Source of the DNA: Oscillospiraceae bacterium
Lineage (GTDB): Bacteria > Bacillota > Clostridia > Oscillospirales > Acutalibacteraceae
Reading direction: 5' to 3'
DNA: 64,000 nucleotides
NCBI GenBank assembly: GCA_015066205.1
Contig: SVOV01000006.1
Coordinates: 1 to 64,000, forward strand
Shown: positions 1 through 64,000 of the stretch, one piece after another
Position numbering within the stretch: the first letter of the stretch is position 1
Layout of the letters: each line of letters opens with the position of its first letter
The notes under the pieces: model-generated
What the model saw: the letters and a program-made list of their open reading frames with translations, nothing else
The model's database searches: none
What the model was told of the DNA's origin: nothing
Translations under genes and position numbers: made by a program

Positions 1-336
1 ACCGAGAGCAAAGTTCCTGAAAATATATCAGAAAAAAGAGAGCTTCTGCTAAAAAACAGAATCGCACTTTGGGATGTTATTTCCTCCTGTGAAATAACAG
101 GCAGCTCCGACAGCTCAATAAAAAATGTTATTCCCAATGATTTATCGGAAATCCTGAAGAATTCCAAAATCAAAAGAATCTATGTAAACGGAAAAACTTC
201 AGAAAAATACTATAACAAGTATATGAGAGAAAGGACAGGAATTAACGCAGTCTGCCTGCCGTCAACATCACCCGCAAATGCAAAGTGGACCTTAGAAAAA
301 CTACAGGAAGAATGGAAAAGAATATTCATTGACTAA
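1..336 (+). CDS. C-terminal part of a uracil-DNA-glycosylase-superfamily protein (DNA-deoxyinosine glycosylase-like), 5' truncated by window edge
   Basis: Open frame 1 from base 1 to TAA at 334-336; UDG-type LPSTSPANA motif near the C-terminus. Confidence 0.7.
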   Translation, partial: TESKVPENISEKRELLLKNRIALWDVISSCEITGSSDSSIKNVIPNDLSEILKNSKIKRIYVNGKTSEKYYNKYMRERTGINAVCLPSTSPANAKWTLEKLQEEWKRIFID

Positions 337-339
337 ATT

Positions 340-375
340 AAGCGGTATCAGCTGTAATTTGCTGATACCGCTTAA
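340..375. terminator. Stem-loop terminator after the UDG-like gene
   Basis: AAGCGGTATCAGC-N8-GCTGATACCGCTT perfect 13-bp stem. Confidence 0.75.
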
Positions 376-388
376 AATTATTTCTTAT

Positions 389-496
389 TATATAGGAAAT
401 TGCTCGCGTTGTGAGCAATTTATCTTATAACAAGAAACACCTACAGCCCCCAAGATTGGGGGCAGGGGGTTGATAAATCGTAAGATTATTTCTTAT
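389..496. repeat. ~105-bp interspersed repeat, copy 1
   Basis: GGAAATTGCTCGCGTTGTGAGCAATTT...GAAACACCTAYAGCCCCCAAG...AAATCGTAAGATT..TTCTTAT; second copy at ~13067-13175. Confidence 0.85.
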
Positions 497-1439
497 AAAT
501 ATTGTCGCCCCTGAATACCTTTTCGGTAAAATGACCGAGATAGAGGTTTTCTTTTTCTGTCAGTGTATCGGGGACGGGATTCTCAATAACAATACCTACA
601 TTCGGCGAATCGTATTCATTTTCAGGGGCAATGAATACATTATTTTCAACAGTAATTTCAGTTGCCTGAGGTCTGAATATTATGTAGCCTCTGCTGCCGG
701 AGTGGCTTCCCGAGGGGCCGTCGAAGATATTGTTCCTGATAATAATATTATTATGATTACAGTCGCCGTGATGGCCGATTCCGGGGAAGCCGTCACACTT
801 GAAAATGTTGTTTTCTAAAACAATATTGCTGCAGGTCGTGTCGTCACTGCAGAAATCAATAAGCTTTCCGTCGCAGTTATATACGGGACCGTATGAGCCG
901 TGTCTTGATAAATCAAGCTGAACCTGTTCATTAAGCAGTTCGGCAGGCTTGTAAGTATAAGTAGGTCCGTCAAAAACACAGTTTCTTATTGTAGTATTGG
1001 CAGTGCCGTTGATTTCAATAAAGTGCCAGCGAGAACAATGAACAAAACGGCAGTTCTCAATGAGTATATTGTTACAGTGAACAGTGTTGAGAAGGGTGCA
1101 TTTTTCGTTGAAATTGCCGTTTCCGTCGAAGATACCTCCTGAAATAACAACATCATGAGTGCCGTCATATCCTGTCCATTCAGGCTCGGAATATGATGCC
1201 ATAAGATATCTTGTAAGGCAATCGGGCTTGTCGGATCTCAGAAGAACAGCCTTATCAGAAAGCTTTATATGCTGATAAGAATAAAAGATCAGTGCACCCG
1301 AAAGAAGGTAAGTTCCGTCAGGGAAATAAACCGTACCTCCGTCACGAACCTTATCAATGCAGTCTTGTAAAGCCTTGGTATCGTCGTGGATTCCGTCGCC
1401 GTAGACATTTGTGTTTTCTCTTACATTAATAAATTTCAT
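486..1439 (-). CDS. Right-handed parallel beta-helix (pectate-lyase/GH28-like) protein
   Basis: 317 aa; GDGIHDDTKALQ start and repeated NNIxIxNNxF beta-helix rungs. Confidence 0.7.
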   Translation of the reverse strand: MKFINVRENTNVYGDGIHDDTKALQDCIDKVRDGGTVYFPDGTYLLSGALIFYSYQHIKLSDKAVLLRSDKPDCLTRYLMASYSEPEWTGYDGTHDVVISGGIFDGNGNFNEKCTLLNTVHCNNILIENCRFVHCSRWHFIEINGTANTTIRNCVFDGPTYTYKPAELLNEQVQLDLSRHGSYGPVYNCDGKLIDFCSDDTTCSNIVLENNIFKCDGFPGIGHHGDCNHNNIIIRNNIFDGPSGSHSGSRGYIIFRPQATEITVENNVFIAPENEYDSPNVGIVIENPVPDTLTEKENLYLGHFTEKVFRGDNIYKK

Positions 1440-1448
1440 TTTTTCACC

Positions 1449-2525
1449 TCATTTATAAAACTCTGATTTAAGAATTTTCTTAATTTTCAGAGAATTTAAC
1501 GGAAAATCTGTATTATCTGAATGATAATAAGCAATAAGAGCGTAATCACCGCCGTCAAAAATGGCAGGATAACAATACCCGTTTTCGGGATCATCTTCAA
1601 GGAAATATATTCTGTCGAAGCTTTTACCGTCGTTGTCGCTGACTGCACAGACCAAAGGAGTCCGTCCCCATGCCTTTTCCCCGTCACGAGTGGTATAATT
1701 GGGAATCGGATTAAAAACAGCAAGAGTCAAAGAACAGGCCCGCTTCATAAGAAGAGGGGAGTCAGGAGAAGAGAAAAACCTGTTTGGTTCAGGTATTGTC
1801 CAGTTTTCTCCGCGATCCTCAGAAAAACACTCATACTGGAATGCCATATCCGTTCGTGACAGTGCACGGATTCTGCCGTCTTCCGTTTCATAAAGCATAG
1901 TTTCCTGAAGTCCGGTATTGCTTCTGTGAGAGAACGGTATATCCTGTCTTTTTCCGATCTCTCTCCAGGTGTTACCGTCATCATCGGAGCAAAAAATTAC
2001 CTTCAGCCCGTGATTATTATAATCGAGCTTACCGTTGATTTCTTTTGTGTGATAATTTGCGGGAATCAGTATTCGCCCGTTCTTAAGCTTAATAGTATGA
2101 TCGTTTTCAATTACATAATAATCGGTGTAATCAGGGATAATTCTTTTAGGTTCGGAAAATGTTTTTCCTTCGTCAGATGACCTTGTGAACCACGGTACTG
2201 CATTTATGCCGTCCATCATCTTTTTGAGAAAAATTATGCCGATATCACCGTTATTCATCCTGATGAGTGACGGACACATCAGATTCCTTGCTTCTGCATC
2301 ACGGGAAATAACAGCTTCAGGTGCGCTCCAGTTTTCTCCGTCATCATAAGAATAAACTGCAGAAATGCATGCAGGTGCATCATCCTCCCGAGTGCTGCCT
2401 GAAAATTTTGTATATGCAAACATAACAGCTCCGTTATTAAGTCTTATAAAACTGCCTTCACCGTTTCTCGGTGTATTCTTATTTGTATGCAAAAATAAAA
2501 CATCTTTTCCGATTAGCTTATTCAA
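1449..2525 (-). CDS. BNR/Asp-box sialidase-like glycosidase
   Basis: 358 aa with several Asp boxes (SYDDGENWS, SSDEGKTF, SDDDGNTW, SEDRGENWT, SDNDGKSF). Confidence 0.75.
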   Translation of the reverse strand: MNKLIGKDVLFLHTNKNTPRNGEGSFIRLNNGAVMFAYTKFSGSTREDDAPACISAVYSYDDGENWSAPEAVISRDAEARNLMCPSLIRMNNGDIGIIFLKKMMDGINAVPWFTRSSDEGKTFSEPKRIIPDYTDYYVIENDHTIKLKNGRILIPANYHTKEINGKLDYNNHGLKVIFCSDDDGNTWREIGKRQDIPFSHRSNTGLQETMLYETEDGRIRALSRTDMAFQYECFSEDRGENWTIPEPNRFFSSPDSPLLMKRACSLTLAVFNPIPNYTTRDGEKAWGRTPLVCAVSDNDGKSFDRIYFLEDDPENGYCYPAIFDGGDYALIAYYHSDNTDFPLNSLKIKKILKSEFYK

Positions 2526-2754
2526 ATTATCATCTCCTCTTTATAAAACATCAGTGAGAAAAATAAATCCTCAGATAAAGCTGTTATATTTATTTGTCGT
2601 TTATCATTATACCTTATAAAATTTCATCTGTAAATATGAGAATATTGTTCACTTTACACATTAATTAAAAAAACTTAAAAATATTTCAAAAAAAATGAAA
2701 AAAACACTTGCTTTTTTCAAATACTTGTGGTATTATTCTATCTGTTCCAAACAA

Positions 2755-2830
2755 CCGGGTGTGGCGCAGTTGGGAGCGCGCTTGACTGGGGGTCAAGAGG
2801 CCGTGAGTTCAAGTCTCGCCACTCGGACCA
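2755..2830 (+). tRNA. tRNA-Pro (anticodon GGG), CCA encoded
   Basis: Acceptor CCGGGTG/CACTCGG, D-arm GCGC/GCGC, anticodon arm CTTGA-CTGGGGG-TCAAG, T-arm GTGAG-TTCAAGT-CTCGC, ACCA 3' end. Confidence 0.95.
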
Positions 2831-2862
2831 AAAATCCTCGTTCTATCGAACGGGGATTTTTA
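2831..2862 (+). terminator. Intrinsic terminator of tRNA-Pro
   Basis: AAAAATCCTCGTTC-tatc-GAACGGGGATTTTT. Confidence 0.85.
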
Positions 2863-2949
2863 CTTTTTACCTCTTCACTATTCACTCTTCACTAACCCCG
2901 CAATCCCTTACATATCAACACTTTTCACAATATTAAACCAAAAAAATCA

Positions 2950-2993
2950 GACTCTGAACAAGCCTATTATACTTGCTCAGAGTCTTTTCATTT
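2950..2993. terminator. Stem-loop, likely bidirectional terminator
   Basis: AGACTCTGAACAAG...CTTGCTCAGAGTCTTTT. Confidence 0.65.
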
Positions 2994-3068
2994 TTACCCA
3001 AATTTTCACCTTGGTGTTTATTTGGTGTGTATCATAAACATCAAGGTGCTTAGTGTAGATTTGATGTT

Positions 3069-3172
3069 TTAGTTTTTGTTTATTAGGCAATTGGTGTTTT
3101 GTTCTTTATTTTTACAGATGTCACATAGGTTGTCTTTTATGATTTCTCTGGATAATGAAGTAATTCCTTGTC
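3069..3172 (-). pseudogene. C-terminal remnant of an unidentified small protein
   Basis: Minus-strand open frame ...GITSLSREIIKDNLCDICKNKEQNTNCLINKN* with no start; its 5' end abuts the rhodanese fragment. Confidence 0.35.
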
Positions 3173-3415
3173 TTAGATGCCCGTACCGAGGAAGAGTTCA
3201 GCGAGGGGCATATTGAGGGTGCAATTCTCATCCCCGAATATGAAATCGCAGAGCGTGCCGAAAAGGAAATCCCCGAAAAGGACACGCTGATTCTCGTCTA
3301 TTGCAGAAGCGGCAGACGAAGCAAAATCGCATCCGATGCCCTGGTTTCACTCGGCTACACCAACGTCAAAGAATTCGGCGGCATTATCGACTGGCAATAC
3401 GAAATCGTAAAATGA
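3173..3415 (+). pseudogene. 5'-truncated rhodanese-like gene fragment
   Basis: DARTEEEFSEGHIEGAILIPEYEIAERAEKEIPEKDTLILVYCRSGRRSKIASDALVSLGYTNVKEFGGIIDWQYEIVK*, near-identical to the intact gene at 30371-30799; in-frame stop at 3161, no start. Confidence 0.9.
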
Positions 3416-3449
3416 TGCAAGAAAAATGTTGCGGATTTGTTATTTATTG

Positions 3450-3478
3450 TTGCAAATTGCGGTTTTTTGTGGTAAAAT
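3450..3478 (+). promoter_or_regulatory. Sigma70-like promoter upstream of XRE/type I R-M operon
   Basis: TTGCAA-N17-TAAAAT. Confidence 0.5.
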
Positions 3479-3483
3479 GAATA

Positions 3484-3553
3484 ACAACGCCACATGCGTT
3501 GTGGTGTGGTAAGAATTAATCGGCTCTGCTGCACGGCAGAGCTTTATTTTTTT
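3484..3553 (+). promoter_or_regulatory. Leader with stem-loop and intrinsic-terminator-like hairpin before the XRE gene
   Basis: ACAACGC-cacat-GCGTTGT (3484-3502), then GCTCTGC-N6-GCAGAGC followed by TTTATTTTTTTT, then AGAAGGAGAG SD. Confidence 0.6.
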
Positions 3554-3573
3554 TCAGAAGGAGAGTCGTTTTT

Positions 3574-3780
3574 ATGGCTGTCAGTTATAAAAAATTATGG
3601 AAACTCCTGATAGACAAGGATATGAAGAAAAAGGACCTTTGTGCCTTATCAGGTATCAGCCCGTCATCCCTTACCAAAATGGGCAAAAACGGTCATGTAA
3701 CAACCGAAGTTCTTGCAAAAATCTGCAAAGCCCTCGACTGCTCTGTGGAAGATATTATGGAATTTGTTCAGGAAGAGTAA
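3574..3780 (+). CDS. Small XRE/Cro-type HTH regulator
   Basis: 68 aa, LCALSGISPSSLTKMGKNGHVTTEVLAKICKALDCSVEDI. Confidence 0.85.
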   Translation: MAVSYKKLWKLLIDKDMKKKDLCALSGISPSSLTKMGKNGHVTTEVLAKICKALDCSVEDIMEFVQEE

Positions 3781-3825
3781 GCGGATATCCTTTTATAAAA
3801 CTAACTATTTTATGGAGAAATAAGT

Positions 3826-5328
3826 ATGATTACAGGTGAACTTAAAAATAAAATCGACAGTCTGTGGGATGTTTTTGCAGCAGGCGGTCTTGTTAATCCC
3901 CTTGATGTAATTGAGCAGATTACTTATCTTATGTTTATCCGTGACCTTGATGATTCGGATAATCTTCGTGCAAAAGAAAGTGCTATGCTGGGACTTCCTT
4001 ATAAAAGCATCTTTGCAGGCGAGGTTATTATCGGCGAGCGCAAGGTTGATGGTAGCCAACTCAAATGGTCAGTATTCCGTGATTTTCCTGCAGGTAAAAT
4101 GTATTCAACAATGCAGGAATGGGTGTTCCCGTTTATTAAAAATCTTGACGGCAAAAAGGCTAGTGCATACTCAAAATATATGGATGATGCTATCTTTAAG
4201 CTGCCCACCCCTCTGCTTCTTTCCAAGGTTGTTGATGCTCTTGACGAAATCTATGCCCTTATGGCAAAAGAGCAAGACAAAGATGTGCGCGGAGATACAT
4301 ACGAATACCTTCTTAATAAAATTGCACAGTCGGGACTTAACGGTCAGTTCAGAACTCCCCGTCACATTATAAAAATGATGGTTGAGTTGATGAATCCCAA
4401 GTCTGATGACGTAATCTGTGACCCTGCCTGCGGTACAAGCGGATTTTTAGTAACTGCAGGAGAATACCTTAAAGAAAACTACAAGGAAGAAATTTTCTTC
4501 AACAAGCAGAAAAAGGACCATTACATGAATCATATGTTCTTCGGTTACGATATGGACAGAACTATGCTTCGTATTGGTGCTATGAATATGATGACTCACG
4601 GTGTGGAGCATCCCTTTATTGAGTACCGTGACAGCCTTTCCGACCAGAATCCCGATAAGGACAAGTATTCTCTTATTCTTGCAAATCCTCCCTTCAAGGG
4701 CAGTCTTGATTATGATACGGTGTCAACGGATTTATTAAAGGTTTGTAAGACAAAGAAAACAGAGCTGCTGTTCCTCGCTCTTTTCCTTCGTATGCTTCGC
4801 ATCGGCGGTCGCTGTGCCTGTATTGTTCCCGACGGTGTGCTTTTCGGGTCCTCTACTGCACACAAGGCTATTCGCAAGGAGATTATTGAAAACAACCGCC
4901 TTGAAGCCGTAATTTCTATGCCTTCGGGTGTATTCAAGCCCTATGCAGGTGTTTCTACCGGTATTCTTATTTTCACCAAGACAAACCACGGCGGAACGGA
5001 CAATGTATGGTTTTATGATATGACCGCAGACGGCTTCAGTCTTGATGATAAGAGAAGTGAAATAAAGGAAAATGACATTGCCGATATTATCGCCCGTTTC
5101 CATAACCTTGAAGCCGAAAAGGGAAGAGAAAGAACAGAAAAATCCTTCTTTGTTCCCAAGGACGAAATCATTTCAAATGATTATGATCTTTCAATAAACA
5201 AGTACAAAAAGACAGAATATGTCCCCGTAGAATACCCTTCTACCGCTGAAATTATGGCAGACCTTCACGAGCTTGAAATGAAGATTTCTAAAGGTCTTTC
5301 CGAACTGGAGGAACTACTTAATGGCTAA
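3826..5328 (+). CDS. hsdM: Type I restriction-modification N6-adenine methyltransferase
   Basis: 500 aa; YLLNKIAQSGLNGQFRTPRHI, DPACGTSGFLV, LANPPF motifs. Confidence 0.95.
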   Translation: MITGELKNKIDSLWDVFAAGGLVNPLDVIEQITYLMFIRDLDDSDNLRAKESAMLGLPYKSIFAGEVIIGERKVDGSQLKWSVFRDFPAGKMYSTMQEWVFPFIKNLDGKKASAYSKYMDDAIFKLPTPLLLSKVVDALDEIYALMAKEQDKDVRGDTYEYLLNKIAQSGLNGQFRTPRHIIKMMVELMNPKSDDVICDPACGTSGFLVTAGEYLKENYKEEIFFNKQKKDHYMNHMFFGYDMDRTMLRIGAMNMMTHGVEHPFIEYRDSLSDQNPDKDKYSLILANPPFKGSLDYDTVSTDLLKVCKTKKTELLFLALFLRMLRIGGRCACIVPDGVLFGSSTAHKAIRKEIIENNRLEAVISMPSGVFKPYAGVSTGILIFTKTNHGGTDNVWFYDMTADGFSLDDKRSEIKENDIADIIARFHNLEAEKGRERTEKSFFVPKDEIISNDYDLSINKYKKTEYVPVEYPSTAEIMADLHELEMKISKGLSELEELLNG

Positions 5329-5881
5329 AAAGAAAAGCAATCCGACGGTAGTAAACAACATTGAATCTGTTAATATGGAAATTGATTACGATAAATTAGC
5401 CGAGGCAATTGTTAAAGCTCAAGAAAAAGCAGCAAAAATTGAAGAAAATGAAGAATTAGAAAAGGTTAAAGTAACATTTTTTGAAACGATAAAAGCAATG
5501 TATATGATTCTTTGTGGCAAGAGAAAAACAAAAGGATTAACAAATGATATATTTGTAATGCTTACTTCATTACTATTTAAAATTGTCGGTTGGATAGGAG
5601 TAATTGTTTCACCTATAGTAATAGGATTTTGTTTTTATTTTGCTGTTAGAATGAATTGGACACCGGATGCATTTTGGAACAACCTGATGACCGAAATCGC
5701 ATATATAATAATTGCTAGTTATTCAGGTTTAGCTTTTATGTTTTCTGTTATGCTTATCGGCGCATCACGAGAGATACAAAGAGAAAAGCATAAAAATTAT
5801 ATAATTGCTATTTTTTCAGGAGTTGTCAGCTTTGCTGCTCTTGTTGTGGCATTAGTTGCGTTAGTTAAAGGGGTGGCATAA
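5321..5881 (+). CDS. Small 3-4 TM membrane protein embedded between hsdM and hsdS
   Basis: 186 aa, overlaps hsdM end by 8 nt and abuts hsdS start; charged N-terminus then hydrophobic segments. Confidence 0.75.
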   Translation: MAKKKSNPTVVNNIESVNMEIDYDKLAEAIVKAQEKAAKIEENEELEKVKVTFFETIKAMYMILCGKRKTKGLTNDIFVMLTSLLFKIVGWIGVIVSPIVIGFCFYFAVRMNWTPDAFWNNLMTEIAYIIIASYSGLAFMFSVMLIGASREIQREKHKNYIIAIFSGVVSFAALVVALVALVKGVA

Positions 5882-6993
5882 TGGCTCAATTAAAAGATTC
5901 TGTGATTATTCAGCCCAAATCGAGAATCAAAGCCGGCGAAGGCTTAAACAAGGGCGAATACAAATTTTTTACCTCGAGTAATACTCAATCTAAGTGGTTG
6001 AATCAATATCAGTATGATAAGCCTGCTCTAATTTTTGGAACAGGCGGTATGGCAAGCGTTCATTTCTGCGATACTCCTTTTTCAACTTCCACTGATTGTA
6101 TCGTTATGTATGCAAAAGGCAATTTGAACTTAGAATATGTGTATCGTTACCTTGAATCTCATATGTATATTTTAGAAAATGGCTTTAAAGGTGTAGGATT
6201 AAAGCATATTTCCAAAGAGTATATTTTGAGTATTTCTATTCCTGAAGTCGATTCTTATCAACAAGAATCACTTATTTCGAGCGCTCGAAAAATTGATGAA
6301 ATTATTTGTGCAAGACAAAACCAACTTACTAAGGTGGATGAATTAGTTAAATCTATGTTTATCCAGATGTTTGGTGACCCCAAAAGCAATCCTAATTCTT
6401 ATGACATTATCCCATTTAATGACTGTGTAGAATATATGGGTGATATCGGCTCTAATGGTGCTAATAAGGTTGTTGTCGAGCATTTGGATATGAAAGATGA
6501 AGAAGATTATGCCTTGATGGTGAGATTTTTGAATTTCACTAAAAACGATTTTATAGACGATGTCAAGTATGTTTCAAAAGAAGCATATGACTTCTTCAAA
6601 AAGTCGCAGATTTTCGGCGGAGAATTGATAATTTGTAAAATAGGTAGTGCTGGTCAGAATTATGTTATGCCATATCTTAACAGGCCTGTGTCACTTGGAC
6701 TAAATCAAATTATGGTTCGAATTAATAGTAAAACAATAATGCCGTACTTGTATCAATACCTTAACACAGATTACGGAAAGCAATTGATTGAGTCTTGTAT
6801 CAATGGTGCGGTAACTAAAAGTATAACAAAAACAGAATTAAAAAAGATACCGGTCATCGTTCCCCCTACGGAACTTCAAGAGCAGTTTGTCACCTTTGTT
6901 AAACAGACTGACAAAGCAAAATTGGTAATTCAGCAAAGTCTTGAGAAACTTGAAACACTAAAAAAATCATTAATGCAGAAATACTTTGGATAA
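5881..6993 (+). CDS. hsdS: Type I restriction specificity subunit
   Basis: 370 aa with two TRD-like halves, central QLTKVDELVKSMFIQMFGDP and C-terminal SLEKLETLKKSLMQKYFG conserved helices. Confidence 0.92.
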   Translation: MAQLKDSVIIQPKSRIKAGEGLNKGEYKFFTSSNTQSKWLNQYQYDKPALIFGTGGMASVHFCDTPFSTSTDCIVMYAKGNLNLEYVYRYLESHMYILENGFKGVGLKHISKEYILSISIPEVDSYQQESLISSARKIDEIICARQNQLTKVDELVKSMFIQMFGDPKSNPNSYDIIPFNDCVEYMGDIGSNGANKVVVEHLDMKDEEDYALMVRFLNFTKNDFIDDVKYVSKEAYDFFKKSQIFGGELIICKIGSAGQNYVMPYLNRPVSLGLNQIMVRINSKTIMPYLYQYLNTDYGKQLIESCINGAVTKSITKTELKKIPVIVPPTELQEQFVTFVKQTDKAKLVIQQSLEKLETLKKSLMQKYFG

Positions 6994-7736
6994 TGGTGAG
7001 TAACATGAAAAAATACGATAAAATAAAAGCTGAAATAGATGAACTAATTAATGATGGCAAAAAATTGTATGATTCATTAGCTAATTATTGCAAAAGCGAA
7101 AAAATATCGGATTTTCAATACTTTCTTTATAATTATGAATCATGGTACACAAAATCACTTTTATTAATAAAACAAATTCTTCCTTTCAGGCTTGAAGATT
7201 TCACAATAAGATATAGAAATAGCAAAAGAAAAGAAATCAATGCAGAAACATATACTACTTCGGATGCATTGCTACTGTTAGGGAATCAAAATTGTAAAAT
7301 ACTCTATGCTTTAATGCCTTTGTCGCAACAAATAGAAATAGTTAAAGCTTGTAGATTGTCTTTTGAATCTGAAATATATAGCATTCAGTCATTATTGCAG
7401 GCTGATATATTTGATTCTGAAATAGACTCTGCTAAACACTTGTTAAAGAAAGGTTTTTTGCGTGCGGCTGGTGCAATATGTGGTGTTGTAATAGAGAAGC
7501 ATTTTTCTGAAGTTTGTAATAATCACAATATATCCTTAAAAAAGAAATCTCCGACTATTGCTGATTATAACGACGTACTTAAGGATAATATTTATGACAC
7601 AATAGAATGGAGAAGAATACAACGGTTAGGAGATTTGCGTAACCTTTGCGACCATAACAAGGATAGAGAGCCGACAAAAGATGAAGTTGAAGAACTTATT
7701 TGTGGTACCGAAAGAGTTATAAAGACGATTTTTTAG
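6993..7736 (+). CDS. Uncharacterised protein with HEPN-like C-terminal helical region
   Basis: 247 aa; KGFLRAAGAICGVVIEKHF...RIQRLGDLRNLCDHNKDREPTKDEVEELI resembles HEPN/DUF4145-type helices. Confidence 0.5.
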   Translation: MVSNMKKYDKIKAEIDELINDGKKLYDSLANYCKSEKISDFQYFLYNYESWYTKSLLLIKQILPFRLEDFTIRYRNSKRKEINAETYTTSDALLLLGNQNCKILYALMPLSQQIEIVKACRLSFESEIYSIQSLLQADIFDSEIDSAKHLLKKGFLRAAGAICGVVIEKHFSEVCNNHNISLKKKSPTIADYNDVLKDNIYDTIEWRRIQRLGDLRNLCDHNKDREPTKDEVEELICGTERVIKTIF

Positions 7737-7740
7737 TTCA

Positions 7741-7809
7741 GAAACTTTTCACAGATTCTTAAAAATTCTAAACAGTAAAAAAACATTAATACAGAAATAT
7801 TTTGGGTGA
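7741..7809 (+). pseudogene. 3'-terminal remnant of a second hsdS
   Basis: In-frame FLKILNSKKTLIQKYFG* matches hsdS tail LEKLETLKKSLMQKYFG*; nt TAAAAAAACATTAATACAGAAATATTTTGG vs TAAAAAAATCATTAATGCAGAAATACTTTGG. Confidence 0.75.
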
Positions 7810-7823
7810 GAGGAAGTTAAATT

Positions 7824-8891
7824 TTGAATATAACATTTTTAATTGGAAATGGTTTTGATTTAAGAGTTGGAATGAAAACTAAATATACAGATATGTATGA
7901 CGGATATATAAATTCTCCCACAATAGATGCCACTATTGCAGACTTTAAAGAAGACTTAGCAAGTAGCGCACCAAAATATGAAACATGGTCAGATTTTGAA
8001 ATGGGAATGGCTGAATATGCTCAAAGGTTTGATAACGAGGATGATTTCATAAAGTGTATCCGTGATTTTAAGGCCTATATGATAAAACATTTGTGTACAG
8101 AAGAGGATAAATTTTTTAATGCTTTTAATAAGAGTATTGTTGATGAATCAGCTATTTTAGAGGAATTTGAACACAGTATAGCAAATTTTTATAAAAATCA
8201 AATACCAAATGTAAAAAACAGAATAAAAGATATCATTAAGTTTAACGGCTGGATAAAACATATTAATTTTATTACATTTAATTATACAAAAACACTCGAG
8301 TTTATTAAAGATAGATTTGAACTTTTTCATGAACTTGGCTCAAGCGATTTAAGAATAGAACAAATAGTGCATATACATGGAGATTTAGATAATGATGTTG
8401 TTCTTGGGGTTGATAATAAGGAACAAATTAAAAATCTAAAATTCAATATTGATAGAAAGGTAGAGAGAGCATTTATTAAACCGCGTTTTAATCATTATTA
8501 CGATGAAGTTAGAGTACAATCTGCAAAAGATATCATAGAAAATAGCGATGTTATTTGTATTTATGGTTTATCCTTAGGTGAATCAGATTTGACATGGAGT
8601 AAGAGTGTTGCTAATTGGTTATTGGAAAGTTCCGCAAAACAATTGATTTATTTCGCCTATGGTACAAATAAATTTGATAGCTGGAATGTTGATGCGCAGA
8701 TGGATGAAGAAGATGAAGTAAAAAATAGTTTATTAAAGAGATTGCATCTTTTAGAATCGGAAGCCGAAAAAATATATGATCAAATACATGTACCTGTTGG
8801 AGAAAATATTTTTGATATTGAAAAATTTTTGGGATATGAACATAATATAGAGATATTAAGAAATGCAGAAGAATGTGCAGCTAAAGCTTAG
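7824..8891 (+). CDS. AbiH-family abortive infection protein (TTG start)
   Basis: 355 aa; N-terminal NITFLIGNGFDLRVGMKTKYTDMY signature. Confidence 0.8.
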   Translation: MNITFLIGNGFDLRVGMKTKYTDMYDGYINSPTIDATIADFKEDLASSAPKYETWSDFEMGMAEYAQRFDNEDDFIKCIRDFKAYMIKHLCTEEDKFFNAFNKSIVDESAILEEFEHSIANFYKNQIPNVKNRIKDIIKFNGWIKHINFITFNYTKTLEFIKDRFELFHELGSSDLRIEQIVHIHGDLDNDVVLGVDNKEQIKNLKFNIDRKVERAFIKPRFNHYYDEVRVQSAKDIIENSDVICIYGLSLGESDLTWSKSVANWLLESSAKQLIYFAYGTNKFDSWNVDAQMDEEDEVKNSLLKRLHLLESEAEKIYDQIHVPVGENIFDIEKFLGYEHNIEILRNAEECAAKA

Positions 8892-8953
8892 TTTTGATAT
8901 AAGTTATTGTTATTGCATATTGTTTTTTAATTATTTTCAGAATAGGTGACACT

Positions 8954-11900
8954 ATGACCAACTTTGATTTTTTGACAAAGGACAAGCAGTTTGAGAGTTT
9001 TTCGTCTGTTGCGGTTGCGGCGGAGAAGACCTTACATATTGATTTGTCAACCTGCATCATAAACTGCCGAAGGGCAATGGAAATGGCTGTCAAATGGATG
9101 TATTCCGTTGACGGTGCCCTTCAGATGCCTTATGATGACAGGCTCGTCTGCCTTATGAACAATGAGGATTTTAGAGAGATTGTTGGTATTGATATCTGGC
9201 GCAGAATGAAGCTTATCAGAGAGCTTGGCAATGAAGCTACGCATACGGGCAAGAAAATCACAAAAGCACAGGCAGAACTGTGCCTCGAAAATCTCTTTGT
9301 TTTTCTTGATTTTGTGGCTTATTGCTATTCTGACAGTTATACAGAAAACAGCTTCAGAAGAGAGCTGCTTGAGCTGACAACAAAAGAGGCTCTTGATTTT
9401 GTAACAAATGCGGATGTTAATCTTTCTGAATTAATTGCGGAAAATCAAGCACTCAAAGCAGAGCTTACCGCTCGCCGTGAGGAGCAACAGCAGACCTATG
9501 TCCCGAAGCCTCTTGATATTTCGGAATATAAGACACGAAAGATATATATTGATGCAATGCTTTCCGATGCCGGCTGGACTGAAGGCAAGGACTGGATAAA
9601 TGAGTATGAACTCCCCGGTATGCCTAACAAGAGTGAGGTCGGTTTTGCAGACTACGTCCTTTTCGGTGATGACGGAAAGCCTCTTGCAGTTATTGAAGCA
9701 AAACGCACCTGTGTAGATGTGTCAAAGGGCAGACAGCAGGCAAAGCTTTATGCTGACCTATTAGAAAAAAGGTTCGGCAGGCGTCCCGTTATTTTCCTTA
9801 CTAACGGCTTTGATACGAGAATTACGGATAATCTCTATCCTGAAAGAAAGGTCGCAACAATTTACTCGAAGCGTGACCTTGAAAAGATGTTCAATCTGCA
9901 GACTATGCGCACAAGTCTTAATTTTGTAAATGTAGATAAAAATATAGCAGGAAGATATTATCAGGAAGGTGCAATTAAAGCTGTTTGTGATAGCTTCGGC
10001 AAGAAAAACCGCCGAAAAGCCTTGCTTGTTATGGCAACGGGTTCTGGTAAAACAAGAACTGTCATTGCCCTTTGTGATGTGCTTTTGCAGCACGGCTGGG
10101 TTAAGAATATTCTTTTTCTTGCAGACAGAACCTCTCTTGTCACACAGGCAAAGAGAAGCTTTGTAAACCTTCTTCCCGATTTGTCGGTTACGAATCTCTG
10201 CGAGGATAAGGATAATTACAATGCTCATTGTGTTTTTTCTACTTATCAGACAATGATGAACTGCATTGATTCCGTAAAAGATGAAAATGGTAAGCTTTTC
10301 ACCTGTGGTCACTTTGACCTTGTTATCTGTGACGAAGCTCATCGTTCGATTTACAACAAATACCGTGACATCTTCAACTATTTCGATGCTCCTCTTGTAG
10401 GACTTACGGCTACTCCAAAGGATGAAATTGACAAGAATACCTATGAGGTTTTCGAGCTTGAAAACGGTGTACCCACATACGGGTATGAGCTCGCCGATGC
10501 CGTTAAGGACGGTTATCTTGTAGATTTTATGTCGGTAGAAACAAAGCTCAAATTTATTGAGCAGGGTATTGTTTATGACGACTTATCAGATGAAGATAAA
10601 GAGGAGTATGAAGCAACCTTTACTCACGACGGGGAAATGCCTGATAGAATCGGCTCTTCTGCACTGAACGATTGGATTTTTAACGAAGATACCATTAAAG
10701 AAGTGCTGAATGTCCTGATGACAAACGGCATTAAAATTGACTACGGACAGAAAATAGGTAAAACAATTATTTTTGCAAAAAACCACCGTCACGCAGAAAA
10801 AATATTTGAAATCTTCAATAAGGAATATCCTCATCTCAACGGCTTTGCAAAGGTAATTGACAATACCATAAACTATGCACAGAGTGCAATTGATGAATTT
10901 TCTGAAGCAAAGAAGCTGCCGCAGATTGCAATTTCCGTTGATATGCTTGATACGGGTATTGACGTACCCGAGGTGCTGAATCTTGTTTTCTTCAAAAAGG
11001 TAATGAGCAAGGCAAAGTTCTGGCAGATGATAGGCAGAGGAACCCGTCTTTGTCCGGGCCTTCTTGACGGCGAAGATAAGAAGCTTTTCTATATCTTTGA
11101 CTTCTGCGGAAATTTTGAATTTTTCCGTATGGGCGGAAAAGGTCAGTCTTCTAATCAGATTGCATTGCAGGGCGCAATTTTTAATCTCAAGGCTCAGATG
11201 GCTTTTAAACTGCAGGACCTTGTATATCAGACCGAAGAACTTATTGCTTTTCGCAAGGAATTAGTCGAGGATATGGTAAGAAAGGTAAGGGAGCTCAATA
11301 AGGAAAATTTTGCAGTCCGTCAGCACCTAAAATTTGTTGAGCTTTATGCAAATGAAGAAAACTATACCCCACTTACATATGCTGATACACTTCTTATGGC
11401 AGATGAATTAGCTCCTTTAATCACTCCCGATGAAGACGATCCGAAGGCTGTCCGTTTTGATGCACTTATGTACGGAATTGAGCTTGCGTACCTTGCAGGT
11501 AAAAAATACGGCAGAGCGAGAAAAGATTTATACAAAAAAGTATCTGCAGTAGCATCTGTTGCCGCAAATATTCCCGAAATTATGGCGCAATCAGAACTGA
11601 TTAATAAAATTTTGCACACCGATTATGTTGATACTGCAGGAATAAATGAGTTTGAATTCATTCGTGAGAGCTTAAGAAATCTTATGAAATACATTCCTAA
11701 AGGTGGCTTAGAGTATCACACCAACTTTGATGATGAAATTCTTTCAATAGATTGGAATGAATCGGAGCTTGAAAATGATGACCTGAAGAATTATAAAGCT
11801 AAGGCAGAGTTTTATGTCCGTCAGCATCAGGATAATGAGGTTATTGCTAAACTGAAATCAAATATTCCTTTGAGTTCTTCCGATGTAAAGGTGCTTGAGG

Positions 11901-12247
11901 GTATCTTATGGAATGAGGTTGGCTCAAGGGAAGATTATGAAGCAGAGTTCGGCAAAAAGCCTCTCGGTGAATTTGTCCGTGAAATCACAGGTCTTGATAT
12001 GAATGCTGCTAAGGCTGCATTTTCAGAGTATCTTGATGATGTCAATCTTGATGCAAGACAGATTTATTTTGTTAATCAGATAGTGGAGTATATAGTGCAT
12101 AACGGTATTATGAAAGACTTGTCTGTTTTGCAGGAATCTCCGTTTACAGACAAGGGAAGTGTTGTGGAAGTATTTACCGATCTTTCTGTCTGGATGGGTA
12201 TTCGTAAGACTATTGAACAAATAAATGCCAATGCATTAGTAGCATAA
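8954..12247 (+). CDS. hsdR: Type I restriction endonuclease subunit R with N-terminal DUF4145-like domain
   Basis: 1097 aa; ATGSGKTRTVIALCDVL, DEAH, VGLTATP, QMIGRGTRL helicase motifs; nuclease-like VGFADYVLFGDDGKPLAVIEAKRT. Confidence 0.93.
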   Translation: MTNFDFLTKDKQFESFSSVAVAAEKTLHIDLSTCIINCRRAMEMAVKWMYSVDGALQMPYDDRLVCLMNNEDFREIVGIDIWRRMKLIRELGNEATHTGKKITKAQAELCLENLFVFLDFVAYCYSDSYTENSFRRELLELTTKEALDFVTNADVNLSELIAENQALKAELTARREEQQQTYVPKPLDISEYKTRKIYIDAMLSDAGWTEGKDWINEYELPGMPNKSEVGFADYVLFGDDGKPLAVIEAKRTCVDVSKGRQQAKLYADLLEKRFGRRPVIFLTNGFDTRITDNLYPERKVATIYSKRDLEKMFNLQTMRTSLNFVNVDKNIAGRYYQEGAIKAVCDSFGKKNRRKALLVMATGSGKTRTVIALCDVLLQHGWVKNILFLADRTSLVTQAKRSFVNLLPDLSVTNLCEDKDNYNAHCVFSTYQTMMNCIDSVKDENGKLFTCGHFDLVICDEAHRSIYNKYRDIFNYFDAPLVGLTATPKDEIDKNTYEVFELENGVPTYGYELADAVKDGYLVDFMSVETKLKFIEQGIVYDDLSDEDKEEYEATFTHDGEMPDRIGSSALNDWIFNEDTIKEVLNVLMTNGIKIDYGQKIGKTIIFAKNHRHAEKIFEIFNKEYPHLNGFAKVIDNTINYAQSAIDEFSEAKKLPQIAISVDMLDTGIDVPEVLNLVFFKKVMSKAKFWQMIGRGTRLCPGLLDGEDKKLFYIFDFCGNFEFFRMGGKGQSSNQIALQGAIFNLKAQMAFKLQDLVYQTEELIAFRKELVEDMVRKVRELNKENFAVRQHLKFVELYANEENYTPLTYADTLLMADELAPLITPDEDDPKAVRFDALMYGIELAYLAGKKYGRARKDLYKKVSAVASVAANIPEIMAQSELINKILHTDYVDTAGINEFEFIRESLRNLMKYIPKGGLEYHTNFDDEILSIDWNESELENDDLKNYKAKAEFYVRQHQDNEVIAKLKSNIPLSSSDVKVLEGILWNEVGSREDYEAEFGKKPLGEFVREITGLDMNAAKAAFSEYLDDVNLDARQIYFVNQIVEYIVHNGIMKDLSVLQESPFTDKGSVVEVFTDLSVWMGIRKTIEQINANALVA

Positions 12248-12303
12248 CTTGGTGATACTTAAATAAATGATATGAAAATAAGTTTTTCTCTGATTTGAGC
12301 TTA

Positions 12304-12344
12304 TTAAAGAAGTAGTTGTCCTCTGGATGACTACTTCTTTTTTA
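12304..12344 (+). terminator. Terminator after hsdR
   Basis: AAGAAGTAGT...ACTACTTCTTTTTT. Confidence 0.75.
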
Positions 12345-12425
12345 TGCCGATAAAAAAACCACCTGCTATGCAGGTGGAATGTACGGACTTTAGTGTCAGA
12401 GACAAAAGTAAAGGTGACAAAAAAA

Positions 12426-12477
12426 CTCCATTCTGATATAGTAAAATCGGCTACCAACCGAAAAAAACAGAATGGAG
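12426..12477 (+). promoter_or_regulatory. tnpA 5'-UTR stem-loop sequestering the SD
   Basis: CTCCATTCTG (12426-12435) pairs with CAGAATGGAG (12468-12477), which includes the SD. Confidence 0.75.
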
Positions 12478-12487
12478 GACATTAACA

Positions 12488-12952
12488 ATGCAGAACAAAG
12501 CTAATGACACATACAGTTTATCACATACGAGTTGGAAGTGTCAATATCACATAGTGTTTGCGCCCAAATATCGCAGGAAAGCCATATATGGAAAATTGAA
12601 AGCAGAGATAGGCGCAATACTACGTGAGTTGTGCGAGCGCAAACACGTAAATATAATAGAGGCGCATGCAATACCGGATCACATCCATATGCTTGTAGAG
12701 ATACCACCGAATCAAAGAGTAAGTGATTTTATGGGGTATCTGAAAGGTAAAAGCACAATGATAATATTCGAACGCTTTTCTAACCTACAATACAAATATG
12801 GAAACATACATTTTTGGTGTAGAGGGTATTATGTCAGCACAGTAGGCGGTAATAAAGAAGGCATAGCAAAATACATCAGAGAGCAAGTGCACGAAGATCA
12901 AATATATGACCAACTAACACTAAAGGAGTACGCTGATCCTTTCAAGGAATAA
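12488..12952 (+). CDS. tnpA: IS200-type Y1 transposase
   Basis: 154 aa; WKCQYHIVFAPKYRR, PDHIHMLVEIPP (HxH), catalytic-Tyr region YYVSTVGGNKEGIAKYI. Confidence 0.95.
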   Translation: MQNKANDTYSLSHTSWKCQYHIVFAPKYRRKAIYGKLKAEIGAILRELCERKHVNIIEAHAIPDHIHMLVEIPPNQRVSDFMGYLKGKSTMIIFERFSNLQYKYGNIHFWCRGYYVSTVGGNKEGIAKYIREQVHEDQIYDQLTLKEYADPFKE

Positions 12953-13066
12953 CGCACCCCTTTGCGGTTGGTAGCTCTAGCTTAATGCGTACCCCTTCAG
13001 GGGTAAGCCAGCATTTTGCCCTTTTAGGGCTGTTATAAAACCACCGGCTCAGCCGGTGTGATATTT

Positions 13067-13175
13067 ATTATAAGGAAATTGCTCGCGTTGTGAGCAATTT
13101 AGCTTATAACTAGAAACACCTATAGCCCCCAAGACCCAGGGTAGGGGGGTGACAAATCGTAAGATTTTTTCTTAT
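13067..13175. repeat. ~105-bp interspersed repeat, copy 2
   Basis: Matches copy 1 at 389-496 in the same orientation with about a dozen differences. Confidence 0.85.
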
Positions 13176-14614
13176 CGGAAATTATAATAACCGAAAATGA
13201 GCAGACCTACCATTAAAATATGGAAGAACGGGAGAACGGTTATATCTCCGCCAAAGGAAATAAGGAACTCCTTTACAGAGCTTGTTTTTTTGCGGTTTTC
13301 GATTATTCTTTGCGGACGGTAGAAATATGCAAGGTCGAAGAGAATATAGCCTACACAGTAGAAAATCCAGGTTTCCCAAAGAGTATAGCCTCTTAAAATC
13401 TGACCTACAAGTATAACTGCACCGAGTAAAATCAGGAAAATTCGTATAAGCTTGATGTTCTTAAAGTCCCAATAGCGTTCAAGTCCGTCGTGCTGTGCAA
13501 TAACATAATACATTGTAAAGCAGCAGATTATAGAAGCCATTGTTGTTGAACCGAGCATAACAAGGGCAAGGGGACCGACCATATAGCAAGGTCTCTCAAG
13601 AACCTCTACAATGTTCATATCAACCTCACCGAAAGCACGGGTGATTTTGTTTCCGTTTCTGCGGTAGGGAATGATAAAAAGGAAAATTGTGAGAATTATT
13701 ATGGCACAGAATACCCATGAAAGAATAGTGTCAACTGTTTCGGGAAGCATATACCAAAGCTCACCTGCTGCTTCAGCCTGTTCAAGGTTCTTTGCAGCGA
13801 GAGGCCAACCGAGAACAAAAGCACCTGCGATACCGAGTCCGTGGAAGCAGCCCTGAGTAAACTCCATAATTTTCCAGCCGTCAACTATCTTGAGCTTTTC
13901 CCACTTGCCGAAGAGCATTTTGCCGTTCTTTAAAGGATGAAGCTCCTTGTCATAGAATGTTATTGCAACAACCCAGCCGACTGATCCTGCAAGTGCGCCG
14001 CCGATCCACATTATAATGCCGAAAATATCGCGGCGTACAGCCATCATTATGAGCAAGCCTGCAACTACAACAAGATTGCGTCCCCATTCCTCGCGGCTGT
14101 CTTTAGAGAAACAGACTTTAGGCATTTTACCGTGTTCAGGGTCATATGGAGTGTTGAAAATTCGGTATCCTATTTCCTGTACCAATGGAACGAGTGCAAA
14201 GAAGATAACGAAATCATACCATTTATATACAACACCGCTCATTGCAGAAAAGCTTACACCGAGAAAGCCGGCGCCGAGTCCGCTCCAGATTGAACCCTTG
14301 AAAGCAAGAGCAAGATAGCCGAGGGAAGGATTGTATCTTGGGCTGTCGTGGTCAAGCACGAGACCCATTGTCGAACCGTAGGGCTCCATACCGCCGTAAA
14401 AATAGCCGAGAGCACAGGCTGCCGCGAACAGGAAAACATTGTTCATTAAAAGCTCCGACCCGGTATACCATACACAAAGAATACCCATAAAGGCTCCGGG
14501 CAGCATAGCACCTTTTTCACCGCCGATTGCCGAACCTCTTATGCCCCAGCCAAAGCACATTGTAATCATACTGATTGCCAGAAAAGCAAATATGTTCTGA
14601 GTTTCCATAAGCAA
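13172..14614 (-). CDS. Multi-TM integral membrane protein, unknown function, in sialidase-like cluster
   Basis: 480 aa, many hydrophobic segments, GWGIRGSAIGGEKGAMLPGAFMG. Confidence 0.7.
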   Translation of the reverse strand: MLMETQNIFAFLAISMITMCFGWGIRGSAIGGEKGAMLPGAFMGILCVWYTGSELLMNNVFLFAAACALGYFYGGMEPYGSTMGLVLDHDSPRYNPSLGYLALAFKGSIWSGLGAGFLGVSFSAMSGVVYKWYDFVIFFALVPLVQEIGYRIFNTPYDPEHGKMPKVCFSKDSREEWGRNLVVVAGLLIMMAVRRDIFGIIMWIGGALAGSVGWVVAITFYDKELHPLKNGKMLFGKWEKLKIVDGWKIMEFTQGCFHGLGIAGAFVLGWPLAAKNLEQAEAAGELWYMLPETVDTILSWVFCAIIILTIFLFIIPYRRNGNKITRAFGEVDMNIVEVLERPCYMVGPLALVMLGSTTMASIICCFTMYYVIAQHDGLERYWDFKNIKLIRIFLILLGAVILVGQILRGYTLWETWIFYCVGYILFDLAYFYRPQRIIENRKKTSSVKEFLISFGGDITVLPFFHILMVGLLIFGYYNFR

Positions 14615-14629
14615 TATCCTTTCTGATTT

Positions 14630-15667
14630 TTAGTTTTTATCTACGCGAACAACAGCATATCCGATTTTCTTGCGCCCGCAGGTGTAAACCATATGAAGCA
14701 GATTACCTTCTGCAACAATTGACGGATATGAAAATTCGACCTCGGGCTGAGTTTCCAGATCAATGCGGACAGGGTATGTCGCACCGTTATCATCAGAAAG
14801 AAACAGGCAAAGAGGTGTGCGGTCGCCCCAATTTTCGCTGACAGGATTGCAAATCAATCCCAGAACACCGCAATCGGTCATTGCCGCACCGATTCCGCTG
14901 TTATTATTCGGCATATCTGTAGGGCGTGCTACTGACCAGGTGCGACCGAAGTCAGTTGATTCACTGCGATATATCCAATTAAGATTTGTTCTTGCGAGCA
15001 TATAGACTCTGCCGTCGTGAGACTGATCCTCCCATATCGCAGGCTGAATCAAGCCCTCACCGTCCTTTGGAAGCTCCTCTTTTCTGTTGCATATTGTACC
15101 GTCAGGCAATTCAAATGCAACGGGAGCAGAAAGCTTCCAGGTTTCACCGTTATCCAAACTGCGGTCTGTCCACGCTTCCCAACGGTCACACAGATCCTCA
15201 GTTGAACCTGGAGCGAGAAGTGCACCGTCTGAAAGCCTTATCATCTGGTTTTTTACAGGACCTCTTCCGCCGATATCACCTGCAACAAGCTCCTTTGGAA
15301 CTGACCAGGTCTTTCCGCCGTCAGAGGAAACTGATTTCATTGAATACCAATGTCCCTCATCAATTCCGCTTTTGTATATTAGTGTAAGAATTCCGTTCTC
15401 TGAAAAAAGAGTAGGATTCCAGTCTGCCTCACCGTCATCGGGAGTAATCGGAACAGGAGTGCTCCAATCTCCGTCGCGGCGTGAGAACCATATGCGCACA
15501 TTAGGATTCTTTTCTTTTGTGCCGCCGAACCAGGCGGCTGTAGGCTTGCCGTCGCAGACAGCAACTGTCGCTGCGTGGCATTCGCCTGTTTCTTCGTTTA
15601 TACCTTCTGTTTCAAGGTATTCCTGATATAAAAGTTCTGCTTTTATCATTTTATCAATGTCTCCCAT
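14630..15667 (-). CDS. BNR/Asp-box sialidase-like protein (probable start at 15649, ATGA overlap)
   Basis: Asp boxes SSDGGKTWS, SLDNGETWK, STDFGRTWS, SDDNGATY. Confidence 0.75.
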   Translation of the reverse strand: MGDIDKMIKAELLYQEYLETEGINEETGECHAATVAVCDGKPTAAWFGGTKEKNPNVRIWFSRRDGDWSTPVPITPDDGEADWNPTLFSENGILTLIYKSGIDEGHWYSMKSVSSDGGKTWSVPKELVAGDIGGRGPVKNQMIRLSDGALLAPGSTEDLCDRWEAWTDRSLDNGETWKLSAPVAFELPDGTICNRKEELPKDGEGLIQPAIWEDQSHDGRVYMLARTNLNWIYRSESTDFGRTWSVARPTDMPNNNSGIGAAMTDCGVLGLICNPVSENWGDRTPLCLFLSDDNGATYPVRIDLETQPEVEFSYPSIVAEGNLLHMVYTCGRKKIGYAVVRVDKN

Positions 15668-16698
15668 TCTGAAATTACTGTATCTGCCACAAAACGGTTA
15701 TCTTCCTCACCGAGATTATAATAATAGAGAATATGTATCTCATTATTAAAAAACGCAATGCGGGGATATCCTATATCTGTGTTGACCGCATCGGTTCTCA
15801 GTGCTTTGGGCTCGCTCCAGATTTTACCGTCGCGAGTAGTTGTGATGAACAAGCCGCAGGGCGCTTGCCTTCTGAAATAAGCAAGCACAACCGTTCCGTC
15901 AGGTAATGTGCAGAGCGCAGGCGGGCTGCCTCCGCTCATATCCTCATCTATGTAGTTGAGCTTTGTTTCATAAATCCAAGTTTTTCCTTCATCGCCGCTC
16001 AGATAAACATCGAGCTGCGTAAAACCGGGCTCGTTTTCGCTTGCATAACGGGCTATTCCGAGTAACGACCCGTCAGGAAGTCTTGAGATAGCTGGCATAA
16101 TACTGAAGTCACCGTAGGGCGGGTCTTCACCCATCATTCCGAGCTTTTCCCATTTGCCGTCAAAAGTAAGCTTTGCAGCAAAGGTATTTCCCTCAAGGCC
16201 GTCAGCTTTAACACCTGTCATAGCAAGAAGATAATACCCGTCGCAAACAATATAATCTGTTCTTGCGCTCACACCGACAAGACCGAAATCGGGAATATAA
16301 AACGGACCATCCCAGCTTTTTCCTGCATCGTTTGTAACCATAAGCTGGGTAAACACATTACCGTCCCAGCCTGAAGGCATAAGATACAAGCCGCTTTCGG
16401 CAGTCAGCATATCTGCCGGTAAATCCGGAAGGCGTGTTTTGTTCTCATAATCAATTGCAGGAATCTTCGGGTATTCGTGAACCCATCCCGTTTCGGGACG
16501 GAATCTTGCAAACATTCTTATCGTAGGCTTTGTCCTGTCGAGCGCGTGAACATCCGGTCCGTTGTAATGATGGATACCCTTTTCAAAGCCGACAAGTAAT
16601 TCATCATTAAATTTCCATATGCCGTGATTTGCAGGCCAACCGAAAAAGTCAGTCTTGCCAATAGCCACAACATTGTGTGTTACTGTCATTTTTATCAC
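15646..16698 (-). CDS. BNR/Asp-box sialidase-like protein
   Basis: 350 aa; TNDAGKSWDG, SGDEGKTWIY, TTRDGKIWSEP. Confidence 0.7.
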   Translation of the reverse strand: MIKMTVTHNVVAIGKTDFFGWPANHGIWKFNDELLVGFEKGIHHYNGPDVHALDRTKPTIRMFARFRPETGWVHEYPKIPAIDYENKTRLPDLPADMLTAESGLYLMPSGWDGNVFTQLMVTNDAGKSWDGPFYIPDFGLVGVSARTDYIVCDGYYLLAMTGVKADGLEGNTFAAKLTFDGKWEKLGMMGEDPPYGDFSIMPAISRLPDGSLLGIARYASENEPGFTQLDVYLSGDEGKTWIYETKLNYIDEDMSGGSPPALCTLPDGTVVLAYFRRQAPCGLFITTTRDGKIWSEPKALRTDAVNTDIGYPRIAFFNNEIHILYYYNLGEEDNRFVADTVISEWETLIK

Positions 16699-16722
16699 CC
16701 TTTTGAATAATAATTATCAAAA

Positions 16723-16762
16723 GCCCCCAAATGAAATTTTTTCGTATTTCATTCGGGGGGAT
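16723..16762. terminator. Stem-loop in the intergenic region
   Basis: GCCCCCAAATGAAAT...ATTTCATTCGGGGGG. Confidence 0.6.
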
Positions 16763-16773
16763 AAGCCGAATAA

Positions 16774-17523
16774 TCAGCAGCTGTGCAATTCTTTATAAAT
16801 GCGGATGACCTCCTGAAGGTCTTCCTCTGTGTCTACGCTGACAGCTTTATAATGTGCAGGAGCGGGAACGATTTTAATTTTATAGCCGTGCTCAAGCACC
16901 TTGAGCTGTTCAAGTGACTCTGCCTCGGAAAGCGGAGTGGGTGCAAGCTTTGTATAAAGATTGAGGAATTCATGTGTATAAGCATAAATACCGATGTGTT
17001 CAAAATATCTTGCATGCTCTGCGTGTCGGGGGTAGGGTATGGGCGAACGGGAGAAATAGATAGCATTGCCGTTTACATCGCTGACTACTTTAACAACGGT
17101 GTTATTGAGAACATAATCTTCATCACCCGTGATCTCAAGACTGCCTGTTGCCATAACGCAATCGGGACTGTTTATCAGGGCAGAGCCTATATCATCAATA
17201 ATTTCAGGAGGAACAAGAGGCTCATCCCCCTGAATATTGATTACATAATCGCAATCATAATTACTTGCAGCTTCTGCAACACGGTCAGAGCCGGTAGGAT
17301 GGTTGACACTTGTCATAACTGCTTCACCGCCGAACGCAATAACAGCATCATATACGCGCTGATCGTCCGTTGCAACAACAACCTTACTGAGTACCTTTGA
17401 CTTGCTTGCATTTTCATAAACATGCTGGATCATAGGCTTTCCGCATATATCCTTAAGAGGCTTGCCCGGAAGACGGGAAGAACCGTAGCGGGCAGGAATA
17501 ACACCTAAAACTTTAGCACTCAT
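16774..17523 (-). CDS. kdsB: 3-deoxy-manno-octulosonate cytidylyltransferase homologue
   Basis: 249 aa; VIPARYGSSRLPGKPLKDICGKPMIQHVYE, NIQGDEPLV, YFEHIGIYAY. Confidence 0.9.
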   Translation of the reverse strand: MSAKVLGVIPARYGSSRLPGKPLKDICGKPMIQHVYENASKSKVLSKVVVATDDQRVYDAVIAFGGEAVMTSVNHPTGSDRVAEAASNYDCDYVINIQGDEPLVPPEIIDDIGSALINSPDCVMATGSLEITGDEDYVLNNTVVKVVSDVNGNAIYFSRSPIPYPRHAEHARYFEHIGIYAYTHEFLNLYTKLAPTPLSEAESLEQLKVLEHGYKIKIVPAPAHYKAVSVDTEEDLQEVIRIYKELHSC

Positions 17524-17540
17524 ATCAAAATCTCCTTTAA

Positions 17541-18752
17541 TTAAAAACTGTATTTTTCACGGATAGCGTTTCTCATCTTGTTGAGAGAGAACGGCTTGAT
17601 TTCATCGCAGATGCGCTCACGCATCTCTTTGCCTTCATCTGTATTCTGCGGAGCAGAGGTGAATTCAAGAGTTACACCGAGCTCTTTACAGACGCGGTCA
17701 ACAAAAATCGGCCAAAGCTCACCGATATCACCGATAACGGGAATGCTGTTTTCGAGGCGTGTAAATGCTGACATTTCCATACGGAACGGGATCTTTGTGA
17801 GCTTTGTCTTTGGAAGACCTTCATTGATTGCTTTCTGTATAAGCTCGCTCTGCTTGTTGAGATCCCATGAACGCTTAAGGTTTTCATCAAGGTCAAAACG
17901 GATGAGAGTCTTATCCTTGAGGCTGTATGTAGGAAGACCGTTCATTGAAGCCCATATACCGTGACCTGTGTATGTTTCAAAGGGACCGTCGTGGATTTCC
18001 TGAGTAAGAGCGACAGCAGATTCAATAATGACATCAGCCTCAGAAAGCATTTTGGCAATACGCTTGCAACGCTGGCTTACGGGAATACTGTCTGATATGC
18101 AAAGACCAACCTGACCGCCGCCGATGAGCTGGGGAACACTGACAAGGACAGGAACACCCTTGATTGCACCCGCACCGATCATTGTGTTCGGGTCAGCACC
18201 GAGACCTGCAACATACTCAAAGCTTTCTCCGAGTGTTTGTGCAGCAACCATGATTTCTGTTGAAACCGTTTCATTGAAATAACCGACAGGATAAGCCATA
18301 TTGCCTGCCGCCTTTATGATAACCTTACCCTCTGCCTGTTCGCAGATTGAAACAAGCTCTTCGTCAAGAGGAAGCTCCGAACGAATTCGTGCCCATTCCT
18401 CCTCGCTGAGCTGTGTAAGCTCGTAAATATTGCCGCGGCAACGGATGTTTTCGGGACATTTGTCGCCGAGAATATCCGCATCAAAGCGTTTTACTCTGTC
18501 GAGAGTACCGCCCATTTCATGAGAAATAACAGCAGAGCTTGTTGTTACGCCGTCAATAAGACCTGCGTGAATGAGAGCGGCAATAAGAGTTGTAACACCC
18601 TCGTGAAGATTCGGTCCGCTTCCTATAACAGCCGCAACCTTACCGCCGCGCTTTTTTACTTCTATAACCTTTTCAATAGCTGTGTTTAAAAATTCTTTTG
18701 TTTCATCAGGAAGTGCCTGATAAAGCTGTTCAACCAAAGCAGGTGATGCCAT
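17541..18752 (-). CDS. Uncharacterised 403-aa protein, possible NAD-binding (LOR/SDH or deoxyhypusine-synthase-like) fold
   Basis: VAAVIGSGPNLHEGVTTLIAALIHAGLIDGVTTSSAVISHEMGGTLD; family assignment tentative. Confidence 0.45.
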   Translation of the reverse strand: MASPALVEQLYQALPDETKEFLNTAIEKVIEVKKRGGKVAAVIGSGPNLHEGVTTLIAALIHAGLIDGVTTSSAVISHEMGGTLDRVKRFDADILGDKCPENIRCRGNIYELTQLSEEEWARIRSELPLDEELVSICEQAEGKVIIKAAGNMAYPVGYFNETVSTEIMVAAQTLGESFEYVAGLGADPNTMIGAGAIKGVPVLVSVPQLIGGGQVGLCISDSIPVSQRCKRIAKMLSEADVIIESAVALTQEIHDGPFETYTGHGIWASMNGLPTYSLKDKTLIRFDLDENLKRSWDLNKQSELIQKAINEGLPKTKLTKIPFRMEMSAFTRLENSIPVIGDIGELWPIFVDRVCKELGVTLEFTSAPQNTDEGKEMRERICDEIKPFSLNKMRNAIREKYSF

Positions 18753-18777
18753 AGTATATTCTCCTGTTCATAAATAC

Positions 18778-19341
18778 TTAAACATTAATTTTTTTGCCGA
18801 AGCAAGCATCGTCGTAGTCTATAGACAAAAGTGTAAAATTATACTTTTTGTAGAAGCCCATAGCTCTTTCGTTTCTCGGTCCGCAGGTAAGACAGACTCC
18901 GCAGACCCCTTTTTTTGCCAAATGGTCACACAGAGTGTCAATGAGCTTACCGCCCAAGCCCATTCTCTGATATTCAGGTAGAATATTAATATGAAAATGG
19001 GCAGGGTATTCTTCCTTGAATCTTTCGGGAACATTGTATGCGGTCGATGCCCATTCGTATCTGTCATCGCCGTAGCTGTCCGAGCGAGGAAGATATTCAC
19101 TGTCGAAGATCTTTTTGAAGTTGTCAAAGTTTTCTGCACAGATTATATAACCTACCACTTTGTCTTTATCTTCAAGAACGAAGCAGTTTTCAGGCTCATG
19201 CTCAATGTAATAATCGCAGAATGTGTTATGATAAAACAGTCCGGTCAAATAATTCGGCACTTCCTCGGGCCCTTCACTGTTATCGCACACAAAATGCATA
19301 TCAGCACGATCCTTTTCCTCGTATTTTCTGATAGATACCAT
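18778..19341 (-). CDS. GNAT acetyltransferase, OGA-HAT-like subgroup
   Basis: PENCFVLEDKDKVVGYIICAENF, LPEYQRMGLGGKLIDTL; paralogue at 38747-39301. Confidence 0.8.
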   Translation of the reverse strand: MVSIRKYEEKDRADMHFVCDNSEGPEEVPNYLTGLFYHNTFCDYYIEHEPENCFVLEDKDKVVGYIICAENFDNFKKIFDSEYLPRSDSYGDDRYEWASTAYNVPERFKEEYPAHFHINILPEYQRMGLGGKLIDTLCDHLAKKGVCGVCLTCGPRNERAMGFYKKYNFTLLSIDYDDACFGKKINV

Positions 19342-19457
19342 TATATCTCACCACCCTCAATCCGGTTTACAGGAATAGATTATCATAATGAATTAAAAAA
19401 AGCAACAAATTACTTGAAATTTTTTTGAAATAAGTGTATAGTTAAGATATACAGTTT

Positions 19458-20948
19458 TTGGGAGTAATTGCTATGAAATTTAAGGATAGTTTGACAAAAA
19501 AATCAGTAAAATCCTTGATAAATTTAATTATTTCAACTATGCCGAAGAGGTATTTTACAACACAGGAACGCTCGGATGAATTTATGCTTACGGGAGACAA
19601 AAAATTCCGTTCTGTAACCGGTAAAAATTGGACTGTCGGTTTCGGTAAAAAAGCATACACCCCTGATGATTATAACCAAAAGACATATTATATTGCCGGC
19701 TATGATTCTGATAATCCCGTTAAAGGGATACTTGATGACCTGTATGCAAGAGCAGTTTATATTGACGACAATACAGGTGACGGGGGTGTGATTTTCTGTG
19801 CACTTGATTGTGTCGGAATAAGCAGAAAGGATATAAATGACATAAGAAAGCTTGCTGTTGAAAGCGGAAGGCTCGGAAAGGTTAAATCAATTAACATTTC
19901 TTCAACTCATACGCACGCAGGAATCGATACTCAGGGGCTTTGGGGTAAAAAGATTTATAAAAGCGGTAAAGACAAAGCTTTTATGGATAAACTCAAAGAA
20001 TCCGCGGCTCAGGCTGTCATAACTGCTTTTGAGAGCAGGAAAGACGGAAAGCTATATTATGGTTTTGCTCCTGTTGAAGATATGCAGGCTGATGTCAGAA
20101 CTCCCGTAACCTATGACAAAAACCTGACAAAAATCCGCTTCTCTCCGGATGACAAATCCGGTGACATTTTCATAGTTAATTTTGCATCTCACGCAGAGCT
20201 GCTCGGAACAACATCGCTTGTCAGTGCCGATTTTCCCGCATATCTTATCAAGGAAATTGAGGACAGTGTTCCGGATGCTGATGCTGTTTTTTTCAACGGT
20301 GCCGTAGGCGGTATGATTTCTGCTAAGGAAATAAAAAAGGTCTACAGAGATTCTATCGACTGTGAAGCCTATATGAAGGACTTCGGAAGACAATTGGGCA
20401 AAGCAGTTCTTTCAATCCGAAATGAAACAGAGCTGAAGCCGATTCTTAATATAAGATCCAAGGGTGTTATTATTCCGGGAGAAAACACTGTGCTGATTCT
20501 TGCAAGATTTCTTAAGGTTCTCAATAACGATATAGGACGAACCGAAAAGAGAAGCAGGGCTTGTATTTATTCGGAAGTCGGATATATGGAATTGGGTGAT
20601 AAGGATGTTGCTGTTTTTCTTGTTCCCGGTGAGCTTTTCCCCGAGCTCTATAACGGTGAATTCCTGACAGAAAAGGACAGCGCAAATCACAGAAGGGCAA
20701 GCTATAAAACGGTCCTTTCCGAAATGACAGAGTGCAAGCACAAATTTGTTATCGGCCTTTGCAACGATGAGTTGGGCTACATTCTTGCTGAAAACGATTT
20801 TCTGCTTAATGAGACCCTGCCTTATATCAACAAGGCTACCGATGATATGGACAGAGACCACTACGAGGAAACTAACTCAACCGGACCTGAAACAGGCAGA
20901 ATTATTCTTGAAGAAACTGAAAAGCTGATCAGATCGGCTTATAATTGA
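19458..20948 (+). CDS. Neutral/alkaline ceramidase-like protein, paralogue 1
   Basis: 496 aa; SSTHTHAGIDTQGLWG, SADFPAYLIKEIE, GLCNDELGYILAENDF, HYEETNSTGP. Confidence 0.7.
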   Translation: MGVIAMKFKDSLTKKSVKSLINLIISTMPKRYFTTQERSDEFMLTGDKKFRSVTGKNWTVGFGKKAYTPDDYNQKTYYIAGYDSDNPVKGILDDLYARAVYIDDNTGDGGVIFCALDCVGISRKDINDIRKLAVESGRLGKVKSINISSTHTHAGIDTQGLWGKKIYKSGKDKAFMDKLKESAAQAVITAFESRKDGKLYYGFAPVEDMQADVRTPVTYDKNLTKIRFSPDDKSGDIFIVNFASHAELLGTTSLVSADFPAYLIKEIEDSVPDADAVFFNGAVGGMISAKEIKKVYRDSIDCEAYMKDFGRQLGKAVLSIRNETELKPILNIRSKGVIIPGENTVLILARFLKVLNNDIGRTEKRSRACIYSEVGYMELGDKDVAVFLVPGELFPELYNGEFLTEKDSANHRRASYKTVLSEMTECKHKFVIGLCNDELGYILAENDFLLNETLPYINKATDDMDRDHYEETNSTGPETGRIILEETEKLIRSAYN

Positions 20949-20958
20949 TTATAAGGAG

Positions 20959-22710
20959 ATGTCAACAATGAAAAAGCGTTCCCGTTCTTTTATCGCAATT
21001 CTTCTTGTATTTACTATGCTTTTTTCTGTAAACTCAATTACTGCTTTCGCAAGCGGTGAACAGGACAATAATCCCGTTTATTTTGTTTCAAATATGCTCG
21101 GAGGCTTTATTGACAGCTTGATAAGGCTGTTGGGTGTTCTTGCTCCCACGCCTGACTACTCGACGGTTGAGGAATACTTTGCATCAGACAGTGAAAATTT
21201 CTATAAAGGAACGGAAAGCTTTATTGACAATGCTGCCGACGGAGCAAAATGGTCTCTCGGCTTCGGCAAGGAAAGCATTGTTCCCGATAATCTTCGTGAC
21301 GGAAGCAAAGAATACTATACCGGCGGATATTTTACTCAAAAGGTCAACGGTGTTTTTGATGACCAGAAGGCTGTTGCAATCGCACTCAATGACGGGTCGG
21401 GACGCGGAACAACTGTTTTCGCTTCAATTGACGGTATCGGTGTCGCAAATGCAGATGTAAGGGCAATAAGGAGTGCCGTTGAGCTGAAACTCAGGGAAAA
21501 AGGTATTGTAAGTGATATCAATGCCATCAATATCAATGCAACGCATTGCCATACAGTTATTGATACTCAGGGTATCGGACTTGACCTGATACCGAAAATC
21601 TTTTCCAGCTTCTTCTTCGGAGCAAAACGGTCGATGAATACCGAGTTCCTTGAGGTTATGATAGACCGCACTTCCGATGCGATCGTTGAGGCATACGAAA
21701 ACACGGAAACAGGCAGGCTCTTTTATTTTGAAACCGCTGAAATGGGCAAGGACGAGGAGCATGGCTTGTATCTTGAAGACGAATATCCTTATCTTGTAAA
21801 CAAGAGATACTTTACCGAAAATTATCAGAATTTGTTTGCCTGCTTTAAGTTTGTTCCCGATAACAAGAATTCTGCGTCAACAATCTTAACAAATATAGGT
21901 GCTCACCCCACGCTTATTGACGAAGAAACGAAGCTTCTTTCTGCCGATTTTCCCGCATTTATGGAAAAGAAAATCAACGATGCCGGTATGAATTTTATGT
22001 TTATTCAGGGGGCGCAGGCTCCCGTTTCAGTTAATAAATGGGCTGAACTGCCCGTTAACACTGTAAGTGAGGTTGATGCAGAGATCGCACTGAATCCCTC
22101 CGCGGAGGATTATAAGACAGCTATTCTTTTCGGTTACGAGTTTGCAAGACTTGTGCTTGAGGCGCAGAATAACCTCAAAGAAATTGAGCCCATTCTCAAT
22201 GTAAAGATGACGGAATATACTGTTCAGGTCGAAACAGGTCTTTTAGGATACGGAGCGACAGAAGGCTTTATCGGCACAATGATGGTTGAGGATACGGAAA
22301 GCAAGACGGGCTATTCAATTGTGACGGAAGCCGGTTACATAGAAATAGGTAATGATATTGTTCTTCTGACCGTACCCGGCGAAATTGTTCCGCAGCTTAT
22401 TTACGGTAATGTTGTGACGGCTGAAGACTCATATCGCGGAACTCAATGGACTTATGAAGCAACTGCGGATCTTATACCGGAAGGAAAAACCGTTCTTGTT
22501 ATGGGACTTTGCAACGATGCCATAGGCTATATTCTTCCCGATAATGATTTCGCGCACTTTATCACGGACATCATCTGGGACGCAGACGGCGCAGAAAGAC
22601 TTTTTGGGCCGTACCGCAGACATTATGAGGAAATGCTTTCAGCCGGAAGTTCTGCAGGTTCAACAACTGTTTCGGTGCTTAATGAGCTTGCAAAGAGCAT
22701 AAATTCATAA
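20959..22710 (+). CDS. Secreted ceramidase-like protein, paralogue 2
   Basis: 583 aa, signal peptide; ATHCHTVIDTQG, SADFPAFMEKKI, GLCNDAIGYILPDNDF, HYEEM. Confidence 0.7.
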   Translation: MSTMKKRSRSFIAILLVFTMLFSVNSITAFASGEQDNNPVYFVSNMLGGFIDSLIRLLGVLAPTPDYSTVEEYFASDSENFYKGTESFIDNAADGAKWSLGFGKESIVPDNLRDGSKEYYTGGYFTQKVNGVFDDQKAVAIALNDGSGRGTTVFASIDGIGVANADVRAIRSAVELKLREKGIVSDINAININATHCHTVIDTQGIGLDLIPKIFSSFFFGAKRSMNTEFLEVMIDRTSDAIVEAYENTETGRLFYFETAEMGKDEEHGLYLEDEYPYLVNKRYFTENYQNLFACFKFVPDNKNSASTILTNIGAHPTLIDEETKLLSADFPAFMEKKINDAGMNFMFIQGAQAPVSVNKWAELPVNTVSEVDAEIALNPSAEDYKTAILFGYEFARLVLEAQNNLKEIEPILNVKMTEYTVQVETGLLGYGATEGFIGTMMVEDTESKTGYSIVTEAGYIEIGNDIVLLTVPGEIVPQLIYGNVVTAEDSYRGTQWTYEATADLIPEGKTVLVMGLCNDAIGYILPDNDFAHFITDIIWDADGAERLFGPYRRHYEEMLSAGSSAGSTTVSVLNELAKSINS

Positions 22711-22786
22711 AACTGTTACTTAAAGTATCAGACGACGAAGGCAGTGCAGATGATCTCCGCATTGTCTCCGTTTTTTTTTGCATAAA

Positions 22787-22821
22787 GAAAACCGTCTCAC
22801 TTGCAGTGAAACGGTTTTTTT
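22787..22821. terminator. Convergent terminator
   Basis: AAACCGTCTCAC-ttgca-GTGAAACGGTTTTTTTT. Confidence 0.75.
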
Positions 22822-22868
22822 TGAATATTCAGAATATAATGTACTGAAAATAATGCGGGACTTGTAAA

Positions 22869-23294
22869 TTATCCCAAAGCTACCATACTGAAAACGAGAG
22901 CAAACAGTGCAACTGTTTCACAAAGACCTACAACAGTAATGTACTGGGAAAAACCCTTTCCTGTTTCGGCCAAAGCATCTGCACCTGCAGCACCGGCTTT
23001 ACCTTGTACATAAGCTGAAACTGCCATTGCAAGACCTGATGCGATACCGAGACCGAAAAGAAAAGCAGGGTCTGCGGTGGCTGATTTCATCTGCTGCATA
23101 AGAAGAAATCCGTAAATAGTCTGTGTAAGAGGTGCACCTGCAAAAACAGTAAGAATGAACGGTGCAGCCTTGTTACTCATATAACACTTTTTCCATGCGC
23201 CGATCGATGCCTGACCTGCAATGCCGATACCGATTGCTGAACCGATAGCGGCAATACCCATTGCCAATGCTGTACCTAATAAACCTAAATCCAT
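22869..23294 (-). CDS. ntpK: V-type ATPase subunit K (c-ring)
   Basis: 141 aa; two hairpins, PLTQTIYGF, YVQGKAGAAG, LCETVALF. Confidence 0.92.
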   Translation of the reverse strand: MDLGLLGTALAMGIAAIGSAIGIGIAGQASIGAWKKCYMSNKAAPFILTVFAGAPLTQTIYGFLLMQQMKSATADPAFLFGLGIASGLAMAVSAYVQGKAGAAGADALAETGKGFSQYITVVGLCETVALFALVFSMVALG

Positions 23295-23311
23295 AGTAAT
23301 TCTCCTTTATT

Positions 23312-25237
23312 TTAATCAAATTGTTCATTAAATGGTTTGAATTTATGTCCGCTCCAGGACATATCGAGGTGAGATGAAAATTCCAATGTGTTCAGTCTGA
23401 TTCCGTGAACGATGACAGACAGAACATTAAGAATCATATTAAGTCCGTGTCCGAATACCAGAAGGACTATGGCAATTATCATAAACATAAAATTGCCAAG
23501 CAACGGACTTGCAAGTTCGTTTACGGTTGCGGATATCGCGGCCCCCGCAAGACCAACCGCCCAAAGCCTTATATATGAAACTATATCTGAGAAAACATTT
23601 ACTACACCCAGCAAAACAGAGACAATGTTTTTCAGACTTTCAAGTACAGATTTAATAATACTGCCTTCATAATTTGCAAATATAAAGCTCATAACAAATC
23701 CGACAATAACGAGCACAAGAGCAACTGTTCCCACGGGAATACCGCCGATCACGAGTCCGAAGCTGAAAACAGCTGAATTAACAACAAAACTCAGTACTAC
23801 ATAATAGATACCTGCAAGCTGCAGTATTGAGCCGATATCACCGAGAATTTTTATTGATTTTCTGTTTCTTTTTGCAACCTTGAGATGAGCCACTATAAGC
23901 TGAATAAGAGCCAATGTGAAACAGAAGATCTGAAGATTCTGTGCAGTGGTCAGTCCTGCCTCGCCGTTGGTCCAGAACGGATACCATATTTTATCTGCAT
24001 AGACATTCGAAATAAACGGTATTGATATCTTTTGAAGCCATTCGGGAAGCTTTTCAGCAGGAAGACCGCCCCATGTACAGGTTACCGTGCCCCAGATTAT
24101 TGTTGAAAAACCAAATAGACCTACTAACAGAAATGCGGGCGGAATTTCCTTTTTAGCTCTTGCCGATTTGATAATCAAAACTGCGGCAACCGCTGAAATC
24201 AACAGTCCGTAAACTCCGTCACCGAATATAATTCCGAAGAAGATGAGTATAAAGCCTAAAAACCAACCGGAAATATCATACTCAAAATAACCCGGAACTG
24301 TACCTAAAAAGTCAGTGAGGGGATAAATAAGGCTTACAAACTTATTGTTTTTGAGCTTTGTCGGTACATTATCCTCTTCTGTGGGGTCTTCAATAAGAAG
24401 TCCCCAAGAATTAGCTTTAGCTGTTTCTTTAAGGTGCGGAAGGTTTTCTTCTTCGACATATCCCGTAAAATATGAAACAGTAGTATCGTTTTTATCGGCC
24501 TCCGACAAGCTTTCTTCTGCCATACCTGTGGCATATACCTCAAATTCAATTTCCTTTTCGCAGGCTCTGACAGTGTTCTTCAAGCTATGATTATATTCTG
24601 CGTAGCTAATTATTTTTTTATCTGTTTCTTCTACGGCTTTACTGATTTCTTCAAGCCTTTGTTTTATCTGAGCTGTGGAAAGCTGCGGCAATTCAAAACG
24701 ATAGCTTTTGAGTTTTTCAGCTATTTCTTCACCCTCGGCATCAGATATGATCAGAGCAAACTTCACTGAATTTTTGGTTTTTTCTAAACTTATGGTCTTA
24801 ACTTCTTCAGGTATACTGCTATATTCAGCTCCCGAGGTTTCATAAAAAGAAATGTTAACCCCTTTATTTATCAGATATTTAATGTCGTCAGGGTTGACTT
24901 CGCCCCAGCCTTTAAGGCGATCAAGCTCAGAGCTCAATAAATGCTGTTCATTCAGGTAAGCTTTCTTTTTTTCTGCTAATGAAGTTATTTCTTTTGCCGC
25001 TGAAACAGCTTCAAGGGCAGTTATGTCTTTCTGCTCAACATTTTTAGTTTTGTTTTCGCTTAACAGAAAAGATGCACTTTCAAGCAAAGATATCTGTTCC
25101 TTTAATTCATCGATTCTTTTTCCTGTGCCTTCAGTTATTTCTATGTGAAGAATTCCTGCTTTGCGAAGTTTTTTAAGAGCTTCTCTTTTTTTATCTCCCA
25201 TAACTACAAGAGAGATCTTTTTCATCGGTACGATCAA
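23312..25237 (-). CDS. ntpI: V-type ATPase subunit I
   Basis: 641 aa; soluble coiled N-terminal half and multi-TM C-terminus, SYIRLWAVGLAGAAISATVNELA. Confidence 0.92.
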   Translation of the reverse strand: MIVPMKKISLVVMGDKKREALKKLRKAGILHIEITEGTGKRIDELKEQISLLESASFLLSENKTKNVEQKDITALEAVSAAKEITSLAEKKKAYLNEQHLLSSELDRLKGWGEVNPDDIKYLINKGVNISFYETSGAEYSSIPEEVKTISLEKTKNSVKFALIISDAEGEEIAEKLKSYRFELPQLSTAQIKQRLEEISKAVEETDKKIISYAEYNHSLKNTVRACEKEIEFEVYATGMAEESLSEADKNDTTVSYFTGYVEEENLPHLKETAKANSWGLLIEDPTEEDNVPTKLKNNKFVSLIYPLTDFLGTVPGYFEYDISGWFLGFILIFFGIIFGDGVYGLLISAVAAVLIIKSARAKKEIPPAFLLVGLFGFSTIIWGTVTCTWGGLPAEKLPEWLQKISIPFISNVYADKIWYPFWTNGEAGLTTAQNLQIFCFTLALIQLIVAHLKVAKRNRKSIKILGDIGSILQLAGIYYVVLSFVVNSAVFSFGLVIGGIPVGTVALVLVIVGFVMSFIFANYEGSIIKSVLESLKNIVSVLLGVVNVFSDIVSYIRLWAVGLAGAAISATVNELASPLLGNFMFMIIAIVLLVFGHGLNMILNVLSVIVHGIRLNTLEFSSHLDMSWSGHKFKPFNEQFD

Positions 25238-25866
25238 ACGGCTGACACCTCCGTTTCCGAAGATGCTTCATCGCGGGCGGCAATTTTGCGTTTTGAAATC
25301 TTTGAACGCACAACCGCACTGACCTGCTGGTCTGCCATATAAATTGATATCTTTTTGATATTTGCCTTTGTCTCGGGAATTTTTACTTTTTCAAACAAAT
25401 TGACCCTTTGGGAAGTAGAAAGTAATTCCTTCTCCAAAAGTCTTACCTGTTCATCTAACACTTCAGCCTCTAAATCAAGCGACATTGCTTTTTCCATATG
25501 GTTAGCGGCAATATCCACCCAAAGCGGTGTTTCATAAAGATCATAATCGCCTCTGGTAAAATCCGCCCCTTCAAAGGTGGGAATCGTAACGCCGGCAATG
25601 TTTCCCGTCCCTTTTCGGATGTTGCTTACAGTTAAGATTTTGTCAGGGAAAGCACTTTCTTCACTGAAAACGGCGATCCAAGAAGAAAAACCTTTTTCTA
25701 AGTCTTTCCGTTCTTGTCTTACCGAGGATGCCTTTGCTTCAATTATTCTTATTTCCGATTGAAGCTGTTGCTTTTTTAGTGTCAGTGTAGGCAAATATCT
25801 TTGATACATTTTCAGAGCATCTTTTTGTACCTTTAACTCATTTTTAGTTAATTTGATTTTTGCCAA
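25234..25866 (-). CDS. ntpD: V-type ATPase subunit D
   Basis: 210 aa; KIKLTKNELKVQKDALKMYQRYLPTLTLKKQQL. Confidence 0.9.
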   Translation of the reverse strand: MAKIKLTKNELKVQKDALKMYQRYLPTLTLKKQQLQSEIRIIEAKASSVRQERKDLEKGFSSWIAVFSEESAFPDKILTVSNIRKGTGNIAGVTIPTFEGADFTRGDYDLYETPLWVDIAANHMEKAMSLDLEAEVLDEQVRLLEKELLSTSQRVNLFEKVKIPETKANIKKISIYMADQQVSAVVRSKISKRKIAARDEASSETEVSAV

Positions 25867-25879
25867 ATTTCAGTCCTCC

Positions 25880-27181
25880 TTACTTTACAGGCCAGAATTC
25901 ATCTGTAAGGTCTGACTTAATTCCTGTTTCATCCTTTTGGAAACATTCTGCAAGAATCTGCCAACCAAGGTCAAGTGACTGCTCAAGTGATAAATTGACC
26001 GACAGATCCATAAGCTTGTTTTCAAAAAGCTGACCGTATTTCAGTAATTTCTCATCCCAACGGTTCATAGAAAAGCCCATGTTTTTCTTTTCTAATGTTT
26101 CTTTGTAGGATGAATACAATCTTATCATAGAATCCATAAGAATACGGTGATCCTTACGGGTTTTGCTGTTGACATTCTGCTTCAGTCGTGAAAGTGAACC
26201 GAAGGGTTCAATTCTTCCGCCCTTGAGATAATACTGACCCTCAGTAATATATCCGGTGTTATCGGGAACAGGATGTGTTACATCATCACCGGGCATTGTG
26301 GTAACCGCAAGCACCGTGACAGAGCCTGAACTGTCAAAGTCAACTGCCTTTTCATAACGCGAAGCAAGCTGGGAATAAAGATCACCGGGATAGCCGCGGT
26401 TTGAGGGAACCTGTTCTTGTGTGATAGCAATTTCCTTCATTGCATCGGCAAAGTTTGTCATATCTGTAAGAAGCACAAGGACATCCTTATCCTGTAATGC
26501 AAACTGCTCTGCTACAGCAAGTGCCATATCGGGAATCATCATACATTCAACCGTAGGGTCAGAGGCAGTATGAACAAACATTACCGTTTTGCTTAAAGCA
26601 CCGCCGTTTGACAGCTCTTCCTTGAAATAAAGAAAATCGTCATATTTAAGTCCCATACCGCCGAGAACGATAACATCTGCTTCAGCCTGCAATGCAATAC
26701 GGGCAAGAAGCTGGTTATACGGTTCGCCTGAAATTGAAAAAATCGGAAGCTTCTGCGAAACCACAAGAGTGTTGAACATATCAATCATAGGGATATTTGT
26801 TCTCATCATTCTGTTTGCAAGGATTCGTTTTGTCGGATTGACCGACGGACCGCCTATAGGCTTCATATTATCCGTAAGTGCGGGACCTTTATCTCTGGGT
26901 TCGCCTGAACCGTTAAAAATTCTGCCGAGAAGGTCGTCGCTGAAAGAAACTCTCATATCGTGACCTAAAAAGCGAACCTCATCACCTGTTGAAACACCCT
27001 GACCGCCGGCAAAAACCTGTAACGAAACGATATCTCCGTCAATTTTATTGACCTGCGCGAGTGATTTGCCGAAACGGGTGTTTATCTGTGCAAGTTCGTT
27101 GTAGCGTATGCCCTGTGCTTTAACTGTAATAACATTACCTGTTATTGATTCTATTTTGTTGAATACCTTGTTCATTATCAC
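25880..27181 (-). CDS. ntpB: V-type ATPase subunit B
   Basis: 433 aa; typical B-subunit sequence ([40 protein letters not shown]). Confidence 0.95.
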
Positions 27182-28947
27182 TCACCGCCTTTCAGGAGAA
27201 GCTCTGCTTCACGGCCTATTCTGCCTTGACCGACAGCATACATTGAGTCTATTTCAGCCTCTGCTTTGGCAAAAGCTTCGCTTTCAAATTCGGTATAATT
27301 CCAGTCAATAAACTTCTGTCTCATACGATTAAAGAAGCTTCGGGCATCATCTTTGCTGTCAAGAGCATATTCACTGCCGAGAATATACACAAGCTTATCT
27401 GTTACATAACGCTGACGCTCTTTTGTACAGTTTGCTTCAATGGGATCAAAAGAGTTCTGCTGAAGATAAACTGAGTCAAGCATTTCTGCTTTCAGATATA
27501 TGATGTAATCCTCAATGCTTGTGCCTTCTTCGCCGACGACCTTCATCATTGAACCGATTTCGTCACCGTGAAGAAGAATGTTTTTGCAAAATCCTGATTT
27601 CTCAGGGGCTGTAACAGTTTTATATTTTGACCAGGAAATAAGCGGGTCTATAGCAGGATACTTTCTCGCATCAGAGCGTTCACGCGAAAGTCCGTGGAAA
27701 GCTCCGACCACCTTGAGTGTTGCCTGAGTAACGGGTTCCTCAAAGTTACCGCCTGCAGGTGAAACCGTACCGCCGATCGTTACGGAACCGCAGCTGCCGT
27801 CAGGCAGACGCACATAACCTGCTCTTTCATAGAATGCTGCAATATATGATTCAAGATAAGCCGGGAATGCCTCTTCACCGGGAATCTCTTCAAGTCTGCC
27901 GGACATTTCACGCATTGCCTGAGCCCAACGCGATGTGGAGTCAGCCAGCATTAAAACATTGAGTCCCATCTGTCTGTAATATTCAGCAAGAGTTACGGCT
28001 GTATAAACCGAAGCTTCACGGGATGCAACAGGCATAGAAGAAGTATTACAAACAATAATTGTTCTTTCCATAAGGGAACGGCCTGTTTTCGGGTCGGTAA
28101 GTTCAGGAAACTCTGTCAATGTTTCAACGACCTCACCTGCGCGTTCACCGCAGGCAGCAATAATGACAATATCAACATCCGCATATTTTGAGGTGGTGTG
28201 CTGTAAAACTGTTTTGCCTGCTCCGAAAGGCCCCGGTGTACAATAAGTACCGCCCTTTGCGACAGGGAAGAAGGAGTCAATAAGACGCACCTTGGTTTCC
28301 ATTGTTTCGACAGGTGACAGTCTTTCGCTGTAGCACTTAATTGCACGCTTGACAGGCCATTTGAACGACATTGAAACAGAGATTTCTCTGCCTCTTTCAT
28401 CTGCTAATACCGCAATTTCTTCGTTGACGGTATATTCTCCTTTTTCAGCAATGGATTTTAATGTGTATATTCCGAGTAAATTAAAAGGTACAAATACTTT
28501 ATGTGTGAAAGGACCTTCGGGAACGGTGCCAATATATTCACCTGCTCGAAGAATGTCCCCGATTTTTGCAGTGGGGGTAAATTCCCATTTCTTTTCTGAA
28601 TCAAGACCGTCTGCATAATTTCCTCTTTCAAGAAACCAGCCTGCCCGTTCAGCTAACACCGGCAGGGGATTCTGAAGTCCGTCATATATCTGCCCCAAAA
28701 GTCCGGGACCTAATTGTGCAGAAAGCATTTCACCGGTGAAATCCACTTCATCTCCGCACTTAATACCGCCTGTCATTTCATAAACCTGAATCTGTGCGAT
28801 ATCTCCTCGAATTCGTATAACCTCACTCTTGAGTTTGGTGCCGTCGACATTAACATAGCAGATTTCATTCATAGAAACAGTATCTTCAAATCTTACAGAT
28901 ACAAGGTTGCCGTTAATGCCAACTACTTTACCTTTGTTTGCGGTCAT
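27178..28947 (-). CDS. ntpA: V-type ATPase catalytic subunit A
   Basis: 589 aa; Walker [40 protein letters not shown]. Confidence 0.95.
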
Positions 28948-29501
28948 TTTATAACCTCCGTTTTATCTTCACTCATAATTGAGTCATAGATTTTTCTGTA
29001 TGCGGTTTCTCCGCTTTGCATATCAAATTTTCTCATTCGCTCCAAAAGCTTCAGCTTAAGACAATAATAGAACACAAATTCTTCCGAAAAAGAATCCATC
29101 GGTCTCAGTGTTTCCAAAAACTCAAGGCGGTAGCGATTGAGAAACCTTTCAGCCTCCAAAGGGCTTTCAATATCAACAGCAGTGTGAACTGTCTGCAAAA
29201 GTCCCGCAGGGAACGATTCCGTTGCTGTATCAAAACTCTTGTCCATCTTATCTGCACGAAGCTTTGCTAATGCAAGACGAAGACTTCGTTCACATTCATT
29301 CCATTTTTCAATCAGAGCGGATGATGAGCTTTCGTAATCTCTTGACGGAATAAGAGTTATTCTGTTTAGTTCATTAAGAGCTTTTTTGCTTAAAAATCTG
29401 CTGCACAGCTCAAAAAACTGTTTTTCGGTAACAGGCATCGGTGTGTTTTCACTTAAGCCATCCAGAGAAGGCAGTTGAGATATCAGATAATACTCAGCCA
29501 T
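28944..29501 (-). CDS. DUF2764-type V-ATPase-associated protein
   Basis: 185 aa; EYYLISQLPSLDGL N-terminus, position between E and A. Confidence 0.75.
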   Translation of the reverse strand: MAEYYLISQLPSLDGLSENTPMPVTEKQFFELCSRFLSKKALNELNRITLIPSRDYESSSSALIEKWNECERSLRLALAKLRADKMDKSFDTATESFPAGLLQTVHTAVDIESPLEAERFLNRYRLEFLETLRPMDSFSEEFVFYYCLKLKLLERMRKFDMQSGETAYRKIYDSIMSEDKTEVIK

Positions 29502-29503
29502 AA

Positions 29504-30112
29504 TTATTCAGCCTCTTTCAATAACGCAGTAAGCTTAGGACTAAGATAGTTCGATAGCATATCGGTAACGGCATCTTTTGAGTAATCATAATATGCACCG
29601 TCATCGTTTATTGCAATTCGGAAGCCGCCGTCAAAATTATCGTTAGCTTTAAGAGTAACTCCGTTCAGCATTTTTGCTTTAAGCCCTGATAAAAGAGAAG
29701 CTTCAAGCCTTGCAAGGTCGTCGTTTCCTAAAATTACAGATATATCGGTTACATCAGGCTTTGATAACCAACTTTCAACAGCCTTTACAATTAGCTGTGA
29801 CAGAGCATCTGAAGAATAAACGGATGAAACATTTTCTCCTATAATTGCGTTAAGCTCCTTTGTAACACTTTCTCTGAAAGAAATAAGAAGATTACGGCCT
29901 GCCTGTCGGATTGCATCTTCACCGGATCTTACGGTTCGCTCATTTTCATTTTTTGCATCAGCTAAAATTTTATTTGCCTTCGCATTTGCATCGGAAATGA
30001 TTTTTTCTGCCTGTGCTTTGGCTGATTCAAGTATTGATACAGCCTGTGCTTCAGCAGCTTCAACCCCTTCTTTTTTTATTTGTTCAATGAGCTCCTGAAG
30101 TTGAATTTCCAT
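29504..30112 (-). CDS. ntpE: V-type ATPase subunit E
   Basis: 202 aa; Ala/Lys coiled-coil N-terminus ESAKAQAEKIISDANAKANKI. Confidence 0.85.
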   Translation of the reverse strand: MEIQLQELIEQIKKEGVEAAEAQAVSILESAKAQAEKIISDANAKANKILADAKNENERTVRSGEDAIRQAGRNLLISFRESVTKELNAIIGENVSSVYSSDALSQLIVKAVESWLSKPDVTDISVILGNDDLARLEASLLSGLKAKMLNGVTLKANDNFDGGFRIAINDDGAYYDYSKDAVTDMLSNYLSPKLTALLKEAE

Positions 30113-30173
30113 TATACATTCTCCTTTTCAGTCAGTTTTAATTACAGTAATAAGTTTTGCAAAAAATCAAAAA

Positions 30174-30205
30174 GGAACCAACATCCTCTGCAGACAGCTG
30201 GTTCC
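30174..30205 (-). promoter_or_regulatory. Terminator-like hairpin in V-ATPase leader
   Basis: Minus strand GGAACCA-N18-TGGTTCC followed by TTTTTGATTTTTT. Confidence 0.65.
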
Positions 30206-30224
30206 AATGGTTTTATTAGAATTT

Positions 30225-30254
30225 ATTATATAGTTGGAGCTGTCTGCTTGTCAA
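30225..30254 (-). promoter_or_regulatory. V-ATPase operon promoter
   Basis: Minus strand TTGACA-N18-TATAAT; spacer contains GCAGACAGCT, inverted copy at 30190-30199. Confidence 0.7.
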
Positions 30255-30370
30255 GATTATAATGAAAAAAATTAATGTTTTTTTAGATTTATAATTAATT
30301 TGCTTTATTTATTCTAAAAATATGGTATAATTAATATAAATTAAATTTATAAGAACCCACGGAGTATATT

Positions 30371-30799
30371 ATGAAACTTAAAGGACTGATTATGATGCTT
30401 GGAATTTCGCTTTCAATTTTTGGTTTTTGTGCCTGCGGTAACAAAAATTCAACAGAAGAAACCACGGAGTACATAACCTCTGCCGTTGTAAGCTACGAGC
30501 AGATTTCACAGGATGAAGCAAAGAGAATAATGGACATGAAAGAAGACTTTGTTATCATAGATGCGCGAACCGAGAAAGAATTCACAGAGGGGCATATTGA
30601 AGGAGCAATTCTCATTCCCGAATATGAAATAACCGAGCGTGCCGAAAAGGAAATTCCTGAAAAGGATACTCTGATTCTCGTCTATTGCCGAAGCGGAAGA
30701 AGAAGCAAAATCGCAGCTGAGGCTCTGGTTGCTCTCGGCTACACCAATGTTAAGGAATTCGGCGGTATAATCGACTGGCAGTACGAAATAGTAAAATAA
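30371..30799 (+). CDS. Rhodanese-like domain lipoprotein
   Basis: 142 aa, lipobox-like GFCAC, VYCRSGRRS active-site Cys. Confidence 0.88.
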   Translation: MKLKGLIMMLGISLSIFGFCACGNKNSTEETTEYITSAVVSYEQISQDEAKRIMDMKEDFVIIDARTEKEFTEGHIEGAILIPEYEITERAEKEIPEKDTLILVYCRSGRRSKIAAEALVALGYTNVKEFGGIIDWQYEIVK

Positions 30800-30808
30800 G
30801 GTGGCACT

Positions 30809-31537
30809 ATGAGAAGCAAGCGTAGATTAATCATCATTTTAATATCAATACTTCTGCCTGTAGCTCTGATTATAGGCGGATTCGCCGTTTATTTTGGTGA
30901 CTATTACAGATCGGATTATGAGGCTATCGGAGCTTTTTTGCCCCAGAACACGGGATGGAAGGAGGAGCCTGACAATACAATTGTTTTTGAACCTGAAAAA
31001 CCCATTGCCGGCTTTATTTTCTATCCCGGCGGTAAGGTTGAGCACAGATCATATATCCCTCTGATGCAGGCGCTTCAGGAAAGTGGAGTACTTTGTATTA
31101 TCGTAAAAATGCCCTTGAATCTTGCTGTGCTTGATGTGAATGCGGCAGATGGGATCAGGGCTGAATACCCTGAAATTGAAAACTGGTATATAGGCGGTCA
31201 TTCTCTCGGAGGTTCAATGGCTGCAAGCTATCTCGGTGCACATAAGAATGAGTTTAAAGGTCTTATTCTTCTCGGCGCATACTCGACGGAAGATCTGTCT
31301 GATACCGATCTCCGTGTGCTTTCCGTTTTCGGCAGTGAAGACAAGGTTATGAACAGAGAAAGCTATGACGAGTGCAAAGAAAATTTGCCGGAGAACTTTA
31401 CGGAGATAGAAATTCCCGGCGGATGCCACGCGAATTTCGGTATGTACGGTGCTCAGGAAGGGGACGGAACTCCTGCAATTTCAAACGAAGAACAGATAAG
31501 CCTCACGGCAGAATATATATACGAGCTTATTAAATGA
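30809..31537 (+). CDS. Alpha/beta hydrolase, membrane-anchored
   Basis: 242 aa; N-terminal TM, GGHSLGGSMAA nucleophile elbow. Confidence 0.8.
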   Translation: MRSKRRLIIILISILLPVALIIGGFAVYFGDYYRSDYEAIGAFLPQNTGWKEEPDNTIVFEPEKPIAGFIFYPGGKVEHRSYIPLMQALQESGVLCIIVKMPLNLAVLDVNAADGIRAEYPEIENWYIGGHSLGGSMAASYLGAHKNEFKGLILLGAYSTEDLSDTDLRVLSVFGSEDKVMNRESYDECKENLPENFTEIEIPGGCHANFGMYGAQEGDGTPAISNEEQISLTAEYIYELIK

Positions 31538-31746
31538 CGAGGGGAGATATCAGTAAGGGAGAAAGTAATTATACATCAGATATCACAAAAACTCAGTTAA
31601 GACAGATGTATGAGCTCGGCGCCAAAAGCCTTGTGACAAAGCCCGGAGTTACCAAAATCGGCACAAGGGGACTTTCAACATTTCAGGCTGAACAGGTTTT
31701 TATCCTTTCTGAAAGGGCAAAAAAGCTGAAAACAAATTGTATGTAA
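31534..31746 (+). CDS. Small hypothetical protein (ATGA overlap with upstream hydrolase)
   Basis: 70 aa, starts inside the stop of 30809-31537. Confidence 0.4.
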   Translation: MTRGDISKGESNYTSDITKTQLRQMYELGAKSLVTKPGVTKIGTRGLSTFQAEQVFILSERAKKLKTNCM

Positions 31747-31865
31747 GTATTACTCTCGGAAAAATAAAAATAGAGAACATTGTCATTATTTATACAAAGA
31801 TTGTATTTTTATTTCGAAAATGATATACTACTAACGGCTAAGAACAATACGAAAGGACAGATGAA

Positions 31866-32717
31866 ATGAAAATACCTTATATTTCTGACGAATGGAAAAT
31901 ATTGTTTGCGCCTGAAAAATACGGAAATTATGTAAATGACCATACTTTAGTAAAGGGGCCTGACGGTCTCTGGCACTTGTTTGGTATAACAAGTCACGGC
32001 GGACATTCTTATGAAGAGCGTTATTTTGTTCACGGAAGAGGAGAGAGGCTTGATACTCCCTTTGAAGAATTCGGAAAAGCAATTGACAGAGGAACACTTG
32101 CTTGGGCACCCTGTATAATTAATAAGAATGATAATTATTATATGTTTTACGGACCTTCTCCGACTCAGCTTGCTGTATCATTTGATATGAATGAATGGTA
32201 CGGCTATAATGTAAAGCTGAACAATGAACCCGTTATGGGAGCGCACCGTGACCATTTTGTATTGAAAACAGATGAAAATAAATATCTGATGTATATTATA
32301 GGTGTTCTTGATAAAAAGAGTGCAATTTCGTGCTTTTCTTCCTGTGATTTATTGTCATGGGATTTTGAAGGCTTTGCTTTAACATCGGGTGACAAAGCTC
32401 CGCTTAATCCCGGCTGGGGAGCAATGGAATCTCCATTTGTAGTTAAACGGGACGGGCTTTATTATCTTTTTGTTACTTATACCGATTGTTCAGACGAAAG
32501 CTATAATGATACGCTTGTTTTTTGTTCGGAAAACCCGCTTGATTTCGGACAATATAACGGCGGTGAAGGCGGGGCTGTGCCGATTACAAAAATAAAGGCT
32601 CATGCCCCTGAAATTGTTGAAGAAAACGGCAAAACATATATTACCACCTGCGGTTGGCGTGACAAACCTGTACCGCATAAAGGCTGTGTTTCAATAGCAC
32701 AACTTGAGTGGAAATAA
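31866..32717 (+). CDS. GH43/GH32-superfamily five-bladed beta-propeller glycosidase-like protein
   Basis: 283 aa; VNDHTLVKGPDGLWHLFGI, ESPFVVKRDGLYYLFVTY. Confidence 0.65.
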   Translation: MKIPYISDEWKILFAPEKYGNYVNDHTLVKGPDGLWHLFGITSHGGHSYEERYFVHGRGERLDTPFEEFGKAIDRGTLAWAPCIINKNDNYYMFYGPSPTQLAVSFDMNEWYGYNVKLNNEPVMGAHRDHFVLKTDENKYLMYIIGVLDKKSAISCFSSCDLLSWDFEGFALTSGDKAPLNPGWGAMESPFVVKRDGLYYLFVTYTDCSDESYNDTLVFCSENPLDFGQYNGGEGGAVPITKIKAHAPEIVEENGKTYITTCGWRDKPVPHKGCVSIAQLEWK

Positions 32718-32791
32718 ATAATTTTTTGTCTGTAAAATTAAATAGGTCATTTTCAATGACAAAGGAATTACTGTAATTTATTGTTAAATTA

Positions 32792-33322
32792 ATGAAAGGG
32801 TTAATAATGCTTTTTTGCAACGATTATGTTTCTCCCATCGGAAAAATGACTATAGCAAGTAATGAAAACGCTATAGTCGGCTTATGGTTTGACTCGCAGA
32901 GATATTTTATGAATACCTTACAGGGCAAGGAATATGTGAAATCAGAAAACGAAATAATAATTCTTGCAAAAAAATGGCTTGATAAGTATTTTAATAATGA
33001 AAAGCCTGAAATAAAGGATTTGCCGATAGAGTTTTCGGGAACTGATTTCAGAATTGCAGTATGGAATATTCTGACAGAGATTCCGTACGGTGAGGTAATT
33101 ACCTACGGAGATATTGCAAAAAGAATTGCGAAGCTCAAAGCTGTTGAAGTAATGTCCTCTCAGGCGGTCGGAGGTGCTGTCGGACATAATCCTGTTTCTG
33201 TTATTGTTCCCTGTCACAGGGTAATAGGGGCAAACAGAAGGCTTATTGGATATGCAGGCGGTATTGAAATTAAAAGAAAGCTACTTGAACACGAGGGTAT
33301 CGATATATTATCATACATTTAA
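32792..33322 (+). CDS. ogt: Methylated-DNA--[protein]-cysteine S-methyltransferase
   Basis: PVSVIVPCHRVIG motif; 176 aa. Confidence 0.9.
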   Translation: MKGLIMLFCNDYVSPIGKMTIASNENAIVGLWFDSQRYFMNTLQGKEYVKSENEIIILAKKWLDKYFNNEKPEIKDLPIEFSGTDFRIAVWNILTEIPYGEVITYGDIAKRIAKLKAVEVMSSQAVGGAVGHNPVSVIVPCHRVIGANRRLIGYAGGIEIKRKLLEHEGIDILSYI

Positions 33323-33353
33323 TACCGATAAATGTGTAGTTTAGAGAATAATA

Positions 33354-33989
33354 ATGGAGAAAAGAAGGCAAAATATGGAAAAGCTTGACACATTACAAAT
33401 ACTTTTTATAAGACACGCCGAAACCGATTATTCTGATATTGCTGACCGTGATCCGAGTGACGGTGAGCTTACTCCGAATGGTGAGAAGCAATGTATTTCT
33501 TTAGGAGAAAAGCTTAAAGATGTACCTATAGATGCATATTTTACAAGCTCCTTGCTTCGTAGCTTTAAAACAGCAGTCGGTGTTTGTAATTTGAAGTCTG
33601 ATAAGCCTCTTCTTGAAATTTGTCCCGAGCTCATAGAATGCGGATGTACGCCGGGATATTTCGGTTGCAGTGAAGAGTATCTTCGTAAATACTATCAAAA
33701 TACAAGAATGTGCGAAAAGCTTTTCGGTACTGAAAAATATGAATTCGGATGTGAAGCTTTCAGTGATAATGTTCTTCGTGCAGAAAAAGTACTTTCATAC
33801 ATTAAGAACAGATTTACATATGGCGACCGTGTTGCCGTTTTCAGTCATCACGGTTTTCTTGAATATCTTATCCCGACATCATTGGGTGTAAAACCGCATA
33901 TTTTCAGATTTGCTCTTGATAATATTTCTGTCTGTGCTGTTGATTTTTGTCCTGACGGAAATGTCGTTCTGCGTTATGTTAATAAGTAA
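33354..33989 (+). CDS. Histidine phosphatase family protein
   Basis: LFIRHAETDYS RHxE motif. Confidence 0.8.
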   Translation: MEKRRQNMEKLDTLQILFIRHAETDYSDIADRDPSDGELTPNGEKQCISLGEKLKDVPIDAYFTSSLLRSFKTAVGVCNLKSDKPLLEICPELIECGCTPGYFGCSEEYLRKYYQNTRMCEKLFGTEKYEFGCEAFSDNVLRAEKVLSYIKNRFTYGDRVAVFSHHGFLEYLIPTSLGVKPHIFRFALDNISVCAVDFCPDGNVVLRYVNK

Positions 33990-34035
33990 AATCTAACAGC
34001 TAAAAGTAAGATTAATGCTCTGAATAATAAATTAA

Positions 34036-34077
34036 CCTCCCTGATCTTTAAGAACAAGGAGGTTGTGTTTTTTTTTG
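34036..34077. terminator. Convergent terminator
   Basis: AACCTCC...GGAGGTTGTGTTTTTTTTT. Confidence 0.65.
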
Positions 34078-34097
34078 CAAATTGTAAACTTATTTGC

Positions 34098-35588
34098 TTA
34101 AAGGTTTGCAGAATTAATAAGCTTTTCCATTGCTTCAAGGAGAGTGCCTGCCGTTTTAGGGCCAACGGAATTTGTTTCCTCGTAATGCTTTCTGTTGAAA
34201 GAATCATAGGGAATGTTGAAATAGGGGAACCATTCGTGAAGCAGAAAATCGTTTTCAGGAATAATATAGCCTATTTCATCATTACAAAGGCCGATAACAA
34301 AATTATGCTCACAGCTGTTCATTGAAGCTAAAGGCTTATATTCGGCATCTGTTTTGTTTGCGGAATTGTCTGCTGTAAGGAAATTACCGCTTTCCAGTTC
34401 AGGAGAAAGCTCACCCGGAATCATATATACGCCTATCTGTTTATTGCCGAGCTCCATATAAGAAACCTCGGTTATAATAGACACATCGCTTTTACCTTCA
34501 ATTGAAATATCATTATTGAGAACACCGATATATCTTGCAAGAAGAAGAGCAGTGTTTTCACATAACACACTGACAGTTTCAGTTTTTATATTTATAAGAG
34601 GATCAAGTTCTGTTTCATTATTTATATCAAGAATAAGATCAGCTACATCCTTGCCGTATTCTTTTGTATGCTCTATACATTCTGAAAGCTCACCTCTGAG
34701 AAAACTGTCAATTTCAGCCCCTGTGATGAGATTTCCGATAGCACCGTTAAGGAAAACAACATTTGCTCCGTTTGTTTTTTCACTGATTTCCTTTGACATA
34801 TATGCGGGAAAATCAGCACTAACTACATTGGTTTTGCTTCCGAGCATTTCAGCGTGACAAGCGTAGTTAATGATATAAGTATCAGCACTCTTATCAAACG
34901 GAGAAAATCTGATACTTGTTATTGTTGTGTCAAAATCCACAGGGGTTCTTGTGTCAGTCTGTAAGCCCTCTGCTTCAGTTGTACCGAAATATAAATTGCC
35001 GTTTTTTCTTGTATTGTAGGCATCAATAATGGCAGCAGCTGTTTTTTCTTTAAGAGCTGTCATAAAATCATCATTTTTTCCGTCTGAGTAAAACGCCTTA
35101 CCCCAAAGGCCTTGGGTGTCAATAGCAGAATGGGTGTGAGTTGAACATATATTAATTGATTTCAGTTCGGGAATTTTTCCGCTGTCGATTACAGCCTGTC
35201 TTATATCATTAATATCGGCACGGCTCATTCCGACGCAGTCAATTGCACAGATTACAACTCCGCCTCTTCCTGTGTTATCGTCAATATAAACAGCCTTTGC
35301 AAGCATATCATCAAGTACTCCCGTTGCAGGATTATTGGTGTTGTAGCCTGCTATATAATATTTATCAGAAGAAACATCCTCGGGTGTAAGTACGGTACTT
35401 GAAAAACCGACTGTCCAATTTTCACCTGCTGTTTCAGAAAATATACCGTCACCCTTTAACATATATTTTTCTTCAGCTTCTTCGGTAGTGAACATAGAGC
35501 TCGGAACAGCTATTGTTATTAATGTGAGAAGAGCTGAAATAATTCTTCTCACAAGAGCGGGAAGACCGAGAAATCTTAGTATTTCCAT
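34098..35588 (-). CDS. Ceramidase-like protein, paralogue 3 (closest by eye to paralogue 1)
   Basis: 496 aa; CSTHTHSAIDTQGLWG, SADFPAYMSKEI, GLCNDEIGYIIPENDF. Confidence 0.7.
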   Translation of the reverse strand: MEILRFLGLPALVRRIISALLTLITIAVPSSMFTTEEAEEKYMLKGDGIFSETAGENWTVGFSSTVLTPEDVSSDKYYIAGYNTNNPATGVLDDMLAKAVYIDDNTGRGGVVICAIDCVGMSRADINDIRQAVIDSGKIPELKSINICSTHTHSAIDTQGLWGKAFYSDGKNDDFMTALKEKTAAAIIDAYNTRKNGNLYFGTTEAEGLQTDTRTPVDFDTTITSIRFSPFDKSADTYIINYACHAEMLGSKTNVVSADFPAYMSKEISEKTNGANVVFLNGAIGNLITGAEIDSFLRGELSECIEHTKEYGKDVADLILDINNETELDPLINIKTETVSVLCENTALLLARYIGVLNNDISIEGKSDVSIITEVSYMELGNKQIGVYMIPGELSPELESGNFLTADNSANKTDAEYKPLASMNSCEHNFVIGLCNDEIGYIIPENDFLLHEWFPYFNIPYDSFNRKHYEETNSVGPKTAGTLLEAMEKLINSANL

Positions 35589-35594
35589 TAGTTT

Positions 35595-37061
35595 TTACCT
35601 CCATTCAGCAATAAGGTTTTCGAATGCCTTTGAAAAAGCGGATGCCGTAAAAGAACCGGTTGAAACAGTTTCTTCATAGTGTCCTTCTTCATTTGATGCT
35701 GAATAATCATTGTCGGGAACAATGTAGCCGAGTGCGTCATTGCAAAGACCAAAAACGAGGATATCGTCATCGGATGAAAAATAAGAATTGAGAGGAGCGT
35801 GGGGATAGTTTGTTTTGTTATATGCTTCATCAGCCGAATAGAAGCCGCCGTAGATGAGCTCGGGCATTATTTCTCCGGGAGCTTCAATGATTTTTATATT
35901 TTCACCGATTTCGATATATCCGATCTCACTTGTGAGAAGAACCTTACCGTTTTCCTTGAATGCCTTTACATTGCAAAGACCGGCTCTTTCTGCAAGAAGA
36001 AAAATGAAATTGTTAACTTCAAAATCTACCTGTGCATGGGCTATATTGAGAACAGGCTCCACAGGTATTCCGTTTTCTGCAAGTGTATAAAGAATGTCAG
36101 CAACAATAAGTGAATATTCCTGCATCTTTTGGAAAGCAGTAAGCTCATTTGAAATGCCGACTCTCTGATCGGTATTAATATGAATAGCTCCGCCGATAGC
36201 TCCCTGAATAAAGATAAAGTCAGCATTCTTCTGAGCTGTTACAGCCTGTTCTATATAGTAAGGAAAGTCACCGGAAAGCTCTGAATTGCTCCAATCAAGA
36301 TTTACCGGATGAGCACCGAAATTTGTGATATAAATCTCTTTTCTTGTATTATCATTCGGAACAAACCTGAAAAGATGAATCTTCTCATCGACGGAATAAG
36401 GAGCTCTTCCGTCATAGAACATTTCGGGACAGGTCTTTGATGAATAATACATTGTTCCTTCGGTTTTGCTGTTATAGGCTTCTCTTATTGCTTCAGCTGT
36501 CTTTTCAATTACGGAATCAATATAAGCTTCATTTCTTCCGCTTTTCGGAATATTGCCCCAGAGACCCTGTGTATCAACAGCACTGTGCGTGTGAGTTGAA
36601 CCGATGTCAATACTTAAGAGCATTCCGTCACCTGTGATGTCATTGAGCTTTTCACGGATAGCCTTGATGTCGGCATTCATAAAGCCGACCGCATCTATCC
36701 ATGCAAATGCTGCCGCGCCTCTGCCTGAATTGTCATCAAGCACAACAGCTCTGACGCATAGATCATCAACAATTCCTGTTACCTCCTGTGCGGGGAATTT
36801 AAGATATCCTCCGAGAAAATATCTTGTTTTATCAATGTCTGCGGGAGTGAGGCTTTTTTTTGAAAACCCTGCTGACCACAACTCGGAAACAGCATCGTCA
36901 ATAAAGCTTTCAGAGCCTTCAAGAAAATTTTTGCTGATTTCTTCTTGGGGGCGTTCATCGTAGCCTGTTTTTGTTGCGCTCTGTAAGACGGCGCTTAAAA
37001 GCAAGGGAAGTCCCATAAGGACTGCCATAATTGCAGAAAACCATCTTGTTAACACTTCCAT
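35595..37061 (-). CDS. Ceramidase-like protein, paralogue 4
   Basis: 488 aa; GSTHTHSAVDTQGLWG, SGDFPYYIEQAV, GLCNDALGYIVPDNDY, HYEETVSTG. Confidence 0.7.
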   Translation of the reverse strand: MEVLTRWFSAIMAVLMGLPLLLSAVLQSATKTGYDERPQEEISKNFLEGSESFIDDAVSELWSAGFSKKSLTPADIDKTRYFLGGYLKFPAQEVTGIVDDLCVRAVVLDDNSGRGAAAFAWIDAVGFMNADIKAIREKLNDITGDGMLLSIDIGSTHTHSAVDTQGLWGNIPKSGRNEAYIDSVIEKTAEAIREAYNSKTEGTMYYSSKTCPEMFYDGRAPYSVDEKIHLFRFVPNDNTRKEIYITNFGAHPVNLDWSNSELSGDFPYYIEQAVTAQKNADFIFIQGAIGGAIHINTDQRVGISNELTAFQKMQEYSLIVADILYTLAENGIPVEPVLNIAHAQVDFEVNNFIFLLAERAGLCNVKAFKENGKVLLTSEIGYIEIGENIKIIEAPGEIMPELIYGGFYSADEAYNKTNYPHAPLNSYFSSDDDILVFGLCNDALGYIVPDNDYSASNEEGHYEETVSTGSFTASAFSKAFENLIAEWR

Positions 37062-37074
37062 AAAAATACCTCCG

Positions 37075-38658
37075 TCAGTTGAGAATTTCTTTCAGTTCAT
37101 CTTTTAAGTTCACATCATTTGATATCTTTGCGGGTAAAGAGTTATATTTATCAATAATAGCCGTAATTTCGGATTTTACTGATCCTTCTCTTTTTTGAAT
37201 AAACTCAAATATCTTATCAAAAAGATCGCATAGTACATAAAACTTTTCCGACCATTTCGTCAGTTCATTACATATAGGAATATCCTTCTTAAGGAAAGCT
37301 TTACTTTTATGCATTTTCTCAAGAAACTCATCGGATAACCGAGCAGCTGTTTCTTTATCACCTTTATTTAATGCCGTTTCTATTTTATCGAGTGCTTCAT
37401 ACATTCGCCTTGAATTAGAGTCCTTAAGACAAGATGTATAAAGGTGGTCTGCAAAAACAATAAAGGCTTCGGCATTTTCTTTTCCGATGACCTGAGCTAC
37501 TGCATTTTCAAACGATTCCTCGGAGCAGTAATCTTCACTGTTCCACAGAAAATCGGAGTATGTAATAAGGGGTATTTTCGAGCATTCGGCATATTCCATA
37601 CAGTTTGCTATTATGCCTTCCGAGTATTTCCATAAATCCTTATCGCGGTTAATGATGGGGGAGATGTGCATTTCGTTATACATAGAACAATCGTTTACGG
37701 GGTAATTGTCCCAGTAAAGAGGCTTATGGTGAGTTGCTTCAATAAATCTTATTGCCTCGTAACAGGTCAGTTCACGGGAGCATATATCTCTTCCTGTCCA
37801 AAATACAGATATAAGAGGATGAATATTCTGTCCGAGCTTTGAAATATAGTATTCGTCACCTTTACCGTGATAAAGGGTGGGGCAGACAGTAAGCTTAATT
37901 GAGGTGTCTATATCAAGCAGTGAAGAATACAATCTGTTTATAAGTGCAATGTGTGCTGTGACGGTTTCATTATAGAGAGCTTTGTCTTCTTCGTATTTAA
38001 GCTCATCGTCAATATCGTCCAAAAGCAACCCGAAATGCCTTGCACCGATATTATAAAGCTGCTCGCACTTTTTTATAAGGCATGAAAAGTCATTCTCATC
38101 GGAATACTTTATGGAAAGTCCCGGCGCTATGCACCAGTAAAAATCCATATAGTATTTTTTTGACAGACTGAGAAGCTCTTTCAGCTTTGAGAGTTCTTCC
38201 TCGGGATAAAGAGCATTCCATTTTTCCCTGTGGTATAAGTCATCTTTAGGTGCATAATACACGGTATTCATTCTGTTTTTTGCCATCAAAGACATTACGG
38301 AGCTGCGTTTTTCATCAGTCCAGGGAGTGCCGTAAAAGCCCTCAATATAGCCTCTTACACGAAATGACGGGCAGCATATAAATTTTCCGTTTGATATTCT
38401 GCCTTCTTTCTTGCGTTTTATAATATCGCATATGGCATAGAATGCACTTTTCTCACCCGAACATTCAATGCTGATATCATTATCGGAAATCGAGAGAATA
38501 TATTTTTCATCTGTGATTCTTTTTGATTTTTCACAATATGTAGTGAGCCGTGAATCATAATAAGATATGTTTATTCTGTATTCGTTCAGTGAATCACCGA
38601 ATAATTCGGAAACGGCAGGAATGCTATGCAAAAATATCACCTCATAACTAATATACAA
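37075..38658 (-). CDS. GH84 beta-N-acetylglucosaminidase (O-GlcNAcase/NagJ-like)
   Basis: 527 aa; VRGYIEGFYGTPWT, YYAPKDD, ARHFGLLLDDIDDEL catalytic DD pair. Confidence 0.9.
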   Translation of the reverse strand: MYISYEVIFLHSIPAVSELFGDSLNEYRINISYYDSRLTTYCEKSKRITDEKYILSISDNDISIECSGEKSAFYAICDIIKRKKEGRISNGKFICCPSFRVRGYIEGFYGTPWTDEKRSSVMSLMAKNRMNTVYYAPKDDLYHREKWNALYPEEELSKLKELLSLSKKYYMDFYWCIAPGLSIKYSDENDFSCLIKKCEQLYNIGARHFGLLLDDIDDELKYEEDKALYNETVTAHIALINRLYSSLLDIDTSIKLTVCPTLYHGKGDEYYISKLGQNIHPLISVFWTGRDICSRELTCYEAIRFIEATHHKPLYWDNYPVNDCSMYNEMHISPIINRDKDLWKYSEGIIANCMEYAECSKIPLITYSDFLWNSEDYCSEESFENAVAQVIGKENAEAFIVFADHLYTSCLKDSNSRRMYEALDKIETALNKGDKETAARLSDEFLEKMHKSKAFLKKDIPICNELTKWSEKFYVLCDLFDKIFEFIQKREGSVKSEITAIIDKYNSLPAKISNDVNLKDELKEILN

Positions 38659-38746
38659 TAAATAAAATTATAATTCAATACGAAATAATATGTGTTGAAT
38701 TTTTGCAAAACTGATGATAGAATCCATTATGTAAGGGGAGATCTTT

Positions 38747-39301
38747 ATGAACATAAGACCGTATGAAATAAAGGATAAGGATGCTGTTCATTTTGTTTGT
38801 CTGAACAGCGAAGGACCATGTAAAAGCTCTTTAAGAGGAATAAATTTCGCTTTGGCTGTATACTGTGATTATTATCTTGAAAATGAGCCCGAAAACTGTT
38901 TTGTTGCGACAGATGAAGATGATACAGCAATCGGATATATTATCTGTGCACAGGATTTTGATCTGTTCAAAGAGCGTTTTGAAAGTGAATACTGTACCCG
39001 TATAAAAAAATGGGAGTTTCGCAGAAGAAAATCAGCACACAGGTCAATTATCCCTCACGAAAAATATAAAGAGGAATATCCTGCCCATCTTCACATTGAT
39101 ATTCTTCCCGAATATCAGCGTATGGGATTAGGTCATAAACTGACAGATGCTTTGTTAACGCATCTTTGCCAAAAAGGGATCAAGGGGATTATGCTTACTA
39201 CCTGGATAAAAAATGTCAAAGGCAGAGGTTTTTATGAAAAATACGGCTTTTCTCTGCTTGCTGAAATGAAAAACTGTGCCGTTTACGGCATAAAGCTTTA
39301 A
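38747..39301 (+). CDS. GNAT acetyltransferase, OGA-HAT-like subgroup, divergent from GH84
   Basis: 184 aa; ENCFVATDEDDTAIGYIICAQDF, YPAHLHIDILPEYQRMGLGHKLTDAL. Confidence 0.8.
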   Translation: MNIRPYEIKDKDAVHFVCLNSEGPCKSSLRGINFALAVYCDYYLENEPENCFVATDEDDTAIGYIICAQDFDLFKERFESEYCTRIKKWEFRRRKSAHRSIIPHEKYKEEYPAHLHIDILPEYQRMGLGHKLTDALLTHLCQKGIKGIMLTTWIKNVKGRGFYEKYGFSLLAEMKNCAVYGIKL

Positions 39302-39340
39302 GAATACCCTGAACCGTTATATCGGTTCAGGGTATTTTGG
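39302..39340. terminator. Convergent terminator
   Basis: AATACCCTGAACCG-N5-CGGTTCAGGGTATT. Confidence 0.85.
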
Positions 39341-39348
39341 CGGTAACA

Positions 39349-40734
39349 TTACCAGATATGATTCCATAACAGCTTTTTAATGATCGTATTGAACAATCCG
39401 TGACCGAATGTGAAATTGTAAAAATCAACAAAGGCACGCATAAACATTGACAGATCAAATGTTGTGTAAACATCGGATGTATATTCTACACCGTCAGCCT
39501 TTGTGACAAAGGGCTGAGAATAAAGAATACCACCGGGACCTGTTAATTGGAAGCGTACATAAGAACCGATATCATATTCGTATTCGTTAAGATCAAAGGA
39601 TGTAAGATCCTTGCCCTGGGCGATTATGATGCCGTTGGATATCCACTGAACATTGTCAAATTCACTGCCTTCAAAGGAGATCGTATCCGCTTCATTGTCA
39701 ACATAAATTCTTGTAACGGCAGGGGGTAAGTTGCCTGTTCCGTTGAAGTCGTCGCCGAGATAATAGGTATCGACTCTTCCTACTGAAAACCATGCGCCGC
39801 TTCTCATACATTTTTCAAAAGCATCTTCCGTGAGTTCCGGCATTAACATCATTGTGAATGCCCAGTCGTTATCTTCAATATCGTGAGAATCGGAAAAAGC
39901 AATCCCCGGAACATTTCTTCCATGAGGAATTGTCAGCTGAAGTATCTGATCCCATATAACCGAATCAAATTTAGTGCTGTTGACATCAAAGGCTACACAG
40001 GAATCATAGTCAAGGAAGATGTTTGCAAATTTATTTGCATAATAAGGTTCATAGGCTCTCCATTCGTCCTCGTCGTTTCTTCCAACATATTCACCAACAT
40101 GGTCAAGGAAAGAAAAGCCCCCCTCCTTGTCGCAAGCTCTTACAACAGATTCAAAATCACCGTAAACTCCCATTTTTGCCTGAACGCTTTTACATCCGAA
40201 TGTGTTGATATGACAGTCATTGATCGGTGTAGCGCCGTTGGCTTCACAGGAACCTGTGATCTCCATCATACCGCCAAGCTCGTAACCGAGCTTCTCAGCG
40301 AGAGCATCACGCTCATCGCTCTTATAAGTGCCGTTGATTATAGCTTCTCTTTCTTCAGTTGAAAGTACAACGGGATCTCTCATTCCTGTACGGCTGAACT
40401 TAAAAAAGCGGTAGATGGGAACAGTCTGAGGAACCTTATCCCAACGCTCTCCGAGAACGGCGTGATCTGATATAGCAAGTATCTGATATCCGAGATCATA
40501 ATGCTTTTTGACACTGTCGGCTATGCTCTGGTCGGCATCGCTTGCATCTGTGTGAGAATGTAACGATGCCTTGTACTGATTCCAGTTATCCCAATCAACC
40601 GAATCGTATGGACTTGTGACAGTAAAATTTAATTCTCCCTTTGCATCATCCGCTGCAAAGGCAAAGGAAGCAAGGCTTAAAAGCATTATACCTGATAAAA
40701 CAAATGAAAAAGCTTTTTTGATTGCTGATTTCAT
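39349..40734 (-). CDS. Secreted PHP-domain-like metal-dependent phosphoesterase
   Basis: 461 aa; signal peptide; YKASLHSHTDASDADQS, AISDHAV. Confidence 0.75.
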   Translation of the reverse strand: MKSAIKKAFSFVLSGIMLLSLASFAFAADDAKGELNFTVTSPYDSVDWDNWNQYKASLHSHTDASDADQSIADSVKKHYDLGYQILAISDHAVLGERWDKVPQTVPIYRFFKFSRTGMRDPVVLSTEEREAIINGTYKSDERDALAEKLGYELGGMMEITGSCEANGATPINDCHINTFGCKSVQAKMGVYGDFESVVRACDKEGGFSFLDHVGEYVGRNDEDEWRAYEPYYANKFANIFLDYDSCVAFDVNSTKFDSVIWDQILQLTIPHGRNVPGIAFSDSHDIEDNDWAFTMMLMPELTEDAFEKCMRSGAWFSVGRVDTYYLGDDFNGTGNLPPAVTRIYVDNEADTISFEGSEFDNVQWISNGIIIAQGKDLTSFDLNEYEYDIGSYVRFQLTGPGGILYSQPFVTKADGVEYTSDVYTTFDLSMFMRAFVDFYNFTFGHGLFNTIIKKLLWNHIW

Positions 40735-40763
40735 ATATATTTCTCCTCTCTGAAAAAACAGAA

Positions 40764-40886
40764 TTATCTTTTAAGTCCGGGGAAAAATGCACTGAGCTTT
40801 ACAATAAAATCGTATAAAATAAAATTAATTTTTGCGATAAGATCTCTTAAAATAAGATTAGTATCTCTCAATTCGATTTCCGGCAT
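40764..40886 (-). CDS. Small 40-aa amphipathic protein upstream of PHP gene (absent from ORF track)
   Basis: AAAGGTGATTACAATG start; MPEIELRDTNLILRDLIAKINFILYDFIVKLSAFFPGLKR*. Confidence 0.55.
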   Translation of the reverse strand: MPEIELRDTNLILRDLIAKINFILYDFIVKLSAFFPGLKR

Positions 40887-41093
40887 TGTAATCACCTTTC
40901 AAAATAATTTTGTACAAAAGTACACTATTATGTTAATAAAAACTTATCTTGATGTCAACAAGTTTTGATGAAATTTACTAAAATATCATTAAAATTCGAA
41001 AAAAATTTTCTACATAATGATTAAATAAGATAGACATTGACACTTGTTTCAGAAAAGATTATTATTAAATCAGAATTTATGGAGGTATGAAAA

Positions 41094-42437
41094 ATGTTAA
41101 GGTTTTTGCTTAAGGTGTTAAAGACGATAGGAATTACTTTAGTATCATTTATCTCTCTGATCGTTTTTCTTTGTGTCATTACTCTTCTCTGGGGCGGTGT
41201 ACAGATGTCAAGAGGAAATGTGACCGACTCTCTTCCGGAAGTCCCTGCAGATTTCGTTCCTGAAATCAGGCTTATTGTTTTTACGGACACTCATAATGAA
41301 AACGAAAATGTTGCTGACGCCATAGATACGGCTTATGAAATGTTTGATAATGATACCGTTTATAAAGGAATAGACGGATTCTTCGGACTCGGTGATTTTT
41401 CAAGCATCGGCACAGAGCCCGACTATAAAGCTTATACCGATACACTCAAAGAGCACATAAGAGAAGAAACTGTTTGTATCAATGTGCTTGGTAATCACGA
41501 ATTCAAGACTGATACCTATAAAGAGCTGTTTACAGAGTATTTCGGACATGACATTAATACCGTGACCGAGATCAACGGTTTTACTTGTATAGCATTTTCA
41601 GGCGAACGTTCTCTTACGGAATGGACATTTACGCCCTCAAGTCTTAAGTGGCTCAGTGATGAAATTCATAAGGCTCAGAAGAATTCCGGAGATAAGCCTG
41701 TTTTTGTGTTTGAGCATCCGCATCCCTTTGGTACTGTATATGGCAGTACAATTTGGTGTACGCCGCAGCTGAATCCGGTTTTTGCAGGTCACACCAATGT
41801 AATCAATTTTTCAGGACATTCGCATTTTCCTATGAATGATCCCAGAAGCATTAATCAGAGTACATATACCTCTGTCGGAGTAGGAGCTATGGCAAGGTTT
41901 GAGCTTGATGAGAACTATATTCCGGGGCAGCACCCTGAAGGATATGAAGATGCCGCTCAGTTTGCCGTTGTTGAAGCTGACAGCGTAGGAAGAGTCAGAA
42001 TCCGCGGTTATGATCTTTTATCGGATACATATTTCTGCGATTATTTTATAGAAAATGTAAATGACCGTGATACATTCGCATATACCTATAAAAATATGAA
42101 GGCTCACGATAAGGCTCCCGAATTTCCTGAGAATACTGAAGTCTTTACAGAATTAACAGAAGACGGAGATTACAGGATTTCGTTTACAAAAGCTGAAATG
42201 CCGGAGGGCTTTATTGTCCACGAGTACAAGGTTGTAATCACTGATGAAAATAATTCTGAGATTTACAAGGATAATTTTATTGCTTCGTATTATCTGATAA
42301 ATGATGAAGCAACACAGGGATTTACCGTATCAAAGGATATTCTTACAAGCGGTCAGAAATACGAACTGACAATAAAAGCCGAAAGCGCTTACCATAAGTA
42401 TTCTGATGAAAAAACAGTGTCTTTTACGGTGCAGTAA
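41094..42437 (+). CDS. Calcineurin-like metallophosphoesterase, membrane-anchored
   Basis: 447 aa; N-terminal TM; IVFTDTHNE, GLGDFSS, VLGNHEF, GHSHFP. Confidence 0.8.
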   Translation: MLRFLLKVLKTIGITLVSFISLIVFLCVITLLWGGVQMSRGNVTDSLPEVPADFVPEIRLIVFTDTHNENENVADAIDTAYEMFDNDTVYKGIDGFFGLGDFSSIGTEPDYKAYTDTLKEHIREETVCINVLGNHEFKTDTYKELFTEYFGHDINTVTEINGFTCIAFSGERSLTEWTFTPSSLKWLSDEIHKAQKNSGDKPVFVFEHPHPFGTVYGSTIWCTPQLNPVFAGHTNVINFSGHSHFPMNDPRSINQSTYTSVGVGAMARFELDENYIPGQHPEGYEDAAQFAVVEADSVGRVRIRGYDLLSDTYFCDYFIENVNDRDTFAYTYKNMKAHDKAPEFPENTEVFTELTEDGDYRISFTKAEMPEGFIVHEYKVVITDENNSEIYKDNFIASYYLINDEATQGFTVSKDILTSGQKYELTIKAESAYHKYSDEKTVSFTVQ

Positions 42438-42459
42438 AAAATTAATGATAAAAAACAGA

Positions 42460-42497
42460 AAATACAAGCTTATCTTACGACAGGCTTGTATTTTTTT
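42460..42497. terminator. Convergent terminator
   Basis: AAATACAAGC...GCTTGTATTTTTTT. Confidence 0.75.
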
Positions 42498-42511
42498 GCT
42501 ATAAAGACAGT

Positions 42512-42715
42512 TTAGTTTTCTTTTTTAGAAAACTCCATAGGGTCAACATTAAGATGGGTGCATATTTTTATTATAACATCAAAAGAAGCACCTCCGATAT
42601 CGCGCGAAAGGAGAGTCATCAACGTGCTGTAAGGAATATCAGCTTCAATTGCAAACTGTCTTAAGCTTTGGAAATTATCCAGTATGAGATTACGAAGCTT
42701 TTGTTCTCTGTTCAT
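42512..42715 (-). CDS. Small HTH regulator
   Basis: 67 aa; LRQFAIEADIPYSTLMTLLSRDIGGASFDVIIKICTHLNVDP. Confidence 0.75.
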   Translation of the reverse strand: MNREQKLRNLILDNFQSLRQFAIEADIPYSTLMTLLSRDIGGASFDVIIKICTHLNVDPMEFSKKEN

Positions 42716-42717
42716 TT

Positions 42718-43488
42718 TTATTCCTCTGCGACAATAATTTTAATTCCTTTTTCCTCAAGCGCTGAAAGCTCTTCTTCTGCACAATCCCGATCTGTAATAA
42801 GAGCATCGAAAGCTTCGGCATTACAAACCTTAATAAAAGAATTTACGCTTATTTTGGAGCTTGGTAATAAAAGATACTTTTGTCTGCTGTTTTTGAGAAC
42901 AGCTCGTTGAAAAGCGGCTGTTTCATCGGAGCCGTTGGACAGCCCGAATTCTGCGGTCAGTCCGCCGCCGGTAATAAAACAGATATCAAAGTGTAATCTG
43001 CTGATAAATTCAGTAGCTATAGTGTCAACAACAGATCCGCTTTTTCTCATTTTTCCGCCTGCAACATATACATCAACATTTTCATAGAATCTTAATTCCT
43101 GTGCCATATCAACAGAATTTACTACTGCTGTAAAACGGATGTTTTCAGGAAGCAGTGATATGATTATGTGTCCGAAGGAACCGCTTGTTATGTAAACAAT
43201 ATCATTCTCTTTTATTCTGTTTACAGCTATTTCAGCGATTGCTTTATAATTCGGAAAAATTACCATATCATTATATTGACGGTTTTCGGGGGAAGTTATT
43301 TTTACTTGCCTTAAAAGAATAGCACCGCCGTAAGTTCTTTTACACAAGCCCTTTTGTTCAAGAAATCTCAGATCACGCCTTGCGGATTCATCTGATATTC
43401 CGAATTTCTGAGTTATTTCAGTAACACTGATCTTACCGTTTTCTTTTATTAATTCTGATATTTTCTGTTGGCGTTCTTCCATAAACAT
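42718..43488 (-). CDS. DeoR/GlpR-family transcriptional regulator
   Basis: 256 aa; KISVTEITQKFGISDESARRDLRFLEQKGLCKRTYGGA. Confidence 0.9.
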   Translation of the reverse strand: MFMEERQQKISELIKENGKISVTEITQKFGISDESARRDLRFLEQKGLCKRTYGGAILLRQVKITSPENRQYNDMVIFPNYKAIAEIAVNRIKENDIVYITSGSFGHIIISLLPENIRFTAVVNSVDMAQELRFYENVDVYVAGGKMRKSGSVVDTIATEFISRLHFDICFITGGGLTAEFGLSNGSDETAAFQRAVLKNSRQKYLLLPSSKISVNSFIKVCNAEAFDALITDRDCAEEELSALEEKGIKIIVAEE

Positions 43489-43593
43489 AAGAAAACCTCC
43501 TTATTTGTTGTAGATATCGAATTCGACGGTATTATAATACAACAAAAACGGAAATAAATCAACATAAACGGTAAACGAATATTCGTATATTTA

Positions 43594-43623
43594 AAACTGC
43601 CCTCACAAAATATGAGGGCAGAA
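43594..43623. terminator. Stem-loop
   Basis: CTGCCCTCA-N7-TGAGGGCAG. Confidence 0.55.
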
Positions 43624-43705
43624 AACGGATTTGATGAGTTTTGTTATAAAAATAGAAACAGCTTTAATAAATATTAACGCTGCAGGTAATAAGATAATTG
43701 CTCTA

Positions 43706-44596
43706 TCAGTTCAGATATGTATTACAGTATTCTATAAGAAGCTTATTTGCGATACTTTTGTTATCTTCGTCGCTTCCGAGGTCATGGTCGGAGTTCGGAT
43801 ATGAATTAAGGATATGCGTTACACCGCATTTTGTAAGCTCAGCATCAAGAGTAACTGCGTTGCTGTAGGGAACAATACTGTCCTTCATACCGTGGTTTAT
43901 TACTGTCGGGACTGTGTTTTCATTTACATAGAAAACAGGAGAAATCTTTTCGAGAGCTTCTTTTGCATCTATTCTGTCCTCATATAGGAAATTTTTTCCT
44001 GATGCATATGAAAACAGCTGAGCCACAAAGTCCTTGTCTCCCATAGCATTATTGATATAAAAGCTTTCATCAGTAAAATCAGTGGGCCCGCTGTTGCTGA
44101 CAACTGCGGCTGGTGTAATTGCCGCTGTTTCGTATCTTGAATATGCATAGAGAAGCGAAAGGTGACCGCCTGCGGAATCTCCCGTAAGAAGAACCTTATT
44201 GATTTTAACTCCGTTTTCCTCGCCTGTTTGTTTGATGCATTTAAGAGCAAGGTCAATATCATCAAGTATATTATGAATACTGACTTCTTCATTGATAAAT
44301 CGGTAGTTTATTGAAGCCCCTGCAAAGCCGTACTCTTCAGCTGCTGCCTTGACACCGTTTTTATAGCTCTCTTTGTCGCCTGCTATCCACGCACCTCCGT
44401 GAATAAACAGTACAAGGCCTATTTCACCGTCATTTTCCTTTGGAATATTAAGATCAAGAACCTGTCTTTCGTGATTACCGTACGAAATGTTTCTGAATTC
44501 ATAGCTTTTATCTTCCGATGCAAACCCGAAAAGACTTGCAAAAAAAGCAATGACAGACATAAAAAAAGCAACAATTTTTTCCCACATAGTATTCAC
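43706..44596 (-). CDS. Alpha/beta hydrolase, esterase/lipase (HGG, GDSAGGH)
   Basis: 296 aa; LFIHGGAWIAGDKESY, LTGDSAGGHLSLLYA. Confidence 0.85.
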   Translation of the reverse strand: MNTMWEKIVAFFMSVIAFFASLFGFASEDKSYEFRNISYGNHERQVLDLNIPKENDGEIGLVLFIHGGAWIAGDKESYKNGVKAAAEEYGFAGASINYRFINEEVSIHNILDDIDLALKCIKQTGEENGVKINKVLLTGDSAGGHLSLLYAYSRYETAAITPAAVVSNSGPTDFTDESFYINNAMGDKDFVAQLFSYASGKNFLYEDRIDAKEALEKISPVFYVNENTVPTVINHGMKDSIVPYSNAVTLDAELTKCGVTHILNSYPNSDHDLGSDEDNKSIANKLLIEYCNTYLN

Positions 44597-44683
44597 ACCT
44601 TCAGTATAGATTCAGCAGATATCTGCTGTAATTTTATGGTATCATATCAGCTTTTTTGTGTCAAACATAAATTGAAAAAAACT

Positions 44684-44712
44684 CCCTGCATATATCGTTG
44701 CAGGGAGATGGG
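44684..44712. terminator. Terminator of small-protein pair
   Basis: CTCCCTGCA-N7-TGCAGGGAG. Confidence 0.7.
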
Positions 44713-44713
44713 C

Positions 44714-44938
44714 TTATGCTAAAATCTTGATTATGCCGATAGCACCGAGTATCAGACCGACGGGGATAAGCAGGAAGAAGCCGCCTACGAGTAAAAAGCA
44801 TACGATAAACAGAGGAACAGCCAGTATTAAAAGTATTGTTGCGACGATCTTTGCCAGTCCCCAGGTGATTTTGAATGTAAGGCTTACGGCTTTAACTAAT
44901 AAAAATACTGCTAAGACCGTGATAATTATTTCTGTCAT
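44714..44938 (-). CDS. Small hydrophobic membrane protein
   Basis: 74 aa, two TM segments. Confidence 0.7.
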   Translation of the reverse strand: MTEIIITVLAVFLLVKAVSLTFKITWGLAKIVATILLILAVPLFIVCFLLVGGFFLLIPVGLILGAIGIIKILA

Positions 44939-45057
44939 TTTGTATTCTCCTTTTTGTTCGATTTTTTTATTTCAATACCAATATTTTTTGCATATTCGGG
45001 CATTTTGGAAATCTTTTCCGATAGTCTGATTGCTAATACTTTCTGCTTGGGTGTCAT
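44935..45057 (-). CDS. Small 40-aa protein overlapping (ATGA) the membrane-protein gene; absent from ORF track
   Basis: GGAG SD then MTPKQKVLAIRLSEKISKMPEYAKNIGIEIKKSNKKENTK*. Confidence 0.6.
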   Translation of the reverse strand: MTPKQKVLAIRLSEKISKMPEYAKNIGIEIKKSNKKENTK

Positions 45058-45198
45058 AGCAAAGCTCCTTTTCTCTTGTTGATATTATAATAACCCGAAA
45101 AATATAAAATGTGAATAGCAATAAGTGAAAAATATCGGGTACTAAGTTTACAAAAAATGCAGAATGAAAAAACGCCGGATAGATCCGACGCTATGTTT

Positions 45199-45714
45199 TT
45201 ATTCATTTATTATCTGATTATATTTTTCGATGTTAATTTTTTTCTCCGCGAGCATTTTTTCAACCCAAAGCTGCAGGGTTTCAACCGTAACGGAAATTCG
45301 TTCAAGCTCCTTTTGTATGTAAACAAAATCTCTGATCTCGTCATCCTGAATAATCCCGTCTGCGGTGATCTCAATCAATCGTTCCTGATTTTTCTTCATT
45401 GAGTTCAGAGAAGAAAGCATTTCAAGAACGATCTGTGTTAAATCCTTTACCTTGATTTCAGGAACATATTTTTCTCCGATGGGACATTCCTTTGAACAAT
45501 AATGGTTACAGAGGGCGGGTTCACCGTAAATATCCGAAAGCAACATAACCTCATAAGGTGTGATCGGAAATTTGCCGTTTTCGATTCTTTCGAGTCTTTC
45601 CGGCTGTAAGGGTGTACCGGAAGACATTGCCCTGTCTGAAACCTCATCGCGAGTAAGATCGTGTTTTTTTCTGATTTCTTTATAAACAGTATCAGCCATA
45701 TTATGTTCTCCCAA
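45199..45714 (-). CDS. XRE-type HTH protein
   Basis: 171 aa; KKHDLTRDEVSDRAMSSGTPLQPERLERIENGKFPITPYEVMLLSDIY. Confidence 0.75.
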   Translation of the reverse strand: MGEHNMADTVYKEIRKKHDLTRDEVSDRAMSSGTPLQPERLERIENGKFPITPYEVMLLSDIYGEPALCNHYCSKECPIGEKYVPEIKVKDLTQIVLEMLSSLNSMKKNQERLIEITADGIIQDDEIRDFVYIQKELERISVTVETLQLWVEKMLAEKKINIEKYNQIINE

Positions 45715-45872
45715 AATTTTTTAATATTTTAACATAAAAGAATTATAATCTCAATATAAAAAGGCAGATTTATTAGTCGGCTTTAAATAATACTGCTAAA
45801 AAAGTGTTGAAACCAAAATAAGATGGATATATACTAAAAGATAATACAAGTCTTTTTTGAGGAGAGAAATTT

Positions 45873-46364
45873 ATGAACAATGTTGAATACACCCTGATTG
45901 AAATTCCGATGGGCTCAAAGAATAAATATGAATTGGATAAAAATTCGGGAAGGATAGTACTCGACAGAGTGCTTTACGCTGCCATGATGTATCCCGCTGA
46001 ATACGGAATTCTTGAAAACACATTAGCGCCTGACGGTGACGCTCTTGATGTTCTCGTGATATGCTCAGATCCTACATTTCCGGGCTGTGTTGTTCCAGCG
46101 AGAATTCTCGGATATCTCAGTATGCTTGACGGCGGTATGCTTGACTACAAAATTATAACTGTGCTTGACTGCGACCCGAGATATGATAATATTAAAGAGC
46201 TTGAGGATCTTTCGCCCTTTGTACTTAAGGAAATTGCGAATTTCTTTGCAAATTACAAGGTTTTGCAGGGAATTACGGTTGAAGTCGGAGAATACAAGGG
46301 AAGAGAAGAAGCTCTTAAAATAATTGAAGAATGCAGAAAAGCTTATGAGGATTCATTAAAATAA
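45873..46364 (+). CDS. ppa: Inorganic pyrophosphatase
   Basis: 163 aa; EIPMGSKNKYELDKNSGRIVLDRVLYAAMMYPAEYG, DGDALDVLV. Confidence 0.93.
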   Translation: MNNVEYTLIEIPMGSKNKYELDKNSGRIVLDRVLYAAMMYPAEYGILENTLAPDGDALDVLVICSDPTFPGCVVPARILGYLSMLDGGMLDYKIITVLDCDPRYDNIKELEDLSPFVLKEIANFFANYKVLQGITVEVGEYKGREEALKIIEECRKAYEDSLK

Positions 46365-46378
46365 AGCATTGCATTAAA

Positions 46379-46418
46379 AACAGCTCTGAACATACTTTAT
46401 CGGTTCAGAGCTGTTTAT
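46379..46418. terminator. Convergent terminator
   Basis: AAACAGCTCTGAAC...GGTTCAGAGCTGTTT. Confidence 0.8.
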
Positions 46419-48430
46419 TATTCAGCATTATAAGCACCTCGTGCATATAATATCCATTTTGAGCGGTCAAGCGGATTTACACCGATTCTCTGATTTATAT
46501 GTTTAACTGTATCTTTACATTCTCTGTAATCATAGAAATTCTGCGAAAGAACAGCTTTTCCCGATGTAATGGAAGCGAGCTTTTCAGGAAAACTCATTGA
46601 AGCGGCAACAGGAACAATAGCTTCAATATTAGTATTTCCGGAACGGCTTACGGGGGTATCAAATTCACCGCCCATCTTGATGATTTCAGAGAAGATCTTA
46701 CCTGAATAATCCTCGGGTGCAGTTACTCTGATTTTTAACAGAGGTTCAAGAATTGTAGTTCCTGTTACTGTCAAGCCGTTCATAAATGCCATTGGAGTGC
46801 ATACAAAGAAATCAAGAGGATGTGTATGAATTGTGTGATGCTCACCGCCTGTAAGAGTGCATCTGAAATCCGTTACCTCCCAGCCGTAAAGACCTTGTTC
46901 AAGACATCTTGTAAAGGAAGTTCTGATATGTGACTGATATCTGTAAAAGCATTGGTCATTGGGAAGCTTTCCGTGATATGAAACACCGTATCCTCTCGGC
47001 ATCGGTTCTATTTTGAATTCTACAACCGCCCAGCAAGGCTTCGGCATAGTGTAGCTCGCGTGACCGATTCCGGCTTTTGACGGGGTTTCCTTATAGATTA
47101 CCGTCGGCGGTGAAAATATTGCTTCTAAATTATATCTTTCTTTAAGAAGATTTGAAAGTATCTCAAGCTGAATTTTCCCTGTGGTGCTTATTGTGATCTC
47201 CTTTTGTCCTTTTGACCATTTTGCATCAATATACGGTTCTTCGTCGGAAAGCTCACTTAGTGCCGCAGCAAGAGAGGGAAGCTTCATAGAGTCAGAATCT
47301 GCGGATGTGACCTTTACTCTTAAAAAAGGATTAACAAGACTGAGGTTTTCTGTGTTTATTGAAGAACCGATATAAAAGCCGTTTTTTGCAGATGAGAGTC
47401 CGTATATAGCTGCAATATCACCGCTTTTTACAGCTACCGCATCCGTGCTCTTAGCTGCGCAGAATTTCTTTATCTGAGATACCTTTTCTTTTATGCACCT
47501 TTTATCTTCAATATCAACAGCATCGGAAACAATGATATGTTTATTATCGGGGGCAGTTAATTCGATTTCATCTCTTGTATTTATTTCACCGCCGAAAAGA
47601 CGGATATAGGAGATTTTTCCCGCTGACTTGTCGTGCTCGATCTTAAAAACAATTCCGCTTAAAGTGTCGGTTGCACGGCGTCTTGAATCAGGCATAAATT
47701 TAACCAAAATATCAATAAGCTCTTTAATTCCGACTGAATATTTTGCACTGCCTGTTACTACGGGAGTAAGTCTGCATTCGGATATTTTTTCCCTTAAAAT
47801 TCTTTCAGCTGTATCTTTTTCAAGAAGACGGTCTTCAAGAAAAGCATCGGCAGCTTCATCAGAAATATCGGAAAGAACTTCTGTTGCTCTGACTATGAAA
47901 GCTTCCTCTGAAAGTGCTGTTACCTCACATTTATCAGTACCTTCTCCTTTAGTTGATGTCATAACAAAAAGAGGTCCTGAGGATATGTTTTGTATTTCAT
48001 CCGTAACACGGGAAATGTCAGAGCCTGCACGGTCAACCTTATTGATAAAAATAAGGCGTGGTAGCTTTGCCTTATCAAGTAATTTCAGAATATTTTCCGT
48101 ATGTGCTCTTACGCCCTCAACGGCAGAAACAATTATTACCGCATAGTCAAGTGCTGAAAGCGCCCTTTCGACCTCACCTGCAAAATCTATATGCCCCGGA
48201 GTGTCAATTATATTGATAGTTGTGTCCTTCCATTTTGTTGCGGCGGTTGCAGTTCTTACTGAAATACCTCTCTGTTTTTCAACCGCAAGACTGTCGGTTG
48301 CGGCAGTTCCTGCATCAACACTGCCTGCTTTGCGTATCGCTCCCGTATGAAAAAGCAGCTGCTCGGTAAGTGTAGTTTTTCCTGAATCTACATGAGCCAG
48401 TATGCCGATATTATGAAAAATTTCAACCAC
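46418..48430 (-). CDS. TetM/EF-G-family translational GTPase (ribosomal-protection-like)
   Basis: 670 aa; NIGILAHVDSGKTTLTEQLLFHTGAIRKAGSVDAGTAATDSLAVEKQRGISVRTA, NKVDRAGSD; shorter than EF-G. Confidence 0.8.
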   Translation of the reverse strand: MVEIFHNIGILAHVDSGKTTLTEQLLFHTGAIRKAGSVDAGTAATDSLAVEKQRGISVRTATAATKWKDTTINIIDTPGHIDFAGEVERALSALDYAVIIVSAVEGVRAHTENILKLLDKAKLPRLIFINKVDRAGSDISRVTDEIQNISSGPLFVMTSTKGEGTDKCEVTALSEEAFIVRATEVLSDISDEAADAFLEDRLLEKDTAERILREKISECRLTPVVTGSAKYSVGIKELIDILVKFMPDSRRRATDTLSGIVFKIEHDKSAGKISYIRLFGGEINTRDEIELTAPDNKHIIVSDAVDIEDKRCIKEKVSQIKKFCAAKSTDAVAVKSGDIAAIYGLSSAKNGFYIGSSINTENLSLVNPFLRVKVTSADSDSMKLPSLAAALSELSDEEPYIDAKWSKGQKEITISTTGKIQLEILSNLLKERYNLEAIFSPPTVIYKETPSKAGIGHASYTMPKPCWAVVEFKIEPMPRGYGVSYHGKLPNDQCFYRYQSHIRTSFTRCLEQGLYGWEVTDFRCTLTGGEHHTIHTHPLDFFVCTPMAFMNGLTVTGTTILEPLLKIRVTAPEDYSGKIFSEIIKMGGEFDTPVSRSGNTNIEAIVPVAASMSFPEKLASITSGKAVLSQNFYDYRECKDTVKHINQRIGVNPLDRSKWILYARGAYNAE

Positions 48431-48671
48431 AGCTTTTCTCCTCCATACTTGAATTTTCAGATATTATAGCATCTCCGACATAATAATTCAACTTTAATAA
48501 AGCATTTGTATCTCTGTTTCATTTTTTTTATTATGGAATTTACACTGTTGCTGTATTTATTCTCGAGGTACAGACAATGTGAAATGTATTGCAGATGAAT
48601 AGGATTTTTATATATTGACCTGATGTTATAAAATAGAGTAAAATGTTTTTATAAATTACAGGAGGAGCCGT

Positions 48672-49739
48672 ATGTTTGAAAAGAGTTTAACTATAATTGA
48701 AAACGGGACCGGCTCGGCTTTTCCCTGTGCGGCAGTTGCTGTCGGAACGGGACATAATGTATTTGCCCGCCGTTTTTTCGGAGCTCGTCAGATAAAACCT
48801 TTGAAGCACTTGATTTCAGAGGATACTCTTTTTGATCTGGCATCGCTATCAAAAATTGTTTCAACAACTATGATTGCGTTAAAGCTTATTGAAACAGAAC
48901 AGATAAAGACGGAAGACAAAATCGGTAAATATTTGGGCTTTACGGGAAACTACTCTCAATGTGAGATAGGACATTTGCTGACACATACATCAGGTCTTCC
49001 TGCGGGGCTTCCTTTGTATTTGGTTACTCATAAAAACGGTGATGTGATTAATTCCATTCTTGAATCCGAGCCCTTATATAAAGTCGGAAATGATGTCTGT
49101 TATTCCTGTATGGGATATATAGTGCTACAGAGAATACTTGAAACAGCAGGGAACGAAAGTCTTGATAATTTAGCTCATAAATATGTTTTTACTCCATTAT
49201 CGATGAATAATACCTGTTATAATCCGAACTGTGAAAATGTAGCGGCAACAGAGCTGTATCCTCACAATAAGCAATGGGCTACAGGGCATGTTCACGATGA
49301 AAATGCATATTTTCTCGGCGGAGTTGCGGGAAATGCAGGCGTATTTTCTACTCTTGATGATATGATCTCATTCGTCGGTATGTGTTCTGAAATGGGAATG
49401 ACTAAAAACGGTGAAAAATATCTTAAAAGGGAAGTTTTTGAATCAGCAATAAGAAATTTTACTCCAGGAATGAAAGAAGCAAGAGGACTCGGATTTCAGC
49501 TTAAAAACGGCGTTGATTTCCCCGGCGGAGATTTGCTGTCAGACGGCAGCTACGGTCACACAGGCTTTACGGGAACGAGCTTTTATATTGATAAAGAAAC
49601 TAGACTTTGGGGAGTTCTTCTCACAAATGCCGTGCATTACGGAAGAGAGAACAGGGAAGATTATTTCAAGCTCAGAAGACAGTTTTATGATATGATGGTA
49701 ACTGAATATAAAATAATGAGAAAAGACGGTGAAATATGA
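48672..49739 (+). CDS. Serine hydrolase, beta-lactamase class C fold
   Basis: 355 aa; DLASLSKIVSTTMIALKL SxxK, YSCMGY YxN-like, HTGFTG. Confidence 0.85.
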   Translation: MFEKSLTIIENGTGSAFPCAAVAVGTGHNVFARRFFGARQIKPLKHLISEDTLFDLASLSKIVSTTMIALKLIETEQIKTEDKIGKYLGFTGNYSQCEIGHLLTHTSGLPAGLPLYLVTHKNGDVINSILESEPLYKVGNDVCYSCMGYIVLQRILETAGNESLDNLAHKYVFTPLSMNNTCYNPNCENVAATELYPHNKQWATGHVHDENAYFLGGVAGNAGVFSTLDDMISFVGMCSEMGMTKNGEKYLKREVFESAIRNFTPGMKEARGLGFQLKNGVDFPGGDLLSDGSYGHTGFTGTSFYIDKETRLWGVLLTNAVHYGRENREDYFKLRRQFYDMMVTEYKIMRKDGEI

Positions 49740-50848
49740 AAAATAAGGTTTTATGCGGAGCTGACAGAATAGTCCGTGACGGATATGTATTTAACGGCAG
49801 ATGCGGGCTTATTACAAATCATACAGGTGTGTTGAAAGACCTTGCATCTACCGTTGATATATTAAAAGATGTATGTAATCTTGTTGCTCTTTTCGGTCCG
49901 GAGCACGGTGTAAGAGGAGATAAGCAGGCGGGCGAAAATGTTTCATATTATACCGACCAAAAAAGTGCTTTGCCCGTTTACAGCTTGTATGGTGAAAATA
50001 CTTTTGAAGCGGAAAGAAAAATTTCTTCTCTTGATACTCTTATTTTTGATATTCAGGATGTTGGAGCAAGATTTTATACATATCAATACACTTTGACCGA
50101 TTCAATGAAAATATGCGCCGAAAACGGCGTTAAATGCATTGTTCTTGACCGTCCTAACCCATTGGGCGGTATGAGAGCGGAGGGAACAATTCTTGACAGC
50201 CGCTTTTCTTCTTTTGTCGGAAGATTTCCGACGCCTATAAGAAGCGCTCTTACAATAGGCGAATTCGCTATGATGATGAACGAAACCGAAAGAATAAGCT
50301 GCGATCTGTCTGTTATACCAATGGACGGATGGAAAAGGGATATGTATTTTGATGATACCGATCTTGTGTTTATTCAACCGTCACCGAATATCCCTACTGT
50401 TGATACAGCATTTTCTTATATCGGAACCTGTATTTTTGAAGGGACAAACATTTCCGAGGGCAGAGGAACAACAAAGCCGTTTGAAATGATAGGAGCCCCT
50501 TGGCTCGACAGCGGGAGAGTTATTGATTTGATGGGTAATTGTGACGGTGTAATTCTTCGTGAATGTTCTTTTACACCTACTTTTTCTGACTATAAAGATA
50601 TATTCTGTCACGGAATACAGCTTCATATAACTGACAGAAATCTGTATTCACCGTTTTCAGTAGGAATTAAGCTTTTTGACATAATAAACAGAACTCATAA
50701 AGAATTTGAAATCGAGCCATTCTTATTTAATCTTACAGGAACCGATGAAATTATTAAACCTGATTTCTCGGCAGAGGATTTTATAAAAAGAGAAACAGAA
50801 AAAACAATACAATGGCGGAATTTTTCAAAAAAGTGGCATATGTATTAA
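49736..50848 (+). CDS. namZ: DUF1343 / NamZ-like exo-beta-N-acetylmuramidase
   Basis: 370 aa; GLITNHTGV, LFGPEHGVRGD, DIQDVGARFYTYQYTL, LDRPNPLGG; ATGA overlap with upstream gene. Confidence 0.88.
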   Translation: MKNKVLCGADRIVRDGYVFNGRCGLITNHTGVLKDLASTVDILKDVCNLVALFGPEHGVRGDKQAGENVSYYTDQKSALPVYSLYGENTFEAERKISSLDTLIFDIQDVGARFYTYQYTLTDSMKICAENGVKCIVLDRPNPLGGMRAEGTILDSRFSSFVGRFPTPIRSALTIGEFAMMMNETERISCDLSVIPMDGWKRDMYFDDTDLVFIQPSPNIPTVDTAFSYIGTCIFEGTNISEGRGTTKPFEMIGAPWLDSGRVIDLMGNCDGVILRECSFTPTFSDYKDIFCHGIQLHITDRNLYSPFSVGIKLFDIINRTHKEFEIEPFLFNLTGTDEIIKPDFSAEDFIKRETEKTIQWRNFSKKWHMY

Positions 50849-50885
50849 TTACTAAAATGCATTAATTAGTAATTTAAATAACTAT

Positions 50886-50920
50886 AACAACGGAGTCATT
50901 ATTTGGGCTCCGTTGTTACG
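50886..50920. terminator. Terminator after namZ-like gene
   Basis: AACAACGGAG...GCTCCGTTGTT. Confidence 0.75.
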
Positions 50921-50928
50921 TTTTTATG

Positions 50929-51180
50929 TTACTTTGTAAGCTCTTCCGATAATTTTTCGCTGTTATAATAAAGCCAATTTAAAAAGTTATTTATGAGTTT
51001 TGCAATAGCTTTATAAGTGTCAGGAATATCTACAAGTTCATCAGGACGATAATTACATATGCAAACGGTGCAGACTTGCGTTCCGTTCAGGAAATTCTCG
51101 GGTACAGCAGTGTTGCAACAACGGAGATATACACCGAGGTGACGACGAAGCGAAAAAAAGCAAGTACTTAATAAGTATAA
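50929..51180 (-). pseudogene. Start-less ORF remnant of unknown protein
   Basis: 84 open codons with no ATG/GTG/TTG start: ...[72 protein letters not shown]. Confidence 0.4.
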
Positions 51181-51427
51181 CTATAGAAATAAACTATAAA
51201 TAACATATAAATATTAAAGCTATCGTAAATTTAAGAGTAATTCAATTCACTTTGCAAAAACGCTCTATTTTTCGACAAAAATGCTTATTATCCGCACAAA
51301 GCAAACTCAAGACAGAAGGTAATTAATATTAGTGTATCAAGCAAAACATAAAACTGTCATCAACTATATTATGAACAATCCAACTATAAGGTGATTTAAT
51401 ATCTCCAAACAAGTCATTGATTTATTT

Positions 51428-52585
51428 TTGAAAAATTGGTACGATACAGACAACAACAGCGCTGTTGATTTCTTTAAGGAGTTGACTAAAATGACAATCA
51501 ATATTGGCGAAACAATAAAATCAATGCGTAAGAACAAAAGTATAACTCAGGAGACGCTTGCGAATTTTCTCGGTGTTAGCAATCAGAGCATAAGCAAATG
51601 GGAGCGTAATGAAACATATCCCGATATTACTATGCTTCCTGCAATAGCTTCTTTTTTCGGCACAAGCGTTGACAATCTTCTTTGTATTAACAAAATTGAA
51701 CAGGAACAAAAAATTCAGTATTATTGCAATGAGTATTCAAGGCTTTGGAGTGAGCATAAATCCGATGATGTGACGGCATTAATGAAGCAAGCGGTGTGTG
51801 AATTCCCCGGTAATTTTGATTTACTTGTAAAATATCTGAACTGCCTTACAAATGCACAGCTCAATGCAAATCGTTTGCTTGAGGTCAGAGATGAGGCACA
51901 GAATATTTATGACTTAATTCAAGAGCAGTGCACAACCGATAGCATCAGAATTTGGACAAAGAAGCTGATGTGCAGATATCTGAGCAGATTAAGTGTGATT
52001 GATACAAGCGGAGTAGATATAACCCATGCCGAAAAAGTATTGTCGGGTATGCCATTAATGCAGAACTCAAGAGATATTGAAGCTATGTATATTTATCACA
52101 ATGATGCAGAAAAAAGGAAACAAGCCTGTGCAAACGGTGTTTCTGAGCTTTTAAGATTACTTGGTGAAACCATGTTCAGAACTTATGAGGAGCCTACGGA
52201 CTATGATGAAAAGGTTTTAGAGAGTTTTATCGATTTGCTGAAAGCTGTTATGCCAGATGAGGATTACGGAAAGAGCTTCAATCATATTATTTACAATTAT
52301 GGTTATCTCGGTGTAAAGAGATATTTGAATGGTAACGAAGAAAGTGCCATCAGATGCTTTGAGGAAGAAGTGAGACTTGCCAAAGCTTTTGACAGTTTAC
52401 CTGACATTTCCGTAAGTACATCGCCTGTTGTAAATGGTGCAATATTTGAAAAGACAAAAACAAATCTCGGAACGAGTAAAATGCAGAGCAGAGTAAAGCA
52501 CCTTTTGACAAACAGATATCCGCTTTCAGAAGAATTCAGAGAGAAACCTGCATTCAAAAAATTGATAAACAGTATTGAGTGCTAA
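51428..52585 (+). CDS. XRE-family regulator with long C-terminal helical domain (start probably ~51491)
   Basis: ETIKSMRKNKSITQETLANFLGVSNQSISKWERNETYPDITMLPAIASFFGTSVDNLL. Confidence 0.88.
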   Translation: MKNWYDTDNNSAVDFFKELTKMTINIGETIKSMRKNKSITQETLANFLGVSNQSISKWERNETYPDITMLPAIASFFGTSVDNLLCINKIEQEQKIQYYCNEYSRLWSEHKSDDVTALMKQAVCEFPGNFDLLVKYLNCLTNAQLNANRLLEVRDEAQNIYDLIQEQCTTDSIRIWTKKLMCRYLSRLSVIDTSGVDITHAEKVLSGMPLMQNSRDIEAMYIYHNDAEKRKQACANGVSELLRLLGETMFRTYEEPTDYDEKVLESFIDLLKAVMPDEDYGKSFNHIIYNYGYLGVKRYLNGNEESAIRCFEEEVRLAKAFDSLPDISVSTSPVVNGAIFEKTKTNLGTSKMQSRVKHLLTNRYPLSEEFREKPAFKKLINSIEC

Positions 52586-52718
52586 ATGGAAAATTCGCAC
52601 CGTAGCAGATTGCTATGGTGCGGATTACTGTTTATAAGAAACTCATGAAATATTGAAATACATTTCATTTTATGCTATCATTAAAATATAAAATCATAAA
52701 AGGAAGCGTTATGCTGAT

Positions 52719-53201
52719 ATGTATAAAAGCATCTTTGATTATATTGATGAAAATTTAAGCGGTGATATGAAGCAGACTGCTTTAGATTTTGCTAATTATT
52801 TACAGGATAGCTGTGTTGAGTTTATAAAAGACAACGGTTATTGGAAAGACAAAATATATTATCTTTGCAAATTTAACGGTGAATATGTTTGTTTTATAGC
52901 AATTAAAGACACGGATGAACCTGAAAATCACTGGACAATATGGTCTGAGGACAGTAATGCCTACGAAGATGTAACTGTTGATGATAGTGTAAAAATTGCA
53001 GCGTGGAAATATGTTGACCATTGCGGTAATTGTGGCTCTTGTGGTGGTGGAAAAACTAAAAATATCTTTGGTAGAGTTTTTGACGATGTATGCGGTTGCA
53101 CTTTCCGTATTGATAATGCAATTCAAAATGATTTACCGTTTTTGAAGAAAATGATTGAATTTCGAATTGATGAAATTTCAAATAATGGAGCATCGCTATG
53201 A
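52719..53201 (+). CDS. Conserved hypothetical protein with CxxCxxCGGGK motif
   Basis: 160 aa; HCGNCGSCGGGKTKNIFG. Confidence 0.6.
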   Translation: MYKSIFDYIDENLSGDMKQTALDFANYLQDSCVEFIKDNGYWKDKIYYLCKFNGEYVCFIAIKDTDEPENHWTIWSEDSNAYEDVTVDDSVKIAAWKYVDHCGNCGSCGGGKTKNIFGRVFDDVCGCTFRIDNAIQNDLPFLKKMIEFRIDEISNNGASL

Positions 53202-53974
53202 ATTTACATAAAGAAAGTGAAATGTTCAACCAAGCTGCAGAGTATTATGACAAATACCGCCCCGGTTATCCGCAAGAAATTATAGAATCTTTGATATCTG
53301 TAACGGGTATAACTGAGGGCTCTGATTTATTGGAAATTGGTTGCGGAAGCGGTAAGGCGACAGAACAACTTACCGGGAATGGTTTTAACATTTTAGGTAT
53401 AGATCCCGGTGAAGATTTGGTTCGTATCGGCAACGAGCGATTCAAAAATGAAAATATAAACTTTATAAAAGGTAGATTTGAAGAACATGACTTCGGTCAG
53501 AAAAAGTTTGATGTTGTGTATGCAGCTCAGTCATTCCATTGGGTTCCTCAGCCAGTCGGATATCAGAAGTGTGCCGATGTTATTAAAGAAAATGGGTATT
53601 TAGCTTTGTTTTGGAATATGTATATCCTTTATGATAACGATTTGGGCAAAGAACTGCTTGAAATATCCAAACGTTATGGTGGCATAGCAGATTTTGTTTC
53701 AGAATACGAATGCGAAAACAGAATTGCATCTATCGTATCACAAATAGTTGGTTCCAAACTTTTTGAAAAGCCGACTGTAATCAGAAAACTGTGGGAACAG
53801 AACTATACGGCTGATGAATTTTACGGTTTTGCATTAACGGGTAACAGATTTATGCAAAACTCAGACGAAGATAAGAAAAAAGCTTATAACGACATTGTTG
53901 CTTTAGCAGAAAAGAACGGAGGTATCATAGCACGCCCATATTTATGTGTTTTGTATATTACAAAGAAAAAGTAA
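53198..53974 (+). CDS. Class I SAM-dependent methyltransferase
   Basis: 258 aa; DLLEIGCGSGKATEQL, AAQSFHWV. Confidence 0.85.
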   Translation: MNLHKESEMFNQAAEYYDKYRPGYPQEIIESLISVTGITEGSDLLEIGCGSGKATEQLTGNGFNILGIDPGEDLVRIGNERFKNENINFIKGRFEEHDFGQKKFDVVYAAQSFHWVPQPVGYQKCADVIKENGYLALFWNMYILYDNDLGKELLEISKRYGGIADFVSEYECENRIASIVSQIVGSKLFEKPTVIRKLWEQNYTADEFYGFALTGNRFMQNSDEDKKKAYNDIVALAEKNGGIIARPYLCVLYITKKK

Positions 53975-54035
53975 TTTGTCCATATAAATCAAGAAAAGAA
54001 ATTGATTTGTTGATATCATATTTCAAGGGTGCCGT

Positions 54036-54920
54036 ATGTTCGATTTAGAAATAGTTGTTGCTACTCAGAAATACATAAAGTTACATCATAACGATGCTGA
54101 TTTCAGTATTGAAAACATCTGTCATGCCATCGGATATTCCCGCCGTCAGCTTGACAGATTGTTTCATAAATTCTTGCAGACAACTCTTTATGAATATGTA
54201 AATGCTATTGTTTTAAGTAAAAGTGCAGAGAAGCTGATTACCACAGTTGATAATGTGCTTGATGTAGCTTTAGACAGCCATTTCACTTCCCACGAAGGTT
54301 ATACAAGGTCATTTGCAAAACGGTTTTCTGTTACTCCTGATGAGTACCGTAAAAGTCCGATTGCAATACCTTTGTACATCGGTCACCCTGCAAATCATTA
54401 TTATATCTTGAAAGAAGGACGAGAAATGGAAAGCACATCAATCTGTACTGTAACACCTGTAAACAGACCGAAAAGAAAACTTATTTTTCTGCCGTCAAAA
54501 TCGGCAACAGGGTATTTATCTTATTGTGAAGAAGTAGGGTGTGATTGGGAGGGGCTTCAGAACAGTATCCCTGAAAAGTTTGATACCGCCGCAATTCTTG
54601 AATTGCCTGATTTTTTACAAGAGGACGGTTACAGCAATATTGCTTCAGGTGTTGATGTTCCTTTGGATTATAATAAGCCTTTGCCCGACGGCTACAAAAC
54701 AGCAGAACTTCCCGAATGCACATTACTTTATTTTCAGAGTGAGCCTTATGATAATCCCGATGATTTTGGCGTTTACATCGGTAAGGTTTACAAGGCATTG
54801 GAAAATTATAACTTTGAACGCTACGGTTATAAACTTGCAAACAATATCGCTCCGACTTTCAACTTCGGCGCCGAGACCGATGTCGGTGCAAGAATTGCTG
54901 TTCCGGTTGTCAGAATTTAA
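54036..54920 (+). CDS. AraC-family regulator with GyrI-like effector domain
   Basis: 294 aa; AraC HTH FSIENICHAIGYSRRQLDRLFHKF, GyrI-like C-terminal half. Confidence 0.8.
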   Translation: MFDLEIVVATQKYIKLHHNDADFSIENICHAIGYSRRQLDRLFHKFLQTTLYEYVNAIVLSKSAEKLITTVDNVLDVALDSHFTSHEGYTRSFAKRFSVTPDEYRKSPIAIPLYIGHPANHYYILKEGREMESTSICTVTPVNRPKRKLIFLPSKSATGYLSYCEEVGCDWEGLQNSIPEKFDTAAILELPDFLQEDGYSNIASGVDVPLDYNKPLPDGYKTAELPECTLLYFQSEPYDNPDDFGVYIGKVYKALENYNFERYGYKLANNIAPTFNFGAETDVGARIAVPVVRI

Positions 54921-54936
54921 CATATCCGATGAGAGT

Positions 54937-54974
54937 AAAACAGCTGCCGCAGTCCTTTGCGGCAGCTGTTTTTC
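54937..54974. terminator. Convergent terminator
   Basis: ACAGCTGCCGCA...TGCGGCAGCTGTTTTT. Confidence 0.8.
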
Positions 54975-54982
54975 AGAAACAA

Positions 54983-55831
54983 TTATTTATATTGATACAC
55001 TTTTACATAGTCTACAATGAAGAAGGAATCTTCAGCAGGCTTGTTTTCTCTTTCAGACGGGATACCGTTTTCACCGCGCATTTCAACAGAAAGAATAAGA
55101 TATTCTTCATTCTGACTTACACCGCCGAAATCAGTGCGGAATGTTTCAACACCGTTGATATAGAAAATGTATTCATTTTCATTCCATTCAAGGCCATATG
55201 TGTTATAGTTTTCATAGGGGTTGTTATTGATTAAAAACTGTGTTGCACCGTGGGATTTGTGTGCTTCGTTATAGCCGTCGAAATGCAGATTTGATGTAAT
55301 GCTGTGAGGCTTTCTTTTTCCGTAGCAATCGCTTTCAAATATGTCAATTTCTGTGCCGTCTTTTCCCGAGCCGTCTTCTTCATAAACGCCGTCATTCATA
55401 AGCCAGAAGGCACTCCATATATCTGCGCCCTCAGGTAATATGCAGCGGCACTCGAAATATCCGAATTTCTGGCTGAAGCCGTTCGGCGCATCTGAATCGG
55501 TATCAATACCCGCTGTGTACCAGCCTGCACCTTTACCGCCCATTCCGTCTTCAATATATGTTACCGGAATAACAAGATTTCCGTTTTCGGTATATGCAAG
55601 ATTCTGATTCCAATAGCTGCCTTTTCTTGCTTCTGTTGTGTTTCCGTACTGATAATGACCTGACCATACGCTGCGGTCAAGTTCACCTGTAAATTCTTCT
55701 TCAAAAGTAAGCTCAAATACATCCATATTGACTTTTTGTCCCATTGGTCTGCAGGGGATGTCAAGTGCAACGCAGAGAGTAATGATAAGTGAGCAAATGA
55801 ACGCTGTGATTCTGCTGAATAATGCTGTCAT
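54983..55831 (-). CDS. GH16-family glycoside hydrolase, secreted
   Basis: 282 aa; signal peptide; catalytic EIDIFES; WSAFWLM. Confidence 0.88.
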   Translation of the reverse strand: MTALFSRITAFICSLIITLCVALDIPCRPMGQKVNMDVFELTFEEEFTGELDRSVWSGHYQYGNTTEARKGSYWNQNLAYTENGNLVIPVTYIEDGMGGKGAGWYTAGIDTDSDAPNGFSQKFGYFECRCILPEGADIWSAFWLMNDGVYEEDGSGKDGTEIDIFESDCYGKRKPHSITSNLHFDGYNEAHKSHGATQFLINNNPYENYNTYGLEWNENEYIFYINGVETFRTDFGGVSQNEEYLILSVEMRGENGIPSERENKPAEDSFFIVDYVKVYQYK

Positions 55832-55983
55832 ATTTATTCCTCCTATTATTTTCTATTCATATATTACAATAAATGTATTTATTTTGTCAAATTCATTAAA
55901 TACTGCTTTAGAAATAATTTATTTGTTGAATTTTTTTGAAATATTAATTATACTGAAATCAAGAAACTTTAAGAGGGATCAGA

Positions 55984-57000
55984 ATGCCGCTGCATATTGT
56001 AAGACAGGATATAACAAAAATTGAAGTTGATGCCATTGTCAACACAACAAACGAACAAATGATAGGCTACAGCGGAGTCGATAAAGCTGTACACACTAAA
56101 GCAGGTGCCGAGCTTGAAAAGGAATGCGAAAAATTACGACCTCTCGGGCTTGGTGAAGTTAAGATTTCGGGCGGATATGATCTTCCTGCAAAATACATTA
56201 TTCATACATCGGGCCCTGTATGGCGAGGAGGTCTTTCGGGCGAGAAGAGCATTCTTAAGTCCTGCTATTATGAAGCTCTTAAATTATCCGTTGAAAAAGG
56301 CTTTGAAACTGTCGCCTTTCCACTGATCTCTTCGGGTGCATACGGATATCCCAAGGATCAGGTGTTGAAATTTGCAGTACAGGTCATATCGGACTTTCTC
56401 AAGGAAAATGAACTAACGGTCTATCTTTGTGTTTTTGACCGTACATCTTATGAGTTCAGCCGTGCTTTGTTTTGTGATATCACAGATTATCTTAACTCCG
56501 ATATTGAAGCTGTATCAAATATATCTTCATTGCCAAAAAGAAAAAGGGCGTCTGTTTTTCCGTCGGTGTATTCTGCGGATGAATGCAGTGCCGTTCTTTC
56601 TTGCCGCGAAAGCTCAAATGATGAAGATAAGTCTTTTGAAGAATATATGAAAAATATGGATAAACCATTTTCATATAAATTATTTGATCTCATCGATAAA
56701 AGCGGAATGACAGATGTCGAATGCTATAAAAAGGCAAATATTGACAAAAAGACATTTTCAAAGATAAAATGCAATCCTGATACTTACCGCCCCTCAAAGC
56801 AGACTGCTGTTGCATTTGCTATCGCATTAAAGCTTGACCTTGATGAAACTCAGGAGCTTTTAGCATCAGCGGGACTGACTTTATCAAAAAGCTTTACATT
56901 TGATAAGATTATCAGATACTTTATTCAAAAAGGTATTTATGATGTATTTGAAATCAACGAAGCTCTGTTTGAATTCGATCAGACCTTACTTGGTTGTTAA
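55984..57000 (+). CDS. Macro-domain protein with C-terminal helical/HTH-like extension
   Basis: 338 aa; VDAIVNTTNEQMIGYSGVDKAVH, AFPLISSGAYGYP; C-terminal TDVECYKKANIDKKTFSKI. Confidence 0.8.
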   Translation: MPLHIVRQDITKIEVDAIVNTTNEQMIGYSGVDKAVHTKAGAELEKECEKLRPLGLGEVKISGGYDLPAKYIIHTSGPVWRGGLSGEKSILKSCYYEALKLSVEKGFETVAFPLISSGAYGYPKDQVLKFAVQVISDFLKENELTVYLCVFDRTSYEFSRALFCDITDYLNSDIEAVSNISSLPKRKRASVFPSVYSADECSAVLSCRESSNDEDKSFEEYMKNMDKPFSYKLFDLIDKSGMTDVECYKKANIDKKTFSKIKCNPDTYRPSKQTAVAFAIALKLDLDETQELLASAGLTLSKSFTFDKIIRYFIQKGIYDVFEINEALFEFDQTLLGC

Positions 57001-57617
57001 TAAAGGAGATTACTATGGATATCAAAGAATTAAAGTGGATAAGAGAGCCCTCGGAATATAAAATTTCCGAAGAAAAAATTGAAATTATTACAGAGCCGCA
57101 TACGGATTTATGGCAGAGGACATATTATCATTTCAGAAATGACAATGCGCCTGTTTTACAGTGGGGAACAGATGAAAAGTATTTTTCCTTTACAGTAAAA
57201 ACTGAATTTTTCTCAAAGCACAGATTCGATCAGTGCGGAATCGTAATGTATCTTGACTCCGATAATTGGCTTAAAGCTTCCGTAGAATATGAAAATGATA
57301 CTTTTCAGCATTTGGGCAGTGTTGTTACCAATAACGGTTATTCAGACTGGGCAACAACAGAAATTCCCGCTGATGTAAAATCAATGTGGTATCGTTTCAG
57401 CAGAAGAGAGGATGATTACTGTATTGAATGTTCACAGGACGGTGTGCGTTTTTGTCAGATGAGAGTCTGTCATATGTTCTGCGGCGGTGGCAGTATTAAA
57501 TTCGGTATTTATGCCTGCAGTCCTGAGGATTCATCCTTCAGAGCAGTATTTACAGAACTTAATGTCGGTGAATGCCGATGGGCGGAACATAACGGTCAGA
57601 AGCCTGATGATATATAA
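56994..57617 (+). CDS. DUF1349-type concanavalin-like protein
   Basis: 207 aa; QCGIVMYLDSDNWLKASVEYE, WYRFSRREDDYCIECSQDG. Confidence 0.8.
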   Translation: MLIKEITMDIKELKWIREPSEYKISEEKIEIITEPHTDLWQRTYYHFRNDNAPVLQWGTDEKYFSFTVKTEFFSKHRFDQCGIVMYLDSDNWLKASVEYENDTFQHLGSVVTNNGYSDWATTEIPADVKSMWYRFSRREDDYCIECSQDGVRFCQMRVCHMFCGGGSIKFGIYACSPEDSSFRAVFTELNVGECRWAEHNGQKPDDI

Positions 57618-57723
57618 TTTTTCAGATGTAAGCATCTTCGCTCTTTCAGAATAATACAGAGCTTTCTTTTGATTCGGGAAAAAAGGTCTACCGTCAAGCG
57701 ACCATTTTTATGAAAATCCTTGA

Positions 57724-57761
57724 TATAATAACGGCTGTAAGGAGAATATCCTACAGCCGTT
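57724..57761 (+). promoter_or_regulatory. -10 box plus immediate stem-loop upstream of vWA gene
   Basis: TATAAT 57724-57729, then AACGGCTGTAAGGA/TCCTACAGCCGTT stem (one bulge). Confidence 0.45.
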
Positions 57762-57788
57762 AATTAATATTAAAAGGAGAAATGAATT

Positions 57789-58439
57789 ATGGAAAAAAAG
57801 AATAATACTACGGAGCTTGTTTTTATCCTCGACAGAAGCGGTTCAATGGCAGGACTTGAAAAGGATACTATCGGGGGATTCAATGCAATGATAGAAAAGC
57901 AGAAGAAGGAAAAAGGGGAGTGCCTTGTTTCAACCGTACTTTTTGATAATACATCTGAGGTTATTCACGATAGGGTAAAACTTTCTGAAATACGGCCGAT
58001 GAATGAAGAAGAGTATTATGTAAGAGGATGTACTGCTCTTATTGATGCTATAGGCGGTGCAATCCATCATATCGGAAATGTTCATAAGTATGCAAGAAAA
58101 GAAGATGTTCCTGAGCATACAATGTTTATCATTACAACCGACGGAATGGAAAATGCAAGTCATCGCTACAGCAGTGAGGATGTTAAAAGAATGATAGAAA
58201 GACAAAAGTCGAAATACGGATGGGAATTTCTCTTCATTGGCGCTAATATAGATGCTGTTGAAACTGCTGCCCGTTACGGTATTGAAAAAGACAGAGCCGT
58301 TGATTACAGAGCTGACAGAGAGGGTACTGCAGTATTATATTCGGCAGTTTCTGATGCAGTTTGCGAAATCAGAAGCAATAAAGCTGTATCTGAAAGCTGG
58401 AGAAAGAAAATAGAATTTGACAATAATAACAGAAAATAA
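57789..58439 (+). CDS. von Willebrand factor A domain protein
   Basis: 216 aa; MIDAS VFILDRSGSM, ITTDGMEN. Confidence 0.88.
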   Translation: MEKKNNTTELVFILDRSGSMAGLEKDTIGGFNAMIEKQKKEKGECLVSTVLFDNTSEVIHDRVKLSEIRPMNEEEYYVRGCTALIDAIGGAIHHIGNVHKYARKEDVPEHTMFIITTDGMENASHRYSSEDVKRMIERQKSKYGWEFLFIGANIDAVETAARYGIEKDRAVDYRADREGTAVLYSAVSDAVCEIRSNKAVSESWRKKIEFDNNNRK

Positions 58440-58449
58440 GCATATAAAC

Positions 58450-58482
58450 AAAAAAGGCAAAGAGTCCAAACTCTTTGCCTTG
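58450..58482. terminator. Convergent terminator
   Basis: AAGGCAAAGAGT-N5-ACTCTTTGCCTT. Confidence 0.8.
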
Positions 58483-58490
58483 ATTTTATA

Positions 58491-59426
58491 TTAGCCTACC
58501 CATTTTTTTACAGCTGTTTCTACGAGATCTGCAACCTTTTCAACAATTACGCTATCCTCATCAGCGAGATTGAGAAGAGGTTCTCTTACTCCGCCGAGTT
58601 CAAGTCCGGCTCTGAGTTTAAGAGCAGCCTTTGCAGTTGCGTACATATTACCCTTTGTTGAACACATTGTGTAAATAACTTCATTTATATCATCCTGAAG
58701 TTTACCTGCGTTCTCAAAATCGCCTGCTTCAAGCATTTCATTGAGTTTAACAAAAAGCTCAGGCATAACGCCGTATGTGCCGCCGATACCGCCGTCAGCG
58801 CCGATAAGTCTACCGCCGACAAACTGTTCGTCGGGTCCGTTGAAAACAACGATCTCTTTATTGTTAAGCTTTGCCTGTCTTTTGAACATCTGAATGTCCT
58901 GAATGGGCATTGATGAGTTCTTTACACCGATAACCTTGGGGTTTTTGAGCATTTCGTCAAAAAGTGAAAGTGTAAGAGAAACACCTGCAAGCTGCGGGAT
59001 ATTATATATAATATAATCAGTATCGGGAGCAGCTGCGGAAATATCGTTCCAGTATTTTGCAATAGCTCTTTCAGGAAGCTTGAAATAAATAGGAGGAATT
59101 GTGGCAATGGCATCAACCCCGAGGGACTGAGCGTGACGGGCAAGCTCACAGCTTTCTCTTGTATTGTTGCACGCAACATGAGCAATTATCGCAATTCTTC
59201 CCTTTGCTGCTTCCATAACAGCTTCAAGTGTCTGCTTTCTTTCTTCAACCGTAAGATAAATACATTCACCGGATGAGCCGCCGACATAAAGACCTGCAAC
59301 TCCCTTTGAAATAAGAAATTCAACTAACTGCTTTGTGCCTTCCTTTGAAACATTTCCTTCTTTATCGTAGCAAGCATAAAAAGCGGGAAATATTCCTCTG
59401 TACTTTTCAAGACTCAAAAAAATCAT
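58491..59426 (-). CDS. nanA: N-acetylneuraminate lyase / DHDPS-family aldolase
   Basis: 311 aa; GLYVGGSSGECIYLTVEERK, YIIYNIPQLAGV, IGVKNSS (Schiff-base Lys). Confidence 0.85.
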   Translation of the reverse strand: MIFLSLEKYRGIFPAFYACYDKEGNVSKEGTKQLVEFLISKGVAGLYVGGSSGECIYLTVEERKQTLEAVMEAAKGRIAIIAHVACNNTRESCELARHAQSLGVDAIATIPPIYFKLPERAIAKYWNDISAAAPDTDYIIYNIPQLAGVSLTLSLFDEMLKNPKVIGVKNSSMPIQDIQMFKRQAKLNNKEIVVFNGPDEQFVGGRLIGADGGIGGTYGVMPELFVKLNEMLEAGDFENAGKLQDDINEVIYTMCSTKGNMYATAKAALKLRAGLELGGVREPLLNLADEDSVIVEKVADLVETAVKKWVG

Positions 59427-59588
59427 CCTCTTTCGTTATTTCTTGATTAATTTACCTTAAAATTATATCACAAGGATCTTATATAGTAAAGAATAAAAAA
59501 CAAATTTATTGAAAAATGACATTCAGAAATCATTTGCTGTTCAGATTGATTTTTTATGCGGAAAATAGTATAATTACACTGAAACTGA

Positions 59589-60320
59589 TTGAAAGGACTG
59601 AATTATTTGCTCAATATTGCAATTTGCGATGATGAATCTGCCCAAATTGAATATCTGACATCGCTTGTATGCGAATGGGCAAAATCATCCGGAACAGTAT
59701 TTAGTGTTTCAGGTTTTTTAAGTGCTGAAGCTTTTCTCTTTAAGTATGAGGAAGACAAAAACTTCGATATTCTTCTGCTCGATATTCAGATGAAGGCGAT
59801 GGACGGGATTGAGCTTGCTGAAATAATCCGTAAAAGCAACAGCAGCATACAGATAGTTTTCATAACAGGTTTTCCGGATTATATTTCCCGTGGATACGAT
59901 GTTTCGGCTCTTCATTATCTTATTAAACCCGTTGAAAATGAAAAGCTGTCTGAGGTTCTTTCCAAGGCTTGTAAAAACCTTAAAAAAGAAGATAAATTTA
60001 TTCTGCTTTCCGTTGACAATGAGAGTTTTAAAATCAGTCTGAAAGATATAATTTTTGTTGAAGCATTCGGGCATTCAAGCAGCGTTGTTTGTGAAAACGG
60101 AGAGTTCAATGTTAAGCTCCCGATTTCGGATATTTCTAAAATGCTTGACGAGAGTTTCGTGCAATGCCACCGTTCATACATTGCAAATCTTCAGCATATT
60201 TCAAGAATCACCAAAACGGATGTTGTCTTTGACAGTGACAAAAGCATTCCTGTTTCAAGGCGAATGTATAACGATGTCAATATGGCATTCATCAAATTTT
60301 ACAGAGGTAGTATTAAATGA
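59589..60320 (+). CDS. LytTR-family response regulator (start may be the later TTG ~59607)
   Basis: IAICDDESAQIEYL receiver; C-terminal LytTR FVQCHRSYIANLQHISRI. Confidence 0.9.
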   Translation: MKGLNYLLNIAICDDESAQIEYLTSLVCEWAKSSGTVFSVSGFLSAEAFLFKYEEDKNFDILLLDIQMKAMDGIELAEIIRKSNSSIQIVFITGFPDYISRGYDVSALHYLIKPVENEKLSEVLSKACKNLKKEDKFILLSVDNESFKISLKDIIFVEAFGHSSSVVCENGEFNVKLPISDISKMLDESFVQCHRSYIANLQHISRITKTDVVFDSDKSIPVSRRMYNDVNMAFIKFYRGSIK

Positions 60321-61060
60321 AATATTGGTTTATTGCGGTGATTGCAGCAGGTTTTGTGCTTATAATTCTATGTACTGTTATGCTTACAAGAAGGTATATT
60401 CTAAAGCTTACGGACAAGCGAATTGCCGAATATCAGAATGATCTTATCACAAAGCATTGTGAGGAAGTGCAGAATATTTATAAAACAATGCGTGGCTGGC
60501 GTCATGACTATAAAAATCATATTCAGGTTATGCGTGCATCTCTTGAAATGGGTAAGCTTACGGAGCTCGGTAATTATCTCGGAGAGCTCAATGTTGATCT
60601 TAATACTGTCGATACGGTTGTAAAAACGGGCAATGTTATGGCAGATGCAATTCTCAACAGTAAGCTTGCGCTCTGCAAGGCAAGAAATATCCCCTATGAG
60701 GTTACTGCGACCATTCCCGGGGAATGCAGTGTTAATGATGTAGAGCTTTGCGTTATCATCGGAAATCTTCTTGACAATGCAATGGAAGCCTGCGAAAAGA
60801 TTGATGATAAAACGCAGAGATTTATCCGTGTTTATATAGGTCTTTTTAACCAGCAGCTTTACATAAATGTGACTAACTCAATGATTGGCACTCCAACTAA
60901 AAAGGGTAAGGCATACAAATCTTCCAAGGGTGAAAATCACGGCTTCGGACTTATGAGAGTTGACAGAATTGCCGATAAATATAACGGCTTTGTCAACCGT
61001 CAGTTTGAAGACGGAGTATTCGGAACGGAGATAATGTTACCTTTCGTGCAAAGCAAATAA
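60317..61060 (+). CDS. GHKL-type sensor histidine kinase
   Basis: 247 aa; RGWRHDYKNHIQVM, IIGNLLDNAMEAC, GFGLMRV. Confidence 0.9.
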   Translation: MKYWFIAVIAAGFVLIILCTVMLTRRYILKLTDKRIAEYQNDLITKHCEEVQNIYKTMRGWRHDYKNHIQVMRASLEMGKLTELGNYLGELNVDLNTVDTVVKTGNVMADAILNSKLALCKARNIPYEVTATIPGECSVNDVELCVIIGNLLDNAMEACEKIDDKTQRFIRVYIGLFNQQLYINVTNSMIGTPTKKGKAYKSSKGENHGFGLMRVDRIADKYNGFVNRQFEDGVFGTEIMLPFVQSK

Positions 61061-61107
61061 CCATTCGTGCAAAAAGCAACCTTTTAGGTTGCTTTTTTTA
61101 GTATACT
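61043..61107 (+). promoter_or_regulatory. Candidate LytTR-activated promoter for the ABC genes
   Basis: TTCGTGCAAA direct repeats at 61043-61052 and 61064-61073 (21-bp spacing), TATACT at 61102-61107. Confidence 0.45.
61071..61100 (+). terminator. Terminator-like hairpin between HK and ABC genes
   Basis: AAAAAGCAACC-tttta-GGTTGCTTTTTTT. Confidence 0.7.
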
Positions 61108-61128
61108 CGTACTGTGAGGTGATATTAA

Positions 61129-62937
61129 ATGAAAAAGAAAAAACCAAATCATTCTTTTTTTGATAATACGGTGTTTATGTTTAAGACCTTGAGCAAATGG
61201 GACAAAACACTTATACCGATGAATGTGTTATATGATATTTTTGTAGTTGTGGTTGAATTAGGTGTTGCAAGCTTTGCCACGACCTTGACATACTGTCTTG
61301 AAAACAATAAAGGCTTATCAGCTATTGTTTTTGTGACTCTTGCAGTTACGGTCGTGCAGATCTTTTCAAATTCAATGAGTAATATTCTGTGGCAAAAAAT
61401 TCAGGGTAAGCGTATTCAGATAGAAAGAAATTTTGATGTCTTTCTTGGGCAAAAGGTTATGGATATGGATTTTGATCTGCTTGAGGGGCCTGTCGGAAGA
61501 GAAAAATATCAAAAAGCTAAAAACGCCTTGACTTATGAGGGTGTATATGCCTTCACTGAGCAATACGGAAAGCTCTTCACAATGCTTATGCTGACTCTCA
61601 TATACGGCACGATAACAGTTACATTGAATCCGTGGCTGATTCTGATATTAACGGTTCTTGAAGCGCTTAAGCTTGTTTCGGTTGCATTGGAAAGCAGACT
61701 TATAAACAGCACAAAAGCTCCTATTGCAAAAGTTGACAGAAGATTAAATTATGTAAATCGGATTTCCCGTGATTTCTCTTCGGCAAAAGATATAAGGCTG
61801 TATCAGTTACGGGAGTACCTGATACATATGAGCGAGTATTTTATCGGTGAAAGAAAATTCTGGACACAAAAGATGTATTTTTATTATTTTTGCACTGATA
61901 TGATTTCACTTGTTCTGAGTGTAGGTATTGAAATAGGCATATTCATCTATATTGTGTTTGCAATGCTTGACGGCAATATTTCTAAGACAGAGCTTGTTTT
62001 ATATGTGTTTACCGTTACGGAATTTGCGGCATATTTGACGGAAATCGGTAATGTTGCAGTGGGCAATATTCAGGTTAATATGGAAATTGGTAATCTGCGT
62101 GAGTTCCTTGATATTAAAAATACGGCAAGAAACAGCGGCGGAAGAGCTTTGCCGAAAGAAATGCCTTATGATATTGAGCTGCAAAATGTTTCTTTTGCCT
62201 ATCCCGGAAGTGATAAAAAGGTCTTAAAAAATATCAACCTGAAGATCCGAAAGGGTGAAAACCTTGCGCTTGTAGGTGTGAACGGAGCAGGAAAAACAAC
62301 GCTTGTTAAAATTATTTGCGGGCTTTACAGACCGACAGAGGGAAAAGTGCTTATAAACGGAACTGAAATATCCGAATTTAACCGTGATGATTATTACAAA
62401 ATTATTTCTGCAGTTTTTCAGGATCCGAGAATTATGCCCTGCAGTATTCTTGAAAATGTTTCTATGCTGCCGGAGAGAGAAAGTAACAGGGAGAGGTTTT
62501 TCTCATGTATAAAAAAAGCAGGACTCTACGAAAAGATTCAAGCGCTTGACATGAAAGAAAACACTCTTCTTGTGAAAACCGTTAATGAAAATGCGATTGA
62601 GCTTTCAGGCGGAGAAATGCAAAGATTATTATTGGCTAGGGCAATTTACAAGGATACGCCGATGCTCATATTGGATGAACCTACGGCTGCTCTTGATCCT
62701 ATTGCAGAAAATGAAATATATCTTCGCTACAGTGAAATCTCGAAAAACCGAACCTCGGTTTACATTTCGCACAGGCTGTCATCAACAAGATTTTGCGACA
62801 GAATAGTTTTGCTTGACGAAAACCGTATTGCCGAGATCGGAACTCATGATGAGCTTATGAGCCTTGACGGCAAATATGCTGAAATGTATAGCATCCAGAG
62901 TAAATATTACAGGAAGGAGAAAGCGGATAATGACTGA
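61129..62937 (+). CDS. ABC transporter, fused permease/ATP-binding protein
   Basis: 602 aa; Walker A GVNGAGKTT, signature LSGGEMQRLLLARAI, LILDEPTAALD. Confidence 0.93.
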   Translation: MKKKKPNHSFFDNTVFMFKTLSKWDKTLIPMNVLYDIFVVVVELGVASFATTLTYCLENNKGLSAIVFVTLAVTVVQIFSNSMSNILWQKIQGKRIQIERNFDVFLGQKVMDMDFDLLEGPVGREKYQKAKNALTYEGVYAFTEQYGKLFTMLMLTLIYGTITVTLNPWLILILTVLEALKLVSVALESRLINSTKAPIAKVDRRLNYVNRISRDFSSAKDIRLYQLREYLIHMSEYFIGERKFWTQKMYFYYFCTDMISLVLSVGIEIGIFIYIVFAMLDGNISKTELVLYVFTVTEFAAYLTEIGNVAVGNIQVNMEIGNLREFLDIKNTARNSGGRALPKEMPYDIELQNVSFAYPGSDKKVLKNINLKIRKGENLALVGVNGAGKTTLVKIICGLYRPTEGKVLINGTEISEFNRDDYYKIISAVFQDPRIMPCSILENVSMLPERESNRERFFSCIKKAGLYEKIQALDMKENTLLVKTVNENAIELSGGEMQRLLLARAIYKDTPMLILDEPTAALDPIAENEIYLRYSEISKNRTSVYISHRLSSTRFCDRIVLLDENRIAEIGTHDELMSLDGKYAEMYSIQSKYYRKEKADND

Positions 62938-64000
62938 CAAGAGTAAAAAACGCACGCTTAAGCAAGACTATAAGATCATAAGTCGTGCGTTAAAGCTGAT
63001 AAATACTTCAACTCCGCACCTGCTTTTACATATAAATATATTTACTTTCTGTTATTCGGCGACATATGTAGCATCTAATTATATTACAGCGGCAATAATT
63101 GATGAGCTTGTCGGAAATAAGAGCATAAAAAAACTCATTATTCTTGTCTCTTGCTATTCATTGGAAATACTATTTCGCATTATCCGTGATAAATCATGGC
63201 GAAAAGTTCGCTCATTCCACATAATCGCAAATAAATGGGAAGAAATGTTGCTGAATGAAAAGAATTTTTCTATGGATTATAAAAATATGGAAGATTCAAG
63301 AATAAAGGCAATGCGGCAGACAATAACCGACAGCAGCGGAGATACGGCAAGATTCAGCGGTCTTGTCGGAAGGCTTGTTACATTCTTTAATGCATTCTGG
63401 CGAGGTATACTTGCTTTCGGAGTCTCACTTGAAATGTTCTTTATGCATTCAGACAGAATTCTTTCGGGCTTCCAAAGGTTTATTGATTCACCTGTTGCAA
63501 CTTTGTTTTTCTTTGCAGTTGTTGCTGCATTAACTTTTTTTGATTATAAGGCAAACGGTAAATACAGTCATTTGATTGCTGACAATATGAAAAAGTGTTC
63601 TTATTCAGGCAGACTTTTGCATTATTATCTTAATGATTATCTTGATGACAGTAAGACCGGAAAGGATGTAAGAATATTTTCCCAGCAAAAGCTTGTAAAT
63701 TATTCTTCTGATATTTTTTATAATGAATGGAAGAGGCATAAAAATGCATGGCTAAACAATGAAAAAAAGAAAGGTATGTGGCACAACGGCTTCTGGGTTG
63801 CCATGACTGCATTGACATATCTTTATGTCGCAATAAAGGTATATATCGGTGCTTTCGGGCTTGGAAGCTTTGTTAAATATCAATGGTGTGTGTCAAAAAT
63901 TGCGTCGGCAACATTTCTCTTTTCGATGGCTGTTGCTGATCTTCGTGCAAATAACGATTTTCTTGAATTGTTTTTTGAATACCTTGATATTCCAAGTGAA
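62930..64000 (+). CDS. Second ABC transporter half (permease part; runs off window)
   Basis: ATG at 62930 overlapping upstream stop by 8 nt; 357 open codons to the edge with TM segments; not in ORF track. Confidence 0.8.
   Translation, partial: MTDKSKKRTLKQDYKIISRALKLINTSTPHLLLHINIFTFCYSATYVASNYITAAIIDELVGNKSIKKLIILVSCYSLEILFRIIRDKSWRKVRSFHIIANKWEEMLLNEKNFSMDYKNMEDSRIKAMRQTITDSSGDTARFSGLVGRLVTFFNAFWRGILAFGVSLEMFFMHSDRILSGFQRFIDSPVATLFFFAVVAALTFFDYKANGKYSHLIADNMKKCSYSGRLLHYYLNDYLDDSKTGKDVRIFSQQKLVNYSSDIFYNEWKRHKNAWLNNEKKKGMWHNGFWVAMTALTYLYVAIKVYIGAFGLGSFVKYQWCVSKIASATFLFSMAVADLRANNDFLELFFEYLDIPSE

Follow-up and report, generated by a model that had tools for sequence, protein, structure and literature searches.

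A divergent GH84 glycosidase and OGA-HAT-like acetyltransferase gene pair in Clostridia and its possible place in peptidoglycan-sugar salvage

The gene pair and its immediate neighbours

The window, by which we mean the whole stretch of 64,000 nucleotides that was analysed, carries a GH84 beta-N-acetylglucosaminidase gene and, on the opposite strand, a gene encoding a GNAT acetyltransferase that resembles the HAT-like domain of animal O-GlcNAcase (OGA; Table 1). An earlier interpretation drawn from the letters alone (the sequence-only reading) had described the two as unfused neighbours, 88 bp apart, of domains that animal OGA joins in one protein. Both open reading frames lie where it had placed them, on opposite strands and unfused. 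The 88 bp hold for the frames as called, the longest frame of GH84 being 37075-38658 on the minus strand. A GAGGTG ribosome-binding site located six bases (ATATTT) 5' of a TTG at position 38631, together with the point at which homology begins, suggests that this TTG is the true GH84 start, so that the gap is likely 115 bp.

Table 1. Features of the window, with positions, strand and the basis of each assignment
Feature	Positions	Strand	Basis
GH84 beta-N-acetylglucosaminidase	37075..38631	minus	518 aa; PF07555 4e-96, PDB matches
Divergent control region	38632..38746	none	alignment of 20 intergenic regions
OGA-HAT-like GNAT acetyltransferase	38747..39301	plus	184 aa; sequence, profile and fold matches
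Neutral-ceramidase-like protein 1	35595..37061	minus	PF04734 2.5e-9; THTH motif conserved
Neutral-ceramidase-like protein 2	34098..35588	minus	N-terminal hydrophobic segment; next in operon, 6 bp gap
Beta-lactamase-family serine hydrolase	48672..49739	plus	PF00144 9e-45; directly upstream of NamZ
NamZ (exo-beta-N-acetylmuramidase, GH171) homologue	49736..50848	plus	PF07075 2e-79, PF20732 8e-37
Second GNAT of the OGA-HAT-like family	18778..19341	minus	
Gene set around the second GNAT	13172..22710		
Small ORF	12488..12952		IS200-type transposase-like by eye

The GH84 protein combines a TIM barrel with a helical bundle, and its closest solved structures by PDB sequence comparison are 5diy (which we take to be TtOGA), BT_4395 and NagJ, with human OGA next. 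The catalytic pair of its PF07555 domain, Asp205-Asp206 in the 518-residue numbering, lies within LLLDDIDDEL, the motif on which the sequence-only reading had relied, and is invariant in seven homologues, as is the WDNYPVND motif in the homologue alignment. Hydropathy of its N-terminus reveals no signal-like or hydrophobic stretch. A second short GH84, of 552 aa, is encoded on contig C75 of the window genome (L002 / L060), with no GNAT adjoining. In the region between the paired genes, hexamers read by eye form a promoter-like element on the GNAT side, TTGAAT (38695-38700) and TAGAAT (38718-38723) with a 17 bp spacer. Alignment of the 20 intergenic regions reveals a TTGATT...TAAACT block shared by relatives; towards GH84 another block is likewise conserved and, again by eye, reads as a minus-strand promoter.

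The first ceramidase-like gene begins 13 bp beyond the GH84 stop and is likely in one operon with it. The family profile of its product matches 4wgk at 3e-5, Foldseek matches the model (pLDDT 73) to 2zws at 5e-16, and the N-terminus reads as a membrane anchor or signal (hydropathy 2.5). The second ceramidase-like protein, which taken alone has no Pfam match, is 36% identical to the first, and the order of the two genes is common to three loci of relatives (L042, L043, L045). The NamZ homologue of the window has no signal-like N-terminus, and the serine hydrolase encoded directly before it has no strong PDB match. By analogy with Bacillus subtilis, where the order is murQ-murR-murP-amiE-nagZ-ybbC (PMC5061867) and AmiE is thus encoded near nagZ and ybbC (now namZ), this hydrolase could be a muropeptide amidase.

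The sequence motifs of the GNAT singled out in the sequence-only reading are present, and the likeness to the animal HAT domain that they had suggested is borne out by profile and fold. With the single sequence, the top PDB matches are 4bmh (SsAT, 4e-16) and 3zj0 (OgpAT, 4e-10), followed by generic GNATs among which OGA 6r45 appears at 8e-4. A profile built from 32 relatives matches 4bmh at 6e-30 and 3zj0 at 1e-22. Its matches to the HAT domains of human OGA (715-903) and Trichoplax OGA, at about 1e-10, span the full length (positions 2-176), whereas RimI- and NAA-type GNATs align mainly with its C-terminal half. The AlphaFold model (mean pLDDT 96) gives Foldseek TM scores of 0.86 to 4bmh, 0.80 to 3zj0 and 0.79-0.80 to 6r45, the other matches listed reaching 0.68 or less. 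Predicted helices at 71-107 sit where SsAT and OgpAT bear insertions, and the fold superposes. Given that the best full-length matches by both profile and fold are SsAT, OgpAT and the OGA HAT domain, the likeness represents real homology. An assignment to the generic Rim/ElaA-type GNATs, proposed earlier as the outcome that would speak against the idea, is ruled out by the same profile matches and TM scores.

Animal pseudo-HAT domains have lost the acetyl-CoA P-loop and catalytic residues; the window GNAT retains both. Pairing of its residues by hand with His185/His187 and Gln195-Gly200 of SsAT (PMC3919268) identifies His114 and His116 (HLH) and a P-loop, Q124-R-M-G-L-G129, whose G127 and G129 are invariant in the alignment of relatives. 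Human OGA has TDPSVA at the P-loop position (PMC3919268). Because QRMGLG and HLH are intact, the GNAT, unlike the animal pseudo-HAT, is predicted to have acetyltransferase activity. The literature on the SsAT structure is not uniform: PMC12494797 labels 4BMH a Saccharomyces cerevisiae pseudo-HAT, PMC3919268 describes it as a Streptomyces sviceus acetyltransferase, and the PDB calls it SsHAT.

Gene context and co-occurrence in relatives

Conservation of the adjacency had been named as a check on the sequence-only reading, and the neighbourhood is indeed kept: the family survey shows the divergent GH84-GNAT layout in three further genera, and a public genome collection adds some two dozen loci that have it. 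At L042, L043 and L045, which belong to other genera of the same family, two ceramidase-like genes (CER) and GH84, divergent from GNAT, adjoin genes for a MurNAc/GlcNAc-type kinase, MurQ and NamZ, and most close relatives share this type I setting of MurQ, MurK-like kinase and NamZ. The MurQ of the relatives exceeds the curated cut-off, and the best PDB match of the kinase is 8zo3, a MurNAc/GlcNAc kinase, at 7e-22 (4e-21 for the copy next to MurQ in the window genome). The combination of MurQ with an amino-sugar kinase, characteristic of peptidoglycan recycling, is adjacent to the pair in relatives; in the window genome the two genes are together on another contig. NamZ likewise lies inside the cluster in many relatives, these three loci among them, and about 10 kb from the pair in the window.

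Different subclades bear other layouts: GH84-SIS2-NAGK-CER divergent from GNAT, GH84 divergent from GNAT-NAGK-SIS2, and a co-directional GNAT-NAGK-(SIS2)-GH84. On the GNAT tree the linkage to GH84 undergoes at least 15 changes of state, a number inflated by contig ends. In the type II clusters MurQ gives way to a SIS2 protein, and these may therefore handle a different sugar. At L047, L124, L128, L129, L135-L137, L139 and L142, and also at L148, L149, L152 and L158, a 'sugar isomerase' with a SIS domain (PRK02947-like) replaces MurQ, suggesting a second amino-sugar route. Among 80 loci of the public collection, GH84 is present in 42 (flank <=6 kb), a ceramidase-like gene in 56 and a kinase in 49; ceramidase-like genes, ahead of GH84, are the commonest neighbour of the GNAT family. 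Outside the family, a survey of the phylum at E<=1e-15 (399 genomes, limited candidates scored) detected the GNAT in two genomes besides the window genome, at loci where no GH84, MurQ or NamZ is seen and one of which, L168, is a 6.4-kb contig.

Profile searches of 150 genomes of the family detect GH84 in 18, the GNAT in 29, true MurQ in 8 and NamZ in 7. The GNAT is present in all 13 genomes that have a short GH84 and in none of the five other GH84 genomes, four of which have a large multidomain GH84 and one a GH84 cut by the contig end (p 4e-11). Since the division into short and long was noticed after seeing the data, the association of GH84 as a whole with the GNAT (p 1.8e-7) is the safer figure, and because the genomes are related MAGs, these p values and those that follow overstate independence and serve as guides only. 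MurQ and NamZ are each far over-represented in genomes with an adjacent pair, occurring in four of five (p 1.7e-5 and 8.5e-6). Five genomes have both MurQ and NamZ: four of them (G000, G133, G145, G148) have GH84 and GNAT side by side and lack a strong NagZ, and the fifth, G132, has a NagZ-like GH3 at 5.5e-44 and neither GH84 nor GNAT. The remaining pair genome, G056, in which a regulator gene lies between the two, is without MurQ or NamZ. NagZ-type GH3, the hexosaminidase of known recycling clusters, was not found above cut-off in 30 genomes; G000 and G145 have no match up to 1e-10, and G148, G133 and G056 just GH3 matches of 45-55 bits. The recurrent layouts and this co-occurrence rule out adjacency by chance.

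Proposed peptidoglycan-sugar salvage and the alternatives to it

To the pair we assign, at a probability a little under one half, a role in the salvage of peptidoglycan sugars, in which GH84 would replace NagZ and the GNAT would N-acetylate glucosamine-ended fragments for GH84. Sugars, probably of muropeptide origin, would be imported; NamZ would trim their MurNAc ends and GH84, standing in for the usual GH3 NagZ, their GlcNAc ends, presumably in the cytoplasm, where both enzymes look to reside judging by their N-termini. A MurK-like kinase would phosphorylate the sugars and MurQ would take off the lactyl ether. GH84 enzymes act by substrate-assisted catalysis and require the 2-acetamido group of the substrate, so that they cannot cut the glucosamine-ended fragments of a de-N-acetylated cell wall. 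Such a wall is plausible, as polysaccharide deacetylases are encoded in all six of the genomes searched. The GNAT, using acetyl-CoA, would N-acetylate glucosamine, or a related amino sugar, and so yield a GH84 substrate.

That the GNAT would acetylate glucosamine-ended fragments is proposed by analogy, with moderate confidence, because of three precedents. The fungal RmNag joins a glucosamine N-acetyltransferase to a GH3 hexosaminidase in one protein and cuts (GlcN)2 only when acetyl-CoA is present (PMC4680927). An enzyme of Clostridium acetobutylicum, as cited in a passage of PMC4680927, acetylates GlcN ends before cleavage by beta-N-acetylglucosaminidase. The acceptor cavity of SsAT fits a small polar molecule, from which its authors inferred a small-molecule acceptor (PMC3919268). 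RmNag shares with the window pair the pairing of hexosaminidase and GNAT, acetylation enabling the cutting of GlcN oligomers; it differs in having GH3 rather than GH84 and a tandem GNAT, the window GNAT being a single 184-aa domain. The pairing is therefore analogous and the arrangement not homologous, and no entry named RmNag is among the 60 best PDB matches of the GNAT profile. Several findings weigh against the salvage reading as a whole: the distance of NamZ and the separate contig of MurK-MurQ in the window genome, the pair of G056 with neither MurQ nor NamZ, the SIS2 protein of the type II clusters, the exported ceramidase-like proteins, which have no place in the scheme, and the existence of GNAT paralogues that accompany ceramidase-like genes without GH84 or sit at unrelated places, so that the GNAT family extends beyond the pair and is not defined by GH84 alone.

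It is possible, if on the unlikely side, that the pair instead salvages another glycan containing GlcNAc or amino sugars, such as mucin, chitin or exopolysaccharide oligosaccharides, the GNAT acetylating a different amino sugar or an amine, such as might be set free by the ceramidase-like amidases that are exported. In its favour are the GNAT-CER loci, which form the majority and many of which are without GH84, the type II clusters with NAGK and SIS2 rather than MurQ, and the animal-gut habitat of the named relatives, by which the window genome too is judged a gut-type Clostridia MAG. This leaves unexplained, however, why MurQ and NamZ, rare in the family, stand beside the type I pair, and GH84 and NamZ both look cytoplasmic.

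The function implied by the sequence-only reading was that of a true split O-GlcNAcase, in which bacterial proteins would lose their O-GlcNAc to GH84, with the GNAT binding or regulating that enzyme in the manner of the animal HAT-like domain. Both halves are homologous to OGA, the two genes share a divergent promoter region, and an O-GlcNAc system has been reported in the source bacterium of 5diy, the best-matching solved GH84 (PMC4683255, from which the name TtOGA is in part taken). Yet OGA proper is a single polypeptide with a GT41 partner, and here there are two frames on opposite strands and no GT41 O-GlcNAc transferase (PF13844) in six genomes (the window genome, a congener and four pair carriers), although controls were detected; absences are soft in the window genome, which is 85% complete. 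Moreover, the GNAT has the motifs of an active enzyme, it has paralogues without GH84 nearby, and six type I clusters are without a linked GH84. Each of those six genomes has one GH84 elsewhere (6/6), so these clusters neither prove nor exclude that the GNAT is a regulatory subunit tied to GH84 by position. With no OGT found and salvage genes around the pair, we regard the O-GlcNAc function as improbable; the homology and the arrangement recognised in the sequence-only reading stand, and the function it implied is not supported.

Gene order inherited by shared ancestry, with no functional coupling, would explain why the majority of type I loci, which belong to related MAGs, have one gene order in common. 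It fares slightly worse still, given the divergent, co-directional and distal GNAT-GH84 layouts in several subclades, with the changes of state counted above, and the complete lack of a short GH84 without GNAT in the 150 genomes. Least probable is a GNAT for resistance or stress, directed for instance against an aminoglycoside-like or nucleoside toxin and sharing the locus by accident: this role is common for GNATs of such size and NCBIfam gives weak matches to ArsN and AAC(6')-type families, but these fall far under cut-off, linkage to GH84 and an amino-sugar kinase recurs in several arrangements over the GNAT tree, and the co-occurrence with short GH84 is complete.

Relation to known systems

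The unfused pair of GH84 and an OGA-HAT-like GNAT is itself already described: Rao et al. (2013) found OgOGA and OgpAT in one operon of Oceanicola granulosus and remarked on the likeness to the domain order of OGA (PMC3814719). That pair (2xsa, 3zj0) is alike in consisting of separate neighbour genes, the GNAT having an acetyl-CoA-binding P-loop. It is unlike the window pair in that OgpAT, whose function is stated as unknown, lies immediately downstream of GH84 (PMC3814719), whereas the window pair is divergent, belongs to Clostridia and has neighbours of MurK, MurQ and NamZ type in relatives. What is new here is the genomic context; we found no link of an unfused GH84-GNAT pair to cell-wall recycling in the open-access literature. 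SsAT (4bmh), the closest solved structure of the GNAT, has the His-x-His and the P-loop in common with it and is 24% identical in structural alignment. The muropeptide cluster of B. subtilis likewise combines MurQ, a NamZ/YbbC family protein and a hexosaminidase, but its NagZ is an extracellular GH3, whereas the Clostridia cluster has a GH84 without signal and, in addition, the GNAT, a MurK-like kinase and ceramidase-like proteins. The context suggests that, where peptidoglycan sugars are salvaged, GH84 may stand in for NagZ as a non-homologous substitute.

Animal OGA (human and Trichoplax; 5m7r, 6r45, 9qep) has a homologous GH84 core and HAT-like domain; the window pair differs in being two proteins, with P-loop and histidines intact and no OGT partner found. 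Why animal OGA should have a HAT-like domain that is unable to bind acetyl-CoA has yet to be explained (PMC3814719, PMC12494797), and a genetically linked pair in bacteria, its GNAT intact and its metabolic neighbourhood defined, points to a specific acceptor that the ancestral enzyme may have acetylated. Should the salvage reading be true, the pseudo-HAT may be a catalytically dead descendant, or fossil, of such an acetyltransferase. The wider proposal, that animal OGA owes its two-domain architecture to a bacterial partnership in wall recycling, between a glucosaminide N-acetyltransferase acting on the 2-amino group and a GH84 dependent on the resulting acetamido group, and that gut Clostridia keep an unfused version of it replacing NagZ, is speculative, and we consider it rather doubtful.

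The window holds a further member of the GNAT family, divergent from two more ceramidase-like genes (Table 1). After these come genes for a 403-aa protein, a cytidylyltransferase, one or more BNR/sialidase-like proteins and a conserved protein of 480 aa that matches no Pfam family. This set is without GH84 and recurs in about 15 of the 80 related loci; a small transposase-like frame is found in the window at 12488-12952.
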